A DNA stretch of 64,000 nucleotides from Streptomyces sp. NBC_01267. GTDB lineage: Bacteria; Actinomycetota; Actinomycetes; Streptomycetales; Streptomycetaceae. The notes below the pieces were generated by a model. It ran no database searches and was not told the origin of the DNA. It saw only the letters and a list, made by a program, of their open reading frames with translations. The stretch covers positions 2,972,001 to 3,036,000 of the forward strand of contig NZ_CP108455.1 of NCBI RefSeq assembly GCF_036241575.1, in the 5' to 3' direction. Position numbers and translations under genes: made by a program. The first letter of the stretch is position 1. Each line of letters starts with the position of its first letter. Positions 1 through 64,000 of the stretch are shown here, in pieces.

Positions 1-183
1 GGGCAGCCAGGCCCAGTCGTACAGCGCCTGCCGCGTGAAATCGCGCGCCAGCGGAACGATGCCGCTGGCGCTCTGCAAGGAGAGCGTGCGGATGCGGCCG
101 TCGGCGGACACGGTCGAGGCTGGTCCGGCGCTGTCGCGCTCGGGGCCGAGGTCCCCCGGCGGCTGCTGCCGGGTGGTGCTCAT
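1..183 (-). CDS. RsbW-like ATP-binding regulator, N-terminal part
   Basis: The first 61 residues are visible, and the rest lies before base 1. The segment SGIVPLARDFTRQALYDWAW resembles the first helix of Streptomyces anti-sigma/HATPase regulators, which bind sigma factors or STAS proteins. The ATG at 183 follows a GAGGTGAAG ribosome site. It lies downstream of the STAS gene on the same strand, separated by about 117 bases. Together with the divergent sigma factor this makes a partner-switching set. Its ATP-binding residues are outside the window, so the family call rests on context and the N-terminus. Confidence 0.6.
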   Translation of the reverse strand, partial: MSTTRQQPPGDLGPERDSAGPASTVSADGRIRTLSLQSASGIVPLARDFTRQALYDWAWLP

Positions 184-300
184 CAGCGCTTCACCTCACC
201 GATTCACCAGTTCAAAAAGTCAGCGTTACAGGGATTGCGCAGGGACTCCTGCCCTGCCGAATGGTGACAACACTCATTTTCTTTCGACAGAGTGTGCGGA

Positions 301-669
301 TCAGTCGCGCAGTGCGTCTTCCAGGCAATCGTGCACGGTGAAGACCGCCTCGGCGCCTGTGATCTCGAACACTCTGGCCACCACCGGCTGCATCCCCGCC
401 AGATGAACCCCGCCCCCGGCGGCCTCCGCCTTGAGGCGGGCCCCCAGCAGCACGTTCAGGCCGGTGGAGTCGCAGAATTCCAGCTCCGAGCAGTCGATGA
501 CCAGCCGGGACCGACCCCGCTCCAGAGCCCTGTCCAGCGGCTCGCTCAGCAATTCGGCGGTGTGGTGATCCAGCTCACCCGCCGGGGTCACGACTTCGCT
601 CCGGCCTTCGGACCGGACTCCGACCTGAAGCCGGCCCCGGTTCGCGCTGCCGACCGTCCCGCGGTCCAT
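301..669 (-). CDS. STAS-domain anti-anti-sigma factor
   Basis: 122 aa, a single STAS domain. The motif CDSTGLNVLL near residue 66 carries the serine that RsbV-type proteins have phosphorylated by their partner kinase. The unphosphorylated protein normally sequesters the anti-sigma ATPase and frees the sigma factor. It diverges from the sigma factor at 919 and is followed by an RsbW-like gene, so the partner-switch role is well supported by context. A sigma-B-type promoter at 742-765 reads into it, suggesting feedback. Start ATG at 669. Confidence 0.88.
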   Translation of the reverse strand: MDRGTVGSANRGRLQVGVRSEGRSEVVTPAGELDHHTAELLSEPLDRALERGRSRLVIDCSELEFCDSTGLNVLLGARLKAEAAGGGVHLAGMQPVVARVFEITGAEAVFTVHDCLEDALRD

Positions 670-741
670 GTCCGTCCCTCTTCACCGTGTTGGAGATGTC
701 GTTGACGTGCGAGAAAGACTACGCCCTCCGCGCGCCGTCCG

Positions 742-765
742 GTACCCGAACAACGCCAACGAACC
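742..765 (-). promoter_or_regulatory. Putative sigma-B/F-type promoter of the STAS gene
   Basis: On the minus strand, GGTT is followed by 14 bases and then GGGTAC. This fits the GNNT-N14-16-GGGTAY consensus of Streptomyces stress sigma factors of the SigB family. The -10 lies about 73 bases before the STAS start. Promoter use is inferred. Confidence 0.55.
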
Positions 766-918
766 ATCACAATACGGACATTCGATACTTGCGCTGGTCC
801 CTCACTAGCCGATAGGGGTAGGAGCGACAGCATTCGAACACGGCCGGCTTTGGAGGCGCCGCTACACCGCTGACACGCAGGCATCGGCAGCCATATGCCG
901 AGAACCATGGAGGACGCC

Positions 919-1800
919 ATGTCACCCCGGCTCGACGAATCCCACAGTGATCCGTCGAAATTTCAGACTACCCAGCCCAACCGGATCGAGTCCGGAATCG
1001 AGGATCTTCCCGAGATTCCGCCGTACGACGAGGTGGGCCCGCTGGATGCCAGGGCCCTGTCGAAGACGCTCTTCGCGCGTCTCGAATCCCTCGAAGAGGG
1101 AACACACGATTACGCGTACGTACGCAACACACTCGTCGAACTGAACCTGGCTCTGGTCAAGTTCGCCGCCTCCCGCTTCCGCTCCCGCAGCGAACCGATG
1201 GAGGACATCATCCAGGTCGGCACCATCGGCCTGATCAAGGCGATCGACCGGTTCGAGCTCAGCAGGGGCGTCGAGTTCCCGACCTTCGCCATGCCGACCA
1301 TCATCGGCGAGATCAAGCGCTTCTTCCGCGACACCTCCTGGTCGGTCCGGGTACCGCGCCGCCTCCAGGAGCTCCGTCTCGACCTCGCCAAGGCGGGCGA
1401 CGAACTCGCACAGAAGCTGGACCGCGCCCCGACCGTGGCGGAACTCGCCGCGCGCCTCGACCTCACCAGGGAAGAGGTCGTCGAAGGGATGGCGGCGAGC
1501 AACGCGTACACCGCCAGTTCTCTCGACGCCCAGCCCGAGGAGGACGAGTCCGAGGGCGCGCTGGCGGACCGGATCGGCTACGAGGACCACGACCTCGAAG
1601 GCGTCGAGTACATCGAGTCGCTCAAGCCCCTCATCGCCGGACTGCCCTCGCGCGACCGGCAGATCCTCTCGCTGCGGTTCGTCGCCAACATGACGCAGTC
1701 GGAGATCGGCGAGGAACTGGGGATCTCACAGATGCATGTGTCGCGGCTGCTGTCGCGCACGCTGGTGAAGCTGCGCAAGGGGCTGACCCTGGAGCAGTGA
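919..1800 (+). CDS. RNA polymerase sigma factor, SigB/SigF/SigI family
   Basis: 293 aa group 3 sigma factor with regions 2, 3 and 4. Region 2 contains EDIIQVGTIGLIKAIDRFE and FPTFAMPTIIGEIKRFFRD; region 4 contains LPSRDRQILSLRF and a helix-turn-helix SEIGEELGISQMHVSRLL. The start at 919 is preferred over the ATGs at 895 and 907 because GGAGG at 909-913 is 5 bases away. Divergent from STAS and RsbW-like genes, so it is probably held by an anti-sigma factor. The adjacent hut genes match where I recall sigI in S. coelicolor; the paralog assignment is inference. Confidence 0.9.
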   Translation: MSPRLDESHSDPSKFQTTQPNRIESGIEDLPEIPPYDEVGPLDARALSKTLFARLESLEEGTHDYAYVRNTLVELNLALVKFAASRFRSRSEPMEDIIQVGTIGLIKAIDRFELSRGVEFPTFAMPTIIGEIKRFFRDTSWSVRVPRRLQELRLDLAKAGDELAQKLDRAPTVAELAARLDLTREEVVEGMAASNAYTASSLDAQPEEDESEGALADRIGYEDHDLEGVEYIESLKPLIAGLPSRDRQILSLRFVANMTQSEIGEELGISQMHVSRLLSRTLVKLRKGLTLEQ

Positions 1801-1810
1801 CGCACCGCCG

Positions 1811-1872
1811 CGAGGAGCCCGGGGCTCCTCGGTGGAAGAGCCGGTCCCGCTCGTCGGGACCGGCTCTTCCAC
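1811..1872. terminator. Two strong hairpins after the sigma gene
   Basis: Hairpin one pairs CGAGGAGCC (1811-1819) with GGCTCCTCG (1823-1831). Hairpin two has a perfect 17-bp stem, 1832-1848 with 1856-1872, and a 7-base loop. There is no T tract, as is common in streptomycetes. Both lie between convergent genes and probably end transcription in both directions. Confidence 0.7.
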
Positions 1873-1876
1873 GTAG

Positions 1877-1965
1877 GGAGACTGCTCCTCCGTGTAGGAG
1901 ACGGCTCTTCCGCGTCGGGAGACGGCTCTTCCGCGTCGAGACCGGCTCCTCTGTGTCGGGGAAGG
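1877..1965. repeat. Tandem degenerate ~21-bp repeats
   Basis: Four imperfect copies of a unit like GAGACGGCTCTTCCGCGTCG follow the terminator hairpins. They echo the GGCTCTTCCAC arm of the second hairpin, so the array may have grown from it. No coding role is apparent. Confidence 0.6.
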
Positions 1966-1969
1966 CCGG

Positions 1970-2521
1970 TTACTCGCCGATCCTGCCGTCGATCCGCTCG
2001 CGCAGCAGATCGGCGTGGCCGTTGTGCCGCGCGTACTCCTCCACCATGTGGACGAGCAACTCCCGCAGCGAGATGGGGCCGTTGCCGGTGTCCCCGATGA
2101 CGTCGAGGCTTGGCGCCCGGGCCACGAACCGATCGGCGAACGCCGTCTCGTCCCGCCAGGTGTCCCAGGCGTCGGCGACCACCGCCGGATCGGCCACCGC
2201 GCCGTCGAAGTCCCCGTCGGGGTCCGCGTCGGTGCGGTAGTACGGCGGCGCGTCGAGCCCGGCCATCCGCACCCGGAACCACCGCCGCTCCACGTCGGCC
2301 ATGTGCCGCACCAGCCCGAGCAGCGACATCGTGGAGGGCTCCACAGCACGCCGGGCCAGGGCTTCGGCGTCGAGCCCGGAGCACTTCAACTCCAGCGTCA
2401 GCCGCTGGCAGCGCAGGAATTCGACGAGTGTGGCCAGCTCACCGCCCAGGGTGGGCCCGTCCTCCCGGGGATCGTCGGCGGTGTCGATGAACATGTCGGC
2501 ACGTCTGAGGGGTCCAGTCAT
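1970..2521 (-). CDS. DinB/DUF664 family protein
   Basis: 183 aa. The helical region with LLGLVRHMADVERRWFRVRM and the C-terminal LLVHMVEEYARHNGHADLLR fit the DinB/DUF664 four-helix fold. Conserved His residues at H(M) and HNGH are the usual metal ligands. Enzymes of this fold are often thiol-dependent transferases, but the substrate cannot be told here. The start is unsure: ATG 2521 or ATG 2530, neither with a clear ribosome site. It is convergent with the sigma gene and follows hutI on the same strand after a short gap, so it may be co-transcribed with the hut operon. Confidence 0.75.
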   Translation of the reverse strand: MTGPLRRADMFIDTADDPREDGPTLGGELATLVEFLRCQRLTLELKCSGLDAEALARRAVEPSTMSLLGLVRHMADVERRWFRVRMAGLDAPPYYRTDADPDGDFDGAVADPAVVADAWDTWRDETAFADRFVARAPSLDVIGDTGNGPISLRELLVHMVEEYARHNGHADLLRERIDGRIGE

Positions 2522-2591
2522 GCCCGCCATGCTCGGCCCTGGGCACCGGGCCCGCCAGAGCTTTTCCGGACCCCCCGGGTGCCGGTCGGTC

Positions 2592-3767
2592 TCAGACCAC
2601 CCGGACCCCGCGCTGCCACACGCCCGAGACCAGCGGGACACCGGGCCGGTAGGCGAGGTGGACGTGGGACGGGGCGTCGAGCAGCGTCAGGTCCGCCCGC
2701 GCCCCCGGGTCGAGACGGCCGATGTCCGTACGGCGCAGGGCCTGTGCGCCGCCCGCGGTGGCCGACCAGAGCGCCTCGTCCGGGGTCATGCCCATGTCCC
2801 GTACGGCCAGGGCGATGCAGAACGGCACGGAGGAGGTGAACGACGAGCCCGGGTTGCAGTCGGTGGAGAGCGCCACCGTCACGCCCGCGTCGATGAGGCG
2901 GCGGGCGTCGGGCCACTCGGCGCGGGTGGAGAACTCCGCGCCGGGCAGCAACGTGGCGACGGTGTTGCCGTCGGCCAGGGCCGTCACGTCGTCGTCGGTG
3001 AGATGCGTGCAGTGGTCGGCCGACGCCGCGTCCAGCTCCACGGCCAGCCGCACACCGGGACCGTAGCTGAGCTGGTTGGCGTGGATGCGCGGAAGGAGGC
3101 CCTTGGCGCGGCCCGCGGTGAGGATCGTGCGGGCCTGGTCGGCGTCGAAGGCTCCCTGCTCGCAGAAGACGTCGATCCAACGGGCGTGCGGGGCACAGGC
3201 TTCGAGCATGTCACCGGTGACCAGGTCCACGTAACCGGCGGGGTCGTCGGCGTGGTCCGGCGGGACGATGTGGGCGCCCAGGTAGGTGACTTCGTCGGTG
3301 TGCTCGGCCGCGATGCGCAGGGCGCGGGCCTCGTCGGCGACGGTCAGGCCGTAGCCGGACTTGGTCTCCAGCGTGGTGGTGCCCTGGCGCAGCGCCTCGC
3401 CCAGATACGTCCGTACGTTCGCCGAGAGCTGCTCGTCGGTGGCCGCGCGGGTGGCCGCGACCGTCGTGCGGATGCCGCCCGCCGAGTAGCTGCGGCCCGA
3501 CATGCGCGCGTTGAACTCGGCCGTGCGGTCGCCGGCGAACACCAGGTGCGAGTGGGAGTCCACGAACCCGGGGAGGACCGCCCGGCCGCCCGCGTCGACC
3601 GCGTTGTCAGTGGCGGGTGCTTTGCTGGATTCACCGACCCAGGCGATGCGGTCACCGTCGATGACGAGCGCCGCGTCCTGGATCAGACCGAGCGGGGATC
3701 CGTCACCGAGGGAGGGGTTGTTGGTGACCAGGCTGCTGATGTGGGTGATGGCCGTGGTGCTCGGCAT
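2592..3767 (-). CDS. hutI: Imidazolonepropionase
   Basis: 391 aa amidohydrolase that opens 4-imidazolone-5-propionate to N-formimino-L-glutamate, the third step of histidine breakdown. Metal-binding motif [10 protein letters not shown] lies near residue 70; later ligands are in [14 protein letters not shown] and [10 protein letters not shown]. The length is close to the family norm. It is the last hut gene of the leftward operon, 74 bases after hutF. Start ATG 3767 has TAGGAG 8 bases upstream. The intervening spacer is made of degenerate GTTCCCG/CTTCCG repeats. Confidence 0.96.
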
Positions 3768-3841
3768 CGCGGTGTGCTCCTACGGAAACGGGAACAGGAA
3801 CGGAGACGGGGGCGGAAGCGGGAACGGCGCCGGGGCCGGAA

Positions 3842-5191
3842 TCAGGGGTGCAGGGCCCCGATGGCGTCGGCCAGCGCCTGCGGGACGTCGGGTACCAGGG
3901 CGTGGACCCCGTCGCGTACGACATGACGGCCGCCCACGACCGTATGGCGTACGTCCGCCGCGGAGGCGGCGAATACGGCGGTCTCCGCTCCCAGGCGTGG
4001 CACCGGTCCCGCTGTCCTGACGGTGTCGAGGGCGATCGTCGTGAGGTCGGCGAGGGCGCCCGGCTCGATGATGCCCGCCTCGGACCAGCCGAGGGCCTGG
4101 TGGCCGCCCGCGGTGGCGGTGCGCAGCAGGGCGGCGGCCGTCCAGTGGCCGCGGGTGCGGGACCGCAGACGCTCGTCGAGCTCCAGGGCGCGTGCCTCTT
4201 CGAGGATGTCGATCACGGCATGGCTGTCGCTGCCGAGGGAGAGCGGGCTGCCCGCGCGCTGGAGCTGGACCGCCGGGCCGATGCCGTCGGCGAGATCCCG
4301 TTCGGTCGTGGGGCACATACAGGTACCGGTCGCCGTCGAGCCGAGGAGGGCGATGTCCTCGCCGGTGAGGTGGGTGTTGTGGATGCCGGTGGTGCGCGGG
4401 CCCAGTACACCGTGGTCGGCGAGCAGCCGGGTGGGCGTGCAGCCGTGGGCCGCCAGGCAGGCTTCGTTCTCCGCGGTCTGCTCGGAGAGGTGCACATGGA
4501 GCGGGGCGGTGCGCGCCTCGGCCCACTGGGCCACGGTGGCGAGCTGGTCGGCGGGCACCGCGCGCACGGAGTGCACGGCCGCGCCGATCCGGGCGTGGTC
4601 CCGGTCCTTGAGCAGGGAGGCGCGCTCGGCCCACTGCTGGGCGGTGCCGTCGGAGAAGCGCCGCTGGTGCTTCTCGGGCGCCGCGCTGCGGTGCTTGTCG
4701 AGCATGCCGGAGGCGAGATAGGCGGTGTCGAGCAGGGTGATGCGGATGCCCGCGTCGGCCGCGGCGGCGATCAGGGCCTCGCCCATCGCGTTCGGGTCGT
4801 CGTAGGGCTTGCCGCCCGGCGCGTGGTGCACGTAGTGGAACTCACCGACGACGGTGATCCCGGCCAGCGCCATCTCGGCGTACACGGCGCGGGCCAGCGC
4901 GTGGTACGAGTCGGGGGTGAGCCGGGAGGCCACCCCGTACATCACGTCGCGCCAGGTCCAGAAGGTGCCGGAGCCGACCTGGGCCGTGGAGCGCAGGGCG
5001 CGGTGGAAGGCGTGGCTGTGGGCGTTCGCCAGGCCCGGGACGGTCAGGCCGCGCAGGGCGGTCGCGCCGGGCGGCGGCTGCGGCACGTCTCTGCTGACGG
5101 CCGTGATCCTGCCGCCTTCGGTCTCCACGGCGACGCCCGGCTCGACATGGGTGTCGAGCCAGGCATGCTCCAGCCAGTACGTCACCTGCAC
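3842..5191 (-). CDS. hutF: Formimidoylglutamate deiminase
   Basis: 449 aa member of the amidohydrolase superfamily. AHSHAFHR near residue 57, HVHLSEQT, and GSDSHAV supply the metal ligands. HutF converts N-formimino-L-glutamate to N-formyl-L-glutamate and ammonia, the branch that avoids direct release of formamide. The start GTG at 5191 overlaps the upstream gene by 10 bases, indicating translational coupling. Its presence requires a downstream N-formylglutamate hydrolase, discussed under the M20 gene. Confidence 0.94.
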   Translation of the reverse strand: MQVTYWLEHAWLDTHVEPGVAVETEGGRITAVSRDVPQPPPGATALRGLTVPGLANAHSHAFHRALRSTAQVGSGTFWTWRDVMYGVASRLTPDSYHALARAVYAEMALAGITVVGEFHYVHHAPGGKPYDDPNAMGEALIAAAADAGIRITLLDTAYLASGMLDKHRSAAPEKHQRRFSDGTAQQWAERASLLKDRDHARIGAAVHSVRAVPADQLATVAQWAEARTAPLHVHLSEQTAENEACLAAHGCTPTRLLADHGVLGPRTTGIHNTHLTGEDIALLGSTATGTCMCPTTERDLADGIGPAVQLQRAGSPLSLGSDSHAVIDILEEARALELDERLRSRTRGHWTAAALLRTATAGGHQALGWSEAGIIEPGALADLTTIALDTVRTAGPVPRLGAETAVFAASAADVRHTVVGGRHVVRDGVHALVPDVPQALADAIGALHP

Positions 5192-6402
5192 GCCAGGCCC
5201 TCCAGAACATCGGCGAGTGCGGTCACCCCGGCCAGGCAGTCGTCCTCGCCGGCGGTCTCCGCCGGGGAGTGCGAGATGCCCGTGGGGTTGCGTACGAACA
5301 GCATGGCGGTCGGGACGGACGCGGAGAGGATTCCGGCGTCGTGTCCCGCGCCCGTTCCCAGTACGGGGATGTCCGAGCCGTCGCCGCCGAGGATCTTGCC
5401 GAGCTCGTCCCGCAGGGCGTGCTCGAACTCGACCACGGGGGTGAAGGACTCCCGGGTGACGCGGACGTCCACGCCGTCGCGCTCGCCGCGTTCCTTCGCG
5501 GCCTGCTCGATACCGGCGATGACGGTGTCGAGGGTGGCCTGGTCGGCGGCGCGCGAGTCGAGCCAGCCGCGCACCAGGGAGGGGATGGCGTTGACCCCGT
5601 TCGGCTCGACGGCGATCTTGCCGAACGTGGCGACCGCACCCGCGAGTTCGGCCTCGCGGCGGGCGGCGAGGACCGTCTCGGCGTACGTCAGCATCGGGTC
5701 CCGGCGGTCCACCAGGCGGGTGGTGCCCGCGTGGTTGGCCTCGCCGTGGAAGTCGTACCGCCAGCGGCCGTGCGGCCAGATGGCGGAGGCGATGCCGACC
5801 GGGTCGCCGCTGAGGTCGAGGGCCCTGCCCTGCTCCACGTGGAGCTCGACGAACGCGCCGATCCTGGCCAGCCGCTCGGGGTCGGGGCCGATGGCGGCCG
5901 GGTCGTACCCGGCCCGTTCCATGGCCTCGGGCAGGGAGATCCCGTCGCCGTCGCGCAGGTGGCGGGCCTTGTCGGCGGTGAGCTGTCCGGCGCTGAGCCG
6001 GGAGCCGACGCAGGCGAGCCCGAACCGGGCGCCTTCCTCGTCGCCGAAGTTGCTGATGGCCAGCGGCCTGCTGAACTCCGCTCCCCTGCGACGGAGTTCG
6101 TCGAGTGCCGCGAAGGAGGAGACGACGCCGAGCGGGCCGTCGAAGGCGCCCCCGTCCGGTACGGAGTCCAGGTGCGAGCCGGTGACGACGGCGTCGGAGC
6201 CCTGCGGGTCACCGAGCCAGGCCCACTGGTTGCCGTTGCGGTCCAGTTCGTACGTGAGACCGCGGGACTCGGCCTGGTCCTTGAACCAGGCGCGGCAGTC
6301 GGCGTCGGCCGGGGTCCAGGCGTACCGCCGGTACCCGCCGGAGGCGGAGCTGCGGCCGACGGGCAGCAGCTCCGCCCACATCTCGTGGAACGAGGAGGTC
6401 AC
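5182..6402 (-). CDS. M20-family amidohydrolase (allantoate/carbamoyl amino acid hydrolase type)
   Basis: 406 aa zinc amidohydrolase of the hydantoinase/carbamoylase branch of M20. Motifs are [24 protein letters not shown] (catalytic Glu pair), [18 protein letters not shown] from the lid/dimer domain, and GAGHDAG near the C-terminus. Often annotated as allantoate amidohydrolase. Here it lies between hutU and hutF, sharing a GTGA overlap with hutU (start GTG 6402). The expected HutG deformylase is missing, so N-formyl-L-glutamate is a plausible substrate; that is inference from context. Confidence 0.88.
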
Positions 6403-8135
6403 CGGGGATCGCCCTCGCCGCTCGCGACACCGTTGGTGCCGGTGGTGCTGCCGGCGCCCGCGGTGGCACCGGTCGCGTCGTCGCCCTCGCGCATCGGGAC
6501 GCGGACCCCGCGCTCGTCCGCCACCCGCTCGGCGATGTCGTACCCGGCGTCGACGTGCCGGATGACGCCCATCCCCGGGTCGTTGGTGAGCACCCGGCGG
6601 ATCTTCTCGCCCGCGAGCTGCGTGCCGTCGGCCACCGACACCTGACCGGCGTGGATGGAGCGGCCCATGCCGACCCCGCCGCCGTGGTGGATGGAGACCC
6701 AGGAGGCGCCGGACGCGACGTTGACCATGGCGTTGAGCAGCGGCCAGTCGGCGATGGCGTCGGAGCCGTCGAGCATGGCCTCGGTCTCGCGGTACGGGGA
6801 GGCGACCGAGCCGCAGTCCAGGTGGTCGCGGCCGATGACGAGCGGGGCGGCGAGGGTGCCGTCGGCGACCATGTCGTTGAAGAGCGCCCCGGCCTTGTCG
6901 CGCTCGCCCTGGCCGAGCCAGCAGATCCGCGCGGGCAGGCCCTGGAAGTGGACGCGCTCGCCGGCCATCTTGATCCACCGGTGCAGCGACTCGTTCTCGG
7001 GGAAGAGGTCGAGGAGCGCCTTGTCGGTCTTGTGGATGTCCGAGGCCTCGCCGGACAGCGCCGCCCAGCGGAACGGTCCCTTGCCCTCGCAGAAGAGCGG
7101 ACGGATGTAGGCGGGGACGAAGCCGGGGAAGTCGAACGCCCGGCTGTATCCGGCGAGTTGGGCCTCGCCGCGGATGGAGTTGCCGTAGTCGAAGACCTCG
7201 GCGCCCGCGTCCATGAAGCCGACCATGGCCTCGACGTGCCGGGCCATCGACTCACGGGCGCGCACCGTGAAGTCGGCGGGCTTCTCGGCGGCGTACGCGG
7301 CCATGTCGTCGAAGTCGATGCCGAGGGGGAGGTAGGCGAGCGGGTCGTGGGCGGAGGTCTGGTCCGTCACGATGTCGATCGGGGCGCCCTCGGCGAGCAT
7401 CCGCGGCAGCAGCTCGGCCGCGTTGCCGAGGAGGCCGATGGAGAGCGGCTTACGGGCGTCGCGGGCCTCGACGGCGAGCTGGAGGGCGTGCTCCAGGCTG
7501 TCGGCGCGTACGTCCAGGTAGCGGTGCTCGATCCGGCGCTCGATGGCGCGGGGGTCGACGTCGATACAGATCGCGACGCCGTCGTTCATCGTCACGGCGA
7601 GCGGCTGGGCGCCGCCCATGCCGCCGAGACCGGCGGTGAGCGTGATCGTCCCGGCGAGAGTGCCGTCGAACCGCTTGGCGGCGACCGCGGCGAAGGTCTC
7701 GTACGTGCCCTGGAGGATGCCCTGGGTCCCGATGTAGATCCAGGAACCGGCCGTCATCTGGCCGTACATGGTGAGCCCGAGCGACTCAAGGCGCCGGAAC
7801 TCCTCCCAGTTGGCCCAGTCGCCGACCAGGTTGGAGTTGGCGATCAGGACCCGCGGCGCCCACTCGTGCGTCTGCATCACACCGACCGGACGGCCCGACT
7901 GGACGAGCATGGTCTCGTCCTGCTTGAGGGTGCGCAGCGTACGCACCATCGCGTCGAAGGAGCGCCAGTCGCGGGCGGCCTTGCCGGTGCCGCCGTAGAC
8001 GACGAGCTTGTCGGGGTGCTCGGCGACCTCGGGGTCGAGGTTGTTCTGCAGCATCCGGAGGGCGGCTTCCTGCTGCCATCCCAGGGCACTCAGCTCCGTA
8101 CCGCGCGGGGCCCGTACCGGCCGGGGTCCTGACAT
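6399..8135 (-). CDS. hutU: Urocanate hydratase
   Basis: 578 aa, NAD-dependent, hydrating urocanate to imidazolonepropionate. The N-terminal [20 protein letters not shown] and the glycine-rich [18 protein letters not shown] site are typical, as is the segment [17 protein letters not shown] 8135 has GAGGAGG 8 bases upstream, so an in-frame extension to 8231 is rejected. The C-terminus has a low-complexity Gly/Ala/Thr tail (about 20 residues) beyond the usual ~555 aa. First gene of the leftward hut operon; expression is probably controlled from the 8136-8308 divergent region. Confidence 0.96.
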
Positions 8136-8219
8136 GGTTCTGCCTCCTCGGTGTCGCGACCTCGATGTCGCAGTGTGATCCCGCACCGTGGCCTCACGCT
8201 GCGATCTCCCACTGTTGCA

Positions 8220-8257
8220 TGAACTATTCACATCTTGATGAGCTGAATAGAGTTAGT
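8220..8257. promoter_or_regulatory. Putative operator in the hutU-divergent region
   Basis: TGAACTATTCA (8220-8230) is a TGAA-N3-TTCA palindrome. CTATTCA at 8224-8230 forms an inverted repeat with TGAATAG at 8244-8250, centres 20 bp apart (two helical turns). Read on the minus strand, the distal part is TGAC-N7-ATTCAGC, similar to TGAC-N5-ATTCAGC before the lyase/RpiR genes at 15263. No regulator has been proven. Confidence 0.4.
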
Positions 8258-8308
8258 CAATACCGCTGGGCCTCCCGCCGGCCCCCGGCCGGTGATTGGC
8301 TGGATCGC

Positions 8309-9664
8309 ATGGCTTCCCATACGAGCTCCGGACCGGCCTTCGAAACAGGCACCGTCGTACGGCGTGAGCAGGCGGTCGAGGCCGCGGTCGCGGCCGGCCT
8401 GGTCGGCCCCGACAACCCCGTCGTCGCGCTGCTGGACGTCTCCGGCATCCGTGGCGGCGCCGCCGCCCTGCGTACCGCCTTCGACGAGGTCACCCCGCCG
8501 GGGACACCCGTCCTGCACGCCTTCGCGGTGAAGGCGTGCCCGCTCGTGCCGGTCCTGCGGCTGCTCGGAGCGGAGGGCATCGGCGCGGAGGTCGCCAGTC
8601 CGGGCGAGCTGGCGCTGGCCCGCGCGGCCGGGGTACGCCCCGCCCGCACCGTCCTCGACTCCCCCGCCAAGACCCCCGCCGAGCTGCGCGAGGCCCTGGC
8701 CCTGGGGATCGCGGTCAACGCCGACAACCCGCAGGAACTGGCCCGCATCGACGCGCTCGTCCGGTCGGCCCCGACCACGTCCCCGCTGGGCGTGCGCGTC
8801 AACCCGCAGATCGGCGCGGGCTCCATCGGCGCGCTGTCGACGGCCACCGCGACGTCGAAGTTCGGGGTGGCGCTGCGCGACGAGGGCGCCCGCGCGTGGG
8901 TCGTACGCGCCTACCTGGACCGCCCGTGGCTGACCCGGCTGCACACCCACACGGGCTCGCAGGGCGTACCGCTGGCCCTGATGGCGGAGGGGGTACGGAC
9001 CGTCCACGAACTGGCCGAGGAGATCAACGCCGCGGCCGGCCGGCAGCAGATCGACACCATCGACATCGGCGGCGGCCTCCCGGTCAACTTCTCGTCCGAC
9101 GAGGAGACCCCCACGTACGCCGACTACGCCCGCCTCCTCAAGAGGACCGCGCCCGGACTGCTGGACGGCCGCTACGGCCTGGTCACCGAGTTCGGCCGCT
9201 CGCTGCTCGCCCGGCACGGCACGATCCTGGCCCGCGTCGAGTACACGAAGTCCGCCGGCGGGCGGCCCATCGCGGTGACCCACGCGGGGGTCCAGGTGGC
9301 GACCCGCACGGTGTACGCGCCGGCGTCCTGGCCGCTGCGGATCGCCGCGTTCGACGCGCAGGGGCGCCCCAGGACCGGGCCCGCGGTCGCGCAGGACGTG
9401 GCGGGACCGGCCTGCTTCGCGGGTGATCTGCTGGCGGAGAACCGGGAGTTGCCGCTGCTGGAGCCGGGGGACTACGCGGCGGTGCTGGACACGGGGGCGT
9501 ACTACTTCGCGCACCACTACGCGTACAACAGCCTGGCCAGGCCGGGGATCCACGGGTTCACCGCAGGGGCGGACGGGGTGCGGTTCGCCGTGGTGCGGGA
9601 CGCGCAGAGCGTGGCGGAGATCGTGGCGGAGTCGGGCGGCGAGCACGCGGACGCGCTGCTCTGA
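8309..9664 (+). CDS. Fold-type III PLP enzyme, diaminopimelate/ornithine decarboxylase-like
   Basis: 451 aa. The alanine-racemase-like barrel is shown by HAFAVKACPLVPVL (candidate PLP lysine, in place of the usual YAVKAN), the glycine-rich DIGGGLPVNF phosphate loop, and the HTHTGSQG strand. The C-terminal LDTGAYYFAHHYAYNS region replaces the usual substrate loop. Too divergent to call LysA with confidence; Y4yA-type PLP proteins are an alternative. The ATG at 8309 is the first sensible start but has no strong ribosome site. It diverges from hutU and may share its control region. Confidence 0.75.
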   Translation: MASHTSSGPAFETGTVVRREQAVEAAVAAGLVGPDNPVVALLDVSGIRGGAAALRTAFDEVTPPGTPVLHAFAVKACPLVPVLRLLGAEGIGAEVASPGELALARAAGVRPARTVLDSPAKTPAELREALALGIAVNADNPQELARIDALVRSAPTTSPLGVRVNPQIGAGSIGALSTATATSKFGVALRDEGARAWVVRAYLDRPWLTRLHTHTGSQGVPLALMAEGVRTVHELAEEINAAAGRQQIDTIDIGGGLPVNFSSDEETPTYADYARLLKRTAPGLLDGRYGLVTEFGRSLLARHGTILARVEYTKSAGGRPIAVTHAGVQVATRTVYAPASWPLRIAAFDAQGRPRTGPAVAQDVAGPACFAGDLLAENRELPLLEPGDYAAVLDTGAYYFAHHYAYNSLARPGIHGFTAGADGVRFAVVRDAQSVAEIVAESGGEHADALL

Positions 9665-9909
9665 GGCGGGCTGTCGACGACTGCAACTCGCGTGTGTCCA
9701 AAGGGACTTGCCCTGCCTTCCGCTCCCGTCCCGGCCGTTGCCGCCCGCCGGGTCGCGGACTCTAGACCCGCTGGGCATGTTCCGCTGGAAAATGCCAGAA
9801 GTCCCACTGGCCGGAGGACCGTCCCCGTAACTTCACGGTTACTGCCGCACGGCCGCCCCCCGCGGTCACGACGGCCACCGTGCGCACCACGCCGGGAGGG
9901 GAGTTCCGC

Positions 9910-10377
9910 GTGCCCGGAATCGACGAGTGTCTGCTGGAAGCGATGCGACTGCCCGGTGCCCTCGGTGCGGGCGTGGTCGACTGGACCAGCGGGCTGACGC
10001 TCGGCACCATCGGCCAGTCACCCAACGACGACCACGAGGCGACCGCCGCCGAGACGGCGGAGCTGGCCAGGATGGCCGCCGAGCACCCCGCCTTCCGCGC
10101 GACGGCCTTCGGTGCGACAGCCTTCGGTGCGACAGCGCCCGCGGGCAGCGGAGAGAGCGGCGACGGGAGCGGCGACGGGAACGGCGACGGGAACGACGGC
10201 GGCCTCTCCGTGGAGGACGTCATCGTCACCACCCGCACCGGCTACCACCTCCTCCACTTCGTCGAGACGACCTTCGACAGCAGCGTCTTCCTCCATCTCT
10301 GGCTGAACCGCGACGAGGGCAATCTGGCGCTCGCCCGATTACGGTTGCGGGACCTCGCCGAACGACTGGTGCTGTGA
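9910..10377 (+). CDS. Roadblock/LC7-like protein with a TTA codon
   Basis: 155 aa. The N-terminal LGAGVVDWTSGLTLGTIG matches the start of the roadblock-like protein at 11710 (LGAALVDFTSGMALGTLG), and the C-terminal half again looks like a roadblock sheet-helix fold. Between them is a Gly/Asp/Ser-rich insert of about 20 residues. GTG 9910 follows GGGAGGGGAG; a GTG at 9880 is possible. Codon 144 (10339-10341) is TTA, the rare Leu codon read by bldA tRNA, so full translation should depend on bldA. It overlaps the next gene by one base (TGATG). Small Ras-like GTPase regulators have this fold; the partner here is unknown. Confidence 0.78.
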   Translation: MPGIDECLLEAMRLPGALGAGVVDWTSGLTLGTIGQSPNDDHEATAAETAELARMAAEHPAFRATAFGATAFGATAPAGSGESGDGSGDGNGDGNDGGLSVEDVIVTTRTGYHLLHFVETTFDSSVFLHLWLNRDEGNLALARLRLRDLAERLVL

Positions 10378-11168
10378 TGGGCCCGGCGCCGCAGAGCAGC
10401 GTCTCCCCGATGCTCGTCCGCCTCGCGGGCGAACGCGCCACCGGCGCCCTGCTGCGTGACCGCGGCACCCTCTACCTGGTCGACGGCCAGGTGGTGCACG
10501 CCGAGAGCCCGGCCGCCCCCGGTATCGACATCCTGCTGACCACCACCGGACGGCTCCGCCCCGAGGGGTGGCAGCAGGCCGTCGACCGGGCCGGGGCCAA
10601 GGGATCGGTCGGCCGGTTCCTCGTCGAGAGCGGGCAGGTGGCCGGGGGCGAGCTGGAGATCTGCCACCTGGGCGCGCTGCACGACGCGGCGTACTTCGCC
10701 CTGGCGCCGGGCAGCGGCCCCACCCGGTTCCGTTACGGGGTGGCCCACTGGATCGGCCCGGTGCACCCCGTACCCGCCGACGCGGTGGAGCGGGAGGCGG
10801 CGCGCCGCCGTGAACTGCTCGACCGGCTGTGGCCGTACCCCGACCTCGACAGCGCCCCCGTGGTGCGGGCCCCGCACCGCAGCCGCGCGGCCGACGTCCC
10901 CGGCACGCCCGTCACCCCGCGCCAGCGCGCGGTACTCGCGCTGGCCGACGGCGTACGGACCCCGCCGGACATCGCGCGGACGCTGGGGCGCCCGGCCTTC
11001 CACGTCCTCATCGACGTCCGCAGGCTGGCAGCCGCCGGCGCCGTCGAGACCCCGCGGACACCCGCGCCGCCCGCCTCCGCCGTCCCCGCCTGGGTCGGCG
11101 AGGTGGCTCGGGACCCGGATGTCGCCCTGCTCCAACGGCTGCGAGACGCATTGGAGGCCACGCTGTGA
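10377..11168 (+). CDS. DUF4388-like/winged-helix protein of the roadblock cluster
   Basis: 263 aa. The N-terminal half (LVRLAGERATGALLRDRGTL then YLVDGQVVHAESP) resembles the DUF4388/PATAN-type domain seen in signalling proteins. The C-terminal part, QRAVLALADGVRTPPDIART and VLIDVRRLAAAGAV, looks like a winged helix. ATG 10377 overlaps the previous stop by one base; the in-frame GTG at 10374 is an alternative. It sits between roadblock genes, and its stop overlaps a GTGA, indicating one transcript. It may couple roadblock signalling to DNA or protein binding, which is inference. Confidence 0.65.
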   Translation: MGPAPQSSVSPMLVRLAGERATGALLRDRGTLYLVDGQVVHAESPAAPGIDILLTTTGRLRPEGWQQAVDRAGAKGSVGRFLVESGQVAGGELEICHLGALHDAAYFALAPGSGPTRFRYGVAHWIGPVHPVPADAVEREAARRRELLDRLWPYPDLDSAPVVRAPHRSRAADVPGTPVTPRQRAVLALADGVRTPPDIARTLGRPAFHVLIDVRRLAAAGAVETPRTPAPPASAVPAWVGEVARDPDVALLQRLRDALEATL

Positions 11169-11206
11169 TCCGCTCCCTGCGGCAGCGCGCCGAGAGGAGA
11201 CAGCTG

Positions 11207-11596
11207 ATGTCCGCCGAGTCCGAAGTCCTCGAAGAGCTACGCCGGTTGAGAGCCCGGGTGCCGCTGATCGGCGGGGCGCTCGCGGCCACCGTCGACGGAC
11301 TGGTGCTGGCGCAGGACGCCGCGGCGGAGGCCGAGTCCGTCGCGGCACTGACCGCCGCCGCCCTCGGTGTCGCCCAGCGGCTGACCGAGACGACGGGCCA
11401 GGGCGGCTTCCGCGAGCTGCTGGTCCGTGGCGAGAACGGCTATGTCGCGACCTACGCGGCAGGCCCGTCCGCCGTCCTCACCCTGCTCGCCCGGCCGCGC
11501 GTCAACGTGGGCCGCCTGCACCTCGAAGCCCGCCGGGCCGGCACCCGGATCGGCGAGCTGGTCGACGGCGCCCTCGACCGGCTGGAGAGCCCATGA
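11207..11596 (+). CDS. Roadblock/LC7 domain protein
   Basis: 129 aa. The segment VPLIGGALAATVDGLVLAQD, followed by a helix ALTAAALGVAQRLTE and then strands LVRGENGYVATYAAGPSAVL, is a classic roadblock/LC7 fold. Such proteins act as GTPase-activating partners of MglA-like GTPases in conservons and gliding systems. AGGAG at 11195-11199 lies 7 bases before ATG 11207; the upstream GTG at 11165 overlaps the previous gene and is less likely. Its stop overlaps a following in-frame ATG (ATGA at 11593). Confidence 0.82.
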   Translation: MSAESEVLEELRRLRARVPLIGGALAATVDGLVLAQDAAAEAESVAALTAAALGVAQRLTETTGQGGFRELLVRGENGYVATYAAGPSAVLTLLARPRVNVGRLHLEARRAGTRIGELVDGALDRLESP

Positions 11597-11709
11597 CCAA
11601 CTCCCCCTCACGGGCGGGCCGTTCCGGCGCCGCCCGTGCCAGGACCGCACCGGACCACGCACGGAACCACACCAGGAAATCCACCCACGAGAAAGGAAGT
11701 GCACCCCTC

Positions 11710-12084
11710 ATGGCGAACACCGAGAACGCACTCAAGGACGCGATGACCTCGATCGAGGGCGCGCTCGGCGCGGCGCTCGTCGACTTCACCAGCGGCATGG
11801 CCCTCGGCACGCTCGGTGGTGGCAAGGACCTCGATCTGGCGGTGGCCGCCGCCGGGAACACGGATGTGGTGCGCGCCAAGGTGCGGACCATGGAGCACCT
11901 CGGCATGAAGGACGAGATCGAGGACATCCTGATCACGCTGGGCGAGCAGTACCACCTGATCCGGCTGCTCAAGGGACGCGACAACACGGGCCTGTTCCTC
12001 TACCTCGCGCTGGACAAGTCCCGGGCCAATCTCGCGATGGCCCGCCACCAGCTGAGGAAGATCGAGGCCGAGCTGGAGGTGTGA
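11710..12084 (+). CDS. Roadblock-like regulator
   Basis: 124 aa. LGAALVDFTSGMALGTLGGG is followed by helix DVVRAKVRTMEHLGMK and strands EDILITLGEQYHLIRLL and GLFLYLALDKSRANLAMARH. It is homologous to the first gene of the cluster, without the insert. ATG 11710 has AAAGGAAG about 10 bases upstream; a start at ATG 11593 would add 39 basic/polar residues and is less likely. Last gene of the four-gene unit. No GTPase or sensor kinase is encoded nearby, unlike in a conservon. Confidence 0.8.
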   Translation: MANTENALKDAMTSIEGALGAALVDFTSGMALGTLGGGKDLDLAVAAAGNTDVVRAKVRTMEHLGMKDEIEDILITLGEQYHLIRLLKGRDNTGLFLYLALDKSRANLAMARHQLRKIEAELEV

Positions 12085-12090
12085 GCCCGG

Positions 12091-12666
12091 TCAGCGGCGC
12101 CGCGCCCCGCCGGGTGCGGCGTCGCCCGCCAGTACGCCCGTGGAGCGGTAGCCCTTGACCTGCTTCCCGGCCGGGCCCCGGGCGATCCAGTCCGTACGGA
12201 CCCAGAGGAGCAGGTCGTCCGCGTGCTCCCGGCGGCCGAGCCGGACCGCCTTGAGCCAGCGTCCGGCGCCCGCCCCGGCCAGCGCCAGCCCACCCGCCGC
12301 GGGGAGGGCGAACGACGAGCCCACCGCCACGACGAACGCGGCGAGCAGCCACCAGCGGTGCGCCCGCCGCCAGTTCCGTACGGTCACGGCCCGGTCCTGG
12401 AGGAAGTCGGACCGGCCGGCCCGCACCGGGGACTTCGACAGATGGGCGAACCGGCGCCCGCGGGCCAGGGCGACGACCGCAGCCACGATCAGGAAGAGCG
12501 CGGCCCCGGCCAGCAGCCCGATCCGGCGCCCGGTCGGTCCGGGCAGCAGCACACCGACAGCGGCGGCCAGCAGCCCGAGCCACCACAGCGGGGCGGCTCC
12601 GGCCCGTACCAGCACCGCGACCCTCGCCACGGTCCGCGCCTGTCCCTGCGCCTTTCCACGCCCCAC
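12091..12666 (-). CDS. Small multi-spanning membrane protein
   Basis: 191 aa. Hydrophobic segments are WWLGLLAAAVGVLLPG, GLLAGAALFLIVAAVVALA, and WWLLAAFVVAVGSSFALP, linked by basic loops. The C-terminal half is soluble. I do not recognise a named family. GTG 12666 is preceded by GGAGGGAG. It is convergent with the roadblock cluster, its stop 6 bases from the cluster end, and is separated from RpiR by repeat-rich DNA. Confidence 0.72.
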   Translation of the reverse strand: MGRGKAQGQARTVARVAVLVRAGAAPLWWLGLLAAAVGVLLPGPTGRRIGLLAGAALFLIVAAVVALARGRRFAHLSKSPVRAGRSDFLQDRAVTVRNWRRAHRWWLLAAFVVAVGSSFALPAAGGLALAGAGAGRWLKAVRLGRREHADDLLLWVRTDWIARGPAGKQVKGYRSTGVLAGDAAPGGARRR

Positions 12667-12719
12667 GTTCCCGCTCCCTCCGCACACTGTTCCTGGACCG
12701 GGCGGAGATTAGCGACGCT

Positions 12720-12838
12720 TTCTGAGTACGTCGTGAGAACGGGTCTCCGCGTACGCCGCGAGAACGGGGCACCGTGAGAACGGGCCCCTGCGCACGCCGT
12801 GGACGCGGAAGGGCGCCGCGCACACCACGAGAACGGGC
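12720..12838. repeat. Degenerate GAGAACGGG repeats
   Basis: The stretch between the membrane protein and the RpiR gene holds four copies of GAGAACGGG(G/C) spaced about 20-60 bases apart, mixed with CGTACGCCG-like units. It looks like decaying tandem repeat DNA and codes for nothing I recognise. Confidence 0.5.
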
Positions 12839-12839
12839 G

Positions 12840-13676
12840 CTACTCCACGAACAGCCCCCGCGCCGCCGCCCGCGCGTCGAACTCCTCCAGCCGCGACTGC
12901 GCCTGCGGCAGCTCGTCGCACATCGCCTCCAGCAGCACCCGGCCGAGCAGCATCGGCCCACAGGCCGTGTCGAAGGCCAGACCGGTGCCGACCGCCGCCG
13001 GGATCAGGATGTCGCTGTGCTTGGCGACCGGCGCGAAGGCCGAGTCGGCGACCGTCACCACGGTCAGCCCCGCCGACTGCGCGTACGCCAGTGCCTCGAC
13101 CACCTCGCGCGGGTGGCGCGGCAGCGCGAAACAGAGCAGCACCGTGGCGCCCGCCCGTACCGACGCGTCGATGCGGTCGGCCAGCATCGTGCCGCCCTCG
13201 TCGAGCAGCCGGACGTCCCGGTGGACCTTCGCCGCGAAGTACGCGAACCCCCTGGCCTGCGAGGACGCGGCACGCAGGCCGAGCACCGGCAGGGTCGGCG
13301 ACCCGGCGAGCAGCCGTCCCGCCCGTTCCACGAGTGACGGGTCGGCGAGCAGTTCGGACAGCTGCCGCAGATTCTCCAACTCGCCCTGGACGGCCTGCTG
13401 GTACTCGTTGAGGCTGTCCCCGCCGACCGCCCGCCCGTTCGGTGCGACCTCCCGCAGGTGCTTGCGCAGCGCCGGGTAGCCGTCGAAGCCGAGCGCGACG
13501 GCGAAGCGGGTGACGGAGGGCTGGCTGACACCGGCCAGCTCGGCCAGCTCGACCGACGAGAGGAACGGCGCGTCGGCGGCCCGGCGCACCATGCAGTGCG
13601 CGATCCGCCGTTGGGTCGGCGTCAGCCGGTGCCCTTCGAAGAGCTGTTGCAGCCGTGCGGCCGGGCTGTCGCTCAT
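12840..13676 (-). CDS. MurR/RpiR family transcriptional regulator
   Basis: 278 aa. An N-terminal helix-turn-helix (VELAELAGVSQPSVTRFAVA) is followed by a SIS sugar-phosphate-binding domain (GLRAASSQARGFAYFAAKV, LLCFALPRHPREVVEALAYA). RpiR proteins bind phosphosugars or related metabolites. ATG 13676 is preceded by GAGGGGGA. It lies 28 bases after the lyase-family gene, so the pair is probably one operon and it likely controls it. Confidence 0.9.
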   Translation of the reverse strand: MSDSPAARLQQLFEGHRLTPTQRRIAHCMVRRAADAPFLSSVELAELAGVSQPSVTRFAVALGFDGYPALRKHLREVAPNGRAVGGDSLNEYQQAVQGELENLRQLSELLADPSLVERAGRLLAGSPTLPVLGLRAASSQARGFAYFAAKVHRDVRLLDEGGTMLADRIDASVRAGATVLLCFALPRHPREVVEALAYAQSAGLTVVTVADSAFAPVAKHSDILIPAAVGTGLAFDTACGPMLLGRVLLEAMCDELPQAQSRLEEFDARAAARGLFVE

Positions 13677-13704
13677 GCCGTCCCCCTCAAGATCCATGTC
13701 CGTG

Positions 13705-15186
13705 TCAGAGTTCATTGAACCGGTCGAGCAGCGCGGCTGCCGCCTCCACATCGCCGGTCAGCGGCCGGTCCGCCAGGTCCGGATCGAGTACCGCGTCCGC
13801 CAGCTCGAAGGCGCGGCCGACCGGCAGGCCGGGGTCGATCCGCAGCTCGCGCTGGCGCAACGCCCTTACGGCGGCGACCAGTTCGCAGCCGACGACGTAC
13901 CGGTACGCCCGCCCGGCCCGCAGCGCCTGCCGGGCCGCCAGTGAGGCGAAGCTGGCCTGTTCCTCGACGCCGCGGGAGAGAACAGCATGCCCGAGCGAGG
14001 CCGGCGCGGAGAAGGCCCGCAGGTCACCGAGGGCCGCCCCGGCCGCGTACTCCAGGATCATCACGCCCGACGAGGCGGCCTCGCCGTCGGCCAGGAAGGG
14101 CCTCAGCCGGGTGAGCGCGGGTTCGTTCAGCGCGGAGAGCCGGGAGGTCGAGAGCCGGGCCGTCTGGGTGAGGGCCAGCCTGAAGTGGTCGAGGGCCAGG
14201 ACCAGTTGGGCCATGTAGAAGCCACCGTGGTGGTAGGCGGCCATGTCGGCGGGGCGGATCAGCGGGTTCTCGGCCGCCGCGTTGATCTCGATGGCGATGG
14301 TCCGCTCCAGCAGGTCGGCCGCGTCGTGTGCGGGGCCGTGGATCTGCGGTACGCAGCGGAAACCGTACGGGTCCTGGATGCGGCCCAGCGGCGGGGTGGG
14401 CCGCTCGGGGGCGCCCAGCAGGTAGCGGCTGCGGGCGGCGACCGCGTACGAGCCGGGGTGCGGGCGGGCCGCGTGCACCGGTTCCGCGTACGCCTCGAAC
14501 GAGCCGTCCACGGCGAGCAGCGACAGCGCGGCCACCACCTGGGTCGCGGACACCAGCCGGCGCAGCTCGTCGAGGGCGAGCGCGGACTGGCCGAGGGTGA
14601 GGGCGTTGCTGCTGATCAGTGCGAGGGCGTCGTTGTTGTCGAGGGGCTGCGCGGCGGGCGGCGCACCGCCCTCCCAGGGGTGCTCGCCGGCCAGGGCGAG
14701 TCCCAGCTGGGCGAGGGCGGCGATGTCTCCCGTACCGACCGAGCCGAACTCGTTGACGACGGGGTGGGCGCCGGACTCCAGGGCCTCGCAGAGCGCGGTG
14801 ACGACGGTGGGCCGCAGTCCGGCCCCACCGGCGAGCAGCTGGTTGGCGCGGACCGCGAGCATGGCCCTGACCTCGTGCGCGGGGAGCGGGTCGCCGATGG
14901 CCCCGGCGTGCGAGCGCAGCAGCCGCAGTCCGTGGTCGGCGGCGGCGCCGGAGGGCACGGACTCGTTACGGTTGGCCCCGACACCGGTGGAGCGGCCGTA
15001 CACGCGGCCCGACGCGGCGAGCTCACGGGCCGCGTCCCACGACCATTCGACACGCTTCATCGCTTCGGATCCGGGTACGGGCCTGGCCGTACCACGCGCC
15101 AGTCGCACCACATCGGAAACCGGAAGGGACTCACCGTCGAGGACCACGATGCCGGTCGGGGTATCCACCGTGCGGGACGACATCAT
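13705..15186 (-). CDS. Aromatic amino acid lyase (HAL/PAL) family protein lacking the MIO triad
   Basis: 493 aa, colinear with histidine ammonia-lyase: YGRSTGVGANRNE, SSNALTLGQSALALDELRR, QDPYGFRCVPQIHGPAHDA, INAAAENPL. The sequence where HutH has GSVGASGD, whose Ala-Ser-Gly cyclise to the MIO cofactor, reads GSVGTGD here, one residue shorter with no A-S-G. So canonical ammonia-lyase activity is doubtful. AAAGGAGG lies 9 bases before ATG 15186. It is followed by an RpiR regulator and diverges from a betaine-type importer. True HutH may be elsewhere in the genome. Confidence 0.82.
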   Translation of the reverse strand: MMSSRTVDTPTGIVVLDGESLPVSDVVRLARGTARPVPGSEAMKRVEWSWDAARELAASGRVYGRSTGVGANRNESVPSGAAADHGLRLLRSHAGAIGDPLPAHEVRAMLAVRANQLLAGGAGLRPTVVTALCEALESGAHPVVNEFGSVGTGDIAALAQLGLALAGEHPWEGGAPPAAQPLDNNDALALISSNALTLGQSALALDELRRLVSATQVVAALSLLAVDGSFEAYAEPVHAARPHPGSYAVAARSRYLLGAPERPTPPLGRIQDPYGFRCVPQIHGPAHDAADLLERTIAIEINAAAENPLIRPADMAAYHHGGFYMAQLVLALDHFRLALTQTARLSTSRLSALNEPALTRLRPFLADGEAASSGVMILEYAAGAALGDLRAFSAPASLGHAVLSRGVEEQASFASLAARQALRAGRAYRYVVGCELVAAVRALRQRELRIDPGLPVGRAFELADAVLDPDLADRPLTGDVEAAAALLDRFNEL

Positions 15187-15262
15187 GCGCGAACGCCTCC
15201 TTTTTCCGACATACGGTCTTGCCCCATGGCCTCGTACCGCCCGACCTCTCACCACAGCCCCA

Positions 15263-15276
15263 TGACAAATTATTCA
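15263..15276. promoter_or_regulatory. Putative operator between lyase and OpuC genes
   Basis: TGACAAATTATTCA is AT-rich in a GC-rich setting and has TGA...TCA symmetry. It lies 77 bases before the lyase start and 50 bases before the ABC gene start. It resembles the element at 8220-8257 on the opposite strand (shared TGAC and ATTCAGC parts). The RpiR regulator is the obvious candidate; unproven. Confidence 0.4.
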
Positions 15277-15325
15277 GCCACCAAGAACTCTGCATGACCA
15301 TATGCAGCCCGGCAAGGGATGACCG

Positions 15326-16447
15326 ATGATCGAATTCGACTCCGTGCACAAACGCTTCCCGAACGGCACCACCGCGGTCCACGACCTCAGCCTGGACATG
15401 CCGGAGGGGCAGATCACCGTCCTCGTCGGCTCGTCCGGCTGCGGGAAGACGACCACGCTCCGCATGATCAACCGCATGGTCGAGCAGACCTCGGGGACCA
15501 TCCGTCTCGCGGGCAAGGACATCCGCGAGGCGGACGCCGCCGACCTGCGGCGCGGCATCGGTTACGTCATCCAGCAGTCCGGGCTCTTCCCGCACCGGAC
15601 GATCCTCGACAACGTGGCGACGGTCCCGCTCCTCCTCGGCTGGGGCCGGAAGAAGGCCCGTGCCCGCGCCGCCGAGCTGCTGGAGACCGTCGGACTGAAC
15701 GCCGACACCGCGAAGCGCTACCCGCACCAGCTCTCCGGCGGCCAGCAGCAGCGGGTCGGCGTGGCCCGCGCGCTCGCCGCCGACCCGCCGGTCCTGCTCA
15801 TGGACGAGCCGTTCGGCGCGGTGGACCCGGTGGTCCGCACCCAGCTCCAGGACGAGCTGCTCAGGCTCCAGCAGGACATCGACAAGACGATCGTCTTCGT
15901 CACCCACGACATAGACGAGGCCGTGCGGCTCGGCGACCGAATAGCCGTCTTCCGTACCGGCGGCCATCTCGTCCAGTGCGCGGAGCCCGCCGAACTCCTC
16001 GCCCGTCCCGCCGACGCCTTCGTCGCGGACTTCCTGGGCGCCGAGCGCGGGCTGAAGCTCCTCTCGCTGTCCACGCTCGCGGGCGTACCGCAGACCGCGG
16101 CCCCCACCGTCCGGGCCGGCGAGAAGCTCTCCGCCGCCAAGGGCGCGGCCCGCTGGCAGCTGGTCGTCTCGGCCGACGGCAAGCCGCTCGGCTGGCTCGA
16201 CGCCGAGGCCGAAAAGGCGTCCGGCCCCACGAACGACACCGCGGGCGACGCCCGGCTGCTGCCCGTACGGGCCCTGCGCGACACCGACTCGCTGCTCTCC
16301 GCGCTCAACGAATCGGTCGCCTCCCCGGCCGGTCTCGTCGCCCGCGTCGACGCGGCAGGCGTCCTGACCGGCGTCACCGCGCGCGACGACATCCACGACC
16401 GCGCGGGCGAGGCCCACGCGGCAGCGGGCACGGGCAGCGCCGCATGA
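15326..16447 (+). CDS. Betaine/choline ABC importer ATP-binding protein (OpuCA-like)
   Basis: 373 aa. Walker A GSSGCGKTT near residue 36, signature LSGGQQQRV, Walker B VLLMDEPFGAVD, H-loop VTHD. The C-terminus (about residue 240 on) has degenerate CBS-like repeats, as in OpuCA/ProV osmosensing subunits. ATG 15326 follows AAGGGATG. The stop overlaps the permease start (ATGA at 16444). The set with two permeases and a lipoprotein is a complete importer, likely for glycine betaine, choline or carnitine. Confidence 0.92.
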   Translation: MIEFDSVHKRFPNGTTAVHDLSLDMPEGQITVLVGSSGCGKTTTLRMINRMVEQTSGTIRLAGKDIREADAADLRRGIGYVIQQSGLFPHRTILDNVATVPLLLGWGRKKARARAAELLETVGLNADTAKRYPHQLSGGQQQRVGVARALAADPPVLLMDEPFGAVDPVVRTQLQDELLRLQQDIDKTIVFVTHDIDEAVRLGDRIAVFRTGGHLVQCAEPAELLARPADAFVADFLGAERGLKLLSLSTLAGVPQTAAPTVRAGEKLSAAKGAARWQLVVSADGKPLGWLDAEAEKASGPTNDTAGDARLLPVRALRDTDSLLSALNESVASPAGLVARVDAAGVLTGVTARDDIHDRAGEAHAAAGTGSAA

Positions 16448-17088
16448 CCATCGACTGGGGCTGGTTCCCCGACCACACCGGTGAGATGACCCATCTCACC
16501 GCGGACCATCTCTCCACCGCGGTACCCGCGGTCCTCCTCGGCCTGCTGATCGCGCTCCCCCTGGCGGTCCTCGCCCACCGGGTACGGCCGCTGCGCGGCT
16601 TCGCCCTCGGTCTCTCCAACATCCTCTACACGATCCCGTCCCTCGCCTTCTTCGTCCTGCTGCTCCCGATCACCGGGCTGACCCGGACGACCGCGATCAC
16701 CGGGCTGACCGCGTACACCCTGGTCGTGCTCGTACGGAACACCGTCGAGGGCCTGGACGCGGTGCCCGCCAGGGTGCGCGAGGCGTCGACCGCCATGGGC
16801 ACCAGGCCGCTGCGCACCCTGCTCACCGTCGAGCTGCCGCTCGCACTCCCGGTGATCATGGCCGGGGTCCGGGTCTCCACCGTGATGTCGATCTCCCTGG
16901 TGAGCGTGGCCAGTTACATCGGGTACGGCGGCCTCGGCCAGCTCTTCACCGACGGCTTCCAGCGCAACTACCCCACCCCGGTCGTCGCCGGGGTGGTCCT
17001 GACCCTGCTGCTCGCCCTGGTGGCGGACGCGCTGCTGGTCACCGTCCAGTGGCTGTGCACGCCGTGGACCCACGAGCGAGGTGCCTGA
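16444..17088 (+). CDS. OpuC-type ABC permease 1
   Basis: 214 aa with about five membrane helices (AVLLGLLIALPLAVLAH, LAFFVLLLPITGL). The EAA loop near VREASTAMGTRPLRTLLTVE contacts the ATPase. Starts inside the ATPase stop codon (ATGA), so translation is coupled. Family: ProW/OpuCB permeases. Confidence 0.9.
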   Translation: MTIDWGWFPDHTGEMTHLTADHLSTAVPAVLLGLLIALPLAVLAHRVRPLRGFALGLSNILYTIPSLAFFVLLLPITGLTRTTAITGLTAYTLVVLVRNTVEGLDAVPARVREASTAMGTRPLRTLLTVELPLALPVIMAGVRVSTVMSISLVSVASYIGYGGLGQLFTDGFQRNYPTPVVAGVVLTLLLALVADALLVTVQWLCTPWTHERGA

Positions 17089-17091
17089 GCC

Positions 17092-17763
17092 GTGATCGAA
17101 CTCCTCAAGAACCTCGCCACCTGGCTGACCAGCTCCGCCCAGTGGTCCGGCCCGGAAGGCATCGCCCACCGGCTCGTCGAACACCTCCAGTACTCGCTGC
17201 TGGCCACCGTCGTCGCCGCCGTGATCGCGCTGCCCATCGGCATGCTGATCGGCCACACCGGACGCGGCGCGTTCCTCGCGGTCAACCTGGCCTCCTTCGG
17301 CCGCGCGCTGCCGACCGTCGGCCTGGTCACCCTGGTCTTCCTCGCGGGCGGCCTCTCCATCTGGCCGGTGTACATCTCGCTGGTGGCGCTCGCCGTGCCG
17401 GTGATCATCACCAATACGTACGCGGGCATGGCCGCCGTCGACCCCGAGGTCAAGGACGCGGCGAAGGGCGTCGGCCTGCGCGGGCACCAGGTCCTCTGGC
17501 AGGTCGAACTCCCCCTGGCGCTCCCCCTGATCATGACCGGCATCCGGCTGGCGACCGTCCAGGTCGTCGCCACCGCCACCATCGCCGCCTACGTCAGCTT
17601 CGGCGGCCTGGGCCGCTACGTGTTCGACGGCCTGGCCCAGCGCGATCTGGTGCAGGTACTCGGCGGCGCGGTGCTCGTCGCCGTCCTCGCCGTCCTCGCC
17701 GACCTGGCCCTGGGCGGGGTGCAGCGGCTGCTGCTGCGCGGCCGGCCCACCACCGCCCGCTGA
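17092..17763 (+). CDS. OpuC-type ABC permease 2
   Basis: 223 aa, GTG start at 17092, 3 bases after the first permease. Membrane helices include LLATVVAAVIALPIGMLIG and VGLVTLVFLAGGLSIW, and the EAA loop is VKDAAKGVGLRGHQVLWQVE. Two permeases of this kind form the heterodimeric channel of OpuC importers. Confidence 0.9.
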   Translation: MIELLKNLATWLTSSAQWSGPEGIAHRLVEHLQYSLLATVVAAVIALPIGMLIGHTGRGAFLAVNLASFGRALPTVGLVTLVFLAGGLSIWPVYISLVALAVPVIITNTYAGMAAVDPEVKDAAKGVGLRGHQVLWQVELPLALPLIMTGIRLATVQVVATATIAAYVSFGGLGRYVFDGLAQRDLVQVLGGAVLVAVLAVLADLALGGVQRLLLRGRPTTAR

Positions 17764-17791
17764 CTGCCCGCTGAACTTCTGGAGACCCGAG

Positions 17792-18721
17792 ATGAACCGA
17801 CGTACCGCACTCACCGCCCTGCTGGCCGGTGCCTCCGCACCGCTGCTCGCCGCCTGCTCGTCCGGCATCACGTCCCTGAACGGGGACGGATCCGGCGGCG
17901 ACACCGGCAGCAGCTCGGGCGGCCTGGTCATCGGCACCGCCAACTTCACCGAGAACCAGATACTCGGCTACCTCTACGCGGGGGTGCTCAAGGCCGCGGG
18001 CATCAAGACCACGGTCAAGCCCAACCTCGGCTCGCGGGAGATCATCGTGCCCGCGCTGAAGGGCGGCGACATCGACCTGCTCCCCGAGTACCAGGGCAGC
18101 CTGCTGCTCTACCTGGATCCGAAGGCCACCGAGACGGAGGCGGGCGCCATGCAGAACGCGCTCGCCGCGGTGCTCCCGGCGAGCCTGGAGGTGCTGCCGT
18201 ACGCGGCGGCCGAGGACCGCGACAGCTTCGCGGTCACCCGCGAGACCGCCGACAGGTACGGCCTGAAGACCCTCGCCGACCTGAAGAAGGCCAACGGGAA
18301 ACTGGTCTTCGGGGCCGCCGCCGAGATGAAGAAGCGGGTCGTCGGAGTCGTCGGTCTGAAGGACCAGTACGGCGTGGAGTTCAAGGAGTTCAAGGCCCTC
18401 GACTCGTCGGGGCCGCTGGTGAAGGGCGCGCTGAAGAAGGGCGACGTGGACGTGGCGAACGTCTTCACGACGGACGTGGACGTGGCGGCGAACAAGTGGG
18501 TCGTCCTGGAGGACCCGAAGAACCTGGTGCCCGCGCAGCACATCGTCCCGCTGGTCGCCGCCCGCAAGGCGGACGCCAAGGTCCGCAAGGCGCTGGCGGA
18601 GCTGGGCAACGCGCTCACCACGGCGGAACTGACCCGGCTGAACCGGCTGGTGGACAAGGACAAGCAGGACCCGGACCGGGTGGCCGACGCGTGGCTCAAG
18701 CGGCAGAAGCTGACGGCGTAG
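17792..18721 (+). CDS. Betaine/choline-binding lipoprotein (OpuCC-like)
   Basis: 309 aa. Signal peptide with twin Arg (MNRRTALTALLAGASAPLLA) and a lipobox LLAAC, giving a lipid-anchored Cys near residue 22. The mature domain starts with GGLVIGTANFTENQILGYL, typical of quaternary-ammonium binding proteins. It captures the ligand outside the cell for the two permeases. Start ATG 17792 has CTGGAGACC upstream. Three 43-bp tandem repeats begin at its stop codon. Confidence 0.92.
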   Translation: MNRRTALTALLAGASAPLLAACSSGITSLNGDGSGGDTGSSSGGLVIGTANFTENQILGYLYAGVLKAAGIKTTVKPNLGSREIIVPALKGGDIDLLPEYQGSLLLYLDPKATETEAGAMQNALAAVLPASLEVLPYAAAEDRDSFAVTRETADRYGLKTLADLKKANGKLVFGAAAEMKKRVVGVVGLKDQYGVEFKEFKALDSSGPLVKGALKKGDVDVANVFTTDVDVAANKWVVLEDPKNLVPAQHIVPLVAARKADAKVRKALAELGNALTTAELTRLNRLVDKDKQDPDRVADAWLKRQKLTA

Positions 18722-18849
18722 GCCGTGTCCGGTGGGTCTTCGCCGGGCTCGGATGACGGCGCGGGCCGTGTCCGGCCGGTCTTCGCCGGGCTTGGGTGAC
18801 GGCGTAGGCCATGTCCGGGGGGGGGCTTCGCCGGGCTCGGATGACGGCC
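18721..18849. repeat. Three tandem 43-bp repeats
   Basis: Units at 18721-18763, 18764-18806 and 18807-18849 share GGCC(G/A)TGTCCGG ... TCTTCGCCGGGCT ... GATGACGGCG. The third contains a run of nine G, which is a slip-prone site. The array starts at the last base of the lipoprotein stop codon and lies upstream of the initiator tRNA. Confidence 0.8.
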
Positions 18850-18918
18850 GCGAGCGCAGGGGCGCGACGGGGGCGATTTCCCACCTGGTCCCCGAACCCG
18901 TACTGTCGGGGTTACCGA

Positions 18919-18992
18919 CGCGGGGTGGAGCAGCTCGGTAGCTCGCTGGGCTCATAACCCAGAGGTCGCAGGTTCAAATCCTGTCCCCGCTA
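18919..18992 (+). tRNA. tRNA-fMet (CAU), initiator
   Basis: 74 bases forming a clover leaf with anticodon CAT in loop CTCATAA. Three consecutive G:C pairs close the anticodon stem (GGG/CCC), and the first base pair is a C:T mismatch, both initiator features. T arm GGTTCAAATCC is intact. CCA is not encoded. A terminator follows at once. Confidence 0.96.
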
Positions 18993-18998
18993 CTGAAG

Positions 18999-19034
18999 AC
19001 CGCAGGCCCGGTGCGCAAGCACCGGGCCTGCGGT
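18999..19034 (+). terminator. tRNA-fMet terminator
   Basis: Perfect 16-bp stem (18999-19014 with 19019-19034) with a GCAA tetraloop, followed by GTTTTC. A factor-independent terminator for the tRNA. Confidence 0.92.
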
Positions 19035-19138
19035 GTTTTCCGTTCCCGGCGGGGCAGAGACCGGCCGGACTTTCCTTACCGGCCCGACTTCCCGACCGGC
19101 CGGACTTCCTGCCCGGCCCAGGCCTGCCCGGCCCAGGT

Positions 19139-20140
19139 CTACCCGGCCCGGGTCGCGGACCCCCGCTCCACCAGCCGCGGCGCGCACAGCACCCGCTTCC
19201 GCCGTACCCGGCGCCCCTCGATCGCCGCCACCGCGAGCCGCGCCGCCTGCGTGGCGATCTCCGCGAGCCCCCAGTCCAGCGTGGTCAGCGCGGGTGTCAG
19301 CACCCGCGACACCGGATGGTCGTCGAAGCCGACCACCGAGAGATCGCGCCCGATCACCCGCCCGGCCTCCGCCGCCGCCGCGTACACCCCGTACGCGATC
19401 GAGTCCGAGAAGCAGAAGACCGCCGTCGAACGCCCCCCGAGAACCCCTCGGGCGACCCCGGTGGCCTCGCCCAACTCCTGCGCGCAGGGCACGACTTCGA
19501 CCTCCAGGCCGAGCCGGTCCGCCGCCTCCCGCACATACACGTCCGCGGGCCGGTCGGGCGTACTGGGCCCGGTGGGCGTCAGCACCGTCACGCACCGGTG
19601 CCCGAGCCCCGCCAGGTACCCGAGCACCGCATCGATACCGGCCCGGTTGTCGAAGAGCACCTCGCCCGCGGTGCTCGCCTGCTGGAGCGAGTCCCCGATC
19701 GAGACCACCGGCACCGCGTCGGCGATCTTCGCCCAGCCCCCGGCCGACGGGTCGACGGGCGACACCAGCAGGCCGTCCACCCGCTGGTCACGCAGCTGTT
19801 TGGCGAGGACGAGCTCCCGGTCCGGGTCGCCGCCCGCGTCGAGGATCAGCGCGTACCGGTCCCCCGCGAGCAGTTCCCGTCCTATGGCCGCCATCAACTG
19901 CTGCTGCCAGAGGTCCTGGAGGTCACCGGCGAGGACGCCGACCATGCTCGTACGGCCGCTGGCGAGGGCACGGGCGATGGGATCGGCCTCGTAACCCAGC
20001 TCGGCGGCGGCTCTGCGGACGCGTTCCTCGGTCTCCTTGGAGACCTGTTTGCCGCGCAGGGCGTACGAGACGGCGGCAGTGGAGAGTCCGGTGGCCTCGG
20101 CCACCTCGCGGAGGGTGGTGCGCTTGCTGGGCCTGGCCAT
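19139..20140 (-). CDS. LacI family transcriptional regulator
   Basis: 333 aa. N-terminal helix-turn-helix TLREVAEATGLSTAAVSYAL and hinge helix region ADPIARALASGRT, then a periplasmic-binding-like sensor domain (VVGFDDHPVS near residue 275). It diverges from the amidohydrolase/cupin/permease set at 20232, so it likely represses it from operator half-sites at 20182-20217. The ATG at 20140 is preferred to one 30 bases further out because it begins directly at MARPSKRTTL. Confidence 0.9.
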   Translation of the reverse strand: MARPSKRTTLREVAEATGLSTAAVSYALRGKQVSKETEERVRRAAAELGYEADPIARALASGRTSMVGVLAGDLQDLWQQQLMAAIGRELLAGDRYALILDAGGDPDRELVLAKQLRDQRVDGLLVSPVDPSAGGWAKIADAVPVVSIGDSLQQASTAGEVLFDNRAGIDAVLGYLAGLGHRCVTVLTPTGPSTPDRPADVYVREAADRLGLEVEVVPCAQELGEATGVARGVLGGRSTAVFCFSDSIAYGVYAAAAEAGRVIGRDLSVVGFDDHPVSRVLTPALTTLDWGLAEIATQAARLAVAAIEGRRVRRKRVLCAPRLVERGSATRAG

Positions 20141-20163
20141 GCCCGGAAGCCTACCGGCCGCTC

Positions 20164-20217
20164 TTGACACCCCGCCTCGTTAACCGCTTCACTTAAGCGC
20201 ATCACTGAACCGCTTAA
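20164..20217. promoter_or_regulatory. Divergent promoter with LacI-type operator half-sites
   Basis: TTGACA (20164-20169) looks like a rightward -35. AACCGCTT occurs at 20182-20189 and 20208-20215, and TTAAGCG at 20193-20199 is inverted to CGCTTAA at 20211-20217. The repeated, inverted half-sites between a LacI gene and its neighbours suggest autoregulation and control of the rightward set. Confidence 0.55.
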
Positions 20218-20231
20218 CACGAGAGTGACCC

Positions 20232-21128
20232 TTGCTTGTAGACGTCCACCAACATCTCTGGCCCCCGGCCTTCACGGAGCTGCTGCGCGCCCGCCGGACA
20301 GGTCCGCACCTCGACGGATGGACGCTCCACCTGCCGGGCGAACCGCCGTACCAGGTCGACCCCGCCGACCACGACCTCGCCGCCCGCACCGCGCTCGCCC
20401 GCTCCGACGGCCTCGGGCTGGCACTCGTCTCGCTCTCCAGCCCCCTCGGTATCGAATATCTGCCACCCGCCGAGTCGGCCCCGCTCCTCGCCGCCTTCCA
20501 CGAGGGCGCCCTGGCGCTGCCCGCCCCCTTCGGTGTCTGGGCCTCGGCCGGTCTCGTCGCCCCCGACCCGGACTCGCTCGCCGACACCCTCGACCGGGGC
20601 TGCGCGGGCCTCCAACTCCCGGCCACCGCGCTGCTGGACGAGGCGGGCTGGGCCCACTGCGCCCCGCTGATCGACACCCTCACCCGCGCGGACAAGCCGC
20701 TCTTCGTCCACCCGGGCGCGGCCCCGGCCGGCGACCCCGGCGCGCCGCCGTGGTGGCCCGCTCTGGTGCCGTACCTCCAGCAGATGCACGCCGCGTGGTT
20801 CGCCTTCCGTGCGTTCGGCCGCCCGCGCCATCCCGGGCTGCGCATCTGCTTCGCCGCCCTGGCGGGCCTCGCCCCGCTGCACGGCGAGCGCCTCGCGGCG
20901 CGCGGCGGCGGACGCGGCCCGGTGGACTTCGACGCCTTCTACGAGACCTCCTCGTACGGCACCCGGGCCGTGGACGCGCTGGTCCGGGCCGTCGGCATCG
21001 ATGTGGTCGTCTCCGGCAGCGACCGCCCGTACGCCGTCCCCGTCCACCCCGACCTCGGGGCCGACGCCGCCGTCCACGCCCTGCGTGCCACCAACCCCGC
21101 CCGCCTCCTGAACGGAGCACGCCCATGA
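20232..21128 (+). CDS. Amidohydrolase-2 family metal-dependent hydrolase
   Basis: 298 aa. It opens with DVHQHLWPP, the HxH metal motif at the barrel's first strand; FVHPGAAP supplies another His and SGSDRPYA the last Asp. Such enzymes are decarboxylases or hydrolases. The start is TTG at 20232, with GAGAGTG upstream; no ATG or GTG fits this frame. Its stop overlaps the cupin start (ATGA). The substrate is unknown; neighbours suggest a small nitrogen or sulfur compound. Confidence 0.8.
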   Translation: MLVDVHQHLWPPAFTELLRARRTGPHLDGWTLHLPGEPPYQVDPADHDLAARTALARSDGLGLALVSLSSPLGIEYLPPAESAPLLAAFHEGALALPAPFGVWASAGLVAPDPDSLADTLDRGCAGLQLPATALLDEAGWAHCAPLIDTLTRADKPLFVHPGAAPAGDPGAPPWWPALVPYLQQMHAAWFAFRAFGRPRHPGLRICFAALAGLAPLHGERLAARGGGRGPVDFDAFYETSSYGTRAVDALVRAVGIDVVVSGSDRPYAVPVHPDLGADAAVHALRATNPARLLNGARP

Positions 21129-21628
21129 CGTACGACGCCGCGCTGCCCGACCGCAATCTCGACAAGCGTGAACTCCGGGCCCTGGTCGACGACTTGGCGG
21201 CCAGGCCGGAGCTGTGGCGCTCGGAGGTCGCGTTCTCCGACACCGACCGCCACTACGCCTCGCTGCACCGCGACGAGTACGTGGACATCTGGCTGCTCTG
21301 CTGGACCCGGCAGAACGACACCGGCTGGCACGACCACGACATCTCGTCCGGCGCGGTCCGGGTGGTCCAGGGCGCGCTGACCGAGTCCAACCCCCGCATC
21401 GGCGGCCACCACCTGGCCACGGCGGTCGGCGCGGACACCTCGTTCTGCTTCGGCCCGGACCACATCCACCGCCTCACCGGGGCCACGGACGACGCGGTCT
21501 CGATCCACGCGTACTCGCCGCCGCTCTGGCGGCTCGGCCAGTACGACATCAGCGATGACGGCCTGATGCGACGCCATTCCGTCTCATATGCGGACGAACT
21601 CCGACCGATGGACTCTCCCGCAGCCTGA
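21125..21628 (+). CDS. Cysteine dioxygenase-like cupin
   Basis: 167 aa cupin of the cysteine dioxygenase type I family. The first cupin motif has iron ligands in TGWHDHDISSGAVRVVQG, and the second His is in FGPDHIHRLTG. Enzymes of this family oxidise thiols such as cysteine or 3-mercaptopropionate using Fe(II) and oxygen. Coupled by ATGA overlap to the amidohydrolase and followed by an NCS1 transporter. Confidence 0.85.
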   Translation: MTYDAALPDRNLDKRELRALVDDLAARPELWRSEVAFSDTDRHYASLHRDEYVDIWLLCWTRQNDTGWHDHDISSGAVRVVQGALTESNPRIGGHHLATAVGADTSFCFGPDHIHRLTGATDDAVSIHAYSPPLWRLGQYDISDDGLMRRHSVSYADELRPMDSPAA

Positions 21629-21744
21629 GAATCCGCTGATTATCGAGTCGATCGACCGCCACCTATTGACCTTCCATTCATCACCGCACACTCTGCATAG
21701 ATCAATACATGAGGGTGCGGGGGGACGAGAGAGGAGGCCGTCGG

Positions 21745-23208
21745 ATGGCAGGCCTGGTGGAACAGCGGTCGATCGATGTCGTCCCGGACGAGGAGCGTCA
21801 CGGCAGCGCCTTCTCCCAGTTCACGCTCTGGGTCGGCGCCAATCTCCACATCACCGCGGTCGTCACGGGCGCGCTCGCCGTGGTCTTCGGCGGCGGCGCG
21901 CTCTGGTCGATCGTCGGCCTGCTGCTCGGCAATCTGCTGGGCGGCGCGGTGATGGCGCTGCACTCGGCGCAGGGACCGCGGCTCGGTCTGCCCCAGATGA
22001 TCTCGTCCCGCGCCCAGTTCGGGGTCAGGGGAGCGGTGGTCCCGCTCCTCCTCGTCATCCTGATGTACGTCGGGTTCTTCGCCAGCGGCACGGTCCTGGC
22101 GGGCGAGGCGGTGGGCAAGCTGACCCACCTCGGCGACACCACCGGCATCATCGTCTTCGGCGCGATCACCGCCGTGATGGCCGTCATCGGCTACCGGATC
22201 ATCCACACGCTGGGCCGGGTGGCGAGCATCGTGTGCGCGGTGGCCTTCGTCTACCTGGGCATCCGGCTGCTGGACCGCATCGACCTCTCCACGGTCCTGC
22301 ACGACCACAGCTTCTCCGTCCCGCTGTTCCTCCTCGCGATCTCGCTCTCGGCCTCCTGGCAGCTGGCCTTCGGCCCGTACGTCGCGGACTACTCGCGCTA
22401 CCTGCCGCGCACGACGAGCGGACGTGCCACGTTCTGGTGGACCCTCGGCGGCACCGCGCTGGGCTCCCAGTGGTCGATGACGTTCGGCGTCCTCGTCGCG
22501 GCCACGGCGGGCGACGCGTTCCTCGACGACCAGGTCGGTTACGTGGTCGGCCTCGGCGGCACCGGCCTGATGGCCTCGGTCCTCTACTTCGTCATCGCCC
22601 TGGGCAAACTCACCATCAATGTGCTCAACACCTACGGCGGCTTCATGTCGATGGTGACGAGCATCAGCGGATTCCGCGGCCAGAAGACCCTCTCCCCGCG
22701 CGGACGCACGCTCTACATCCTGCTCATCATGCTCGCCGGTACGGCGGTGGCGCTCGCGGGCAAGGACAGCTTCCTGAACTCCTTCAAGGACTTCCTGCTG
22801 TTCCTGCTGGCCTTCTTCACCCCGTGGTCGGCGATCAACCTGGTCGACTACTACCTGATCTCCCGCGAGCGCTACGACATCCCCGCCCTGTCCGACCCGA
22901 ACGGCCGCTACGGCGCCTGGCGCTGGGACGCGCTCCTGGTCTACGGCATCGGGCTGCTGGCCCAATTCCCCTTCCTGGCCACGTCCTTCTACACGGGCCC
23001 GCTGGTGGACCCGCTGGGCGGCGCGGACATCTCCTGGATCGTGGGGCTGGTGGTCCCGGCGGCGCTGTACTGGCTGCTGGCCCGCCGGGACACGTCACAC
23101 ATCCCGGAAGCGACGATCGTCACGGCGGCGGGCCAGGTGCCGGGCCAGGTGCCGGGCCGGCGGAACGAGCCGGACCGGAGGCAGCCCCGAATCGGATTGG
23201 GGGGTTAG
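21745..23208 (+). CDS. NCS1-family permease (cytosine/purine type)
   Basis: 487 aa with about 12 hydrophobic helices. LWVGANLHITAVVTGALA and FGPYVADYSRYLP are NCS1 hallmarks. These proteins import cytosine, purines, hydantoins or thiamine by cation symport. GAGGAGG (21731-21737) lies 7 bases before ATG 21745. It follows the hydrolase and cupin, which may act on the imported compound. The C-terminal tail carries a repeated GQVPGQVPG. Confidence 0.9.
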   Translation: MAGLVEQRSIDVVPDEERHGSAFSQFTLWVGANLHITAVVTGALAVVFGGGALWSIVGLLLGNLLGGAVMALHSAQGPRLGLPQMISSRAQFGVRGAVVPLLLVILMYVGFFASGTVLAGEAVGKLTHLGDTTGIIVFGAITAVMAVIGYRIIHTLGRVASIVCAVAFVYLGIRLLDRIDLSTVLHDHSFSVPLFLLAISLSASWQLAFGPYVADYSRYLPRTTSGRATFWWTLGGTALGSQWSMTFGVLVAATAGDAFLDDQVGYVVGLGGTGLMASVLYFVIALGKLTINVLNTYGGFMSMVTSISGFRGQKTLSPRGRTLYILLIMLAGTAVALAGKDSFLNSFKDFLLFLLAFFTPWSAINLVDYYLISRERYDIPALSDPNGRYGAWRWDALLVYGIGLLAQFPFLATSFYTGPLVDPLGGADISWIVGLVVPAALYWLLARRDTSHIPEATIVTAAGQVPGQVPGRRNEPDRRQPRIGLGG

Positions 23209-23249
23209 CCCCACTGCTCCGGGGCCCCCGGATTCGTACCGTGTACGAC

Positions 23250-23684
23250 ATGGAAGCCAGCGACGCAGAGCTGAAGAAGGAACTCGACGCCGCCCTGCAC
23301 GCCCGCAGGGAGCTGGGCGAGGAGTACGACTCCGCCCTGGTCGAGTCGTTCCTGGAGAAGGTGGAGCAGCGGCTCGACAGCACGGTGGACCGGCGGGTCC
23401 GGCGGCAGTTCGCCGAGCAGCAGGTGGCGGTGGCCCGGGGCAGCCGTCCGGCGCAGTCGGAGAGCGGATTCGGTGAGCGGTTCGGATTCGGGATCGTCAC
23501 GATGATCCTGGCCGTCCCGCTGTCGGCGATCGGCGTGGTGAACGCACATCTGCCGGGCCTCATCGCCACCTGGGTCGGCATCGTCGGCGTCAACATGGTG
23601 CACGCGGCGCGGGACGGGGGGCTGTTCGGGTTCCACCGGGTGAAGTCGTCGTCCTCGTCCTCTTCCTCCGACTGGGACAGCTGA
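23250..23684 (+). CDS. Small membrane-anchored protein with Ser-rich C-terminus
   Basis: 144 aa. A charged coiled-coil-like region (residues 1-60, ELKKELDAALHARRELGEEY) is followed by two hydrophobic segments (GIVTMILAVPLSAIGVV and LIATWVGIVGVNMV) and a run of eight Ser before DWDS. I do not recognise a named family. ATG 23250 has little ribosome site, and the GTG at 23241 is possible. Its last ~90 bases recur twice downstream in decayed form. Confidence 0.7.
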   Translation: MEASDAELKKELDAALHARRELGEEYDSALVESFLEKVEQRLDSTVDRRVRRQFAEQQVAVARGSRPAQSESGFGERFGFGIVTMILAVPLSAIGVVNAHLPGLIATWVGIVGVNMVHAARDGGLFGFHRVKSSSSSSSSDWDS

Positions 23685-23990
23685 ACGCCGAAGAGGTGAC
23701 CGCGGGGACCGCCGCACCCCCGGCGGTGCACGCAGCGCGGGACGGGGGCTGCTCAGGCCCCACCCGGCGAAGCCACCGACATCCGCCCCCTCTTCCCACT
23801 CCGACCGGGACAGCTGAACACCGAAGAGGTGACCGCGGGGACCGCCGCACCTCCGGCGGTGCACGCAGCGCGGGACGGGGGCTGCTCAGGCCCCACCCGG
23901 CGAAGCCACCGACATCCGCCCCCTCTTCCCACTCCGACTGGGACAGCTGAACGCCGGAGAGGTGACCGCGGGGACCGCCGCACCTCCGGC
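23598..23990. repeat. 133-bp tandem repeat derived from a gene 3' end
   Basis: Copies of GTGCACGC(A/G)GCGCGGGACGG ... ACTGGGACAGCTGAA begin at 23598 (inside the gene), 23726 and 23859; the stop codon region recurs at 23682, 23815 and 23948 with exact 133-base spacing. A third partial unit (GAGGTGACCGCGGGGACC) ends near 23990. Small GGCGG hairpins (CCGCCG/CGGCGG) recur in each unit. The copies have a 1-base loss that breaks the reading frame. Confidence 0.85.
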
Positions 23991-23999
23991 GGGCCGGAG

Positions 24000-24278
24000 G
24001 GCGGGACGACGACGGTCCCCGCGAGGGACGCGGTCCCGGGTCAGGGCCGGGGTACCGCGTCCGTGGCGTCCTGGAGGCCGGGAGCCGCTCCGGAGGTCCT
24101 TGACGCCGTTCGTGGTGCCGGAAGGTTTCCCTTCCGGCACTCACCAATGTGCCCCAGTGGTGTTAAGCCCGTGCTGCGCGGACGTGACACGCACGTACCG
24201 AATTGGCACGGCCCGAACCGGCACGGCCCGGATCAGGACGGCCCGGATCAGGGACGCTCCACGTTCAGCGTGCGCCGG
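24000..24278. other. Non-coding stretch before cbs
   Basis: No open frame with a ribosome site is seen. It contains a hairpin at 24115-24140 and short direct repeats of GGCACGGCCCG and CGGCCCGGATCAGG near 24205-24255. It lies between convergent genes. Confidence 0.5.
24115..24140. terminator. Intergenic hairpin
   Basis: GTGCCGGAAGG (24115-24125) pairs perfectly with CCTTCCGGCAC (24130-24140) around a TTTC loop. It is placed between convergent genes; there is no T tract, so termination is likely but not certain. Confidence 0.6.
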
Positions 24279-25667
24279 TCACGCCTCGACCTTGGCGAGG
24301 AACGCCAGCAGGTCCTGCCGCGTCACGACCCCCTTCGGCTTCCCCTCCACCAGCACGATCGCCGCGTCCGCCTTGCCCAGCACGGCCATCAGATCGCCGA
24401 CCGGCTCGCCCGAACCGACCAGCGGCAGCGGCGCCGACATGTGCTTCTCCAGGGCGTCGCCCAGCGAGGCCCGCTGGGTGAACAGCGCGTCGAGCAGCTC
24501 GCGCTCCACCACCGAGCCGATGACCTCGGCCGCCATCACGTCCGGATGTCCGGCCCCCGGCTTGACGATCGGCATCTGCGAGACGCCGTACTCCCGCAGC
24601 ACCTCGATCGCCTCGCCCACCGTCTCCTCCGGGTGCATGTGCACCAGGCTGGGGATGCCGTGCGACTTGTACTCGAGTACGTCGGCGACGCACGGTTCGT
24701 CGCCCGGCTGCTCCAGGAACCCGTAGTCGTTCATCCATTCGTCGTTGAAGATCTTCGAGAGGTATCCGCGTCCGCTGTCCGGCAGCAGGACCACGACGAT
24801 GTCGTCGGGGCCCAGGTCCTCCGCCACCTTCAGCGCCGCCACGACCGCCATCCCGCAGGAGCCGCCGACCAGCAGGCCCTCCTCCTTGGCGAGCCGGCGC
24901 GTCATCCGGAAGGAGTCCTTGTCGGACACGGCGACGATGCCGTCCGTGACGGTCCTGTCGTACGCGGTCGGCCAGAAGTCCTCACCGACGCCCTCGACGA
25001 GGTACGGCCGCCCGGAACCCCCGGAGTACACCGAGCCCTCGGGGTCCGCGCCGATGACCCGGACCCGGCCGTCCGAGACGTCCTTCAGATAGCGCCCGGT
25101 GCCGGTGATCGTGCCGCCGGTGCCGACACCCGCGACGAAGTGGGTGATCTTCCCCTCCGTCTGCTCCCACAGTTCGGGACCGGTGGTCTCGTAGTGCGAG
25201 CGCGGGTTGTTGGGGTTGCTGTACTGATCGGGCTTCCAGGCGCCCGGCGTCTCCCTGACCAGGCGGTCGGAGACGTTGTAGTACGAGTCGGGGTGGTCCG
25301 GGTCGACCGCCGTCGGGCAGACGACGACGTCGGCGCCGTACGCCCGCAGCACATTGATCTTGTCCGTGGACACCTTGTCCGGGCAGACGAAGATGCACTT
25401 GTAGCCCTTCTGCTGGGCCACGATCGCAAGGCCGACACCGGTGTTCCCGGAGGTCGGTTCGACGATCGTGCCGCCGGGCTGCAGCTCACCGCTCTGCTCC
25501 GCCGCCTCGATCATGCGTACGGCGATGCGGTCCTTCACGGAGCCGCCCGGGTTGAAGTATTCGACCTTGGCCAGGACGGTCGCCCTGATACCGGCGGTCA
25601 CATGGTTGAGCCTCACCAGCGGGGTGTTGCCTACGAGGCTGATCATCGAGTCGTGGAAGTGCACCAT
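24279..25667 (-). CDS. cbs: Cystathionine beta-synthase
   Basis: 462 aa. PLP-binding Lys lies in NPGGSVKDRIAV near residue 44; EPTSGNTG and GTGGTITGTGRYLK bind substrate and phosphate. Two CBS domains occupy the C-terminal third (VGEAIEVLREYGVSQMPIV; LVEGKPKGVVTRQDLLAFL). It condenses serine and homocysteine to cystathionine in transsulfuration. The length and domain order are standard for actinobacteria. ATG 25667. A serine/cysteine synthase role is less likely given the CBS domains. Confidence 0.95.
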   Translation of the reverse strand: MVHFHDSMISLVGNTPLVRLNHVTAGIRATVLAKVEYFNPGGSVKDRIAVRMIEAAEQSGELQPGGTIVEPTSGNTGVGLAIVAQQKGYKCIFVCPDKVSTDKINVLRAYGADVVVCPTAVDPDHPDSYYNVSDRLVRETPGAWKPDQYSNPNNPRSHYETTGPELWEQTEGKITHFVAGVGTGGTITGTGRYLKDVSDGRVRVIGADPEGSVYSGGSGRPYLVEGVGEDFWPTAYDRTVTDGIVAVSDKDSFRMTRRLAKEEGLLVGGSCGMAVVAALKVAEDLGPDDIVVVLLPDSGRGYLSKIFNDEWMNDYGFLEQPGDEPCVADVLEYKSHGIPSLVHMHPEETVGEAIEVLREYGVSQMPIVKPGAGHPDVMAAEVIGSVVERELLDALFTQRASLGDALEKHMSAPLPLVGSGEPVGDLMAVLGKADAAIVLVEGKPKGVVTRQDLLAFLAKVEA

Positions 25668-25772
25668 GGCGGTCAGCGTATTGGAGAAGATTGAGCGGCA
25701 CCGGTCTCCGGGCAGTTACGACTTGGTCGGCCGGACACCGCCCGGCAGGTGTCCGGCCATGAGGAGGTGGCA

Positions 25773-26789
25773 GTGTCGAGGGCGAGGGTGGCACGCCGGA
25801 TCGCCGCGGGCGCGGCGTACGGCGGAGGAAGCATCGGCCTGGTCGGAGCGGCTGCGGTGGGTGTGGTGCTCGCGGAGGTCCAGCTGGCGAAGCGGTCGGT
25901 GGGCGGTGGGCGGGCCCCGGACGCGCCGAGCGCGGACGGGCGGTACGGATTGGCGTTCGCCGGGCGCACCGAACGCCTGGAGCCGCTGCGGCTCGCGATG
26001 CTCGGCGACTCGACGGCGGCGGGGCAGGGCGTACGACGGGCGGGCCAGACCCCGGCCGCGCTGCTGGCCTCCGGGCTCGCGGCGGTGGCCGAGCGGCCGG
26101 TGGACCTGCGGAACGTGGCGCTGCCCGGCGCGATGTCGGACGACCTGGACCGCCAGGTGACGCTGGTGCTCACGGATCCCGCCGGTACGCCGGAGGTCTG
26201 CGTGATCATGATCGGCGCGAACGACGTGACGCACCGGATGCCGGCCACCCGGTCCGTGCGGCACCTGGCCACGGCGGTACGGCGGCTGCGCACGGCAGGG
26301 GCGGAGGTCATCGTCGGGACCTGCCCCGACCTGGGCACGGTGGAGCCGGTCTACCAGCCGCTGCGCTGGCTGGCCCGCCGCGTCTCGCGGCAGCTGGCGG
26401 CGGCCCAGACGATCGGCGTGGTCGAACAGGGCGGGCGGACCGTGTCGCTGGGCGAGATGCTGGGCCCCGAGTTCGCGGCGAACCCGCGCGAGCTGTTCGG
26501 CCCGGACAACTACCACCCGTCGGCGGAGGGGTACGCGACGGCCGCGATGGCGGTCCTGCCCACCCTCTGCGCGGCCCTGGGCCTGTGGCCGGAGGCCGAC
26601 CGGCTGGACGCGACCCGCGACGAGGACATGCTCCCGGTGGCGAAGGCCGCATCGGCGGCGGCGTCGGAGGCGGGTACCGAGGTCACCGGGGCGCGGGCCC
26701 CGTGGGCGCTGCTGAAGCACCGCAGGCGGAGGCGGCTGCCGGAGACACCGGAGGCGTCGGAACCGGCCGACACTGCGCCGCACGGGTGA
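25773..26789 (+). CDS. Membrane-anchored SGNH/GDSL hydrolase
   Basis: 338 aa. A hydrophobic N-terminal segment (SIGLVGAAAVGVVLAEVQLA) anchors it to the membrane. The catalytic Ser is in LAMLGDSTAAGQG, the oxyanion Asn in IGANDVTH, and the Asp/His pair in DNYHPSAEGY. Such enzymes are lipases or acyl-esterases. GAGGAGG at 25761-25767 lies 5 bases before GTG 25773. The C-terminal tail is basic and low-complexity. Confidence 0.9.
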   Translation: MSRARVARRIAAGAAYGGGSIGLVGAAAVGVVLAEVQLAKRSVGGGRAPDAPSADGRYGLAFAGRTERLEPLRLAMLGDSTAAGQGVRRAGQTPAALLASGLAAVAERPVDLRNVALPGAMSDDLDRQVTLVLTDPAGTPEVCVIMIGANDVTHRMPATRSVRHLATAVRRLRTAGAEVIVGTCPDLGTVEPVYQPLRWLARRVSRQLAAAQTIGVVEQGGRTVSLGEMLGPEFAANPRELFGPDNYHPSAEGYATAAMAVLPTLCAALGLWPEADRLDATRDEDMLPVAKAASAAASEAGTEVTGARAPWALLKHRRRRRLPETPEASEPADTAPHG

Positions 26790-26981
26790 GATCCGGGACC
26801 GCCCCGGCGCGTCCTGAGCGGTCGCTTAGAAAAGAGTCCCGCATCACATGCCCGGTCCGGTGACCTTCACGGTACGTCCGGGTAACTTCCAATCAGCCGT
26901 GCCTTCCTGCGCCGCCCGCACGCAACCCGACCACCACCCCCAGCACCCCGTCACCCGACCACCGCACCCTCTGGAGCCGTG

Positions 26982-28202
26982 ATGCCCGAAGCCGTGATCG
27001 TGTCAACCGCCCGCTCCCCCATCGGCCGCGCCTTCAAGGGCTCGCTGAAGGACCTGCGCGCCGACGACCTCACCGCCACCATCATCCAGGCCGCCCTCGC
27101 CAAGGTCCCCGAGCTGGATCCCACGGACATCGACGACCTGATGCTCGGCTGCGGGCTGCCCGGCGGCGAGCAGGGCAACAACATGGGCCGCATCGTCGCC
27201 GTACAGATGGGGATGGACCACCTTCCCGGCTGCACGGTCACCCGCTACTGCTCCTCCTCGCTCCAGACCTCCCGGATGGCGATGCACGCCATCAAGGCGG
27301 GCGAGGGCGACGTCTTCATCTCCGCCGGTGTCGAGATGGTGTCCCGCTTCGTGAAGGGCAATTCGGACAGCCTCCCGGACACGCACAACCCGCTCTTCGC
27401 GGACGCGGAGGCGCGCACCGCGGCGGTGGCGGAGAGCGAGGGCGCCTCCTGGCACGACCCGCGCGAGGACGGCCTGGTGCCCGACGCGTACATCGCGATG
27501 GGGCAGACCGCCGAGAACCTGGCCGGGCTCAAGGGCATCAGCCGCCAGGAGATGGACGAGTTCGGCGTACGGTCCCAGAACCTCGCCGAGGAAGCCATCA
27601 AGAACGGCTTCTGGGCGCGGGAGATCACCCCGGTCACGCTCCCCGACGGCACGGTCGTCTCGAAGGACGACGGCCCGCGCGCCGGAGTCACCCTCGAAGG
27701 CGTGCAGGGCCTGAAGCCGGTCTTCCGGCCCGACGGCCGGGTCACCGCGGGCAACTGCTGCCCGCTGAACGACGGCGCCGCCGCACTCGTCATCATGAGC
27801 GACACCAAGGCGCGCGAGCTGGGGCTGACCCCGCTGGCCCGGATCGTCTCGACCGGGGTCACCGGCCTGTCCCCCGAGATCATGGGATACGGCCCGGTGG
27901 AGGCGTCGAAGCAGGCGCTGAAGCGGGCCGGTCTGACCATCGGCGACATCGACCTGGCCGAACTGAACGAGGCGTTCGCCGCTCAAGTCATCCCGTCCTA
28001 CCAGGACTTGGGCCTCGACCTGGACAAGGTGAACGTCAACGGCGGCGCCATCGCCGTCGGTCACCCCTTCGGCATGACCGGCGCGCGGATCACCGGCACA
28101 CTGATCAACAGCCTCCAGTTCCACGACAAGCAGTTCGGTCTGGAGACGATGTGCGTCGGCGGCGGCCAGGGCATGGCCATGGTCATCGAGCGCCTCAGCT
28201 GA
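26982..28202 (+). CDS. Acetyl-CoA C-acetyltransferase (thiolase)
   Basis: 406 aa. The catalytic Cys is in TVTRYCSSSLQTSRMAMHA, the second catalytic His in NGGAIAVGHPFGMTGAR, and the final Cys in MCVGGGQGMAMV. It either condenses acetyl-CoA units or cleaves 3-ketoacyl-CoA in beta-oxidation. GTG 26979 immediately precedes ATG 26982; the latter is chosen. Possible ribosome site TGGAG upstream. Stands alone. Confidence 0.93.
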   Translation: MPEAVIVSTARSPIGRAFKGSLKDLRADDLTATIIQAALAKVPELDPTDIDDLMLGCGLPGGEQGNNMGRIVAVQMGMDHLPGCTVTRYCSSSLQTSRMAMHAIKAGEGDVFISAGVEMVSRFVKGNSDSLPDTHNPLFADAEARTAAVAESEGASWHDPREDGLVPDAYIAMGQTAENLAGLKGISRQEMDEFGVRSQNLAEEAIKNGFWAREITPVTLPDGTVVSKDDGPRAGVTLEGVQGLKPVFRPDGRVTAGNCCPLNDGAAALVIMSDTKARELGLTPLARIVSTGVTGLSPEIMGYGPVEASKQALKRAGLTIGDIDLAELNEAFAAQVIPSYQDLGLDLDKVNVNGGAIAVGHPFGMTGARITGTLINSLQFHDKQFGLETMCVGGGQGMAMVIERLS

Positions 28203-28242
28203 CCTGAATCAGCTTGTTCGGCCTGAAGTACTCCGCTACCCA

Positions 28243-28281
28243 GAGGCACGGCTGATGCCGCCCCTGTCACAACCGTGCCTC
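28243..28281 (+). terminator. Hairpin after thiolase
   Basis: GAGGCACGG (28243-28251) pairs with CCGTGCCTC (28273-28281); the loop is 21 bases. Location 40 bases after the thiolase stop fits a terminator, though there is no T run. Confidence 0.55.
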
Positions 28282-28302
28282 AGGTAAGCCTCTCGCCACC
28301 CA

Positions 28303-28370
28303 GCTGTGACCGAATCTCCCCCAGGATGTGACCTACGTCCCGGGGGAGAGTTGTTTCCGCAGGTCACAGC
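28303..28370 (+). ncRNA. Structured leader upstream of the membrane protein at 28498
   Basis: Nested stems: GCTGTGACC (28303-28311) pairs with GGTCACAGC (28362-28370), and inside it TCTCCCCC (28315-28322) pairs with GGGGGAGA (28342-28349). The loop contains ATGTGACCTACGTCC. This is too regular for chance in non-coding DNA and lies about 130 bases before the GTG start. It could be a regulatory leader or small RNA; I do not recognise the class. Confidence 0.5.
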
Positions 28371-28497
28371 AGTATCGGGACAGAACATAGGGCACAAAGA
28401 CCTGTCCAATTCATGACGTAATGCACTGCCGGTGGGAGCACTCTCACGACAAGCTGATGTAGGAAGTCGGGGAACGATTGAATCCGGGAGTAAGTCA

Positions 28498-29409
28498 GTG
28501 AGCACTTTGTCGATTGCCCTGCTGCTGACGACGGCCGCCGCCACGGCCGTCGGCGCTGCGTCCCTCTATGCCGCGCACGGCCTGCGCGGTCAGATCGCCG
28601 CCCTGCGCGACGACCTGGCTGCCACGTCCCGCGGCACCCGGGGCGCCACCGTACCGGCCGCCCGTGAGACTCCGGTCGCGGAGATACGCGCGGCCGTCGC
28701 CGAGGCGCTGGCCGAGGAACGCGAACGCGAACTGGCCGAGGCGCGCGCCTTCTGGGCGGCGCAGGAGTCCCGTGACGCCGCGGACACCCCTTCCCTGCTG
28801 GGCGGTCTGGCCGGACTCGGCGAGGACGCCGCGTTCTTCCTGCCGCGCCAGGCCGACTTCACCGGCTTCGAATCCGGCCTCGAATCCGGTCCGGACGGTG
28901 GCCTGGACAGCGCCCTGAACGACGCCCTTCTGGGGCGCGGCTTCGAATCGCCCTTCGCGCCGGAGCTCGAACCGGCCGTCGACGCGGGCATCGAGGCGGA
29001 CGACGAGCCGGGCGTCGACGAGTACGCCAACGACAGTGCCGAGCTGGCCGCCGCCCGCCGCAGGCACCCCTCGCACCCCGACTTCGTACCGGTCCGGACA
29101 CCGGTGGTGACCGACCACGAGCGCATGGTGACCCGCCTGGAAGAGCTGGCCGAGACCCGCACCGCGCTCTCCGACGTACGCCCCGGCCCGCTCGGCACGC
29201 TCGATGTGTACGTCTTCGCCGACGGCACCACGCTCTGCATGACCCCGGGCCACCGCGAGACCGCCGAACGGCTCGCCGAGGCGCTGCGCGCGGGCGACAC
29301 CCCGGTCCTGCTGGGCGGTTCCGGCATCTCCGGTGCGTACGCGCTGACCTTCACCTGCGGCGAGGAGAACGTCTACATCCTCGCCGACCGCGTCATCGCG
29401 TCCCTGTAG
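28498..29409 (+). CDS. Membrane-anchored hypothetical protein
   Basis: 303 aa. One N-terminal helix (MSTLSIALLLTTAAATAVGA) then a charged helix rich in Glu/Arg (residues 50-85), an acidic linker, and a C-terminal globular domain (GTLDVYVFADGTTLCMTPGH ... ENVYILADRVIASL). No family recognised. GTG 28498 has CGGGAG about 8 bases upstream. The long non-coding leader suggests regulation at the RNA level. Confidence 0.75.
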   Translation: MSTLSIALLLTTAAATAVGAASLYAAHGLRGQIAALRDDLAATSRGTRGATVPAARETPVAEIRAAVAEALAEERERELAEARAFWAAQESRDAADTPSLLGGLAGLGEDAAFFLPRQADFTGFESGLESGPDGGLDSALNDALLGRGFESPFAPELEPAVDAGIEADDEPGVDEYANDSAELAAARRRHPSHPDFVPVRTPVVTDHERMVTRLEELAETRTALSDVRPGPLGTLDVYVFADGTTLCMTPGHRETAERLAEALRAGDTPVLLGGSGISGAYALTFTCGEENVYILADRVIASL

Positions 29410-29484
29410 TCCCGCAGCGCCCTCAGCGCCCGCAGTCCCCGCAGCACCCGCACCCGACGGCCCTCCGCGGACCCGACCCGCCCC

Positions 29485-29817
29485 TCACAGACCCGAACCG
29501 GCCTCGGCCGCTTCCACCAACTTCACGGCCTCGTCCAGCTCCACGGACGAGGCCGTTCGCAGCTCCAGGGCCAAGTCGTTCCCCGCTACGGCGAGTTGGT
29601 CGGCCACGGCGAATATCCCGGCGTCCGGCATGACCCGCACGGCAGCGCCCGCCCCTTGCCGACGCTGCACCTCCAAGCGCTGTGCGCGGGACGAGAGTTC
29701 CCTGGCCAGCGCGAGCCCGTCGGCGGCGGCGCCCCGCTGAAGACGGCTCTGCGGGGCGGCGCGCAGCCGGTCGGCGAAGCGTTCCACTGCGGCGGTGAGG
29801 GGGGTCGTATCAAGCAC
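29485..29817 (-). CDS. Small hypothetical helical protein
   Basis: 110 aa, rich in Ala, Arg and Leu, probably all-helical (ERFADRLRAAPQSRLQ, VELDEAVKLVEAAEA). GTG start at 29817. No known family. It is divergent from the DUF4287 gene. Coding confidence is moderate; third-position GC looks like its neighbours. Confidence 0.6.
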   Translation of the reverse strand: MLDTTPLTAAVERFADRLRAAPQSRLQRGAAADGLALARELSSRAQRLEVQRRQGAGAAVRVMPDAGIFAVADQLAVAGNDLALELRTASSVELDEAVKLVEAAEAGSGL

Positions 29818-29960
29818 GCCGCGACCTTACGCGCCCGTCCAGGACTGTTGCCAACGGGCCGACGCTCAGGCACGGTGCAGTGAAGGACCAGCACGAGGGC
29901 CCGTCCCGCTACCACCGGGCTCTCCACGGCCGACTCAGCGCAACGCCTCCGGAGGCGCCG

Positions 29961-30191
29961 ATGTCCCAAGTCTTCTCCGAAGAGACCCATCGCAATCTGC
30001 TCTCCCGCATCCCCCAGTGCACGGGCCGCGAAGTGTCCGACTGGCTCCGTGCCGTCGACGAAGGCCCCACCCTCGTCCGTTTCGACGAGAAGGTCAGCTG
30101 GCTCAGGACCGAGCACCACCTGGCCTACGGCCACGCCAAGGCGATCATCCACGAGTACGACCTGCGGCGAGCCGCCCGACGGCTGCGCTGA
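29961..30191 (+). CDS. DUF4287 protein
   Basis: 76 aa. The sequence SEETHRNLLSRIPQCTGREV and the C-terminal HLAYGHAKAIIHEYDLRRA match the DUF4287 family, whose role is unknown. GGAGG (29951-29955) lies 5 bases before ATG 29961; an in-frame extension to 29880 is therefore rejected. Stands alone upstream of a LacI regulator. Confidence 0.8.
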   Translation: MSQVFSEETHRNLLSRIPQCTGREVSDWLRAVDEGPTLVRFDEKVSWLRTEHHLAYGHAKAIIHEYDLRRAARRLR

Positions 30192-30385
30192 GGCGTACGG
30201 TCCCCCTCCCCCCGTCTTCGCCCCGTCGGCTCCGGCCTGCGGGGCGAAGTGCTGTCGTGCCGCGCGCCTTGACCGTGAGCACGCCGGGACGTGCCGGGCA
30301 GCCGTGCCACGGACGCACCGAGCGCCCACGACGCCCGACGGGCCAAGTGCCGCCGCCCGGAAGGGATTTCAGAGATCCGGCGGTA

Positions 30386-30444
30386 TTGACAGGCATCCCG
30401 GGCGCCAGAATCATGACCCCGTGAGCGCTCCCGGGAGCGCTCAC
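30386..30444 (+). promoter_or_regulatory. Promoter with perfect 24-bp LacI-type operator
   Basis: TTGACA (30386-30391) fits a -35, and a weak -10-like sequence lies near 30406-30414. At 30421-30444 is a perfect palindrome beginning GTGAGCGCTCCC, which contains GAGCGCTC twice (30423-30430 and 30435-30442). GAGCGCTC is the core of CebR-type LacI operators. It sits 82 bases before the LacI gene start. Confidence 0.7.
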
Positions 30445-30526
30445 GTACCCGGCTCCCTCCACCGTCCTCACCGTCTTCCCATCCCTCACCGGCCGTTCAC
30501 CGGCCGGGGCAAGAAGGGCGACGCAC

Positions 30527-31531
30527 TTGTCCGCAGCCAGCACGTCACGACGGGCCACGATCGACGACGTCGCCCGGTCGGCCGGGGTCTCCCGGCAGAC
30601 CGTGTCCCGGGCGATCAACGACAAGCCCGAGATCGACCCGGCGACCCGGCAGCACGTGCTCCAGGTCGCCCGCGCGATGGGCTACCGGCCGAGCCGCTTC
30701 GCCCGCGGCATGGTCAGCCAGGGGGTCACCACCGTCGGACTCGTCATCGCGGACGTCCTCAACCCCTTCTTCCCCGAGGTGGTGTCGGGGGTGATGGAGG
30801 CCGCCGACAAACGCGGCTGGCAGGTCACCGTCCACAGCACCGGCCACGCGACGGAACGCGAGTCGTCGGTGGCCGACACCGTCGCCGAACACGTCGACGC
30901 CTGTGTGGCGTTCATGATCGACCCGGTGGCGGTGGAGCGCATCCGCGCCTCCGGCATCCCGCTCGTCCTGCTGAACCACGAGGCGCCGCCGCCCTCGGTG
31001 GGCGGTGTCCGGATCGACTTCGAGTCGGGGATCCGGCAGGCGGTCGGCCATCTGACCGCCCGTGGCCACACCCGGATCGCCATGCTCGACGACCGCGCGA
31101 ACAGCGACGCCCTGCTGCCGGACACCCGGCACGGGCTCTTCCTGCGGGTGGCCGCCGAACACGCGCTGCCCGTGGACGAGGCCTGGGTGCTGCCCGCCGA
31201 GAACTCCCTGGACGGCGGCGCGGAGGCGATGGACCGGCTGCTGGCGGCCCTTCCGGGGGTCACCGCGGTGGTCGCGTACAACGACCTCATCGCCATCGGT
31301 GCCATGCGCCGCGCCCTGGCCCGGGGGCTCTCGGTCCCCGGGGACTGCGCCTTCGTCGGCTGCGACGGGCTGATGCTGGGGCGGCTCGTCGACCCCCCGC
31401 TCACCACGCTGCACATCGACAAGGAACAGCTGGGCCGGGCCGCCGTACGCCAGGTCGAGGCGCTGATGTCCGGTGACCGGCCCGAGGAGGCCGTGATCGT
31501 CCCCGACCTGGTGATCCGCGCGTCCAGCTGA
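30527..31531 (+). CDS. LacI family transcriptional regulator
   Basis: 334 aa. HTH TIDDVARSAGVSRQTVSRAI, then a ligand-binding domain (VGLVIADVLNPFFPEVVSGV; VAYNDLIAIGAMRRAL; FVGCDGLMLGRLVDPPLTTL). TTG 30527 is the likely start; AAGAAGGG lies 8 bases upstream. A perfect double operator upstream predicts autoregulation. The adjacent fucosidase suggests the ligand is a fucose- or related sugar-derived signal. Confidence 0.9.
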   Translation: MSAASTSRRATIDDVARSAGVSRQTVSRAINDKPEIDPATRQHVLQVARAMGYRPSRFARGMVSQGVTTVGLVIADVLNPFFPEVVSGVMEAADKRGWQVTVHSTGHATERESSVADTVAEHVDACVAFMIDPVAVERIRASGIPLVLLNHEAPPPSVGGVRIDFESGIRQAVGHLTARGHTRIAMLDDRANSDALLPDTRHGLFLRVAAEHALPVDEAWVLPAENSLDGGAEAMDRLLAALPGVTAVVAYNDLIAIGAMRRALARGLSVPGDCAFVGCDGLMLGRLVDPPLTTLHIDKEQLGRAAVRQVEALMSGDRPEEAVIVPDLVIRASS

Positions 31532-31536
31532 CCGCC

Positions 31537-31674
31537 CACCCACCACCACGGCCCCGCCCACCACCGCCGCCACCCACCACGCCCCCTACCGCCACCCCCG
31601 CGGCGCACCCACCACCACGCCCCCGCCCACCACCGCCGCCACCCACCACGCCCCCTACCACCACCGCCGCGGCC
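31537..31674. repeat. 69-bp tandem duplication
   Basis: Units start at 31537 and 31606 with CACCCACCACCACG; they differ at a few positions. The array is pyrimidine-rich (C and A dominate), between the LacI stop and the fucosidase. It codes for nothing credible. Confidence 0.8.
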
Positions 31675-31786
31675 ACCCCCACGGCGCGCACCTTCGCCAT
31701 GCCCTCATGACCTCCGGGGAGACGCTCCACCCGTCCCCGGCGCTTGTCCGGTCCCGTACCCCCACCGCACCCGAGGAGCACACCGT

Positions 31787-33652
31787 ATGAGCACCATCGG
31801 CAGAAGAGGCTTCCTGGCCGCGAGCATCACCGTGGCCGGCGCCGCGACCGGCCTGGGCGCCGCCGCACCCGCGTTCGCCGCCCCGGCGTCCGTCACCGGG
31901 CCGTCCGCCGCCCGGTCGTCCACCGGCCTGACCGCCCCCGCCGCCCCGACCCCGCCGCTGTACCGGGAACACCCCTGGCTGCGTACCGCCCGCACCGGTC
32001 TCTTCCTGCACTGGGGCATGTTCACCGCCCCCGCCTTCACCGATGCCGCCGCGTGGGAGGCGGAGGTCACCGGCTCCGGCTGGACCGCCGAGTACTGGGT
32101 CCGGGAAGCGCTCAAGCTCAAGGCGTCCTACCTGGTCCTGGTGACCTTCCACAGCCGCCTCGGCTACGCCCGCGCCTGGCCCTCGCAGATCCCGGGCAGC
32201 GGCTCCACCCGGCGCGACTTCCTGGGCGAACTGATCGCGGCGGCGAAGAAGCGCGGCCTGAAGGTCATCTGTTACGTCACCGACGACCCCCAGTGGCACG
32301 ACGCCACCGGGACCGAGTGCCTGGACTCGGCCGCCTACTCCGCGTACAAGGGCAAGGCCGTCGACCTCACCACCCGCGAGGGCTTCGGCGAGTACTCCTA
32401 CGACGTCTTCGTCGAACTCATGCGGAACTACCCGGAGTTGGCGGGTTTCTGGATCGACAACGACAACGAGTACTGGGAGCGCAACAAGCTCTACGAGCGC
32501 ATCCGCACCGAGCGCCCGGACATGACGCTCAGCAACAACAACGAGGACACCCCGATCATGGACATGGTCAGCCATGAGCAGAAGAAGGGGATGCTGCCGG
32601 ACTACGACTACTCGGCGGCCACCTGGACACCGCTGCCGCGGCTGGCCGAGGGCTGCTTCACGGTCGGCGGCAACTGGTGGTACGAGGGCAAGAACAACAC
32701 CGTCGACTACCCGCTGACCATCCGCCGGGTGATCAGCAACGTGGGCGCCTCGATCCGCTCGCTGATAGCCGAGGGCGCCCAGCACAGTGGCCGCTTCACC
32801 CCGAACATCGAGGCGTTCAACAACTACGTCGCCGACTGGTTCGACGGCATGTGGGAGTCCGTCGACGGCACCGAGGGCGGCGGCTACATGTACGGCGGCC
32901 TGCAGCCCGGCTGGCTGAACGACGGGGCGTTCGCCGCGGTCACCGTGGCCCGGCACGACCCCCGGCTCCAGTACCTGCACGTCACCACCCGCCCCACGTC
33001 GGACACCTTCGTACGGGTCCGCGACAACGGCTACCGGATCACCCGCGTCGAGGACCTGCGCACCGGCCGGCGGATGCCGTTCGTCCAGGAGAACGGCACC
33101 CTGACGATCCGTTCCGTCTCCACGTGGGACGACTACGACACCGTCTTCCGCATCAGGACCACCGGTGACCGCGCCTTCGTCCTGCCGGGCCACCGGGTCC
33201 GCGCCACCGCCACCTCGTCGAAGGCCGGGTTCCCCGCGTCGAACCTGGTGGACGGTGACTTCACCACGTACTGGGACGCCGGCGACACCATCCCGGTCTC
33301 GATCACCCTCGATCTCGGCGAGGTGCGCAACGTCGCCTGCCTCGGCGTCAACCACCACGAGTGGTCCCCGACGCAGAACCGCGAGACCTTCGGGCGCAAG
33401 GAGGACTCGGCCCGGATCAAGGAGTACGGGGTCCAGGTCAGCCGCGACGGCCGGAACTGGTCGACCGTGATCGCGAGCGCGGAGCTGGAGAGCGCGAAGG
33501 CGGTGCGCTTCATCGACCTCGACACCAGGGCCCGCTACGTCCGGATCGACGTCGCGTCGACCTGGGCGCTGGAGAGCGTGCCCGCGTACTACCGGAAGCT
33601 GCTGATCGACTCGATCGAGGTCACCACGGGGCACCCGAGGAGCCGCGGCTGA
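31787..33652 (+). CDS. Secreted alpha-L-fucosidase (GH29-like) with a discoidin domain
   Basis: 621 aa. Tat signal MSTIGRRGFLAASITVAGAA ... AFAAP. The GH29-like barrel has WLRTARTGLFLHWGMFTAP and a nucleophile-like Asp in LAGFWIDND. The C-terminal part (about residues 460-610) has a discoidin/F5-8C-type fold (PASNLVDGDFTTYWDAGD; ITLDLGE). It would remove fucose from glycans outside the cell. A LacI regulator is upstream. The GH29 catalytic acid is not obvious to me. Confidence 0.85.
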   Translation: MSTIGRRGFLAASITVAGAATGLGAAAPAFAAPASVTGPSAARSSTGLTAPAAPTPPLYREHPWLRTARTGLFLHWGMFTAPAFTDAAAWEAEVTGSGWTAEYWVREALKLKASYLVLVTFHSRLGYARAWPSQIPGSGSTRRDFLGELIAAAKKRGLKVICYVTDDPQWHDATGTECLDSAAYSAYKGKAVDLTTREGFGEYSYDVFVELMRNYPELAGFWIDNDNEYWERNKLYERIRTERPDMTLSNNNEDTPIMDMVSHEQKKGMLPDYDYSAATWTPLPRLAEGCFTVGGNWWYEGKNNTVDYPLTIRRVISNVGASIRSLIAEGAQHSGRFTPNIEAFNNYVADWFDGMWESVDGTEGGGYMYGGLQPGWLNDGAFAAVTVARHDPRLQYLHVTTRPTSDTFVRVRDNGYRITRVEDLRTGRRMPFVQENGTLTIRSVSTWDDYDTVFRIRTTGDRAFVLPGHRVRATATSSKAGFPASNLVDGDFTTYWDAGDTIPVSITLDLGEVRNVACLGVNHHEWSPTQNRETFGRKEDSARIKEYGVQVSRDGRNWSTVIASAELESAKAVRFIDLDTRARYVRIDVASTWALESVPAYYRKLLIDSIEVTTGHPRSRG

Positions 33653-33664
33653 CGGTGGAACAGC

Positions 33665-33697
33665 GATGGCCGCCCGGACCAGGTCCGGGCGGCCATC
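33665..33697. terminator. Bidirectional terminator
   Basis: GATGGCCGCCCGGAC and GTCCGGGCGGCCATC form a 15-bp perfect stem around CAG. Between the convergent fucosidase and BI-1 genes. Confidence 0.85.
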
Positions 33698-33741
33698 GGC
33701 GGGTACACGTCAGTCCCCTGACGTCGCCTCAGTACTTCCTG

Positions 33742-34593
33742 CTAGTCACCGCTGAAGATCGCAACGAGCCGCAGCATCTCCGTGTAGATCCACACGAGCG
33801 ACACCGTCAGACCGAACGCGGCCAGCCACGACTCCTCGCGCGGGGCGCCGAAGGCGATGCCGTCCTCGATCTGCTTGAAGTCCAGCGTCAGGAAGAAGCA
33901 GCCGATCAGGATCGCCGCGATCCCGACGAGCGCACCGAGCGGACCGAAGCTGCGCAGCCCGCCCTGGTCGGCCACCCCGGTGACGACCAGCAGCAGATTG
34001 ACCAGCAGGAGCCCCATGAACGCGAAGGCGACGGTCATGCCCATGCGGGCGTAGCGCGCGGTCACCCGGATCCAGCGCTGCTTGTACATGAACAGCGTGG
34101 CGCCCGAGACCGCCATCGTGCCCAGCACCGCCTGGAAGGGCGCACCCGCCCACTGGCTGTTGTACATCTCGCTGATCACGCCGAGGAAGATGCCCTCGAA
34201 GAACGCGTAACCGAGGATCAGAGCGGGCACCGGCGTGCGCTTGAAGGACTGCACCATGGCCAGCACGAAGGCGACCAGCGCGGAGCCGAAGGCCAGCCCG
34301 TAGCTGGTGGTGGAGACCGGCAGCAGCGTCCAGGCCAGTACGGCGGCGACCGCGACGGTGCCGAGCGTCATGGCCGTGCGGGAGACGACGTCGTCCATCG
34401 TCATCGCGTTGGTACGGGCGGGCGCCTGCGGGCCGTGCGGGTCGGGCGCGTACGGATTCGTGGCATACGGATTCGTCACGTACGGGTTGGTCCCTACCGC
34501 GGGGCCCCCGGCCTGCGGTGCCGCGTTGAAGCCCGCGTAGCCGTTGTCGCGGCTGAAGCCCCGTCGCGAGAAGACCGGGTTGCTGCTCCTCAT
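33742..34593 (-). CDS. Bax inhibitor-1/YccA-like membrane protein
   Basis: 283 aa. About 60 residues of soluble N-terminus with a triple NPY(V/A)TNPYA-like repeat, then seven hydrophobic helices (for example LGYAFFEGIFLGVISEMY and LAAFGLTVSLVWIYTEMLRL). Family members are found in many bacteria as small ion channels or stress proteins. ATG 34593. The stop is 44 bases from the bidirectional hairpin. Confidence 0.88.
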   Translation of the reverse strand: MRSSNPVFSRRGFSRDNGYAGFNAAPQAGGPAVGTNPYVTNPYATNPYAPDPHGPQAPARTNAMTMDDVVSRTAMTLGTVAVAAVLAWTLLPVSTTSYGLAFGSALVAFVLAMVQSFKRTPVPALILGYAFFEGIFLGVISEMYNSQWAGAPFQAVLGTMAVSGATLFMYKQRWIRVTARYARMGMTVAFAFMGLLLVNLLLVVTGVADQGGLRSFGPLGALVGIAAILIGCFFLTLDFKQIEDGIAFGAPREESWLAAFGLTVSLVWIYTEMLRLVAIFSGD

Positions 34594-34753
34594 CTCACTC
34601 CTCAGTGGCCACGGTGCGTGGCCTCAGGGCAAGAGTAATGGGACAGCAAAGAGAAGGCCCTACTGCCTGAGAAGGATCTTTCCGCGGCGAACCCGGACAA
34701 TCGCGACATCAGTGCGGGATGCTCTCCCAGCGGACACACAGGAACTGGCGAAG

Positions 34754-34836
34754 TGCCCGGAACCGGACTTGAACCGGTACGCCCCCGAGGGGCAGCGAGG
34801 TTTAAGCTCGCCGTGTCTGCATTCCACCATCCGGGC
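34754..34836 (-). tRNA. bldA: tRNA-Leu (UAA anticodon), bldA-type
   Basis: 83 bases, minus strand. Acceptor stem GCCCGGA/TCCGGGC, D arm, anticodon loop CTTAAAC (anticodon TAA), long variable arm (TGCCCCTCGGGGGCG) and T arm CCGGTTCAAGTCCGG. CCA is not encoded. This tRNA decodes UUA, the rarest Leu codon in streptomycetes. It matches S. coelicolor bldA as I remember it and controls morphological and antibiotic development. Confidence 0.95.
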
Positions 34837-35211
34837 AGGGCGCGCGGCACCGCATTCGCGAGTCAGAGACTATCCGGACCCGCCCGCCGAGCATCGGACG
34901 AGAAGCCCGATGTTGTCTTATTTTATTGATGCCTGAAGGTGCGTCAGCAAGTGGATGGGCCATCGGCACATGCCGCACGTGGTGGACGCCTCGTACTGGG
35001 GGGTACGGGATTGACGGAAAGTCGCCGCCCGGCCGGTCCGCCCGGTCCCTCCGGCGGACCGTCTCAGGGCCGGTGTCATCCCCGAGGAGGAGGCGAGCGG
35101 CCCTCGGTCAGTCTCAAGGCGGCCCCGGGAACGGGCATGAGGACGGACGTTCCGGCCCAGGACCGGCGACAGGATGAAGAGGTCCCCACAGCCTGTCCCG
35201 AGGAGCCTCAC
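34837..35211. other. Intergenic region between bldA and the ABC transporter
   Basis: 375 bases. An AT-rich patch at 34913-34930 may belong to the bldA promoter (reading left). No open frame has a proper ribosome site until GAGGAG before the GTG at 35212. I see no clear repeat or operator. Confidence 0.5.
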
Positions 35212-35982
35212 GTGACCACGACCACCACCGCTCGCCGCTCCACCGCGGTGGCCGCTCGCGCCACCGAACTGTCGAAGGTGTACGGCCACGGCGAGACCCA
35301 GGTGGTCGCCCTGGACAGCGTCTCCGTGGACTTCCGGCAGGGCGAGTTCACCGCGATCATGGGCCCGTCCGGTTCCGGCAAGTCGACGCTGATGCACTGC
35401 GTGGCAGGCCTGGACACGTTCAGCTCCGGTTCCGTACGGATCGGTGAGACCGAACTGAGCACCCTCAAGGACAAGCAGCTCACCCAGCTGCGCCGGGACA
35501 AGATCGGCTTCATCTTCCAGGCGTTCAACCTGCTGCCCACGCTGACCGCGGCCGAGAACATCACGCTGCCGATGGACATCGCGGGCCGCAAGCCCGACAA
35601 GGCGTGGCTGGCGAACGTCATCGAGATGGTGGGGCTCAAGGACCGGCTCAGCCACCGGCCCACCCAGCTCTCCGGCGGCCAGCAGCAGCGCGTGGCGGTG
35701 GCCCGCGCGCTGGCCTCGCAGCCCGAGATCATCTTCGGCGACGAGCCGACCGGGAACCTGGACTCCCGCTCGGGGGCGGAGGTGCTGGGCTTCCTGCGCA
35801 ACTCCGTACGGGAACTGGGCCAGACCGTCGTCATGGTGACCCACGACCCGGTGGCCGCCGCCTACGCGGACCGGGTGATCTTCCTCGCGGACGGCCGGAT
35901 CGTCGACGAGATGCTGTCGCCCACCGCCGACGGCGTGCTCGACCGGATGAAGGAGTTCGACGCCCGGGGCCGGACCAGCTGA
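35212..35982 (+). CDS. MacB/LolD-type ABC transporter ATP-binding protein
   Basis: 256 aa. Walker A GPSGSGKSTL, signature LSGGQQQRVAVARAL, Walker B IIFGDEPTGNLD, H-loop VTHDP. LolD/MacB features include FQAFNLLPTLTA. GTG 35212 has GAGGAG 8 bases upstream. It feeds the FtsX-like permease at 36058. Confidence 0.93.
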   Translation: MTTTTTARRSTAVAARATELSKVYGHGETQVVALDSVSVDFRQGEFTAIMGPSGSGKSTLMHCVAGLDTFSSGSVRIGETELSTLKDKQLTQLRRDKIGFIFQAFNLLPTLTAAENITLPMDIAGRKPDKAWLANVIEMVGLKDRLSHRPTQLSGGQQQRVAVARALASQPEIIFGDEPTGNLDSRSGAEVLGFLRNSVRELGQTVVMVTHDPVAAAYADRVIFLADGRIVDEMLSPTADGVLDRMKEFDARGRTS

Positions 35983-36057
35983 CACCGGACCGCACCCGCC
36001 GACCCCGCTCGGCCCTGCCCCACCCCCGCCGGCTCCTCACCTCAGGACTGACACACC

Positions 36058-38586
36058 ATGTTCCGTACCGCCTTGCGCAACGTGCTCGCGCACAAGGCCA
36101 GGCTGCTGATGACCGTACTCGCCGTGATGCTCGGCGTGGCCTTCGTCTCCGGCACCCTGGTCTTCACCGACACCCTCGGCCACGCCTTCCGCAACCAGTC
36201 GGCGAAGAGCTACGACAAGACCGCCGTCGCCGTCACCTCCTACCGCCAGGACCACGGCAGCAAGCAGAACCCCGGCGTCAGCGCGGCGGCCCTGGAGAAG
36301 ATAGGGCGGCTGGACGGGGTCACCTCGGCCACCGGCCGGGTCTCCGGATTCGCCGGGGTCGCCGACCGGAACGGCAAGCTGATCGGCAACGGCTGGTCCA
36401 ACTCCGGCGGGAACTTCGCACCCGGACCGCAGGGCAAGGACGCCCAGTACACCTTCACCGACGGCTCGGGCCCGGTGAAGAACGGTCAGATCGCCCTCGA
36501 CCAGGACACCGCGGACAAGGGCAAGTACCACGTCGGCGACACCGTGCGGGTGGCGACCAACGGGCCGGTGCAGAAGTACACCCTCTCCGGTGTCTTCACC
36601 ACCGAGGACGGCGCGGTCAGCGCGGGCGGCAGCCTGGTCCTCTTCGACACGGCCGTGGCGCAGAAGCTCTATCTGGAGCCCGGCTACTTCCAGGACGTCA
36701 ACATCTCCGCCGCGTCCGGTACGTCCGCCACGCAGCTCCTCTCCCAGGTGAGGCCGCTGCTGCCGGAGAACGCCACCGCGCAGACCGGCAAGCAGCTCGC
36801 CGACGACCAGGCCAAGCAGATCGAGAAGGGCATGTCGGGGCTCAACCAGATGCTCCTCGCCTTCGCCGGAGTCGCCCTCTTCGTCGGGATCTTCCTGATC
36901 TCCAACACCTTCACCATGCTGGTCGCCCAGCGCACCAAGGAGCTGGCGCTGCTGCGCGCGGTCGGCGCCTCCCGCAAGCAGGTCACCCGGTCGGTGCTCG
37001 CCGAGGCCCTGGTGGTCGGTCTGGTGGCGTCCGCGGTCGGCTTCGGGCTGGGTATCGGGCTGGCCGTCGGACTGCGCTCCGCGATGGGCGCGTTCGGTGC
37101 GAAGGTGCCGGGCGGTCCGCTGATCGTGGCGCCCACCACCGCGCTGGCCGCGCTGCTGGTCGGCGTACTGATCACGATGCTCGCCGCCTGGCTGCCCGCC
37201 CGCCGGGCCGCGAGGATCCCGCCGGTGGCCGCGATGGGCAGTGCGCACCTGCCCGCGTCGACCAAGTCCCTGGTGGTGCGGAACGTCATCGGCGGCGTCA
37301 TCACCCTGCTCGGCGCGGCCGTGATCGTGGCGGGCGCGGCGGCCGGTTCCGACGGCCGGATGATGATCGCGGCCGGTGCCTTCCTGGCCCTGATCGGCGT
37401 GATCGTGCTGATCCCGCTGCTGTCCCGGCCGGTCATCGCCCTCGTACGGCCGCTGCTGAACCGGCTGTTCGGGGTGTCCGGGAAGCTGGCGGGCCAGAAC
37501 GCGGTCCGTAACCCGCGCCGCACCGGCGCCACCGCGTCCGCCCTCGCGATCGGGCTCACCCTGGTCACCGGGCTCTCGGTGCTCGGCGCCACGATGAGCC
37601 AGGCCGTGGACCGGGTGACCACGGACAACATCAAGGCCGACTACATGGTCCAGATGGCGAACGGCATGCCGCTGGCCCCCTCCACGGTCACCGCGCTGGA
37701 CCACGCGAAGGGCGTCACCGCGGTCTCGCCGCACATCGGCACCCAGCTGATCCTGGGCGGCGAAGGCCTCTCGGTCTCCGGTGTCGCTCCCGGCGCCGTC
37801 CAGCAGGTGCTGAACGTCAGGACGGTCTCCGGCTCGCTGGCCACGCTCGGCAAGGGCGAGGTCGCGATCGCGCAGAAGACGGCCGACAGGCACCACTGGA
37901 AGCCCGGCAGCAAGCTGCCGGTGACGTACCTGGACGAGAAGAAGGGCGAACTGACCGTCGGCGCGGTCTTCGAGGACAACCAGTTCGTCTCCGACGTGCT
38001 GGCCTCCACCACGGTGGTGACCCCGCACGAGAAGAAGCCCGAGATCCGCGAGATCTTCGTCAAGACGGACGGCGGCAGCAGCAAGGCGGCCGAGCAGTCC
38101 CTGGTGAACGCGATGGGCGACAACCCCGCCATCTCGGTCATGGACCAGAAGGACATCCGCAACGCGTTCGGCGGCATGATCAACACGGCGCTGAACATCA
38201 TGTACGGGCTGCTCGCGATGGCCCTGATCATCGCGGTGCTCGGGGTCGTCAACACCCTGGCGATGTCGGTCTTCGAGCGCCAGCAGGAGATCGGGATGCT
38301 CCGGGCGATCGGCCTGGACCGGGCCAAGGTGAAGCGGATGATCCGGCTGGAGGCCGTGGTGATCTCGGTCTTCGGCGCGGTCGTCGGGATCGTGCTGGGT
38401 TCGTTCCTGGCCTGGGCGATCGGCCAGACCATCAGGTCGAGCATCCCGCACTACGTCCTGGTCATGCCGTGGGGCCGGATCGGCATCTTCCTGCTGCTCG
38501 CGGCGTTCGTCGGGGTGCTGGCCTCGCTCTGGCCGGCCCGCAGCGCCGCCCGGCTGAACATGCTGACGGCGATCAAGACCGAGTAG
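36058..38586 (+). CDS. FtsX-family ABC permease
   Basis: 842 aa. Two FtsX-like permease repeats with MacB-type extracellular domains between membrane helices, for example AGVALFVGIFLISNTFTMLV (residue ~275) and ALIIAVLGVVNTLAMSVFER (~722). Family members export lipids, peptides or antibiotics or transduce a signal. Coupled to the ATPase 75 bases upstream. A strong terminator follows. Confidence 0.92.
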   Translation: MFRTALRNVLAHKARLLMTVLAVMLGVAFVSGTLVFTDTLGHAFRNQSAKSYDKTAVAVTSYRQDHGSKQNPGVSAAALEKIGRLDGVTSATGRVSGFAGVADRNGKLIGNGWSNSGGNFAPGPQGKDAQYTFTDGSGPVKNGQIALDQDTADKGKYHVGDTVRVATNGPVQKYTLSGVFTTEDGAVSAGGSLVLFDTAVAQKLYLEPGYFQDVNISAASGTSATQLLSQVRPLLPENATAQTGKQLADDQAKQIEKGMSGLNQMLLAFAGVALFVGIFLISNTFTMLVAQRTKELALLRAVGASRKQVTRSVLAEALVVGLVASAVGFGLGIGLAVGLRSAMGAFGAKVPGGPLIVAPTTALAALLVGVLITMLAAWLPARRAARIPPVAAMGSAHLPASTKSLVVRNVIGGVITLLGAAVIVAGAAAGSDGRMMIAAGAFLALIGVIVLIPLLSRPVIALVRPLLNRLFGVSGKLAGQNAVRNPRRTGATASALAIGLTLVTGLSVLGATMSQAVDRVTTDNIKADYMVQMANGMPLAPSTVTALDHAKGVTAVSPHIGTQLILGGEGLSVSGVAPGAVQQVLNVRTVSGSLATLGKGEVAIAQKTADRHHWKPGSKLPVTYLDEKKGELTVGAVFEDNQFVSDVLASTTVVTPHEKKPEIREIFVKTDGGSSKAAEQSLVNAMGDNPAISVMDQKDIRNAFGGMINTALNIMYGLLAMALIIAVLGVVNTLAMSVFERQQEIGMLRAIGLDRAKVKRMIRLEAVVISVFGAVVGIVLGSFLAWAIGQTIRSSIPHYVLVMPWGRIGIFLLLAAFVGVLASLWPARSAARLNMLTAIKTE

Positions 38587-38606
38587 CCCTCCGTCAGGGG
38601 GTACAC

Positions 38607-38655
38607 GGACGGGGAGGCCCCGGGACAGTTTCGATGTCCCGGGGCCTCCCCGTCC
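38607..38655 (+). terminator. Terminator after the FtsX gene
   Basis: A 21-bp perfect stem, beginning GGACGGGGAGG at 38607-38627 and closed by its complement at 38635-38655, with a GTTTCGA loop. Confidence 0.9.
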
Positions 38656-38725
38656 GTACGCCCGCCCGCGGCCGTCCCCGGAGGTCAGGTCCCCCGCGGA
38701 TCAGCGACGGGCCGACAGCGGTACG

Positions 38726-40033
38726 TCAGTGCGTCCGGCGCCAGTCACGCGCCCGGCGCGGCAGCCCGGAGGCCCCGCTCTCCGGGGTCTTCACGGCCAG
38801 CACCTGGTTGACGCCGATCCGGTTGTGCTCGAAGGCGAGCGCCGAGGCCGCCATGTACAGCCGCCAGACCCTGGCCCGGCCCGGACTCGTCAGCCGGACC
38901 GCCTCCTGCCAGTTCGCCTCCAGCCTGGCCACCCACTCGCGCAGGGTCAGCGCGTAGTGCTCGCGGAGGGTCTCGACGTCACGGGCCTCGAAGCCCGCCT
39001 CCTCCAGGATCGACACGGTGCGGCCGAGCGGCGCGAGCTCCCCGTCCGGGAAGACGTACGCGTCGATGAACTCGTCGATCTCGTAGGCCGATTCGTCCGC
39101 CTCGGGGCGGCGGGCGATCTGGTGGTTGAGCAGCCGTCCGCCCGGCTTCAGCAGGGCGAAGACGTCGTCCGCGTACTCCCGGTAGCGCACCGAGCCGACG
39201 TGCTCGGCCATCCCGATGGACGAAATCGCGTCGTAGGGGCCGTCCCTGACGTCCCGGTAGTCCTGGACGCGGATCTCGATCCGGTCGGTCAGGCCCTCCT
39301 CGGCGATGCGCTTGCGCGCGTACGCCGCCTGCTCGCGGGAGAGGGTGACGCCGGTGACCTGTACGCCGTACTCGCGGGCCGCGTGGATGGCCATCGAGCC
39401 CCAGCCGCAGCCGACGTCGAGCAGCCGCATGCCTTCCTTGAGCGCCAGTTTGCGGCAGACCAGGTCGAGCTTGTCGCGCTGGGCGGTCTCCAGGGTGGAG
39501 TCCTCGTCCCAGTAGGCGCAGGAGTAGACCATCGAGGGCCCGAGCACCAGCTCGTAGAAGTCGTTGCCCACGTCGTAGTGGTGGCTGATGGCCTGCTTGT
39601 CGCGGCGCTTGGTGTGGATCGTGCCGCGGCGGTTGCGGATCTCCTCGGGCGGCGGGGGCGGCGGGGGAAGCAGCCCGCCGATGTCCAGCAGCCCCCGGGC
39701 GGCGGCCCGCAGTTTCGGGTCGAGCAGCGGGTGGCGGGCCTTCTTGGTGTCCGCCTCGTCGTCGCCGCGCTCCCAGATCAGTCCGGCCAGCAGCCCGAGC
39801 GCGGCGTACAGATCACCGTCCACGTCGATCTCACCGGCCACCCAGGCACGGGCGAGTCCCAGCTCTCCCGGCTTCCACAACAGCCGCCTGAGGGCCCGAC
39901 GGTGACGGATCACCAGGACGGGTGTCCCCGGGGGCCCGGACTCGCTGCCGTCCCAGGCCCGGATACGGACCGGGAGCGGGGCTCCCAGCAGCTCCTCGGC
40001 AAGAGTGGTCAGCCGCAGCGCGGCGTCGGCCAT
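38726..40033 (-). CDS. Cyclopropane-fatty-acyl-phospholipid synthase family
   Basis: 435 aa. SAM-dependent methyltransferase core with LLDVGCGWGSMAIHAAREYG, then QDYRDVRDGPYDAISSIGMA. The HYDVGNDFYELVLGPSMVYS segment is typical of CFA synthase, which transfers a methylene from SAM to unsaturated acyl chains in membranes. It carries a PPPPPPP stretch near residue 125. ATG 40033 has GGAGG 8 bases upstream; GTG 40042 is an alternative. Confidence 0.9.
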   Translation of the reverse strand: MADAALRLTTLAEELLGAPLPVRIRAWDGSESGPPGTPVLVIRHRRALRRLLWKPGELGLARAWVAGEIDVDGDLYAALGLLAGLIWERGDDEADTKKARHPLLDPKLRAAARGLLDIGGLLPPPPPPPEEIRNRRGTIHTKRRDKQAISHHYDVGNDFYELVLGPSMVYSCAYWDEDSTLETAQRDKLDLVCRKLALKEGMRLLDVGCGWGSMAIHAAREYGVQVTGVTLSREQAAYARKRIAEEGLTDRIEIRVQDYRDVRDGPYDAISSIGMAEHVGSVRYREYADDVFALLKPGGRLLNHQIARRPEADESAYEIDEFIDAYVFPDGELAPLGRTVSILEEAGFEARDVETLREHYALTLREWVARLEANWQEAVRLTSPGRARVWRLYMAASALAFEHNRIGVNQVLAVKTPESGASGLPRRARDWRRTH

Positions 40034-40164
40034 GGCGCACACCTCCGTACAGATGGAAAAGGCTCAGCAGTTGGTAAACAACGCACACGTGCCGTCACAG
40101 TCCCAATACCACGTAACGGGACCGTAAAATCCATGGTCGATACATGTATATCTGTCCGGGAATG

Positions 40165-40208
40165 CCGAAGGGGCCGCTCGCACCACGGATGGCGAACGGC
40201 CCCTTCGG
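40165..40208. terminator. Bidirectional terminator between cfa-like and ndh
   Basis: CCGAAGGGGCCG (40165-40176) and CGGCCCCTTCGG (40197-40208) form a 12-bp stem; a shorter outer pairing (ATGC/GGCAT) extends it with a bulge. Confidence 0.85.
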
Positions 40209-40237
40209 GCATGAACTGACGTGCTGGTGCTGCCCGG

Positions 40238-41620
40238 TCAGGCCTTGGCCTTCTCGGTCTCGGCCGGAACCGCGGCCGGACGGGGGGCCGGCTTGGCCGC
40301 CTCGTAGAACTCCTCGCGGGGAGTCTCCATGGCGCCGAGCGAGACCACCTCGCGCTTGAGGAACATCGCGAGCGTCCAGTCGGCGACGACGCGGATCTTG
40401 CGGTTCCAGGTCGGCACCGCGAGGCCGTGGTAGCCACGGTGCATGTACCAGGCGAGACGGCCCTTGACCTTGATCTTCATCTTGCCGACGACGATCATCG
40501 CGACACCCTTGTGCAGGCCGAGGCCCGCCACCGCACCCTTGTTGGCGTGCTCGTAGGTGCCCTGCGGGAAGCCGCGCATCCCGGAGATGACGTTGTCACC
40601 GAGGACCTTGGCCTGACGCAGCGCGTGCTGGGCGTTCGGCGGGCACCAGGCGTTCGGGTTGCCGGCCTTGCGGCCGACCATGTCCGGCACCTGGGCGTTG
40701 TCGCCCGCGGCCCAGATGTAGTCCGTGCCCTGCACCTGGAGCTTCTCGGAGGTGTCCACGTGGCCACGGGGACCGAGCGGCAGGCCGTAGCGGGCCAGTA
40801 CCGGGTTCGGCTTGACGCCCGCGGTCCACACGAGGGTGTTGGCGTCGACCTCGAGGCCGTTGTTCAGGACCACGTGGCCGTCGACGCAGGAGTCCATGCC
40901 GGTCTTGAGGTAGACCTCGACACCGCGGGACTCCAGGTGCTCCTTGCCGTACGCGCCGAGCTTCGGCCCGACCTCGGGAAGGATCTTGTCGGCCACGTCG
41001 ACCAGCACGAAGCGCATGTCCTCGCGCTTGACGTTGGTGTAGTACTTGGCGGCGTCCCTGGCCATGTCCTCGACCTCGCCGATGGTCTCCGCACCCGCGA
41101 AGCCACCGCCGACGAAGACGAACGTGAGCGCCTTGCGGCGGACGTCCTCGTCGGTCGTCGAGTCAGCCTTGTCGAGCTGCTCCAGGACGTGGTTGCGCAG
41201 GCCGATGGCCTCCTCGACACCCTTCATACCGATGCCCTGCTCGGCGAGGCCGGGGATCGGGAAGGTACGGGAGACCGCGCCGAGCGCGATGATCAGGTAG
41301 TCGAAGGGCAGCTCGTAGGCCTCGCCGACGAGCGGCGCGACCGTGGCGACCTTGCGGTCCTGGTCGATCGTGGTGACTCGGCCGGTGAGAACCTCAGCCT
41401 TGGGCAGCACGCGTCGCAGCGGGACGACGACATGCCGAGGCGAGATGCTGCCGGCAGCAGCTTCGGGGAGGAAGGGCTGGTACGTCATGTACGAGCGCGG
41501 GTCCACGACCGTGACGGTCGCTTCGCCGTAGCGCATCTTCTTGAGAATGCGTCGAGCTGCGTACAGGCCTACGTACCCGCCTCCAACTACGAGGATCCTG
41601 GGACGCTCCGTGGTGCTCAT
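40238..41620 (-). CDS. ndh: Type II NADH dehydrogenase
   Basis: 460 aa flavoprotein. The FAD motif is LVVGGGYVGLYAARRI near residue 10, the NADH motif FVGGGFAGAETIGEVED, and the C-terminal FAD-contact segment WAAGDNAQVPD. It moves electrons from NADH to menaquinone without pumping protons. The C-terminus has an amphipathic Ala/Pro/Lys tail for membrane attachment. ATG 41620. A Rex operator lies 308 bases upstream. Confidence 0.93.
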   Translation of the reverse strand: MSTTERPRILVVGGGYVGLYAARRILKKMRYGEATVTVVDPRSYMTYQPFLPEAAAGSISPRHVVVPLRRVLPKAEVLTGRVTTIDQDRKVATVAPLVGEAYELPFDYLIIALGAVSRTFPIPGLAEQGIGMKGVEEAIGLRNHVLEQLDKADSTTDEDVRRKALTFVFVGGGFAGAETIGEVEDMARDAAKYYTNVKREDMRFVLVDVADKILPEVGPKLGAYGKEHLESRGVEVYLKTGMDSCVDGHVVLNNGLEVDANTLVWTAGVKPNPVLARYGLPLGPRGHVDTSEKLQVQGTDYIWAAGDNAQVPDMVGRKAGNPNAWCPPNAQHALRQAKVLGDNVISGMRGFPQGTYEHANKGAVAGLGLHKGVAMIVVGKMKIKVKGRLAWYMHRGYHGLAVPTWNRKIRVVADWTLAMFLKREVVSLGAMETPREEFYEAAKPAPRPAAVPAETEKAKA

Positions 41621-41987
41621 GGCAACGAGTATCCACCTCCAGGAGGGGGGTACCTCGTGCGCCCCTTCACAAGGTCCTCGGGCGCCTCTGCTACACTGCG
41701 CGGCCCACGTGACGGAGATCATCCTCCCGCGAGGGAACCACTGCCCCGGAATGAACGTTGTTCACCCCTGCTGAGCTGGTAATCACTGGGCAGAGCCGAG
41801 TGGACCACTGCCGGATTTCACCCGCCCGCAACACCCACGACACTGCCCGTAATGCGCAGAACCGGGACCTGTGGGCCCCCGATAAGGACCAACGGCCCCG
41901 GATCTTCGGCCGACAGGCGCCAATTCCTTGTGAAGAACTTCACGAACTTTCCCGCGGAGGACCGACCGGACTGCCTCCAGGGGTCGT
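41621..41987. other. Long ndh upstream region
   Basis: 367 bases without a gene. It carries the Rex-type operator at 41928-41945, so the ndh transcript may have a leader of up to ~300 nt. No other motif stands out. Confidence 0.5.
41928..41945. promoter_or_regulatory. Rex operator
   Basis: TTGTGAA-GAAC-TTCACGA matches the Rex consensus TTGTGAANNNNTTCACAA at 13 of 14 fixed positions. Rex senses the NADH/NAD ratio. Located 308 bases before ndh ATG. Confidence 0.8.
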
Positions 41988-42905
41988 TCAGGTGAGCGAC
42001 CAGGCGATCCCGTCGAGGATGTCGTGCTCGCTGACGACCACTTCCGAGGCCCCCGTGCGCTGCATGACGGCGTGCAGGATCATCGCCCCCGCCACGATCA
42101 CGTCGACCCGCCCGGGATGCATCACGGGGATCGCCGCGCGCTCCTCGTGGGTCGCCGAGAGCAGCGAACCGGCGACCTCGGCGACCTGCCCGGCGGTGAT
42201 CCGCGAGTGGTGGATCGCCGAGGAGTCGTACGTGTCGAGGCCCAGCGCGATGGCGGCGATCGTGGTCACCGATCCGGCGAGGCCGACGAGCGTACGGTCG
42301 CCCGTCAGCGGGACGGTCTCCGCGGCCAGGTCGAGCGCGTCGGCGATGTCGGCGCGGACCGCGGTGATCTCCCCGAGGGTCGGCGGGTCGTGCCGGACGT
42401 GACGTTCGGTCAGCCGTACGCAGCCGATGTCCACCGACCGGGCGGCACTGACGTGTTCACCACCGACGACGAACTCGGTCGAGCCGCCCCCGATGTCCAC
42501 CACCAGGTACTCCCCGCCCTGCCCTGTCAGCTCCTTGGTGGCCCCGGTGAAGGAGAACTCGGCCTCCTGGTCACCGGTGATCACCTCGGGCTCGACACCG
42601 AGGATGTCCAGCACCCCGCTCACGAAGGCGTCGCGGTTCTCGGCGTCCCGGGAGGCGGAGGTGGCGACGAAGCGGAGATGCTTCGCCCCGTGGGCCTTGA
42701 TGGCCTCGGCGTACTCCTTGCAGGCGGCGAAGGTCCGCTCCAGCGCCTCGGGCGCGAGGCGCCCGGTCCGGTCGACGTCCTGACCGAGCCGGACGATGGT
42801 CATCCGCCGGTCGAGATCGACGAGTTCACCGGTGGCGGGGTCGGCGTCGGCGATGAGCAGACGGATCGAGTTGGTACCGCAGTCGATGGCGGCAACGCGA
42901 GTCAT
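41988..42905 (-). CDS. Ppx/GppA-type phosphatase
   Basis: 305 aa, actin-fold ATPase family. DCGTNSIRLL near residue 8 and VVDIGGGSTEFVVGG near residue 140 are the phosphate-binding loops. Family members split long-chain polyphosphate or (p)ppGpp; which one cannot be told here. The neighbourhood eno-divIC-DUF501-ppx is a common actinobacterial order. Confidence 0.9.
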   Translation of the reverse strand: MTRVAAIDCGTNSIRLLIADADPATGELVDLDRRMTIVRLGQDVDRTGRLAPEALERTFAACKEYAEAIKAHGAKHLRFVATSASRDAENRDAFVSGVLDILGVEPEVITGDQEAEFSFTGATKELTGQGGEYLVVDIGGGSTEFVVGGEHVSAARSVDIGCVRLTERHVRHDPPTLGEITAVRADIADALDLAAETVPLTGDRTLVGLAGSVTTIAAIALGLDTYDSSAIHHSRITAGQVAEVAGSLLSATHEERAAIPVMHPGRVDVIVAGAMILHAVMQRTGASEVVVSEHDILDGIAWSLT

Positions 42906-42923
42906 GAGTACTCCTGCATCTGG

Positions 42924-43055
42924 CCCCTCCGGCAATTGAGGAGCACGAGTCCGGGGCCGGCGCCCCTTTCAAGCCCCTCCGGCGACCGAGGAGCGGGGCC
43001 CCGATTCAAGCCCCTCCGGCGATTGAGGAGCGGGGGCCCGGGGGCGGAGCCCCCG
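42924..43055. repeat. Three CCCCTCCGGCGATTGAGGAG-type repeats and a hairpin
   Basis: Units at 42924, 42974 and 43011 share CCCCTCCGGC(A/G)A(T/C)(T/C)GAGGAGC with CAAG at the left edge. Each has CTCC...GGAG pairing. The last is followed by a GGGGGCCCGGGGGCGGAGCC hairpin. This unit recurs in many streptomycete intergenic regions as I remember them. Confidence 0.75.
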
Positions 43056-43065
43056 AACGAAACGC

Positions 43066-43599
43066 TCAGCCCTCGCCCGGCCCGCCGCACGGCGACACGC
43101 ACGGCCCCTTGCGCCACCACTCCGGCAGCATCGCGATCGCCTCGTCCCCGAGCGGGTTCACGCCCGGCCCGGCGGCCAGCGAGTGCCCGACGAGCACGTG
43201 CAGACACTTCACCCGGTCCGGCATGCCGCCCGCGCTGGGGAAGCCCTCCAGGACCTCGATCGCGTCACGCCGTGCAATGTAGTCCTCGTGCGCCGCCCGG
43301 TACGCGGCGGCCAGTTCGGGGTCCGTACCGAGCCGCTCGGTCATCTCCTTCATGACCCCGTTCGCCTCCAGCGTGCCGATCGCGGAAGCCGCACGCGGGC
43401 ACGTCAGGTAGTACGTCGTCGGGAACGGAGTGCCGTCCTCCAGACGCGGGGCGGTCTCGACGACGTCCGGGTTGCCGCACGGGCAGCGGTGCGCGATGGC
43501 GCGCAGCCCGCGGGGCGGGCGGCCGAGCTGCTCCTTGAACGCGGCGATGTCCGCGTCGGTGGGCTCGGTGCGGTCGGTCTGCGGAGGGGGCGTTTCCAT
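43066..43599 (-). CDS. DUF501 protein
   Basis: 177 aa. RCPCGNPDVVETAPRLEDG and HVLVGHSLAAGPGVNPLGD are characteristic of DUF501. The family has unknown function and is nearly always next to ppx, divIC and eno in actinobacteria. ATG 43599. Two direct copies of GGTCATGAACGGATC occur in the 123-base gap behind it. Confidence 0.86.
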   Translation of the reverse strand: METPPPQTDRTEPTDADIAAFKEQLGRPPRGLRAIAHRCPCGNPDVVETAPRLEDGTPFPTTYYLTCPRAASAIGTLEANGVMKEMTERLGTDPELAAAYRAAHEDYIARRDAIEVLEGFPSAGGMPDRVKCLHVLVGHSLAAGPGVNPLGDEAIAMLPEWWRKGPCVSPCGGPGEG

Positions 43600-43722
43600 G
43601 CCTGCCTTGGATCTGAGTGGCTGTCACTCGTGGGTCGTGAACCGAACGGTCATGAACGGATCGGTCATGAACGGATCGGCCAGGAACTCATCGGTCGGTA
43701 TCTGAATCTGATCGGTCGTGCA

Positions 43723-44199
43723 CTAGTGCGTCTTGTCGTGGTCGGCGCTGTCCACGCCGTCCCACAGGTTCGCGTACCAGGGCCGGTCGGCCGCCCCCTG
43801 CTTCTCGGGGCGCTGCGTGCGGGAGTCGGGGTCGACGACGATGTAGCTCGTCTCCCCCGGCCGCACGTAGTGCAGTTGCTCGCGGGCCAGCCGCTCCACG
43901 TACGCGTCGTCCTGGAGCCGGGCCTTCTCGTCCCGCAGCTCCTCCACCCTGGCCTTCGCGTCATGCACCTGACGTCGCTGGTCGGCGATGTCGTTGCGCT
44001 GCGACACGTACTGCCGCATCGGATACGCCAGGGCCACCACCAGCGTGCAGAGCACCATCAGCAGGACCGCCGCCCGGCCGGTGAGCCGGGGCCTGCGCGC
44101 CTGGCGCTTCGACTGGGAGCGGTAGACGCGGGCCGCGGTCTGCTCGCCGAGTGCCTTCAGTCTGGTCGCGGTGGAGAACCGGTCCCGGTTCCCTGCCAT
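43723..44199 (-). CDS. divIC: DivIC/FtsB septum formation initiator
   Basis: 158 aa. One membrane helix (AAVLLMVLCTLVVALAYPM, residues ~44-62) then a coiled coil (VHDAKARVEELRDEKARLQD) and a conserved C-terminal ERLAREQLHYVRPGETSYIV. It forms part of the divisome with FtsL and FtsQ. ATG 44199 is preceded by GGGGAGG. Lies downstream of eno and upstream of DUF501. Confidence 0.9.
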   Translation of the reverse strand: MAGNRDRFSTATRLKALGEQTAARVYRSQSKRQARRPRLTGRAAVLLMVLCTLVVALAYPMRQYVSQRNDIADQRRQVHDAKARVEELRDEKARLQDDAYVERLAREQLHYVRPGETSYIVVDPDSRTQRPEKQGAADRPWYANLWDGVDSADHDKTH

Positions 44200-44219
44200 G
44201 CCGCCTCCCCGTGTACGCA

Positions 44220-44264
44220 CGTCCGTCCCCGGACACGGTACGGGACCGGGTGCGAGGACGGACG
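44220..44264 (-). terminator. Hairpin after eno
   Basis: CGTCCGTCC (44220-44228) pairs with GGACGGACG (44256-44264). Between the eno stop and the divIC start, so it may attenuate read-through. Confidence 0.6.
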
Positions 44265-44278
44265 GAGGCGGGAGCGGA

Positions 44279-45625
<1,347 letters not shown>

Positions 45626-45740
45626 CTAACCGCCCAGGGCACCGCCACCGGCAGGGCGCCCGGCCCCTGGGACGAAAAAGGGCCCAAAAGCTCGTATTAC
45701 GGTACGGAAGTCAGTGAAGTACTGACCAGTAGCCAAAAGA

Positions 45741-45781
45741 CCCCGACCCGGCGCGTACGGGGGAGTCGCGCCGGGCCGGGG
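45741..45781 (-). terminator. rpfA terminator
   Basis: On the minus strand CCCCGGCCCGGCGCG pairs with CGCGCCGGGTCGGGG (one bulge) and is followed by TCTTTT, a standard factor-independent terminator. It lies 25 bases after the rpfA stop. Confidence 0.88.
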
Positions 45782-45805
45782 CGTTCAGGGGAGGAGAGCC
45801 GGGGA

Positions 45806-46750
<945 letters not shown>

Positions 46751-47004
46751 GACTGTTTCCCCTCGACCGATGGCAGGATTCGGCGTGGCGATCGAAGAGG
46801 CCCGCGGTGCGAGCGGTCTGACAAAAACACAGGACTCTCCGATATTCAAAGATGACCATGAAGGGCGGAACGCCCTGGTTTACAACCCCCCGCATCCTGT
46901 TTTCGCAGGTGAGGGGCGGCGCACGCCGGGCGGACAGTCTGGACATTCAGCAAGTCGAACGAGAGCCATGTCTCACTCGAACGAAGCGGACATAGCCCCG
47001 CGAA
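46751..47004. other. Upstream region of the rpfA leader
   Basis: About 250 bases without a gene. AT-rich patches (for example CAAAAACACAGGAC on the plus strand near 46822) may hold the rpfA promoter. I see no further conserved element. Confidence 0.4.
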
Positions 47005-47988
47005 CTACCCTTGTTTTTGGTCGAGATCAAGGCTCTGGCCAGGAACGATGTGGTCCGGGTCGGCGCCGACCGTCCGCTGGTTCGCCTCATAGAGTGCGGG
47101 CCATCCGCCGGGCAGATCGTGCGCTTCCGCGATCGCCCAGAGGTTGTCACCCTCGCGGACGGTGTAAGTGCCGTCCGTACGGGCGGTATCGCGAGCCGGA
47201 CCGGCGGAGCGCGAGGCGTGGCGGCCGGAATCGTCACGGCCGACACCCGCACCGTCCTGCGCCTCACCGCCACGGTGCCTGCCCGCCGTTCCCCCCTGAC
47301 CGGATCCCGTGGCACCCTCAGGCGCCGACGTGGAGCCGGAAGGTGAGCCGGAGTCAGAGCCGGAGGGGTTCGCAGAGTCGGACGGTCCAGAAGAATGGGA
47401 CTTACTTGATGAACCGGACTTATTTGATGAACCGGGTGAAGTGGGTGAAGCGGGCGAACTGGGCGATGCGGCCGAAGCGGAGCCCTTCGATCGCGGCGCC
47501 GAGGCCGAGGACTTCGGTGCGGGCGTAGCCGGATCCGAAGCGGAATCGGTCGCCGAGGGCGTGGGGCTCGCGGTGTCCGGAGCGCCCGGATCCACGGACG
47601 GGGTCGCGGTGTCACTCTCCGTCAGGCCCGAGATGTCCGCGCAGCTGGCCCAGGGCTTCGAACCCTCGGCCGCGAGGACCTTCTGCGCCACGGCTATCTG
47701 CTGGGCCCGGCTGGCGAGGTCGGGGCGGGCCGCGTACTGCGTGCCGCCGTACTGGTCCCAGGTCTTCTGCGAGAACTGGAGCCCGCCGTAGGCCCCGTTG
47801 CCGAGGTCGGCGCTCCAGAGGCCGCCGCTCTCGCAGAGCGCGACCCGGTCCCAGGTGGAGGCGTCGGCGGCGTGCGCCCCGGTCGCGGCCAGCAGTGGAA
47901 GGGCCATGGCGGAGCCCGTGACTCCTGCCGCTACGACAAGAGCTGGAGCCTGACGGGGGCGGCGGTGCCGACCGTTCCCGGTGCGCAT
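47005..47988 (-). CDS. Rpf-like secreted transglycosylase with LysM
   Basis: 327 aa. Signal peptide ends ATGAHA|AD. WDRVALCESGGLWSADLGNG carries the catalytic Glu of the Rpf fold; GGLQFSQKTW follows. A 150-residue Pro/Ser/Gly linker leads to LysM TYTVREGDNLWAIAEAHDLP and DHIVPGQSLDL. ATG 47988 with GGAAGG 7 bases upstream. Unlike rpfA it lacks a visible riboswitch. Probably a paralog by local duplication; both share the domain order. Confidence 0.9.
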   Translation of the reverse strand: MRTGNGRHRRPRQAPALVVAAGVTGSAMALPLLAATGAHAADASTWDRVALCESGGLWSADLGNGAYGGLQFSQKTWDQYGGTQYAARPDLASRAQQIAVAQKVLAAEGSKPWASCADISGLTESDTATPSVDPGAPDTASPTPSATDSASDPATPAPKSSASAPRSKGSASAASPSSPASPTSPGSSNKSGSSSKSHSSGPSDSANPSGSDSGSPSGSTSAPEGATGSGQGGTAGRHRGGEAQDGAGVGRDDSGRHASRSAGPARDTARTDGTYTVREGDNLWAIAEAHDLPGGWPALYEANQRTVGADPDHIVPGQSLDLDQKQG

Positions 47989-48101
47989 GCGGTGGCCTTC
48001 CGTGTGACGGATGAGTCGAGGGGTGAACGTAGCCGTACTCGAACGTCAGTCACAAGTCGATGCAGCGCAGATCACGTGAATGTCACATCCTTGACGGTGC
48101 G

Positions 48102-49385
48102 TCACTTCTGGCTGGGGCCGAACTCCACCGGAAGGGTGCGCAGTCCGCGCATGATGAGCCCGCCGCGCCACCGCAAATCGCCAGGTTCCCCCGCAAGTCG
48201 CAGGTCCGGCAGCCGCCGCAACAAGGTGGCCAGCGCGGTCTGTGCCTCCAGTCTGGCCAGGGGGGCGCCCAGGCAGTAGTGGATGCCGTGGCCGTACCCG
48301 AGGTGCTGGTTGTCGATGCGGGAGAGGTCGAGGGTGTCGGGCTCGGAGAAGCGCTCGGGGTCCCGGTCCGCGGCGGCCAGGACGACGAGCACCGGATCGC
48401 CCTCCGCGATCGTCTGCCCGCCCAGTTCCAACTCCTCGGTGGCGTACCGCCAGGTGGCCAGCTCGACCGGGCCGTCGTAGCGCAGAAGTTCCTCGACCCC
48501 GGTGGCCAGCAGCTCCGTCTCGCCCGCGGCCAGGGACGCCTGGAGCCGTGCGCGCTGGTCCGGGTTGCGCAGCAGGGCGTACACGCCGTTCCCGATGAGG
48601 TTGACGGTTGTCTCGAACCCGGCGAAGAGCAGGATGAACGCCATCGCCGCCGCCTCGTTCTCCGTCAGGTGCTCACCGTGGTCGCTCGCCCGGATCAGCC
48701 CCGAGATGAGGTCGTCGCCCAGGTCCTCCCTCTTACGGTGGATGAGTTCGGCCAGGTAGTTCCGCATCTTCTTGACGGCCCGTCCGACCCCGCCGCGCGG
48801 GCCGCCGCCGTGCCGGATCATCATTCCCGCCCAGTCCCGGAAGTCGTCCTGGTCCTCGCGCGGGACGCCGAGCAGATCACAGATGGCGTAGATGGGGAGC
48901 GGGAAGGCGAACTCATGGATGAGGTCCGCCTCCCCCTTCTCTCCCTCCCCCTTCTCCGCATCCGCCTTTTCCAGGAAGGCGTCGATCAGCTGGTCCGTCA
49001 GTTCCTGCACGCGGGGCGCGAAGAGCGCCACGGTGCGCGGGGTGAAGGCCTTCGAGACGAGGCGTCGCAGCCGGGTGTGGTCCGGCGGGTCGATGTTCAG
49101 CAGATGCGTCATCAGGTCCGCCTTGCGCTCCCCCGGGATGCCGGTCTTGCCCTTCGCGTGCGGGGACTCGGCGTGGTGCGCGGGGTTCTTCGACAGCCGG
49201 GGTTCGGCGAGGGCGGTACGGGCGTCCGCGTACCGCGTCACCAGCCAGGCCTCCACACCGCTGGGCAGCGCGGTCCGGTGCACGGGGGCGTGCTCGCGCA
49301 GCCAGGCGTACGCGGGGTACGGATCGGTGGCGAACTCCCAGGTGAAGAGGGCGAGGGTGGGGCCTGCGGCAGTCTCGTCGGTCAC
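48102..49385 (-). CDS. Cytochrome P450 (CYP107-like)
   Basis: 427 aa soluble P450. I helix LLFAGFETTVNLIGN, ExxR in GVEELLRYDGPVE region, heme loop LGYGHGIHYCLGAPLARLE with cysteine ligand. The heme loop starts Y instead of the usual F. Family members hydroxylate secondary metabolites or xenobiotics. GTG start at 49385. No redox partner is encoded next to it. Confidence 0.92.
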   Translation of the reverse strand: MTDETAAGPTLALFTWEFATDPYPAYAWLREHAPVHRTALPSGVEAWLVTRYADARTALAEPRLSKNPAHHAESPHAKGKTGIPGERKADLMTHLLNIDPPDHTRLRRLVSKAFTPRTVALFAPRVQELTDQLIDAFLEKADAEKGEGEKGEADLIHEFAFPLPIYAICDLLGVPREDQDDFRDWAGMMIRHGGGPRGGVGRAVKKMRNYLAELIHRKREDLGDDLISGLIRASDHGEHLTENEAAAMAFILLFAGFETTVNLIGNGVYALLRNPDQRARLQASLAAGETELLATGVEELLRYDGPVELATWRYATEELELGGQTIAEGDPVLVVLAAADRDPERFSEPDTLDLSRIDNQHLGYGHGIHYCLGAPLARLEAQTALATLLRRLPDLRLAGEPGDLRWRGGLIMRGLRTLPVEFGPSQK

Positions 49386-49461
49386 GTCTCGACGTTAGAC
49401 GGGCCTGTCTCCGTCTGCCGCATCGGCTCCGGAGAGAGGGACAGGGGGAGAGGGGGCGGTG

Positions 49462-51498
49462 CTACTCCAGGTGGGCCGCGTCGCTGTCGAGCTGGGCGAG
49501 GGTGATCGCGGCCTGGTCGCTGCCCGCGTCCGCGGCCTTCCGGTACCACTCCCTGGCCTCGGCGGTCCGGTGGCGCCGCTTCAGATTCCCCGCGAGCAGG
49601 AACGCGGCCCCCTCGTCGCCCCACGCGTGCCCCAGGCGGTACAGCGGCTCTGCCTCCACCAAGCGCCCCTGCCGTTCCAGCAGTACGGCCAGACCGGTGG
49701 GCGCCTGAGGACGCCCGGCTTTCATGGCCTGCCGGTAGAGGGCTTCCGCCTCCTCGGCCCAACCACCCTGGTAATGCAGCAGCAGCGCCAGGTTGTGCGC
49801 AGCACGCGCGTCCCCGGCGTCGACCCCCTTGCGGTACCAGCTCTCCGCCTCCACCGTCTGCCCCCAGTCGTGGAGAAGCGAACCGATACTGGCCGCGACC
49901 TCCTCGCGCCCCGCCGCCACGGCCGTGCGGTAGAAACGCATCGCCTCGGCCGTCTCACCCGTGCCGACCAGCATGTCGCCCAGATCGTGCGCCGCCTCGC
50001 CGTTGCCCTGTTCGGCCGCGCTGCGCAGCCACCGCATCGCGCGGTCCTGCAGCAGTTGTCCGAGCAGCCCCGCCGCGTCGGAGTCCCCGGTCTCGGCCGC
50101 CACTTCCAGGAAGGGTTCGGCCTCCCGGAACTCGCCCCGGTCGACCAGGATGCGGCCCAGCCGCCCGGCCGCCTTCACATGACCGGCTTCCGCCGCCTTC
50201 CGTAGCCACTCCTCGGCGGAGTCCATGTCCTCGGCCGCCACGAACAGATCGGCGAGGCCGAACATCGCCTCGGCGCTTCCGGCCTCGGCCTCGGACCGGT
50301 AGGCGGCAGCCGCCGCCTTCACCACGGCGTCGTGGCCGTCCGTTCCCTCGGCCGCCCGCAACGCGCACCGCCACACCGCCAGCGGCACGGGCGACCGTGC
50401 CGAATCGTGTGCGGCCATCACCACCAGGGAGCCGAACGCCCGCCAGGTCCCTTGCTCTTCACCGGGTACGAGGAGTCCGGTCACCCCGTGGCGTACGCCG
50501 GACGCCCAGTCGAACGCCTCGTCCAGGCTCTCCCGACCCGCTGCGGGAACGGCATCCAGATAGAACTCGTGCGCCTCCCGCAGCCGCAGGGCCGACACCG
50601 GTCCCGGAACTTCGCAGCGGGCCAGGTCGATCGCAGCCTGCACCAGGGCGTGCCCACGCCGTCTGCCTGCCGCCTGCCGGGAGCGCCGCCACTCGTCCCA
50701 CAGCAGCGGGCCGACGGCCAGATACTCACCGACCCGGCGCGTCGGCCGCCACCGCTGGTGCACGTCGTTCAGCCGTGGATCGCCCTTCCACGCCAGGCCC
50801 GCGAACTCCGCGTCACTCCACTCGGACGCCAGATCGACGGTGGCCCTGGCCATGTCGAGCACGGTGGACGCGGGTCCGGTGCCGTACCGGACCCTCTCGT
50901 AGACCTCGTTCCGCATCGTTGCCAGGACCACCACCCGCTGCCTCTGCAACTCGTTCAACAGGCCGGGTTCCAGGCCGTTCTCCCCCGGGTTCTCCCCCAG
51001 GTAGCGGGGAAGGTCGTCCAGCCAGAGAATCCTGGGGCGCTCGTCGGGCCGGCTCGTCCGGCAGAGCGGGGGAAGCGTATGGAGCGGCGCGCCCCGGCGC
51101 GGCGCGAGAACGCAGGCGTTCGGCATCTCAGCGGTCATCGCCGCCCAGGTGCTCATGGTTTTGCCCGAGAAGGGCTCGCCGGTGACGAGCACCAGCCCTC
51201 CGGTCCACGCCACTTCCCTTACCGCGTGGCGCAGTTCGTCGTCGGTGTCCCGCCTGATGTACAGCGGAAGGTCGGGGCTGCCCTTGGCCCGCCAGGGACG
51301 CCGTACACCGAGCGCGACCGGGTCCGCGTCGGCTGCCGGCGGCCACTGCCTCGATTCGGGCAGTGGGCCCGTGCCGCCGTTGAAGTGGACGGATCCGATG
51401 TACCCCGACTGAACGACGGGACCCACGGTGCCACCGGACACACCGTTACTGACGCGCGCCGCACCGTCCTCGGCCCAGCGGTCCCCCTGCGTACCCAT
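49462..51498 (-). CDS. STAND-like NTPase with Sel1/TPR-like repeats
   Basis: 678 aa. N-terminal VGPVVQSGYIGSVHFNGG resembles the short VVQxGxIxGxVxF segment seen on many actinobacterial NTPase signalling proteins. Walker A GEPFSGKT (residue ~115), Walker B ILWLDDLP. From ~400 residues on, about nine Sel1-type repeats (such as AEEWLRKAAEAGHVKAAGRL) form a solenoid. Layout resembles NTPase-receptor proteins used in signalling or defence, though no effector domain is evident. ATG 51498. Confidence 0.75.
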   Translation of the reverse strand: MGTQGDRWAEDGAARVSNGVSGGTVGPVVQSGYIGSVHFNGGTGPLPESRQWPPAADADPVALGVRRPWRAKGSPDLPLYIRRDTDDELRHAVREVAWTGGLVLVTGEPFSGKTMSTWAAMTAEMPNACVLAPRRGAPLHTLPPLCRTSRPDERPRILWLDDLPRYLGENPGENGLEPGLLNELQRQRVVVLATMRNEVYERVRYGTGPASTVLDMARATVDLASEWSDAEFAGLAWKGDPRLNDVHQRWRPTRRVGEYLAVGPLLWDEWRRSRQAAGRRRGHALVQAAIDLARCEVPGPVSALRLREAHEFYLDAVPAAGRESLDEAFDWASGVRHGVTGLLVPGEEQGTWRAFGSLVVMAAHDSARSPVPLAVWRCALRAAEGTDGHDAVVKAAAAAYRSEAEAGSAEAMFGLADLFVAAEDMDSAEEWLRKAAEAGHVKAAGRLGRILVDRGEFREAEPFLEVAAETGDSDAAGLLGQLLQDRAMRWLRSAAEQGNGEAAHDLGDMLVGTGETAEAMRFYRTAVAAGREEVAASIGSLLHDWGQTVEAESWYRKGVDAGDARAAHNLALLLHYQGGWAEEAEALYRQAMKAGRPQAPTGLAVLLERQGRLVEAEPLYRLGHAWGDEGAAFLLAGNLKRRHRTAEAREWYRKAADAGSDQAAITLAQLDSDAAHLE

Positions 51499-51532
51499 CG
51501 CTCCCCCACATCACGGCGTCCAGGCCACCACG

Positions 51533-52573
51533 TTACTCAGCAACTCCCGCCTCAGCGGCCCGGATCGCGTCCCGGTACGCACGCGCCGCGGCCCGCAGCG
51601 CGGACTCCGGTTCGGTGCCTTCCGCCTCGGCCCGTGCGGCGAGCGCGAGCAGTTGGTAGCCGACGCCCTCCCCCTGCGGCAGCGGAACGTCCAGTCCCCC
51701 GGCGCGCACCCGGGAGCTGAGCTTCGCCGCGAGGGCCAGCGCGGGCTGGCCGACCGGAACACCGTCGGTGACCGAGGCCCGCTGCTTCTCGATCGCCTTG
51801 GTGCGGTTCCAGTGCGCGTGGACGTCCTCGGCGGTCAGCGCCGTCTCGTCGCCGAACACATGGGGGTGGCGCCGGACGAGCTTGTCGACGAGGCCGCCCG
51901 CGACGTCGTCGATGGAGAACGGCTCGTCCCCTTCTTCCCCGCTCGCCTCCTCCGCGATCCGCGCGTGGAAGACGACCTGGAGCAGTACGTCGCCCAGCTC
52001 CTCGCGCAGTTCGTCGCGGTCGCCGTCCTCGATCGCCTCGACGAGTTCGTACGCCTCCTCGATGAGGTACTTCGCCAGCCCCCGGTGGGTCTGCTGCGAG
52101 GTCCACGGGCACTCGCGGCGCACCCGGTCCATCACCTGGACGAGGTCGAGCAGGCGCGCGCCCGGCAGGTCGTACGAGCCGGGCAGCAGCTCCAGGTCCG
52201 GCATCCGCACCCGGCCGCTGCCCGCGAGCCGGGCGAGACCGTCGGTCAGTGGCCGGTCGCCCTCGCCGGAGGGGAGGACCACGACCGTACGGCCGCCCGC
52301 GCACTCCTCGACGAGCCGGTGCGCGTCGGGCGACGCGTGCTCGACGGTGACGCCCGCCTCCCGCAGGTACGGCAGCTGGGGGTGGGTCTCGTCCCCGCAC
52401 AGCACCCGGTCGGCGGCGTGCAGCAGTTGCCAGGCGGGCCAGGACAGCAGCCCCGGCGCGACACGGTGGCTGGTGGTCAGCAGCACGATGCGGCCGGTGG
52501 CGCCGTCGGGGCTTTCCGGACCGGCGGGGACGGAGGCGGCGTCGGAGGCGTTCGGGGTGTCTTCAGCGGTCAC
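51533..52573 (-). CDS. mazG: MazG family nucleotide pyrophosphohydrolase
   Basis: 346 aa. N-terminal ~150 residues are a divergent tetrapyrrole-methylase-like domain (LLTTSHRVAPGLLSWP); the C-terminal domain has MazG helices (ECPWTSQQTHRGLAKYLIEE, then EEAYELVEAIEDGDRDELRE and ELGDVLLQVVFHARIAEE). It hydrolyses dNTPs or abnormal nucleotides. GTG 52573. Lies upstream of eno in streptomycetes, and here with a SurA-like gene. Confidence 0.92.
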   Translation of the reverse strand: MTAEDTPNASDAASVPAGPESPDGATGRIVLLTTSHRVAPGLLSWPAWQLLHAADRVLCGDETHPQLPYLREAGVTVEHASPDAHRLVEECAGGRTVVVLPSGEGDRPLTDGLARLAGSGRVRMPDLELLPGSYDLPGARLLDLVQVMDRVRRECPWTSQQTHRGLAKYLIEEAYELVEAIEDGDRDELREELGDVLLQVVFHARIAEEASGEEGDEPFSIDDVAGGLVDKLVRRHPHVFGDETALTAEDVHAHWNRTKAIEKQRASVTDGVPVGQPALALAAKLSSRVRAGGLDVPLPQGEGVGYQLLALAARAEAEGTEPESALRAAARAYRDAIRAAEAGVAE

Positions 52574-52603
52574 CCCTCGAACGTACCCCGCCGGCCGGAG
52601 GCC

Positions 52604-53254
52604 CTACGCCCCGGTCTGGATGCCCTGCCCCTTGGCGGTCTGCGCGATCCACGGTGCCTGGTACTCGCCGAGCTGGCTCTTCTTCGCGTTCCAGACCCCG
52701 TAGCGGGGATTGACGTCGACCCCCATGGCCTTGGAGGTCTTCGCCATCGCCTGGAGCACCACGGTCTGCCCGGCCGAGGTACCGAGGTCGGCGCCCAGCT
52801 GCTGGGCCAGCTTCGACGCGGTGACCTGCTCCTGGAGCGCCGCGTCGATCTGGCTGGGGGCCACGCCGTTCTGCTGGAGGTAGACCTGCTGGAGCCGCTG
52901 TTCGCTGCCCGCCTGCTTGGCGAGCTGGTCCCGCGCGTCCTGCACGTCCTTGCGGGTGACCTTGACCCCGGCGTCCGCCGCGGCCCTGGCGAGCACCCGG
53001 TCGAAGATCATGCCGCCGAGCTTCATTCCGCTGAGGTTGTTGCTGCTCTTGATCATCTCGGCGGCCTGCGGGGACTTGTTCTGGGCGTCGCGCACCTCCT
53101 TCACCTGCGCCTGGACGGCAGCGACCGTGATCCGGTCCTTGCCCACGACGGCTGCGGCCCCGGGATGCGCCTGACTGCCGCAGGCGGCGAGGAGCGGGGC
53201 TGCGCCGAGGAGCGCGGCGGATACGGAGAGCGCAGTGCGACGGCGGCGGTGCAA
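52604..53254 (-). CDS. SurA-like lipoprotein
   Basis: 216 aa. Lipobox LLAAC (residues ~20-24) follows a basic start MHRRRRTALSV. The mature protein resembles SurA N-terminal chaperone helices (AAVVGKDRITVAAVQAQVKE). It would assist folding outside the membrane. The TTG at 53254 is chosen because GGAGG is 5 bases away; ATG 53287 with a weak site would add 11 residues. Confidence 0.82.
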   Translation of the reverse strand: MHRRRRTALSVSAALLGAAPLLAACGSQAHPGAAAVVGKDRITVAAVQAQVKEVRDAQNKSPQAAEMIKSSNNLSGMKLGGMIFDRVLARAAADAGVKVTRKDVQDARDQLAKQAGSEQRLQQVYLQQNGVAPSQIDAALQEQVTASKLAQQLGADLGTSAGQTVVLQAMAKTSKAMGVDVNPRYGVWNAKKSQLGEYQAPWIAQTAKGQGIQTGA

Positions 53255-53370
53255 AGGAGCCTCCTGGCGGCGAGTTTGTGCAGACATCGGTGCGGGTGCC
53301 CGGCGCCCCCGGCAAGGGGGTTCAGGGCCTGGCGACGAGCGGGTAGCACAAGGCCTTGCGGTGATCGATG

Positions 53371-53802
53371 TTAGGCATTCGGCGTGGCGGGGGCCACTGG
53401 TTCGACCAACGATTCGGAGGCTTCCGGGTTGTCGGGGCGGAGCATGATCGTCCGTGAGATGACGAAAGTGAGCGGAATGGCCGCCGCGGCGGCGACCAGC
53501 GGCGCGTAGTGCGGGCCGAGGTGGGCCAGGTCCACCAGGACGTAGACACCGCCCGTCGTGATCACGAAGTTCGCCACGTTCGTCAGCGGGAACAGCAGGA
53601 ACTTCCGCCAGGTCGGCCGGATCCGGTAGGTGAACCGGGCGTTCATGAAGAACGAGCCGATCATGCTGAGGCAGAACGCGAGGGTGTGCGCGGCGAGATA
53701 GGGCAGCTGGGTGAGGAGCAGCAGGTAACAGCCGTAGTACGTGGCGGTGTTCACCCCACCGACCAGCGCGAAGCGGACCAGCTGGGCGATCGGGGCGGTC
53801 AT
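53371..53802 (-). CDS. GtrA family membrane protein
   Basis: 143 aa, four helices (LVRFALVGGVNTATYYGCYL at the N-terminus is the GtrA hallmark; NVANFVITTGGVYVLVDLA). GtrA proteins are proposed flippases for lipid-linked sugars in cell-wall or antigen glycosylation. ATG 53802. It lies divergent from the YfhO-like protein at 53981, which handles similar lipid-linked sugars. Confidence 0.9.
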   Translation of the reverse strand: MTAPIAQLVRFALVGGVNTATYYGCYLLLLTQLPYLAAHTLAFCLSMIGSFFMNARFTYRIRPTWRKFLLFPLTNVANFVITTGGVYVLVDLAHLGPHYAPLVAAAAAIPLTFVISRTIMLRPDNPEASESLVEPVAPATPNA

Positions 53803-53831
53803 CTGCGTACAGCTCCAGGAGGCAGGGGTGA

Positions 53832-53918
53832 GGGGCGACCCCTCTCGGTGAAGTCAGGGAGAGGCAGCCCTTCTCGGTGAAGTCGGGAGGGGCAGCCCCT
53901 CCCGGTGAAGTCGGGGCG
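53832..53918. repeat. Three ~29-bp tandem repeats
   Basis: Units of (A/G)GGGC(G/A)(A/G)CCC(T/C)TCTCGGTGAAGTC occur at about 53832, 53861 and 53890, between the divergent GtrA and YfhO starts. AGCCCCTCCCGG/CCGGGAGGG forms a small hairpin in the last copy. Confidence 0.7.
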
Positions 53919-53980
53919 ACGGTTCGGTGAACTCCCCGCACTACGGGCCAATTCAGCCGATTCCTTGCCATATTCGACGG

Positions 53981-56533
53981 ATGACGTTCCGCCGTAGGGC
54001 CCTGCCGCCCCGCCTCCGCGCCACCGTACTGGCGACGCTGCTCACCGTACTGGCCGTGTGCACCGGTGATGCCGCCGCCCGTATCTACCCGTACGGCCCG
54101 CGCCACCGCAGCGTCAGCGACCTGGGCAATCAGTACGTCCCCTTCCACGCCCACCTCCAGGACCTGCTGCACGGCCGGGCCGACGGCGGGCTGTTCGTCA
54201 ACTGGCAGTCCGGGTTCGGGATGTCCTTCCTGCCCGACCTGGGGACGTATCTGAGCAGCCCGTTCGCCCTGGTCGTCGGCTTCTTCCCGAAGGACCGGGT
54301 GGATCTCGCTCTGTACGTCGTGACCCTGCTCAAGATGGCGGCGGCCTCGGCGGCGATGGCCTCGCTGCTCCTCACCCTGCGGCCCGGCCGCTGGTGGGCG
54401 GCCGGGCTGCTCGGTGCCTCGTACGCGCTGTGCGGCTGGTCGGTGCTGGAGGCGTCGTACAACCCGATGTGGCTGGACGGGCTGATCGCCTTCCCGCTGC
54501 TGTGCCTGGTCGGCGAGTGGGCGAGGGAGAGCCGCCGGCCGCTGCTGGGACCGGTGGTGGTGGCGCTGGCCTGGACGGCGAACTTCTACACCGCGTACAT
54601 GGCGACGATCGGCGCCGCGCTGGTGCTGGTGGTGCGGCTGCTCCTGGAGAGCGGCTCCGGGGAGGCAGCCGGGGCAGTCGGGGCGGGTGCGCGGATACGG
54701 ATACGCGCGCTGCTCCGCGCCGCCCGGACCGTACTCCTCGGCATCGCGCTCGCCGCGCCCCTCCTGTACCCGGTGTTCCTCGGGACCGAGCAGGCCTACC
54801 CGGGCTGGACAAGGGAGTTCACGCCCGCGTCCTGGACGGACCTGTTCGCCCGGACGCTCCCCGCGACGTACAGCTTCTCCACCCCCGCGCTCTTCCTCGG
54901 CACCGGCACCCTGCTGCTCGTCTTCGCGCTGGCCTTCCACCGGGCGGTGCCGGTCCGGGAACGCGCCGCCTGGACGGGGCTCGTGGTCCTGGTCGCGCTG
55001 TCGTTGCAGTGGAAGCCCACGCATCTGTTCTGGCACCTCTTCGCGACACCGAACGGCAGCCCGTACCGGCAGACGTTCGTCCTCAGCGGGCTGCTGGTCA
55101 TCGCGGCCTGGACCGCGCTCTCGTACGGTCTGCCGGACCGGCGCGCGCTGCTCGGGGGGTGCGGGGTGCTGGCCGTGATCGGCGCAGTCGCGGCGTCCTC
55201 CCGGATCGTCACCGTGTTCACGTACCCGCTCCTCGTGCTGGGCCTGGCGGCCCTGGCGGGCGGCCTGCTGGTACTGGCGCGGGCCACCGGCCGGCGGGGG
55301 ATGGTGGCGCTGGGGGTGCTGCTGCTGGCGGCCTCGCAGGCGGGGCAGGCGGCGGCGACGACGGCGTACGCGGACCGGGTCCGGATCCACCGCCTCGACG
55401 ACTACGCCCCCTGGGGCCGCCATCTGGACCAGGAGGCGGCGGCGGTCGCGAAGGCGGACGGCTGGCCGCGCTACCGCACCGACCCGGGGCGCGAACAGAC
55501 CACCGGGAACGACCCGTTGCTGGTCGGCGGGCAGGGGGCTTCGTACTACAGCAGCATGACGCCGGACGTGTACACGCGGACGATGGCGGCGCTCGGCGAC
55601 GGCTGGACCTCGCGCGGGCGGAACATCCAGTCGCTGGACAACCCGGTCACCGACGCGATCTTCTCGGTGGGCGCACGGGTGCACTCGTCACCGGACGACC
55701 CGTCACCGGACGGGACCCGGCCGCCGACCGTGACCCGGGCCGAGGTCCCCCCACTGGTGACGGTGCGCCCGCCGGGCCCGGTACCGCACTTCGGCCGCTC
55801 GCCGTTCCGCAACCAGGAGGCGCTGCTGGGCGCGTCCGTATATACGTATGCCGCCGCGTGCCCGGCGGGCAGTGAGGTCTACTACTCGGCGCCGAACTTC
55901 ACGGGCACGGTGCGCCTGGGCCCGACGGAGGTGGCGCTGAACGGCGGCCAGAAGGGCCGACGGGCGGCCGTGCAGCCGATGGGGACGGCGCCGGGCGGGG
56001 TCGCGGTCACGCCGGGAGGTGCGGCGATCACCACGTCCGGGGAGAGGGACACGCCGCACGGGGAGACGGTCACACCGCACGGTGAGACCGTCACGCCGCA
56101 CGGGGAGGCGGGATCGTCGCCGCACGGGGAGACGGGCTGCCTGTCGAAGGCACGGCTGGCGCGGGCAGTGGCCCATCTGAAGGCCACCGGAGCGACCTCG
56201 GTCACGGTGACGGACGACTCGATCCGCGCCCAACTCCCCCCGAGCTCCAGGGGAACAGCCGTCCTTGCCATGCCGAGCATCCCCGGCTGGCAGTGCCGCA
56301 CCGGAAACGGCCCCGACCACCTGGCAGGCTCCTACCTGGGCCTGGTGTCCGTACCCCTGAACGGCCGGGCAACGACGGTGAGTTGCACGTTCCGGCCACC
56401 GGGACTGCGGGCGGGGTCGGCGGCGGGAGCACTGGCGGTACTGGTGCTGGCGGGAAGTGCGGTCGTACGGCGGGCAGTTCGGGCGCGGCGCAGCGGCGGG
56501 GGCAGCACGCTGACACTCGCGGGACCGGCCTGA
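53981..56533 (+). CDS. YfhO-like multi-spanning membrane protein
   Basis: 850 aa. Ten or more helices in the first 490 residues, such as AAASAAMASLLLTLRPGRWW and LLGIALAAPLLYPVFLG; the QYVPFHAHLQDLLHG loop is typical of YfhO/GT-C membrane proteins that use lipid-linked sugars. The C-terminal soluble part has a degenerate (T)PHGETV repeat (nt 56047-56136). One terminal helix (SAAGALAVLVLAGSAVV). ATG 53981 with weak ribosome site. Confidence 0.85.
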   Translation: MTFRRRALPPRLRATVLATLLTVLAVCTGDAAARIYPYGPRHRSVSDLGNQYVPFHAHLQDLLHGRADGGLFVNWQSGFGMSFLPDLGTYLSSPFALVVGFFPKDRVDLALYVVTLLKMAAASAAMASLLLTLRPGRWWAAGLLGASYALCGWSVLEASYNPMWLDGLIAFPLLCLVGEWARESRRPLLGPVVVALAWTANFYTAYMATIGAALVLVVRLLLESGSGEAAGAVGAGARIRIRALLRAARTVLLGIALAAPLLYPVFLGTEQAYPGWTREFTPASWTDLFARTLPATYSFSTPALFLGTGTLLLVFALAFHRAVPVRERAAWTGLVVLVALSLQWKPTHLFWHLFATPNGSPYRQTFVLSGLLVIAAWTALSYGLPDRRALLGGCGVLAVIGAVAASSRIVTVFTYPLLVLGLAALAGGLLVLARATGRRGMVALGVLLLAASQAGQAAATTAYADRVRIHRLDDYAPWGRHLDQEAAAVAKADGWPRYRTDPGREQTTGNDPLLVGGQGASYYSSMTPDVYTRTMAALGDGWTSRGRNIQSLDNPVTDAIFSVGARVHSSPDDPSPDGTRPPTVTRAEVPPLVTVRPPGPVPHFGRSPFRNQEALLGASVYTYAAACPAGSEVYYSAPNFTGTVRLGPTEVALNGGQKGRRAAVQPMGTAPGGVAVTPGGAAITTSGERDTPHGETVTPHGETVTPHGEAGSSPHGETGCLSKARLARAVAHLKATGATSVTVTDDSIRAQLPPSSRGTAVLAMPSIPGWQCRTGNGPDHLAGSYLGLVSVPLNGRATTVSCTFRPPGLRAGSAAGALAVLVLAGSAVVRRAVRARRSGGGSTLTLAGPA

Positions 56534-56594
56534 GGCGGGCGTCGACCTGAGGCAGGCATCGGCCTGAGGCGGGCGTCGACCTGAGGCAGGGCAT
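56527..56594. repeat. 34-bp tandem repeat at a stop codon
   Basis: GGCCTGAGGCGGGCGTCGAC ... GGCATC repeats at 56527 and 56561, each 34 bases. It starts within the YfhO-like stop codon region. Confidence 0.75.
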
Positions 56595-56620
56595 CGGCCT
56601 GCCCGCCCAAGGCCGGTGCG

Positions 56621-58072
56621 TCAGCTCTGCCAGGCAGCGAGCAGGTCCGCCGGACCGAGCGCCACGTCCGGCCGCACCCCGTCGGCCAGGCCGGCAGGGC
56701 ACACCGCCAGCAACTGGGCGGTGTCGGCGCCAGGCACATGGTGCCGCGCTTCGGCGAGATGAGCGAGGTCCCGGGCGCCGAACTGCTTGTTCCCACGCCA
56801 CTTCACCGAGCCGACCAGCAGCGCCTTCTTCCCGGCTGCCGCTGGAAGAACGATGTCGTACTCCGTGCTGTTGTCACGGTTCCACCAGCTGCCGGCCTGC
56901 CCTGCGCCCTCCAGTCCGGGCAGGTCGGGGCCGAGGCGCGACACGGCGTCCTGGACGAGTGGTTCGACGGCCCGCCCGCGCCAGCTCAGCCAGCCGCGGT
57001 CGAACGCGCTGCGGGCGATGTCCGGCCGCCCCCGTGCGATGTGCGGCAGTTGCTCCTCGACGAAACGGAACCAGAAGCGGAGACAGGGATCGGCGATGCG
57101 GTAGCGGCGCAGCTTGCTGTTCGCGCCGCTCCCGACGGGGACGTCGACGGTCACCACGCCCTTGTCGGAGAGAACCCTTATGGCACGCGTCACCGCGGTC
57201 TGCGCGGTGGAGTCAGCTCCGGGGAGCCGGCCCACGACCTGGTTGAACGTACTGGAGCCGATCTCGGTGCCCCCGATGACGGAGAGCACCCTCCTGGCCT
57301 GCTGCGCATCGGGGAATTCGGCGTCGAGGGAGCGTTGCCCCATGACCGCGAGATCGCTGTTCTCGTCGCCGAGCTGCTCGTGAACGAACGCGGTGGTGCT
57401 CTCCGCACGCGCCCGGTCGGCGACCAGTCGGGGGTAGCCGCCGGTGACCAGCGCGGTGTCGAACGCGGCGACGGCGTCCGCTTCGGTACCGACTCCAGCA
57501 CTCAGCGCTTCAGCGCATTCGGCAGGGTTGAACGGCGAGATCGTCTGGTTCTTCGCCCGCCCGTACAGCGGCCGGTCGTGCTCGGTCAGCCGCTCCATCA
57601 TCGTGACGTCCGAGCCGATCAGCACGAAGAGCACGGGGGTGTGCTCCAACTGGCGGTCCCAGGCGTTCTGCAGCTGCCCTTCGAGCGACGGATCGGCCGC
57701 CGCCGCCCACGGGAATTCGTCGACGACCACGACGGAGGGCGTATCCCGGCAGGCCACAGCGATCCGGCCCAGCGCGTCCCGCCAGTCCGTCGGCGGCGCG
57801 GCGAAGAGGGAATCCGCGTCCTTCAGCGGGGTGGTCGACGTACGCATGTCGGCGGCCAGGGTCTGGAGCTGAGCTGCGGGGGCCGCGTTCTTGACGGCGG
57901 TGAAGTAGAGATACGGCAGTCCGGACCGTTCCACGAACCGGGTGAAGAGCCGGGACTTCCCGACCTGTCGTCGCCCGCGAACAGCGAGCAGCTGACCGGT
58001 GCCGGTGTCGCGGATACGGTCCAGTCGGCGGCCGAGGTCGTCGAATACGTACCGGCGTCCGTAGAAGTCCAC
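56621..58072 (-). CDS. DUF234-type AAA ATPase
   Basis: 483 aa. Walker A RGRRQVGKSRLFTRF near residue 33, Walker B VVVVDEFPWAAA, then C-terminal DUF234 (PCLRFWFRFVEEQLPHIARG). Often called archaeal-type ATPase; some homologs are DNA-linked regulators. Direct repeats at 58101-58131 lie just upstream of its start. Co-oriented with the winged-helix regulator. Confidence 0.88.
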   Translation of the reverse strand: MDFYGRRYVFDDLGRRLDRIRDTGTGQLLAVRGRRQVGKSRLFTRFVERSGLPYLYFTAVKNAAPAAQLQTLAADMRTSTTPLKDADSLFAAPPTDWRDALGRIAVACRDTPSVVVVDEFPWAAAADPSLEGQLQNAWDRQLEHTPVLFVLIGSDVTMMERLTEHDRPLYGRAKNQTISPFNPAECAEALSAGVGTEADAVAAFDTALVTGGYPRLVADRARAESTTAFVHEQLGDENSDLAVMGQRSLDAEFPDAQQARRVLSVIGGTEIGSSTFNQVVGRLPGADSTAQTAVTRAIRVLSDKGVVTVDVPVGSGANSKLRRYRIADPCLRFWFRFVEEQLPHIARGRPDIARSAFDRGWLSWRGRAVEPLVQDAVSRLGPDLPGLEGAGQAGSWWNRDNSTEYDIVLPAAAGKKALLVGSVKWRGNKQFGARDLAHLAEARHHVPGADTAQLLAVCPAGLADGVRPDVALGPADLLAAWQS

Positions 58073-58100
58073 GCCCGCTCACCTTCCGTCGCCCCCGTAA

Positions 58101-58131
58101 CATACATCGACGTATCATACATCGATGTATG
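58101..58131. promoter_or_regulatory. Repeated operator CATACATCGAYGTAT
   Basis: CATACATCGACGTAT (58101-58115) is followed directly by palindrome CATACATCGATGTATG (58116-58131). It lies between the stop of the regulator (58133) and the ATPase start (58072), so the ATPase has its own control. Confidence 0.7.
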
Positions 58132-58132
58132 T

Positions 58133-58540
58133 TTACTGGCGGGCTTGTCCCGCCCGCTCCGCCTGCCCCCTGGCGCCCACCTCGCGGGCCGCGACGGCGA
58201 TGTTCTGCAGCGCAGCGATATGCCCGTCAAGTGCGTGCCGTCCGGCCGGGGTGAGAGACAGCCAGGTCCGGGGCCGCTTGCCGACGTAGCCCTTGCGGGC
58301 CGTGAGGTATCCGGCGGCTTCCAGCGCGGAGGAGGTCTTGCTGAGGACGGAGTCGGAGACCTGGCAGCCGTCGCGTACGGCGGCGAACTCTGCCTCGTCG
58401 CAGGCGGAGAGGAAGGCCGCGACAGCCAGCCGGGTGGGGTGATGGATCGTCTCGTCGAGAGCCGGGCGATCATCCGGCGTCGGGCCATCATCCGCCCCCA
58501 GACTGCCATCCGGCCCCGGAGGTCTGCCGTCGGTGGTCAC
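58133..58540 (-). CDS. Winged-helix (MarR/PadR-like) transcriptional regulator
   Basis: 135 aa. HPTRLAVAAFLSACDEAEFA, CQVSDSVLSKTSSALEAAGY (recognition helix) and wing GYVGKRPRTWLSLTPAGRHA fit the single-domain winged-helix family. GTG 58540 overlaps the upstream gene stop (GTGA), so the two are translated together. Its likely targets are ACTTTCC-N5-GGAAAGT at 59124 and perhaps 58101. Confidence 0.87.
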   Translation of the reverse strand: MTTDGRPPGPDGSLGADDGPTPDDRPALDETIHHPTRLAVAAFLSACDEAEFAAVRDGCQVSDSVLSKTSSALEAAGYLTARKGYVGKRPRTWLSLTPAGRHALDGHIAALQNIAVAAREVGARGQAERAGQARQ

Positions 58541-59052
58541 ACGAGCTCCCCGAGCTTCTGCTTGATCGCGGCGTTGCGTACGACGCAGACGCACCACACG
58601 CCGAGCCCCCACAGGGTGAACACCGTTATACGCGTTGCACCCGCACCCAGTCCGGACAGCGAGCACACCACCCACGCCACGACACCCGCAGCAACAGCGA
58701 CCAGCAGCCCGAGCCAGCGCTGCCTGAGACGCGAGGACAGGGACCGGCTCACCTGAACCCTCGCCGCACGCTTCACGGCCACGGCGAGCGCGATGACGAC
58801 CGCCAGACCTCCGAGCGACAGCACGAGCGACAGCAGCGCGCCCCACGCGCCCTTGCTCCCGGCCCAGGCCTCCCCCGCGGCAGGCACGATCAGGGCTGCC
58901 GCTGCGGCCGGGCCGTACCAGGCGGGCATCAGCCGCGAGTTCAGGGCGGCCCGCTCCCTGGCCACATCGATGTTCCGCAGGGCGTCCGTCGCGCCGTCGA
59001 CGGTGATGGCCACGCCCTGTGCAGGTGCGGGGTTGTCCTCGTGCATCGTCAT
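58537..59052 (-). CDS. Four-helix membrane protein
   Basis: 171 aa. Helices include AAAAALIVPAAGEAWAG, LSLVLSLGGLAVVIALAVAV, WLGLLVAVAAGVVAWVVCSL, and ITVFTLWGLGVWCVCVV. No recognised function. ATG 59052 has GGAG 6 bases upstream; ATG 59112 is an alternative. Coupled to the winged-helix regulator, a common pair. Confidence 0.78.
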   Translation of the reverse strand: MTMHEDNPAPAQGVAITVDGATDALRNIDVARERAALNSRLMPAWYGPAAAAALIVPAAGEAWAGSKGAWGALLSLVLSLGGLAVVIALAVAVKRAARVQVSRSLSSRLRQRWLGLLVAVAAGVVAWVVCSLSGLGAGATRITVFTLWGLGVWCVCVVRNAAIKQKLGELV

Positions 59053-59123
59053 CACGCGCTCCGGTTCCTGTCCCTCGTGCGCCGGACGTGCATCCGGCCT
59101 GGCGTTTTTCATCCTGGCACATA

Positions 59124-59142
59124 CTTTCCAGGATGGAAAGTG
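59124..59142. promoter_or_regulatory. Operator ACTTTCC-N5-GGAAAGT
   Basis: Perfect 7-bp inverted repeat 72 bases before the membrane-protein start at 59052. Overlaps a second inverted repeat CATCCTGG (59111-59118)/CCAGGATG (59129-59136). Probably bound by the adjacent winged-helix regulator. Confidence 0.65.
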
Positions 59143-59290
59143 AAGGTCCGGCGCCCCCTGGTACGGCCACCACCCGCACCACCGACCCCAGGGGCGGGAC
59201 GTTCACGGTCGCTTCACTGCGGGGACCACGGAACGCCCCCTTTCTGCTGGCATGCGCGCCCTAATCTCTTGGTTCAGACCGGTTACCAAT

Positions 59291-59330
59291 CCGTTATCTG
59301 CATCCGCATCCGCATCCGTATCCGTATCCG
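59291..59330. repeat. (YATCCG) hexamer repeats
   Basis: CATCCG/TATCCG occurs six times in a row, just upstream of the metallophosphatase ribosome site (AAGGA at 59341). It could influence spacing or slip. Confidence 0.8.
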
Positions 59331-59352
59331 CACCAGCGACAAGGAATCCCCC

Positions 59353-61059
59353 GTGAGATTCGCGCCCCTCGCGATTGCCGTGGCCTCCGTCACGCTCGTC
59401 TCCCCCGTACTCGCGCACGCCGACGCAAAGCCCACGCCTGCTTCCTCCTCCGCATCCGCCTCCACCTCTGCCTCCGCCTCCACGGGCCACGCCATAGCCG
59501 CGCCCACCATGAGCGTCCCGGGCGGTCGTTACACGAAGGCCGTCTCCGTACAGCTGAAGTCCGAGCGCGGAACCGTCGTCCGCTACACCCTCGACGGGAC
59601 CACCCCCACGAACACGAGCCCCGCGTACACCCCCGGAAAGCCGCTGCGGATCAGCAAGGACACCAACCTGACGGCCGCCGCCTTCGACGGGAAGAACGGG
59701 AAGAGCGGGAAGAGCGGGAAGAACGGAAAGACGTCGAGCCCCGCGGTCTCGGCCGGCTACCTCATCAAGACCAAGGAGGAGCCGGTCGCCAAGCTCGTGA
59801 TCATGTCCGACGTCCACACGGGCAGCCACGCCACCGGCGACGCGCGCTACAACGCCTTCTTCAACACCATCGGTTCGATCTTTCCGCAGCCCGACGCCAT
59901 CCTGTCCAACGGCGACATGATCAACGACAACGGTGACGGCCACGGCCCCGACCACAAGGCCGTGGCGGAGATCTTCGAGGCGAACCTCGCCCGCAAGGGC
60001 ATGACCGACACCCAGCTGCTGATCTCCAACGGCAACCACGACGCCAGCCTCGCAGCGATCCGCGCCGGATACCCCCGCGAGTGGTTCCCGGACAACGGCG
60101 GCGGCTACTACGAGTCGAACGTCAACGGCGTGCACCTCTTCACCGTCAACACCGAGACGTACAACTCCGACACCGCGCAGCGCGACTGGCTCAAGAAGCG
60201 GCTCTCACAGATCACCGCCAATCCGGCCAGCGTCAACAAGCCGATCCTCATCCAGGGCCACCGGCCCGCCACCGGCAGCACCGTGATGGACGACCAGCAG
60301 ACGTCCAACCCGCTGCTCACCCAGGACCTGGCCGCGTTCCCGCAGGCCGTCTACTTCAGCGGCCACTCGCACCTCAACATCAACGACGAACGGTCCATCG
60401 CCCAGAAGGACTTCACCGCCGTCAACGACGGATCGATGTCCTACGTCGAGGTCGACCACGGCTACCAGGCCATCACGGACACCGGCCTGGCCGACCGCTT
60501 CGAGGCGACCACCGCGCAGGCCCTCTTCGTCGAGGTCTACAAGGACCGCACGGAGATCGCGCGCGTCAACATGGCTGCCGACAAGCACGACATCTACCAG
60601 GGCGGCGAGTGGTCGGCGAACCCGAACCCGCCGTACTCCAGCTCCGGGACGCTCAGCGGTCCGACCTGGACCCTCCAGCTCAAGGGCAAGAACAACCAGG
60701 AGATCAAGAAGAACTTCCGCTACACCGCCACCGCCCGCAACACCGTCGCGCCCAAGTTCACGGCCCAGCAGCCCCTTACGGCCGTCCGGACCGACGCCGG
60801 AGGCACCGCGCTGCGGATCCAGCAGGCCAAGGACGACCAGATGGTCCACCACTACAACGTCGACATCACCGACAAGGCCACCGGCAAGAAGGTGCTCTCC
60901 ACCAAGATCCTGTCCGAGTACTACTTCATGCCCCGCCCCAACACCCTTGACGTCCCTGTTGCGGCGGTCACGGCCGGCGGTAAGTACACGGCCCAGGTCG
61001 TCGCCCTCGACACGTACGGGAACGCCTCCCGGCCCGCCTCGCTGAACTTCAGCAAGTAG
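59353..61059 (+). CDS. Secreted metallophosphatase with chitobiase-like N-terminal domain
   Basis: 568 aa. Signal peptide MRFAPLAIAVASVTLVSPVL ... AHADA, a Ser/Ala stretch, a CHB_HEX_C-like fold (VVRYTLDGTTPTNTSPAYTPG), a KSGKSGKNGK linker, then metallophosphoesterase motifs SDVHTG, GDMIND, GNHD, GHRP and FSGHSH. It hydrolyses phosphoesters outside the cell. GTG 59353; AAGGA is 7 bases away. Confidence 0.9.
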   Translation: MRFAPLAIAVASVTLVSPVLAHADAKPTPASSSASASTSASASTGHAIAAPTMSVPGGRYTKAVSVQLKSERGTVVRYTLDGTTPTNTSPAYTPGKPLRISKDTNLTAAAFDGKNGKSGKSGKNGKTSSPAVSAGYLIKTKEEPVAKLVIMSDVHTGSHATGDARYNAFFNTIGSIFPQPDAILSNGDMINDNGDGHGPDHKAVAEIFEANLARKGMTDTQLLISNGNHDASLAAIRAGYPREWFPDNGGGYYESNVNGVHLFTVNTETYNSDTAQRDWLKKRLSQITANPASVNKPILIQGHRPATGSTVMDDQQTSNPLLTQDLAAFPQAVYFSGHSHLNINDERSIAQKDFTAVNDGSMSYVEVDHGYQAITDTGLADRFEATTAQALFVEVYKDRTEIARVNMAADKHDIYQGGEWSANPNPPYSSSGTLSGPTWTLQLKGKNNQEIKKNFRYTATARNTVAPKFTAQQPLTAVRTDAGGTALRIQQAKDDQMVHHYNVDITDKATGKKVLSTKILSEYYFMPRPNTLDVPVAAVTAGGKYTAQVVALDTYGNASRPASLNFSK

Positions 61060-61246
61060 CACCAGGCACGGCGGCGTACGTCACGAACTCTGCCCACGAA
61101 TCCCGGGCGAAGTCGAGGCGTGCGCCGCCCTTGTCCTTCGAATCACGCACGTGGACAGCGGCAGGCGCGGCTGCGACCTCGACCCAGTCGTTGTTGTCGC
61201 CAGTGCTGTGACCGGGATGGTTCACCGTGGTCGGGAGACGGCTCAC
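61049..61246 (-). CDS. DUF397 protein, divergent copy
   Basis: 65 aa. C-terminal half (VHVRDSKDKGGARLDFARDS) fits DUF397. The N-terminal lacks the usual WFKSSYS, and the conserved Cys of the DCVE motif is Trp (NDWVEVA). GTG 61246 is uncertain. Probably a decaying paralog of the DUF397 gene at 61899; overlaps the metallophosphatase stop by 11 bases. Confidence 0.65.
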   Translation of the reverse strand: MSRLPTTVNHPGHSTGDNNDWVEVAAAPAAVHVRDSKDKGGARLDFARDSWAEFVTYAAVPGATC

Positions 61247-61286
61247 GGACGAGCGCGGTCCGCGAGGCGACTGGTATTACTGGTGC

Positions 61287-61664
61287 ATGCGAGAAGAGAC
61301 CGCGCGGTCCGCGATCGACACGTTCATCTCCGCCTTCAACGCCTCGGACGACAGCTATGTGACTGCGCTGCTCTCCCAGGCCCTAACCTCGGACGTGGTC
61401 TTCTGGGGGCCGTTGGGCCGCAGTGAGGGGATCGAGGCGGTCGAGCGGTTCGTGCTGGACATCCGGCGCCACCCCGCGGGGACCGGCACGATGGTGCGCT
61501 GTTCGGCGGTGGACATGCCGGACGAGTGGGCCCGGTACCAGTGGGTCTTCACGACGCCGGATGGAGGCCCCCGCCTGGCGGGAACGGACGTCGTCCATCT
61601 GCGGCGGAGCCTCATCGACCAGGTCATCGTCTTCGCGGGAGAGATCGAGCCGTCCGCCTCTTGA
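61287..61664 (+). CDS. SnoaL/NTF2-like protein
   Basis: 125 aa. The cone fold is shown by ARSAIDTFISAFNASDDSYV, LTSDVVFWGPLGRSEGIEAV, and MVRCSAVDMPDEWARYQWVF. Family members are polyketide cyclases or ring isomerases or have unknown roles. ATG 61287 has no obvious ribosome site and may be leaderless. Confidence 0.82.
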   Translation: MREETARSAIDTFISAFNASDDSYVTALLSQALTSDVVFWGPLGRSEGIEAVERFVLDIRRHPAGTGTMVRCSAVDMPDEWARYQWVFTTPDGGPRLAGTDVVHLRRSLIDQVIVFAGEIEPSAS

Positions 61665-61826
61665 GTCGTTCTCCCCTGGAGCCGCCCTTCTCCTGAACCG
61701 GCCCCAGCCGCTGCCCCTCCTGGTCGGTCGGTCTGCGCACACGGACAGGCTCGGCCACCGGCGCCTCCAGCGGTCGGATCGGACGTCACCGCACGTCCAA
61801 CCGCCACGACGACCAACCCGGCGAAC

Positions 61827-61889
61827 CTATGTGGTCACAGCAGTAGCGCTGTAACTGCTCTTGAACCACTTCAGTTCGGCGGTGGTCAT
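61827..61889 (-). pseudogene. Truncated DUF397 remnant
   Basis: 20 codons: MTTAELKWFKSSYS matches the N-terminus of the intact DUF397 gene at 62084 and then runs into a stop. A GGGAGAGAC ribosome site lies upstream. It is a tandem-duplication stub. Confidence 0.72.
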
Positions 61890-61898
61890 GTCTCTCCC

Positions 61899-62084
61899 TC
61901 AGCAGCCGACGGCGTACGCCACGAACTCCGCCCACGGATCCCTGGCAAAGCCGAGACAGGCGCCGCCCCTGTCCTTCGAATCACGCACGTGAACCACAGC
62001 TGGCGCGACTGCGATCTCGACGCAGTCGTTGCTGTTACTGGCGCTGTAGCTGCTCTTGAACCACTTCAGCTCGGTGGCGGTCAT
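61899..62084 (-). CDS. DUF397 (BldB-family) small protein
   Basis: 61 aa. WFKSSYSASNSNDCVEIAVA and VHVRDSKDRGGACLGFARDP are typical DUF397. It starts at ATG 62084 within the stop of the XRE gene (ATGA overlap). Such proteins partner XRE regulators of the WhiJ type and are linked to development. Confidence 0.92.
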   Translation of the reverse strand: MTATELKWFKSSYSASNSNDCVEIAVAPAVVHVRDSKDRGGACLGFARDPWAEFVAYAVGC

Positions 62085-62899
62085 GTCTCTCCCAGCAGTT
62101 TTTCGATGAAGGCCAGCGACTCGCGCGGTGTGAGCGCCTGGGAACGGATGATCCCATAGCGGAGCTCAAGGATCTGAATCTCTTTCGGATCGGAGATCAG
62201 GTAGCTGGACAACGAGGCCTCCGTGTACCCCACCGCCGAGCCGTCCTCCAGTTTCAGCACCTGGATCTCTCCGCCCATTCCCGCGTGGTCCTCGCGCTCC
62301 GTCGGCATCACCTGGATCTCGACATTACGCAACTGGCCTACTTCCAGGAGGTGTTCAAGCTGACGCCGCAGCACCGGCCTGCCACCGAGCGGTCGGCGCA
62401 GCGTCGCTTCCTCCTGCACGAAGGTGAGAGTGGGTGAGGGGCGCCGCTCAAAGATGATGCGGCGTCCCATGCGCGCCTCGACCTGACGGTCGATCTCGTC
62501 CTCCGAGTAGGCGGGCCGTCGCATCTGGAACAGCGCCCGCGTGTACTCCTCGGTCTGGAGCAGTCCTTGGAGATTGTGGTTCCCGTACGCCCCCAGCTCA
62601 ACAGCTCCCGCTTCCAGCTTCGCCAAGTCCCTTACTTTCTTCGGCAGTCGGGCGTCCGCCACGTCCTTCTTCATCGCGGAGATGATCCCGCCCGCGCCCA
62701 GCACCCGGTCCGCCGCGTCCAGGAACTCCGGCTTCGGCACGCGCCGCCCTCGCTCCACCGACGAGACCTGTTCCTCGCCGTACCCGATCGCAGCGCCCAG
62801 CTCCGACTGCGTCAGGCCTGCCCGCTCCCGCCACAGCTTGATCTGCCGACCGACCGCCCTGAGCACCGCAGCCGATTCGTCGTCCATCGCATGTTCCAT
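62081..62899 (-). CDS. XRE family regulator (WhiJ-like, DUF5753)
   Basis: 272 aa. HTH KLWRERAGLTQSELGAAIGY near residue 20, then DUF5753 sensor (LQGLLQTEEYTRALFQMRRP; IQVMPTEREDHAGMGGEIQV). Matches the WhiJ-like family that pairs with DUF397. ATG 62899 is chosen, with AGGTGG upstream; GTG 62917 is possible. Divergent from an ATPase at 63018. Confidence 0.92.
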   Translation of the reverse strand: MEHAMDDESAAVLRAVGRQIKLWRERAGLTQSELGAAIGYGEEQVSSVERGRRVPKPEFLDAADRVLGAGGIISAMKKDVADARLPKKVRDLAKLEAGAVELGAYGNHNLQGLLQTEEYTRALFQMRRPAYSEDEIDRQVEARMGRRIIFERRPSPTLTFVQEEATLRRPLGGRPVLRRQLEHLLEVGQLRNVEIQVMPTEREDHAGMGGEIQVLKLEDGSAVGYTEASLSSYLISDPKEIQILELRYGIIRSQALTPRESLAFIEKLLGET

Positions 62900-63017
62900 G
62901 CCGCCCACCTTCGACACGGGGTACGGACCGGACAGAACCGGACCGCACCCGGACAGTGACGCTCCGTACCGGCGTCAGTCCTTTTCAGCCTAGACACAGT
63001 TGGCCACGCTGAGTGAC

Positions 63018-63650
63018 ATGAACCAAGAAATCGCCCATTCCGCCGCCCCGGTACAGCAGTTCAGCGTGCTGCTGTCCGCGACTCGACGAGGGGCCCACCA
63101 GGCACGCCTGTTCAGCGTGCAGCAACTCAGCGACTGGGGGCTCCCGTTCGACGCCGCCGCTCAGATCGTGGCCGAGCTGGCCGCCAACGCAGCTACGCAT
63201 GGTCATGTGCGCGGCAGAGGCTTCCGTCTGACGCTCATGTGGTGCGGGGCCTCCGTGCTGCGCATCGAGGTGACCGATGCCCGCCCCGAGCGTCTGCCGC
63301 AGCTGGGCCGCCCCCATCCCCGGGAAGCGGAATCCGGCCGGGGCCTGCTGCTGGTGGAGGCGTACGCCGACCGCTGGGGGACGTACGTCGGGCCCTCGCC
63401 CTGCAAGACGGTGTGGGCGGAGCTGGATCTCACCCCGGTGACCGCATGGGCAAGAACCCGGTCAGGCACGCGGTCCGGCACTCGGTCGGACACGGGGTCG
63501 GGCACGGGGTCGGGTGCGCGTCCGACCGGGTTCCGGGTTCCCGTGATCCGGGCTTCCGCGATCCAGCCCGACGCGACGCCAGAAGCCAAAGAACCGGGGA
63601 AAGAACCAACCCAACCCCACCCCTCCCGGCCTGGTCACCCGCACGGGTGA
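63018..63650 (+). CDS. HATPase-type anti-sigma-like protein
   Basis: 210 aa. GHKL features: IVAELAANAATHGHVRGRGF (N box) and ESGRGLLLVEAYADRWGT (G boxes). Members of this family are often the third gene of the XRE/DUF397 set. The C-terminus has a low-complexity (RSGT)n/(TGSG)n tail. The ATG at 63018 has little ribosome site; TTG 63000 is an alternative. Confidence 0.86.
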   Translation: MNQEIAHSAAPVQQFSVLLSATRRGAHQARLFSVQQLSDWGLPFDAAAQIVAELAANAATHGHVRGRGFRLTLMWCGASVLRIEVTDARPERLPQLGRPHPREAESGRGLLLVEAYADRWGTYVGPSPCKTVWAELDLTPVTAWARTRSGTRSGTRSDTGSGTGSGARPTGFRVPVIRASAIQPDATPEAKEPGKEPTQPHPSRPGHPHG

Positions 63651-63724
63651 CAGGTAGCAACTCAGCTGGCGATCAAGGGATTCGGTAGGGCAGGGTCGGC
63701 CGCATCACGCAACCGACACGAGAC

Positions 63725-63759
63725 GGCCCCCGCCGGGACTGCAATCCCGGACGAGGGCC
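63725..63759. promoter_or_regulatory. Nested hairpin before the terminal HTH gene
   Basis: CCGGGA and TCCCGG pair around CTGCAA, and GGCCC/GGGCC extend the stem with an internal loop. It lies about 28 bases before the ATG at 63787. It may be a terminator of the ATPase gene or a leader structure. Confidence 0.45.
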
Positions 63760-63786
63760 TGACCACCCAGGAAGAAGCGCTTCCCG

Positions 63787-64000
63787 ATGGCTGAACAGCA
63801 GTTTAATGCGCCTGTGCGCGCCCGGTCCGGCGGTTCCGGCCGTTCCCGAACGGGACTTGGACATGTAGTCGTACGTCACCCCGAGCGCTTCACCGTGGTC
63901 GGAAACCACCTCGCCCAGCACCCCGCTCTGTCGCTGACGGCGATCGGCCTGGCCACCCACATCCAGTCGCTGCCGGAGGGCGCGCTGGTCGGGATCAAGT
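63787..64000 (+). CDS. Helix-turn-helix domain protein, 5' part
   Basis: 71 residues visible, continuing past the window. RHPERFTVVGNHLAQHPALSLTAIGLATHIQS is like the N-terminal winged-helix domain of actinomycete replication-initiator-like DNA-binding proteins. ATG 63787. Confidence 0.75.
   Translation, partial: MAEQQFNAPVRARSGGSGRSRTGLGHVVVRHPERFTVVGNHLAQHPALSLTAIGLATHIQSLPEGALVGIK

Follow-up and report, generated by a model that had tools for sequence, protein, structure and literature searches.

A conserved four-gene roadblock unit of Streptomyces, a variant of known GTPase-regulator modules without a GTPase gene of its own

THE FOUR-GENE UNIT

The window analysed here, a 64-kb stretch of DNA from Streptomyces sp. 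NBC_01267, holds four genes lying head to tail on the + strand, which we call A to D; an earlier note on this DNA had remarked on the four proteins, and all four open reading frames were found. Gene A (9910..10377) encodes 155 aa, a divergent roadblock protein with a Gly/Asp-rich insertion that is a paralogue of D. Gene B (10377..11168) encodes 263 aa, with a DUF4388/PATAN-like N-terminal domain, a winged helix and a CvnC-like C-terminal helix. Gene C (11207..11596) encodes an MglB/CvnB-type roadblock protein of 129 aa, and gene D (11710..12084) a conserved roadblock protein of 124 aa that has no Pfam match above cut-off.

The stop codon of A overlaps the ATG of B in the sequence TGATG at 10375-10379. 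B terminates in GTGA (11165-11168), which overlaps C if C starts at the GTG at 11165, for a product of 143 aa; the ATG at 11207 is the likelier start of C, since it is preceded by AGGAG. Of the two gene overlaps reported earlier, that of A and B thus stands, while GTGA is an overlap only given the GTG start. The motif VD(W/F)TSG(L/M)(T/A)LGT, also reported then, is indeed common to A (VDWTSGLTLGT, 9976-10008, + strand) and D (VDFTSGMALGT, 11779-11811, + strand), and the two belong to the same HMM family, which had 62 members among the loci first examined.

CONSERVATION OF THE UNIT

A class-wide sample has D-family proteins in 41 of its 197 genomes, and a phylum-wide sample in 18 of 296; the protein search scored at least 7998 candidates, all of which passed. 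Among 154 fetched loci (L039-L192), the majority of them chosen for holding D and two of them (L041 and L155) probably from the same genome, 87 carry A-B-C-D contiguously on one strand. In these 87 loci the median spacings of A/B, B/C and C/D are -4, 44 and 74 bp, and the median identities to the window proteins are 70% (A), 67% (B), 74% (C) and 82% (D), which makes D the most conserved of the four. Conservation of gene order, one of the checks that the earlier note had proposed, was found in Streptomyces and related bacteria. Measured against six relatives, each of the four genes has a dN/dS within 0.16-0.39.

A-B-C-D is a real, conserved unit. The GTPase gene is missing here, though present beside D in some distant relatives, and on that ground the unit could be taken for a decaying, functionless remnant of a GTPase operon; the order kept in 87 of the 154 loci and the dN/dS values of all four genes contradict such decay, and we hold it to be extremely improbable.

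Both flanks of the unit (2592-9664 and 12840-15060) are by Pfam a histidine-utilisation neighbourhood, with genes for urocanase, an imidazolonepropionase-like amidohydrolase, an aromatic amino acid lyase, a PLP decarboxylase and an RpiR-type regulator. These flanking genes recur in part of Streptomyces only. The idea that the unit is part of them was dropped, since other genera, and the loci L066 and L067, have other neighbours beside A-B-C-D. Four other Streptomyces loci (L079-L082) carry a second GTPase-less module, B2-C2-X, whose X is a protein of 142 aa with a weak C-profile match (15-20 bits) and no Pfam match.

ROADBLOCK PROTEINS A, C AND D

C matches Pfam Robl_LC7 above cut-off (59.6 bits, E 2.6e-16), has the sole NCBIfam match among the four proteins (MglB, below threshold), and aligns with the CvnB profile by hhalign at P 98% and E 8e-14, which places it with CvnB-type proteins. 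The C tree gathers the conservon CvnB rows in a separate clade (98/99), and the window C lies outside it, grouping loosely (81/87) with the C proteins of L188 and L189. Its likeness to CvnB and MglB suggests that C may be GAP-like or a platform for a GTPase.

A matches Robl_LC7 at E 0.004 and 17.3 bits, below the cut-off of 23, and falls on the A side of the A/D family tree. D has no Robl_LC7 match in the Pfam search, and its sole PDB sequence match had E 1.3. Its predicted model, examined with fold searches, is a roadblock fold (a-b-b-a-b-b-b-a). The view that D has no kinship with roadblock proteins was dropped on these grounds, and the lack of a roadblock fold, which the earlier note had named as an outcome fatal to its proposal, is not what the predicted model has. 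By hhalign D aligns with C at P 69% and with CvnB at P 29%. The conserved stretches of the A/D family are VDxTSGMxLG, IEDILITL and NLAxAR. CvnF8 was considered as a relative of D and dropped, the available text of the CvnF8 paper describing a GAF protein.

A comparison of the A/D family (A3) with CvnC, run as a negative, gave P 54% over 20 columns; these columns are the CvnC-type tails of fused A-type rows. Such a tail is present on four A-type proteins of family f17 (18.5-24.7 bits), whose genomes have seven to nine CvnD matches each and no B match in the B search. At L060, L077, L092 and L093, A-type roadblock proteins ending in a CvnC-type C-terminal helix lie beside D, without B or C.

Solo copies of D also occur. 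In eight loci (L040, L042, L044, L047, L070, L071, L072 and L075) a solo D is followed by an ArsR-type HTH gene, identified as such by Pfam in the two loci tested (L042 and L071), and the D copies of this arrangement form one clade (99/92).

PROTEIN B

The N-terminal domain of B (aa 27-144; 10455..10808, + strand) matches DUF4388 at 20 bits, below the Pfam cut-off of 25; the homologous B of the GTPase-linked locus L188 matches it at 58.8 bits. The winged helix (aa 176-225; 10902..11051, + strand) has a weak likeness to that of CvnC (DUF742): the two align by hhalign at P 54% and E 1.3e-4, compared with P 0.2% for B against CvnB, run as a negative comparison. The DUF742 match of B reaches 13.7 bits against a cut-off of 27, short of a full CvnC assignment. 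The predicted model of B has a pLDDT of 87.

B ends in a CvnC-type helix (aa 247-262, PDVALLQRLRDALEAT; 11115..11162, + strand). We scored it with a matrix of the last 16 residues built from nine conservon CvnC tails, with a threshold of 3.6 bits, the 99th percentile of 1818 unlabelled proteins. The window B tail scores 15.3 bits, the best unlabelled protein 14.3. Among 109 B proteins, which are related and so not independent, the tail lies above the 99th percentile in 92 and above the unlabelled maximum in 41, and is missing or below threshold in the other 17; 281 of 21 800 shuffled B tails pass. The B tails of L188 and L189 barely pass, at 4.3-5.0 bits. As judged from these profiles, B has a partial CvnC likeness, consisting of a winged helix (weak) and the C-terminal helix, and by analogy with CvnC its tail end may be GEF-like.

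A winged helix can also be read as a DNA-binding element, with B a transcriptional regulator controlled by the roadblock proteins. B has a weak HTH_47 match in Pfam, the L188 B matches the MarR_2 and TrmB models, and a second Streptomyces B matches MarR_2; all of these matches are below cut-off. We think this reading improbable.

GTPASES BESIDE THE UNIT

The window and the 154 fetched loci, 155 stretches in all, were searched in six frames with HMM profiles of MglA/CvnD-type GTPases, counting matches above 30 bits. No such GTPase was found in the 64-kb window, and no CvnA-type histidine kinase among its called genes, in agreement with the earlier note, which had found neither a GTPase nor a sensor kinase.

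Two D-family matches together with B and C are present in ninety stretches. Apart from the window these are 22 stretches of the class-wide sample (15 from the genus of the window and seven from two further families), 66 named records, and L188, which is from another class. None of the 88 other loci of the window's class has a GTPase within the fetched stretch (0 of 89 with the window), leaving L188 as the only one of the 90 to have one.

Over all 148 D-bearing stretches, a GTPase is present in 15. In six of these (L042, L044, L143, L148, L181 and L186) a solo D has a conservon, complete or nearly so, at a distance of 3.9-5.1 kb; in L042 and L044, as in the other four, which are named loci, it lies downstream. 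A P450 label given by eye to genes beyond the L042 conservon was left unused, the gene tested having no Pfam match at E <= 0.01. In the other nine (L057, L058, L100-L103, L188, L189 and L192), representing three lineages, a Ras-like GTPase gene lies within 1.3 kb of D. The order is GTPase-C-D in L057 and L058 and D-GTPase-C in L192, with 4 bp from D to the GTPase; in L100-L103 a GTPase-C pair is transcribed away from D. L188 and L189 have the order B, GTPase, a protein of 184 or 181 aa, C and D, and L188 has two D genes. The L188 and L192 GTPases match ATP_bind_1 and Ras above the Pfam cut-off, and the f33-type GTPases of L104 and L106, which do not adjoin D, have Pfam matches below cut-off only. 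In family f33, D is found in 11 of 79 genomes and is adjoined by a GTPase in six of the 11. The GTPase-flanked D rows are scattered over separate parts of the D tree.

The protein between GTPase and C (L188 6440-6994, L189 2237-2782) is conserved, and no Pfam family matches the copy in L188 above cut-off. In L106 (genome G233), a GTPase-C pair is followed, in the place of D, by a 129 aa protein (8200-8589) that is roadblock-like by eye and has no Pfam match.

A GTPase conserved beside the unit in related genomes, which the earlier note had named as refuting its proposal, is lacking in close relatives (0 of 88) and present in distant ones (9 of 148). The description of a roadblock and DUF4388/winged-helix unit without a GTPase was borne out; the suggestion of a stand-alone complex unrelated to GTPases was not, given the GTPase-linked relatives and the CvnC-like B. 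The same two observations better fit a GTPase-regulator module that has been parted from its GTPase. It is plausible that the GTPase gene of an old GTPase-B-C-D module disappeared in the line leading to Streptomyces; the trees are unrooted, so the direction, loss here as opposed to later gain elsewhere, is our reading of the sequence comparisons.

GTPASES ELSEWHERE IN THE GENOMES

The genome of the window encodes nine CvnD-type GTPases, each in a complete conservon. A private, unlinked GTPase was sought and not found, all nine matches being conservon members; a tenth match lies in a 1046-aa frame and is probably a translation factor. With all nine in full conservons, any target in trans in this genome would be a conservon GTPase. 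The genome also has an orphan CvnB-type roadblock gene (L195 7692-8144; C1:7583748); the genes called in that 16-kb stretch include no further conservon gene.

All 41 D-bearing genomes of the class-wide sample have a CvnD-profile match, and 39 have three to 13, a co-occurrence of D with conservons that is confounded by shared ancestry. The 39 that lie outside family f33 each have at least three conservon-type matches; the two f33 genomes have weak matches (E about 1e-11), of the D-linked GTPase type. Every class-sample genome holding the A-B-C-D unit has conservon GTPases. The reverse does not hold: G153, a Streptomyces genome with eight CvnD matches, lacks D, so conservons can do without A-B-C-D.

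D is also found where no such GTPase is. A stand-alone GTPase of MglA/CvnD type was not found in five of the 11 D-bearing f33 genomes (G229, G206, G253, G266 and G246; completeness 98-100%), nor in two D-bearing genomes outside the class, G276 (100% complete) and G488 (94%). The best matches there either extend over at most about 50 positions of the model or belong to frames of 630-1045 aa that are probably translation factors. G391 likewise has no GTPase of this type, and its D match is split in two and contains stops. D has been kept in the other seven genomes, so solo D, at least, needs no MglA/CvnD-type GTPase.

This bears on the possibility that A, D, C and B form a GTPase-free roadblock scaffold, a signalling platform in its own right in which B is both sensor and output adaptor. 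Consistent with it are the seven genomes just named that keep D, the lack of a GTPase in the fetched stretch at 88 of 88 other class loci, the standing of D as the most conserved protein, and the eight D copies that precede an ArsR-type regulator instead. The GTPase-less genomes, however, carry solo D and not A-B-C-D; the genomes with the unit in the class-wide sample all have conservon GTPases; and the normal MglB/CvnB profile of C, like the CvnC tail kept by most B proteins, meets no obvious need without a GTPase. We consider such a scaffold possible, on the doubtful side. A broader form of the idea is that roadblocks of the A/D type in general are a GTPase-independent scaffold, parted from the GTPase repeatedly, that kept its own surface and couples B or ArsR to a new client; to this we give slightly less credence still. 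Were the unit to work without any GTPase, the current rule of thumb, by which roadblock proteins serve NTPases, would change.

PROPOSED ROLE

Our preferred reading, to which we give a probability of roughly 45%, is that A-B-C-D is an accessory regulator of Ras-like GTPases, without a GTPase gene of its own, that acts in trans on conservon CvnD. The four proteins would assemble in one complex. C would be the MglB-like protein that meets the GTPase, and B would put a CvnC-type, GEF-like end under the control of a DUF4388 sensor or adaptor domain. A and D would, as roadblock partners in the manner of MglC or LAMTOR2, form a larger scaffold around C. The complex would then act on one or more conservon CvnD proteins, tuning their GTP state to the input of B.

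S. coelicolor has thirteen conservon copies. With GAP-like, GEF-like and two scaffold-like proteins, the unit is a testable candidate for the control of cross-talk among such copies.

The GAP-like and GEF-like activities are suggested by analogy with mycobacteria, where the available portions of two papers describe MfpD, homologous to CvnB, as a GAP for the GTPase MfpB and MfpC, homologous to CvnC, as a likely GEF for it (PMC13343842; PMC13015309). In the literature consulted, conservon GTPases help to control specialised metabolism in Streptomyces and are involved, in mycobacteria, in fluoroquinolone resistance.

COMPARISON WITH KNOWN SYSTEMS

Our literature searches found no description of the A-B-C-D unit. 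New, as far as they show, are the A/D roadblock family beyond the reach of Pfam, its operon with B and C, its relatives that adjoin a GTPase, and the CvnC-type tail of B.

The conservon (CvnA-B-C-D) resembles the unit in the CvnB-like C, in the winged helix (weakly) and C-terminal helix of B, in its phylum and in its tight operon. Unlike the conservon, the unit lacks both the CvnA kinase and the CvnD GTPase, its B has an extra DUF4388/PATAN-like domain, A and D are extra roadblock proteins, and the conservon CvnB rows keep to a clade of their own in the C tree. An MglA-MglB module has a Ras-like GTPase beside its roadblock genes; L188 does, and the window does not.

Of 749 MglB homologues in one survey, 328 were uncoupled (Wuichet and Sogaard-Andersen 2014, PMC4316618). 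The accessible text of that survey describes a small actinobacterial MglB clade that is exclusively orphan, without MglA within four genes and without conservon flanks, as is the window C, which may belong to it; the same text states that, up to 2014, none of the orphan MglB proteins had been characterised, and its description of the clade makes no mention of A, D or B. It also reports, citing Makarova 2006, PATAN proteins near some MglA genes. The unit, with a PATAN-like protein near an MglB-type one, resembles such neighbourhoods, and the L188 and L189 modules are of that kind, GTPase included; the window unit differs in having no GTPase and in having the A/D roadblock subfamily.

MglC acts on MglB in Myxococcus xanthus, according to the part of PMC7949163 available, and the layer of A and D that we propose on C would be comparable. 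Resemblance to the eukaryotic Ragulator/LAMTOR and GATOR1 complexes is at the level of the fold only, and the window unit has no Rag GTPase. A-B-C-D is, then, a variant of known GTPase-regulator modules and not a new kind of system.
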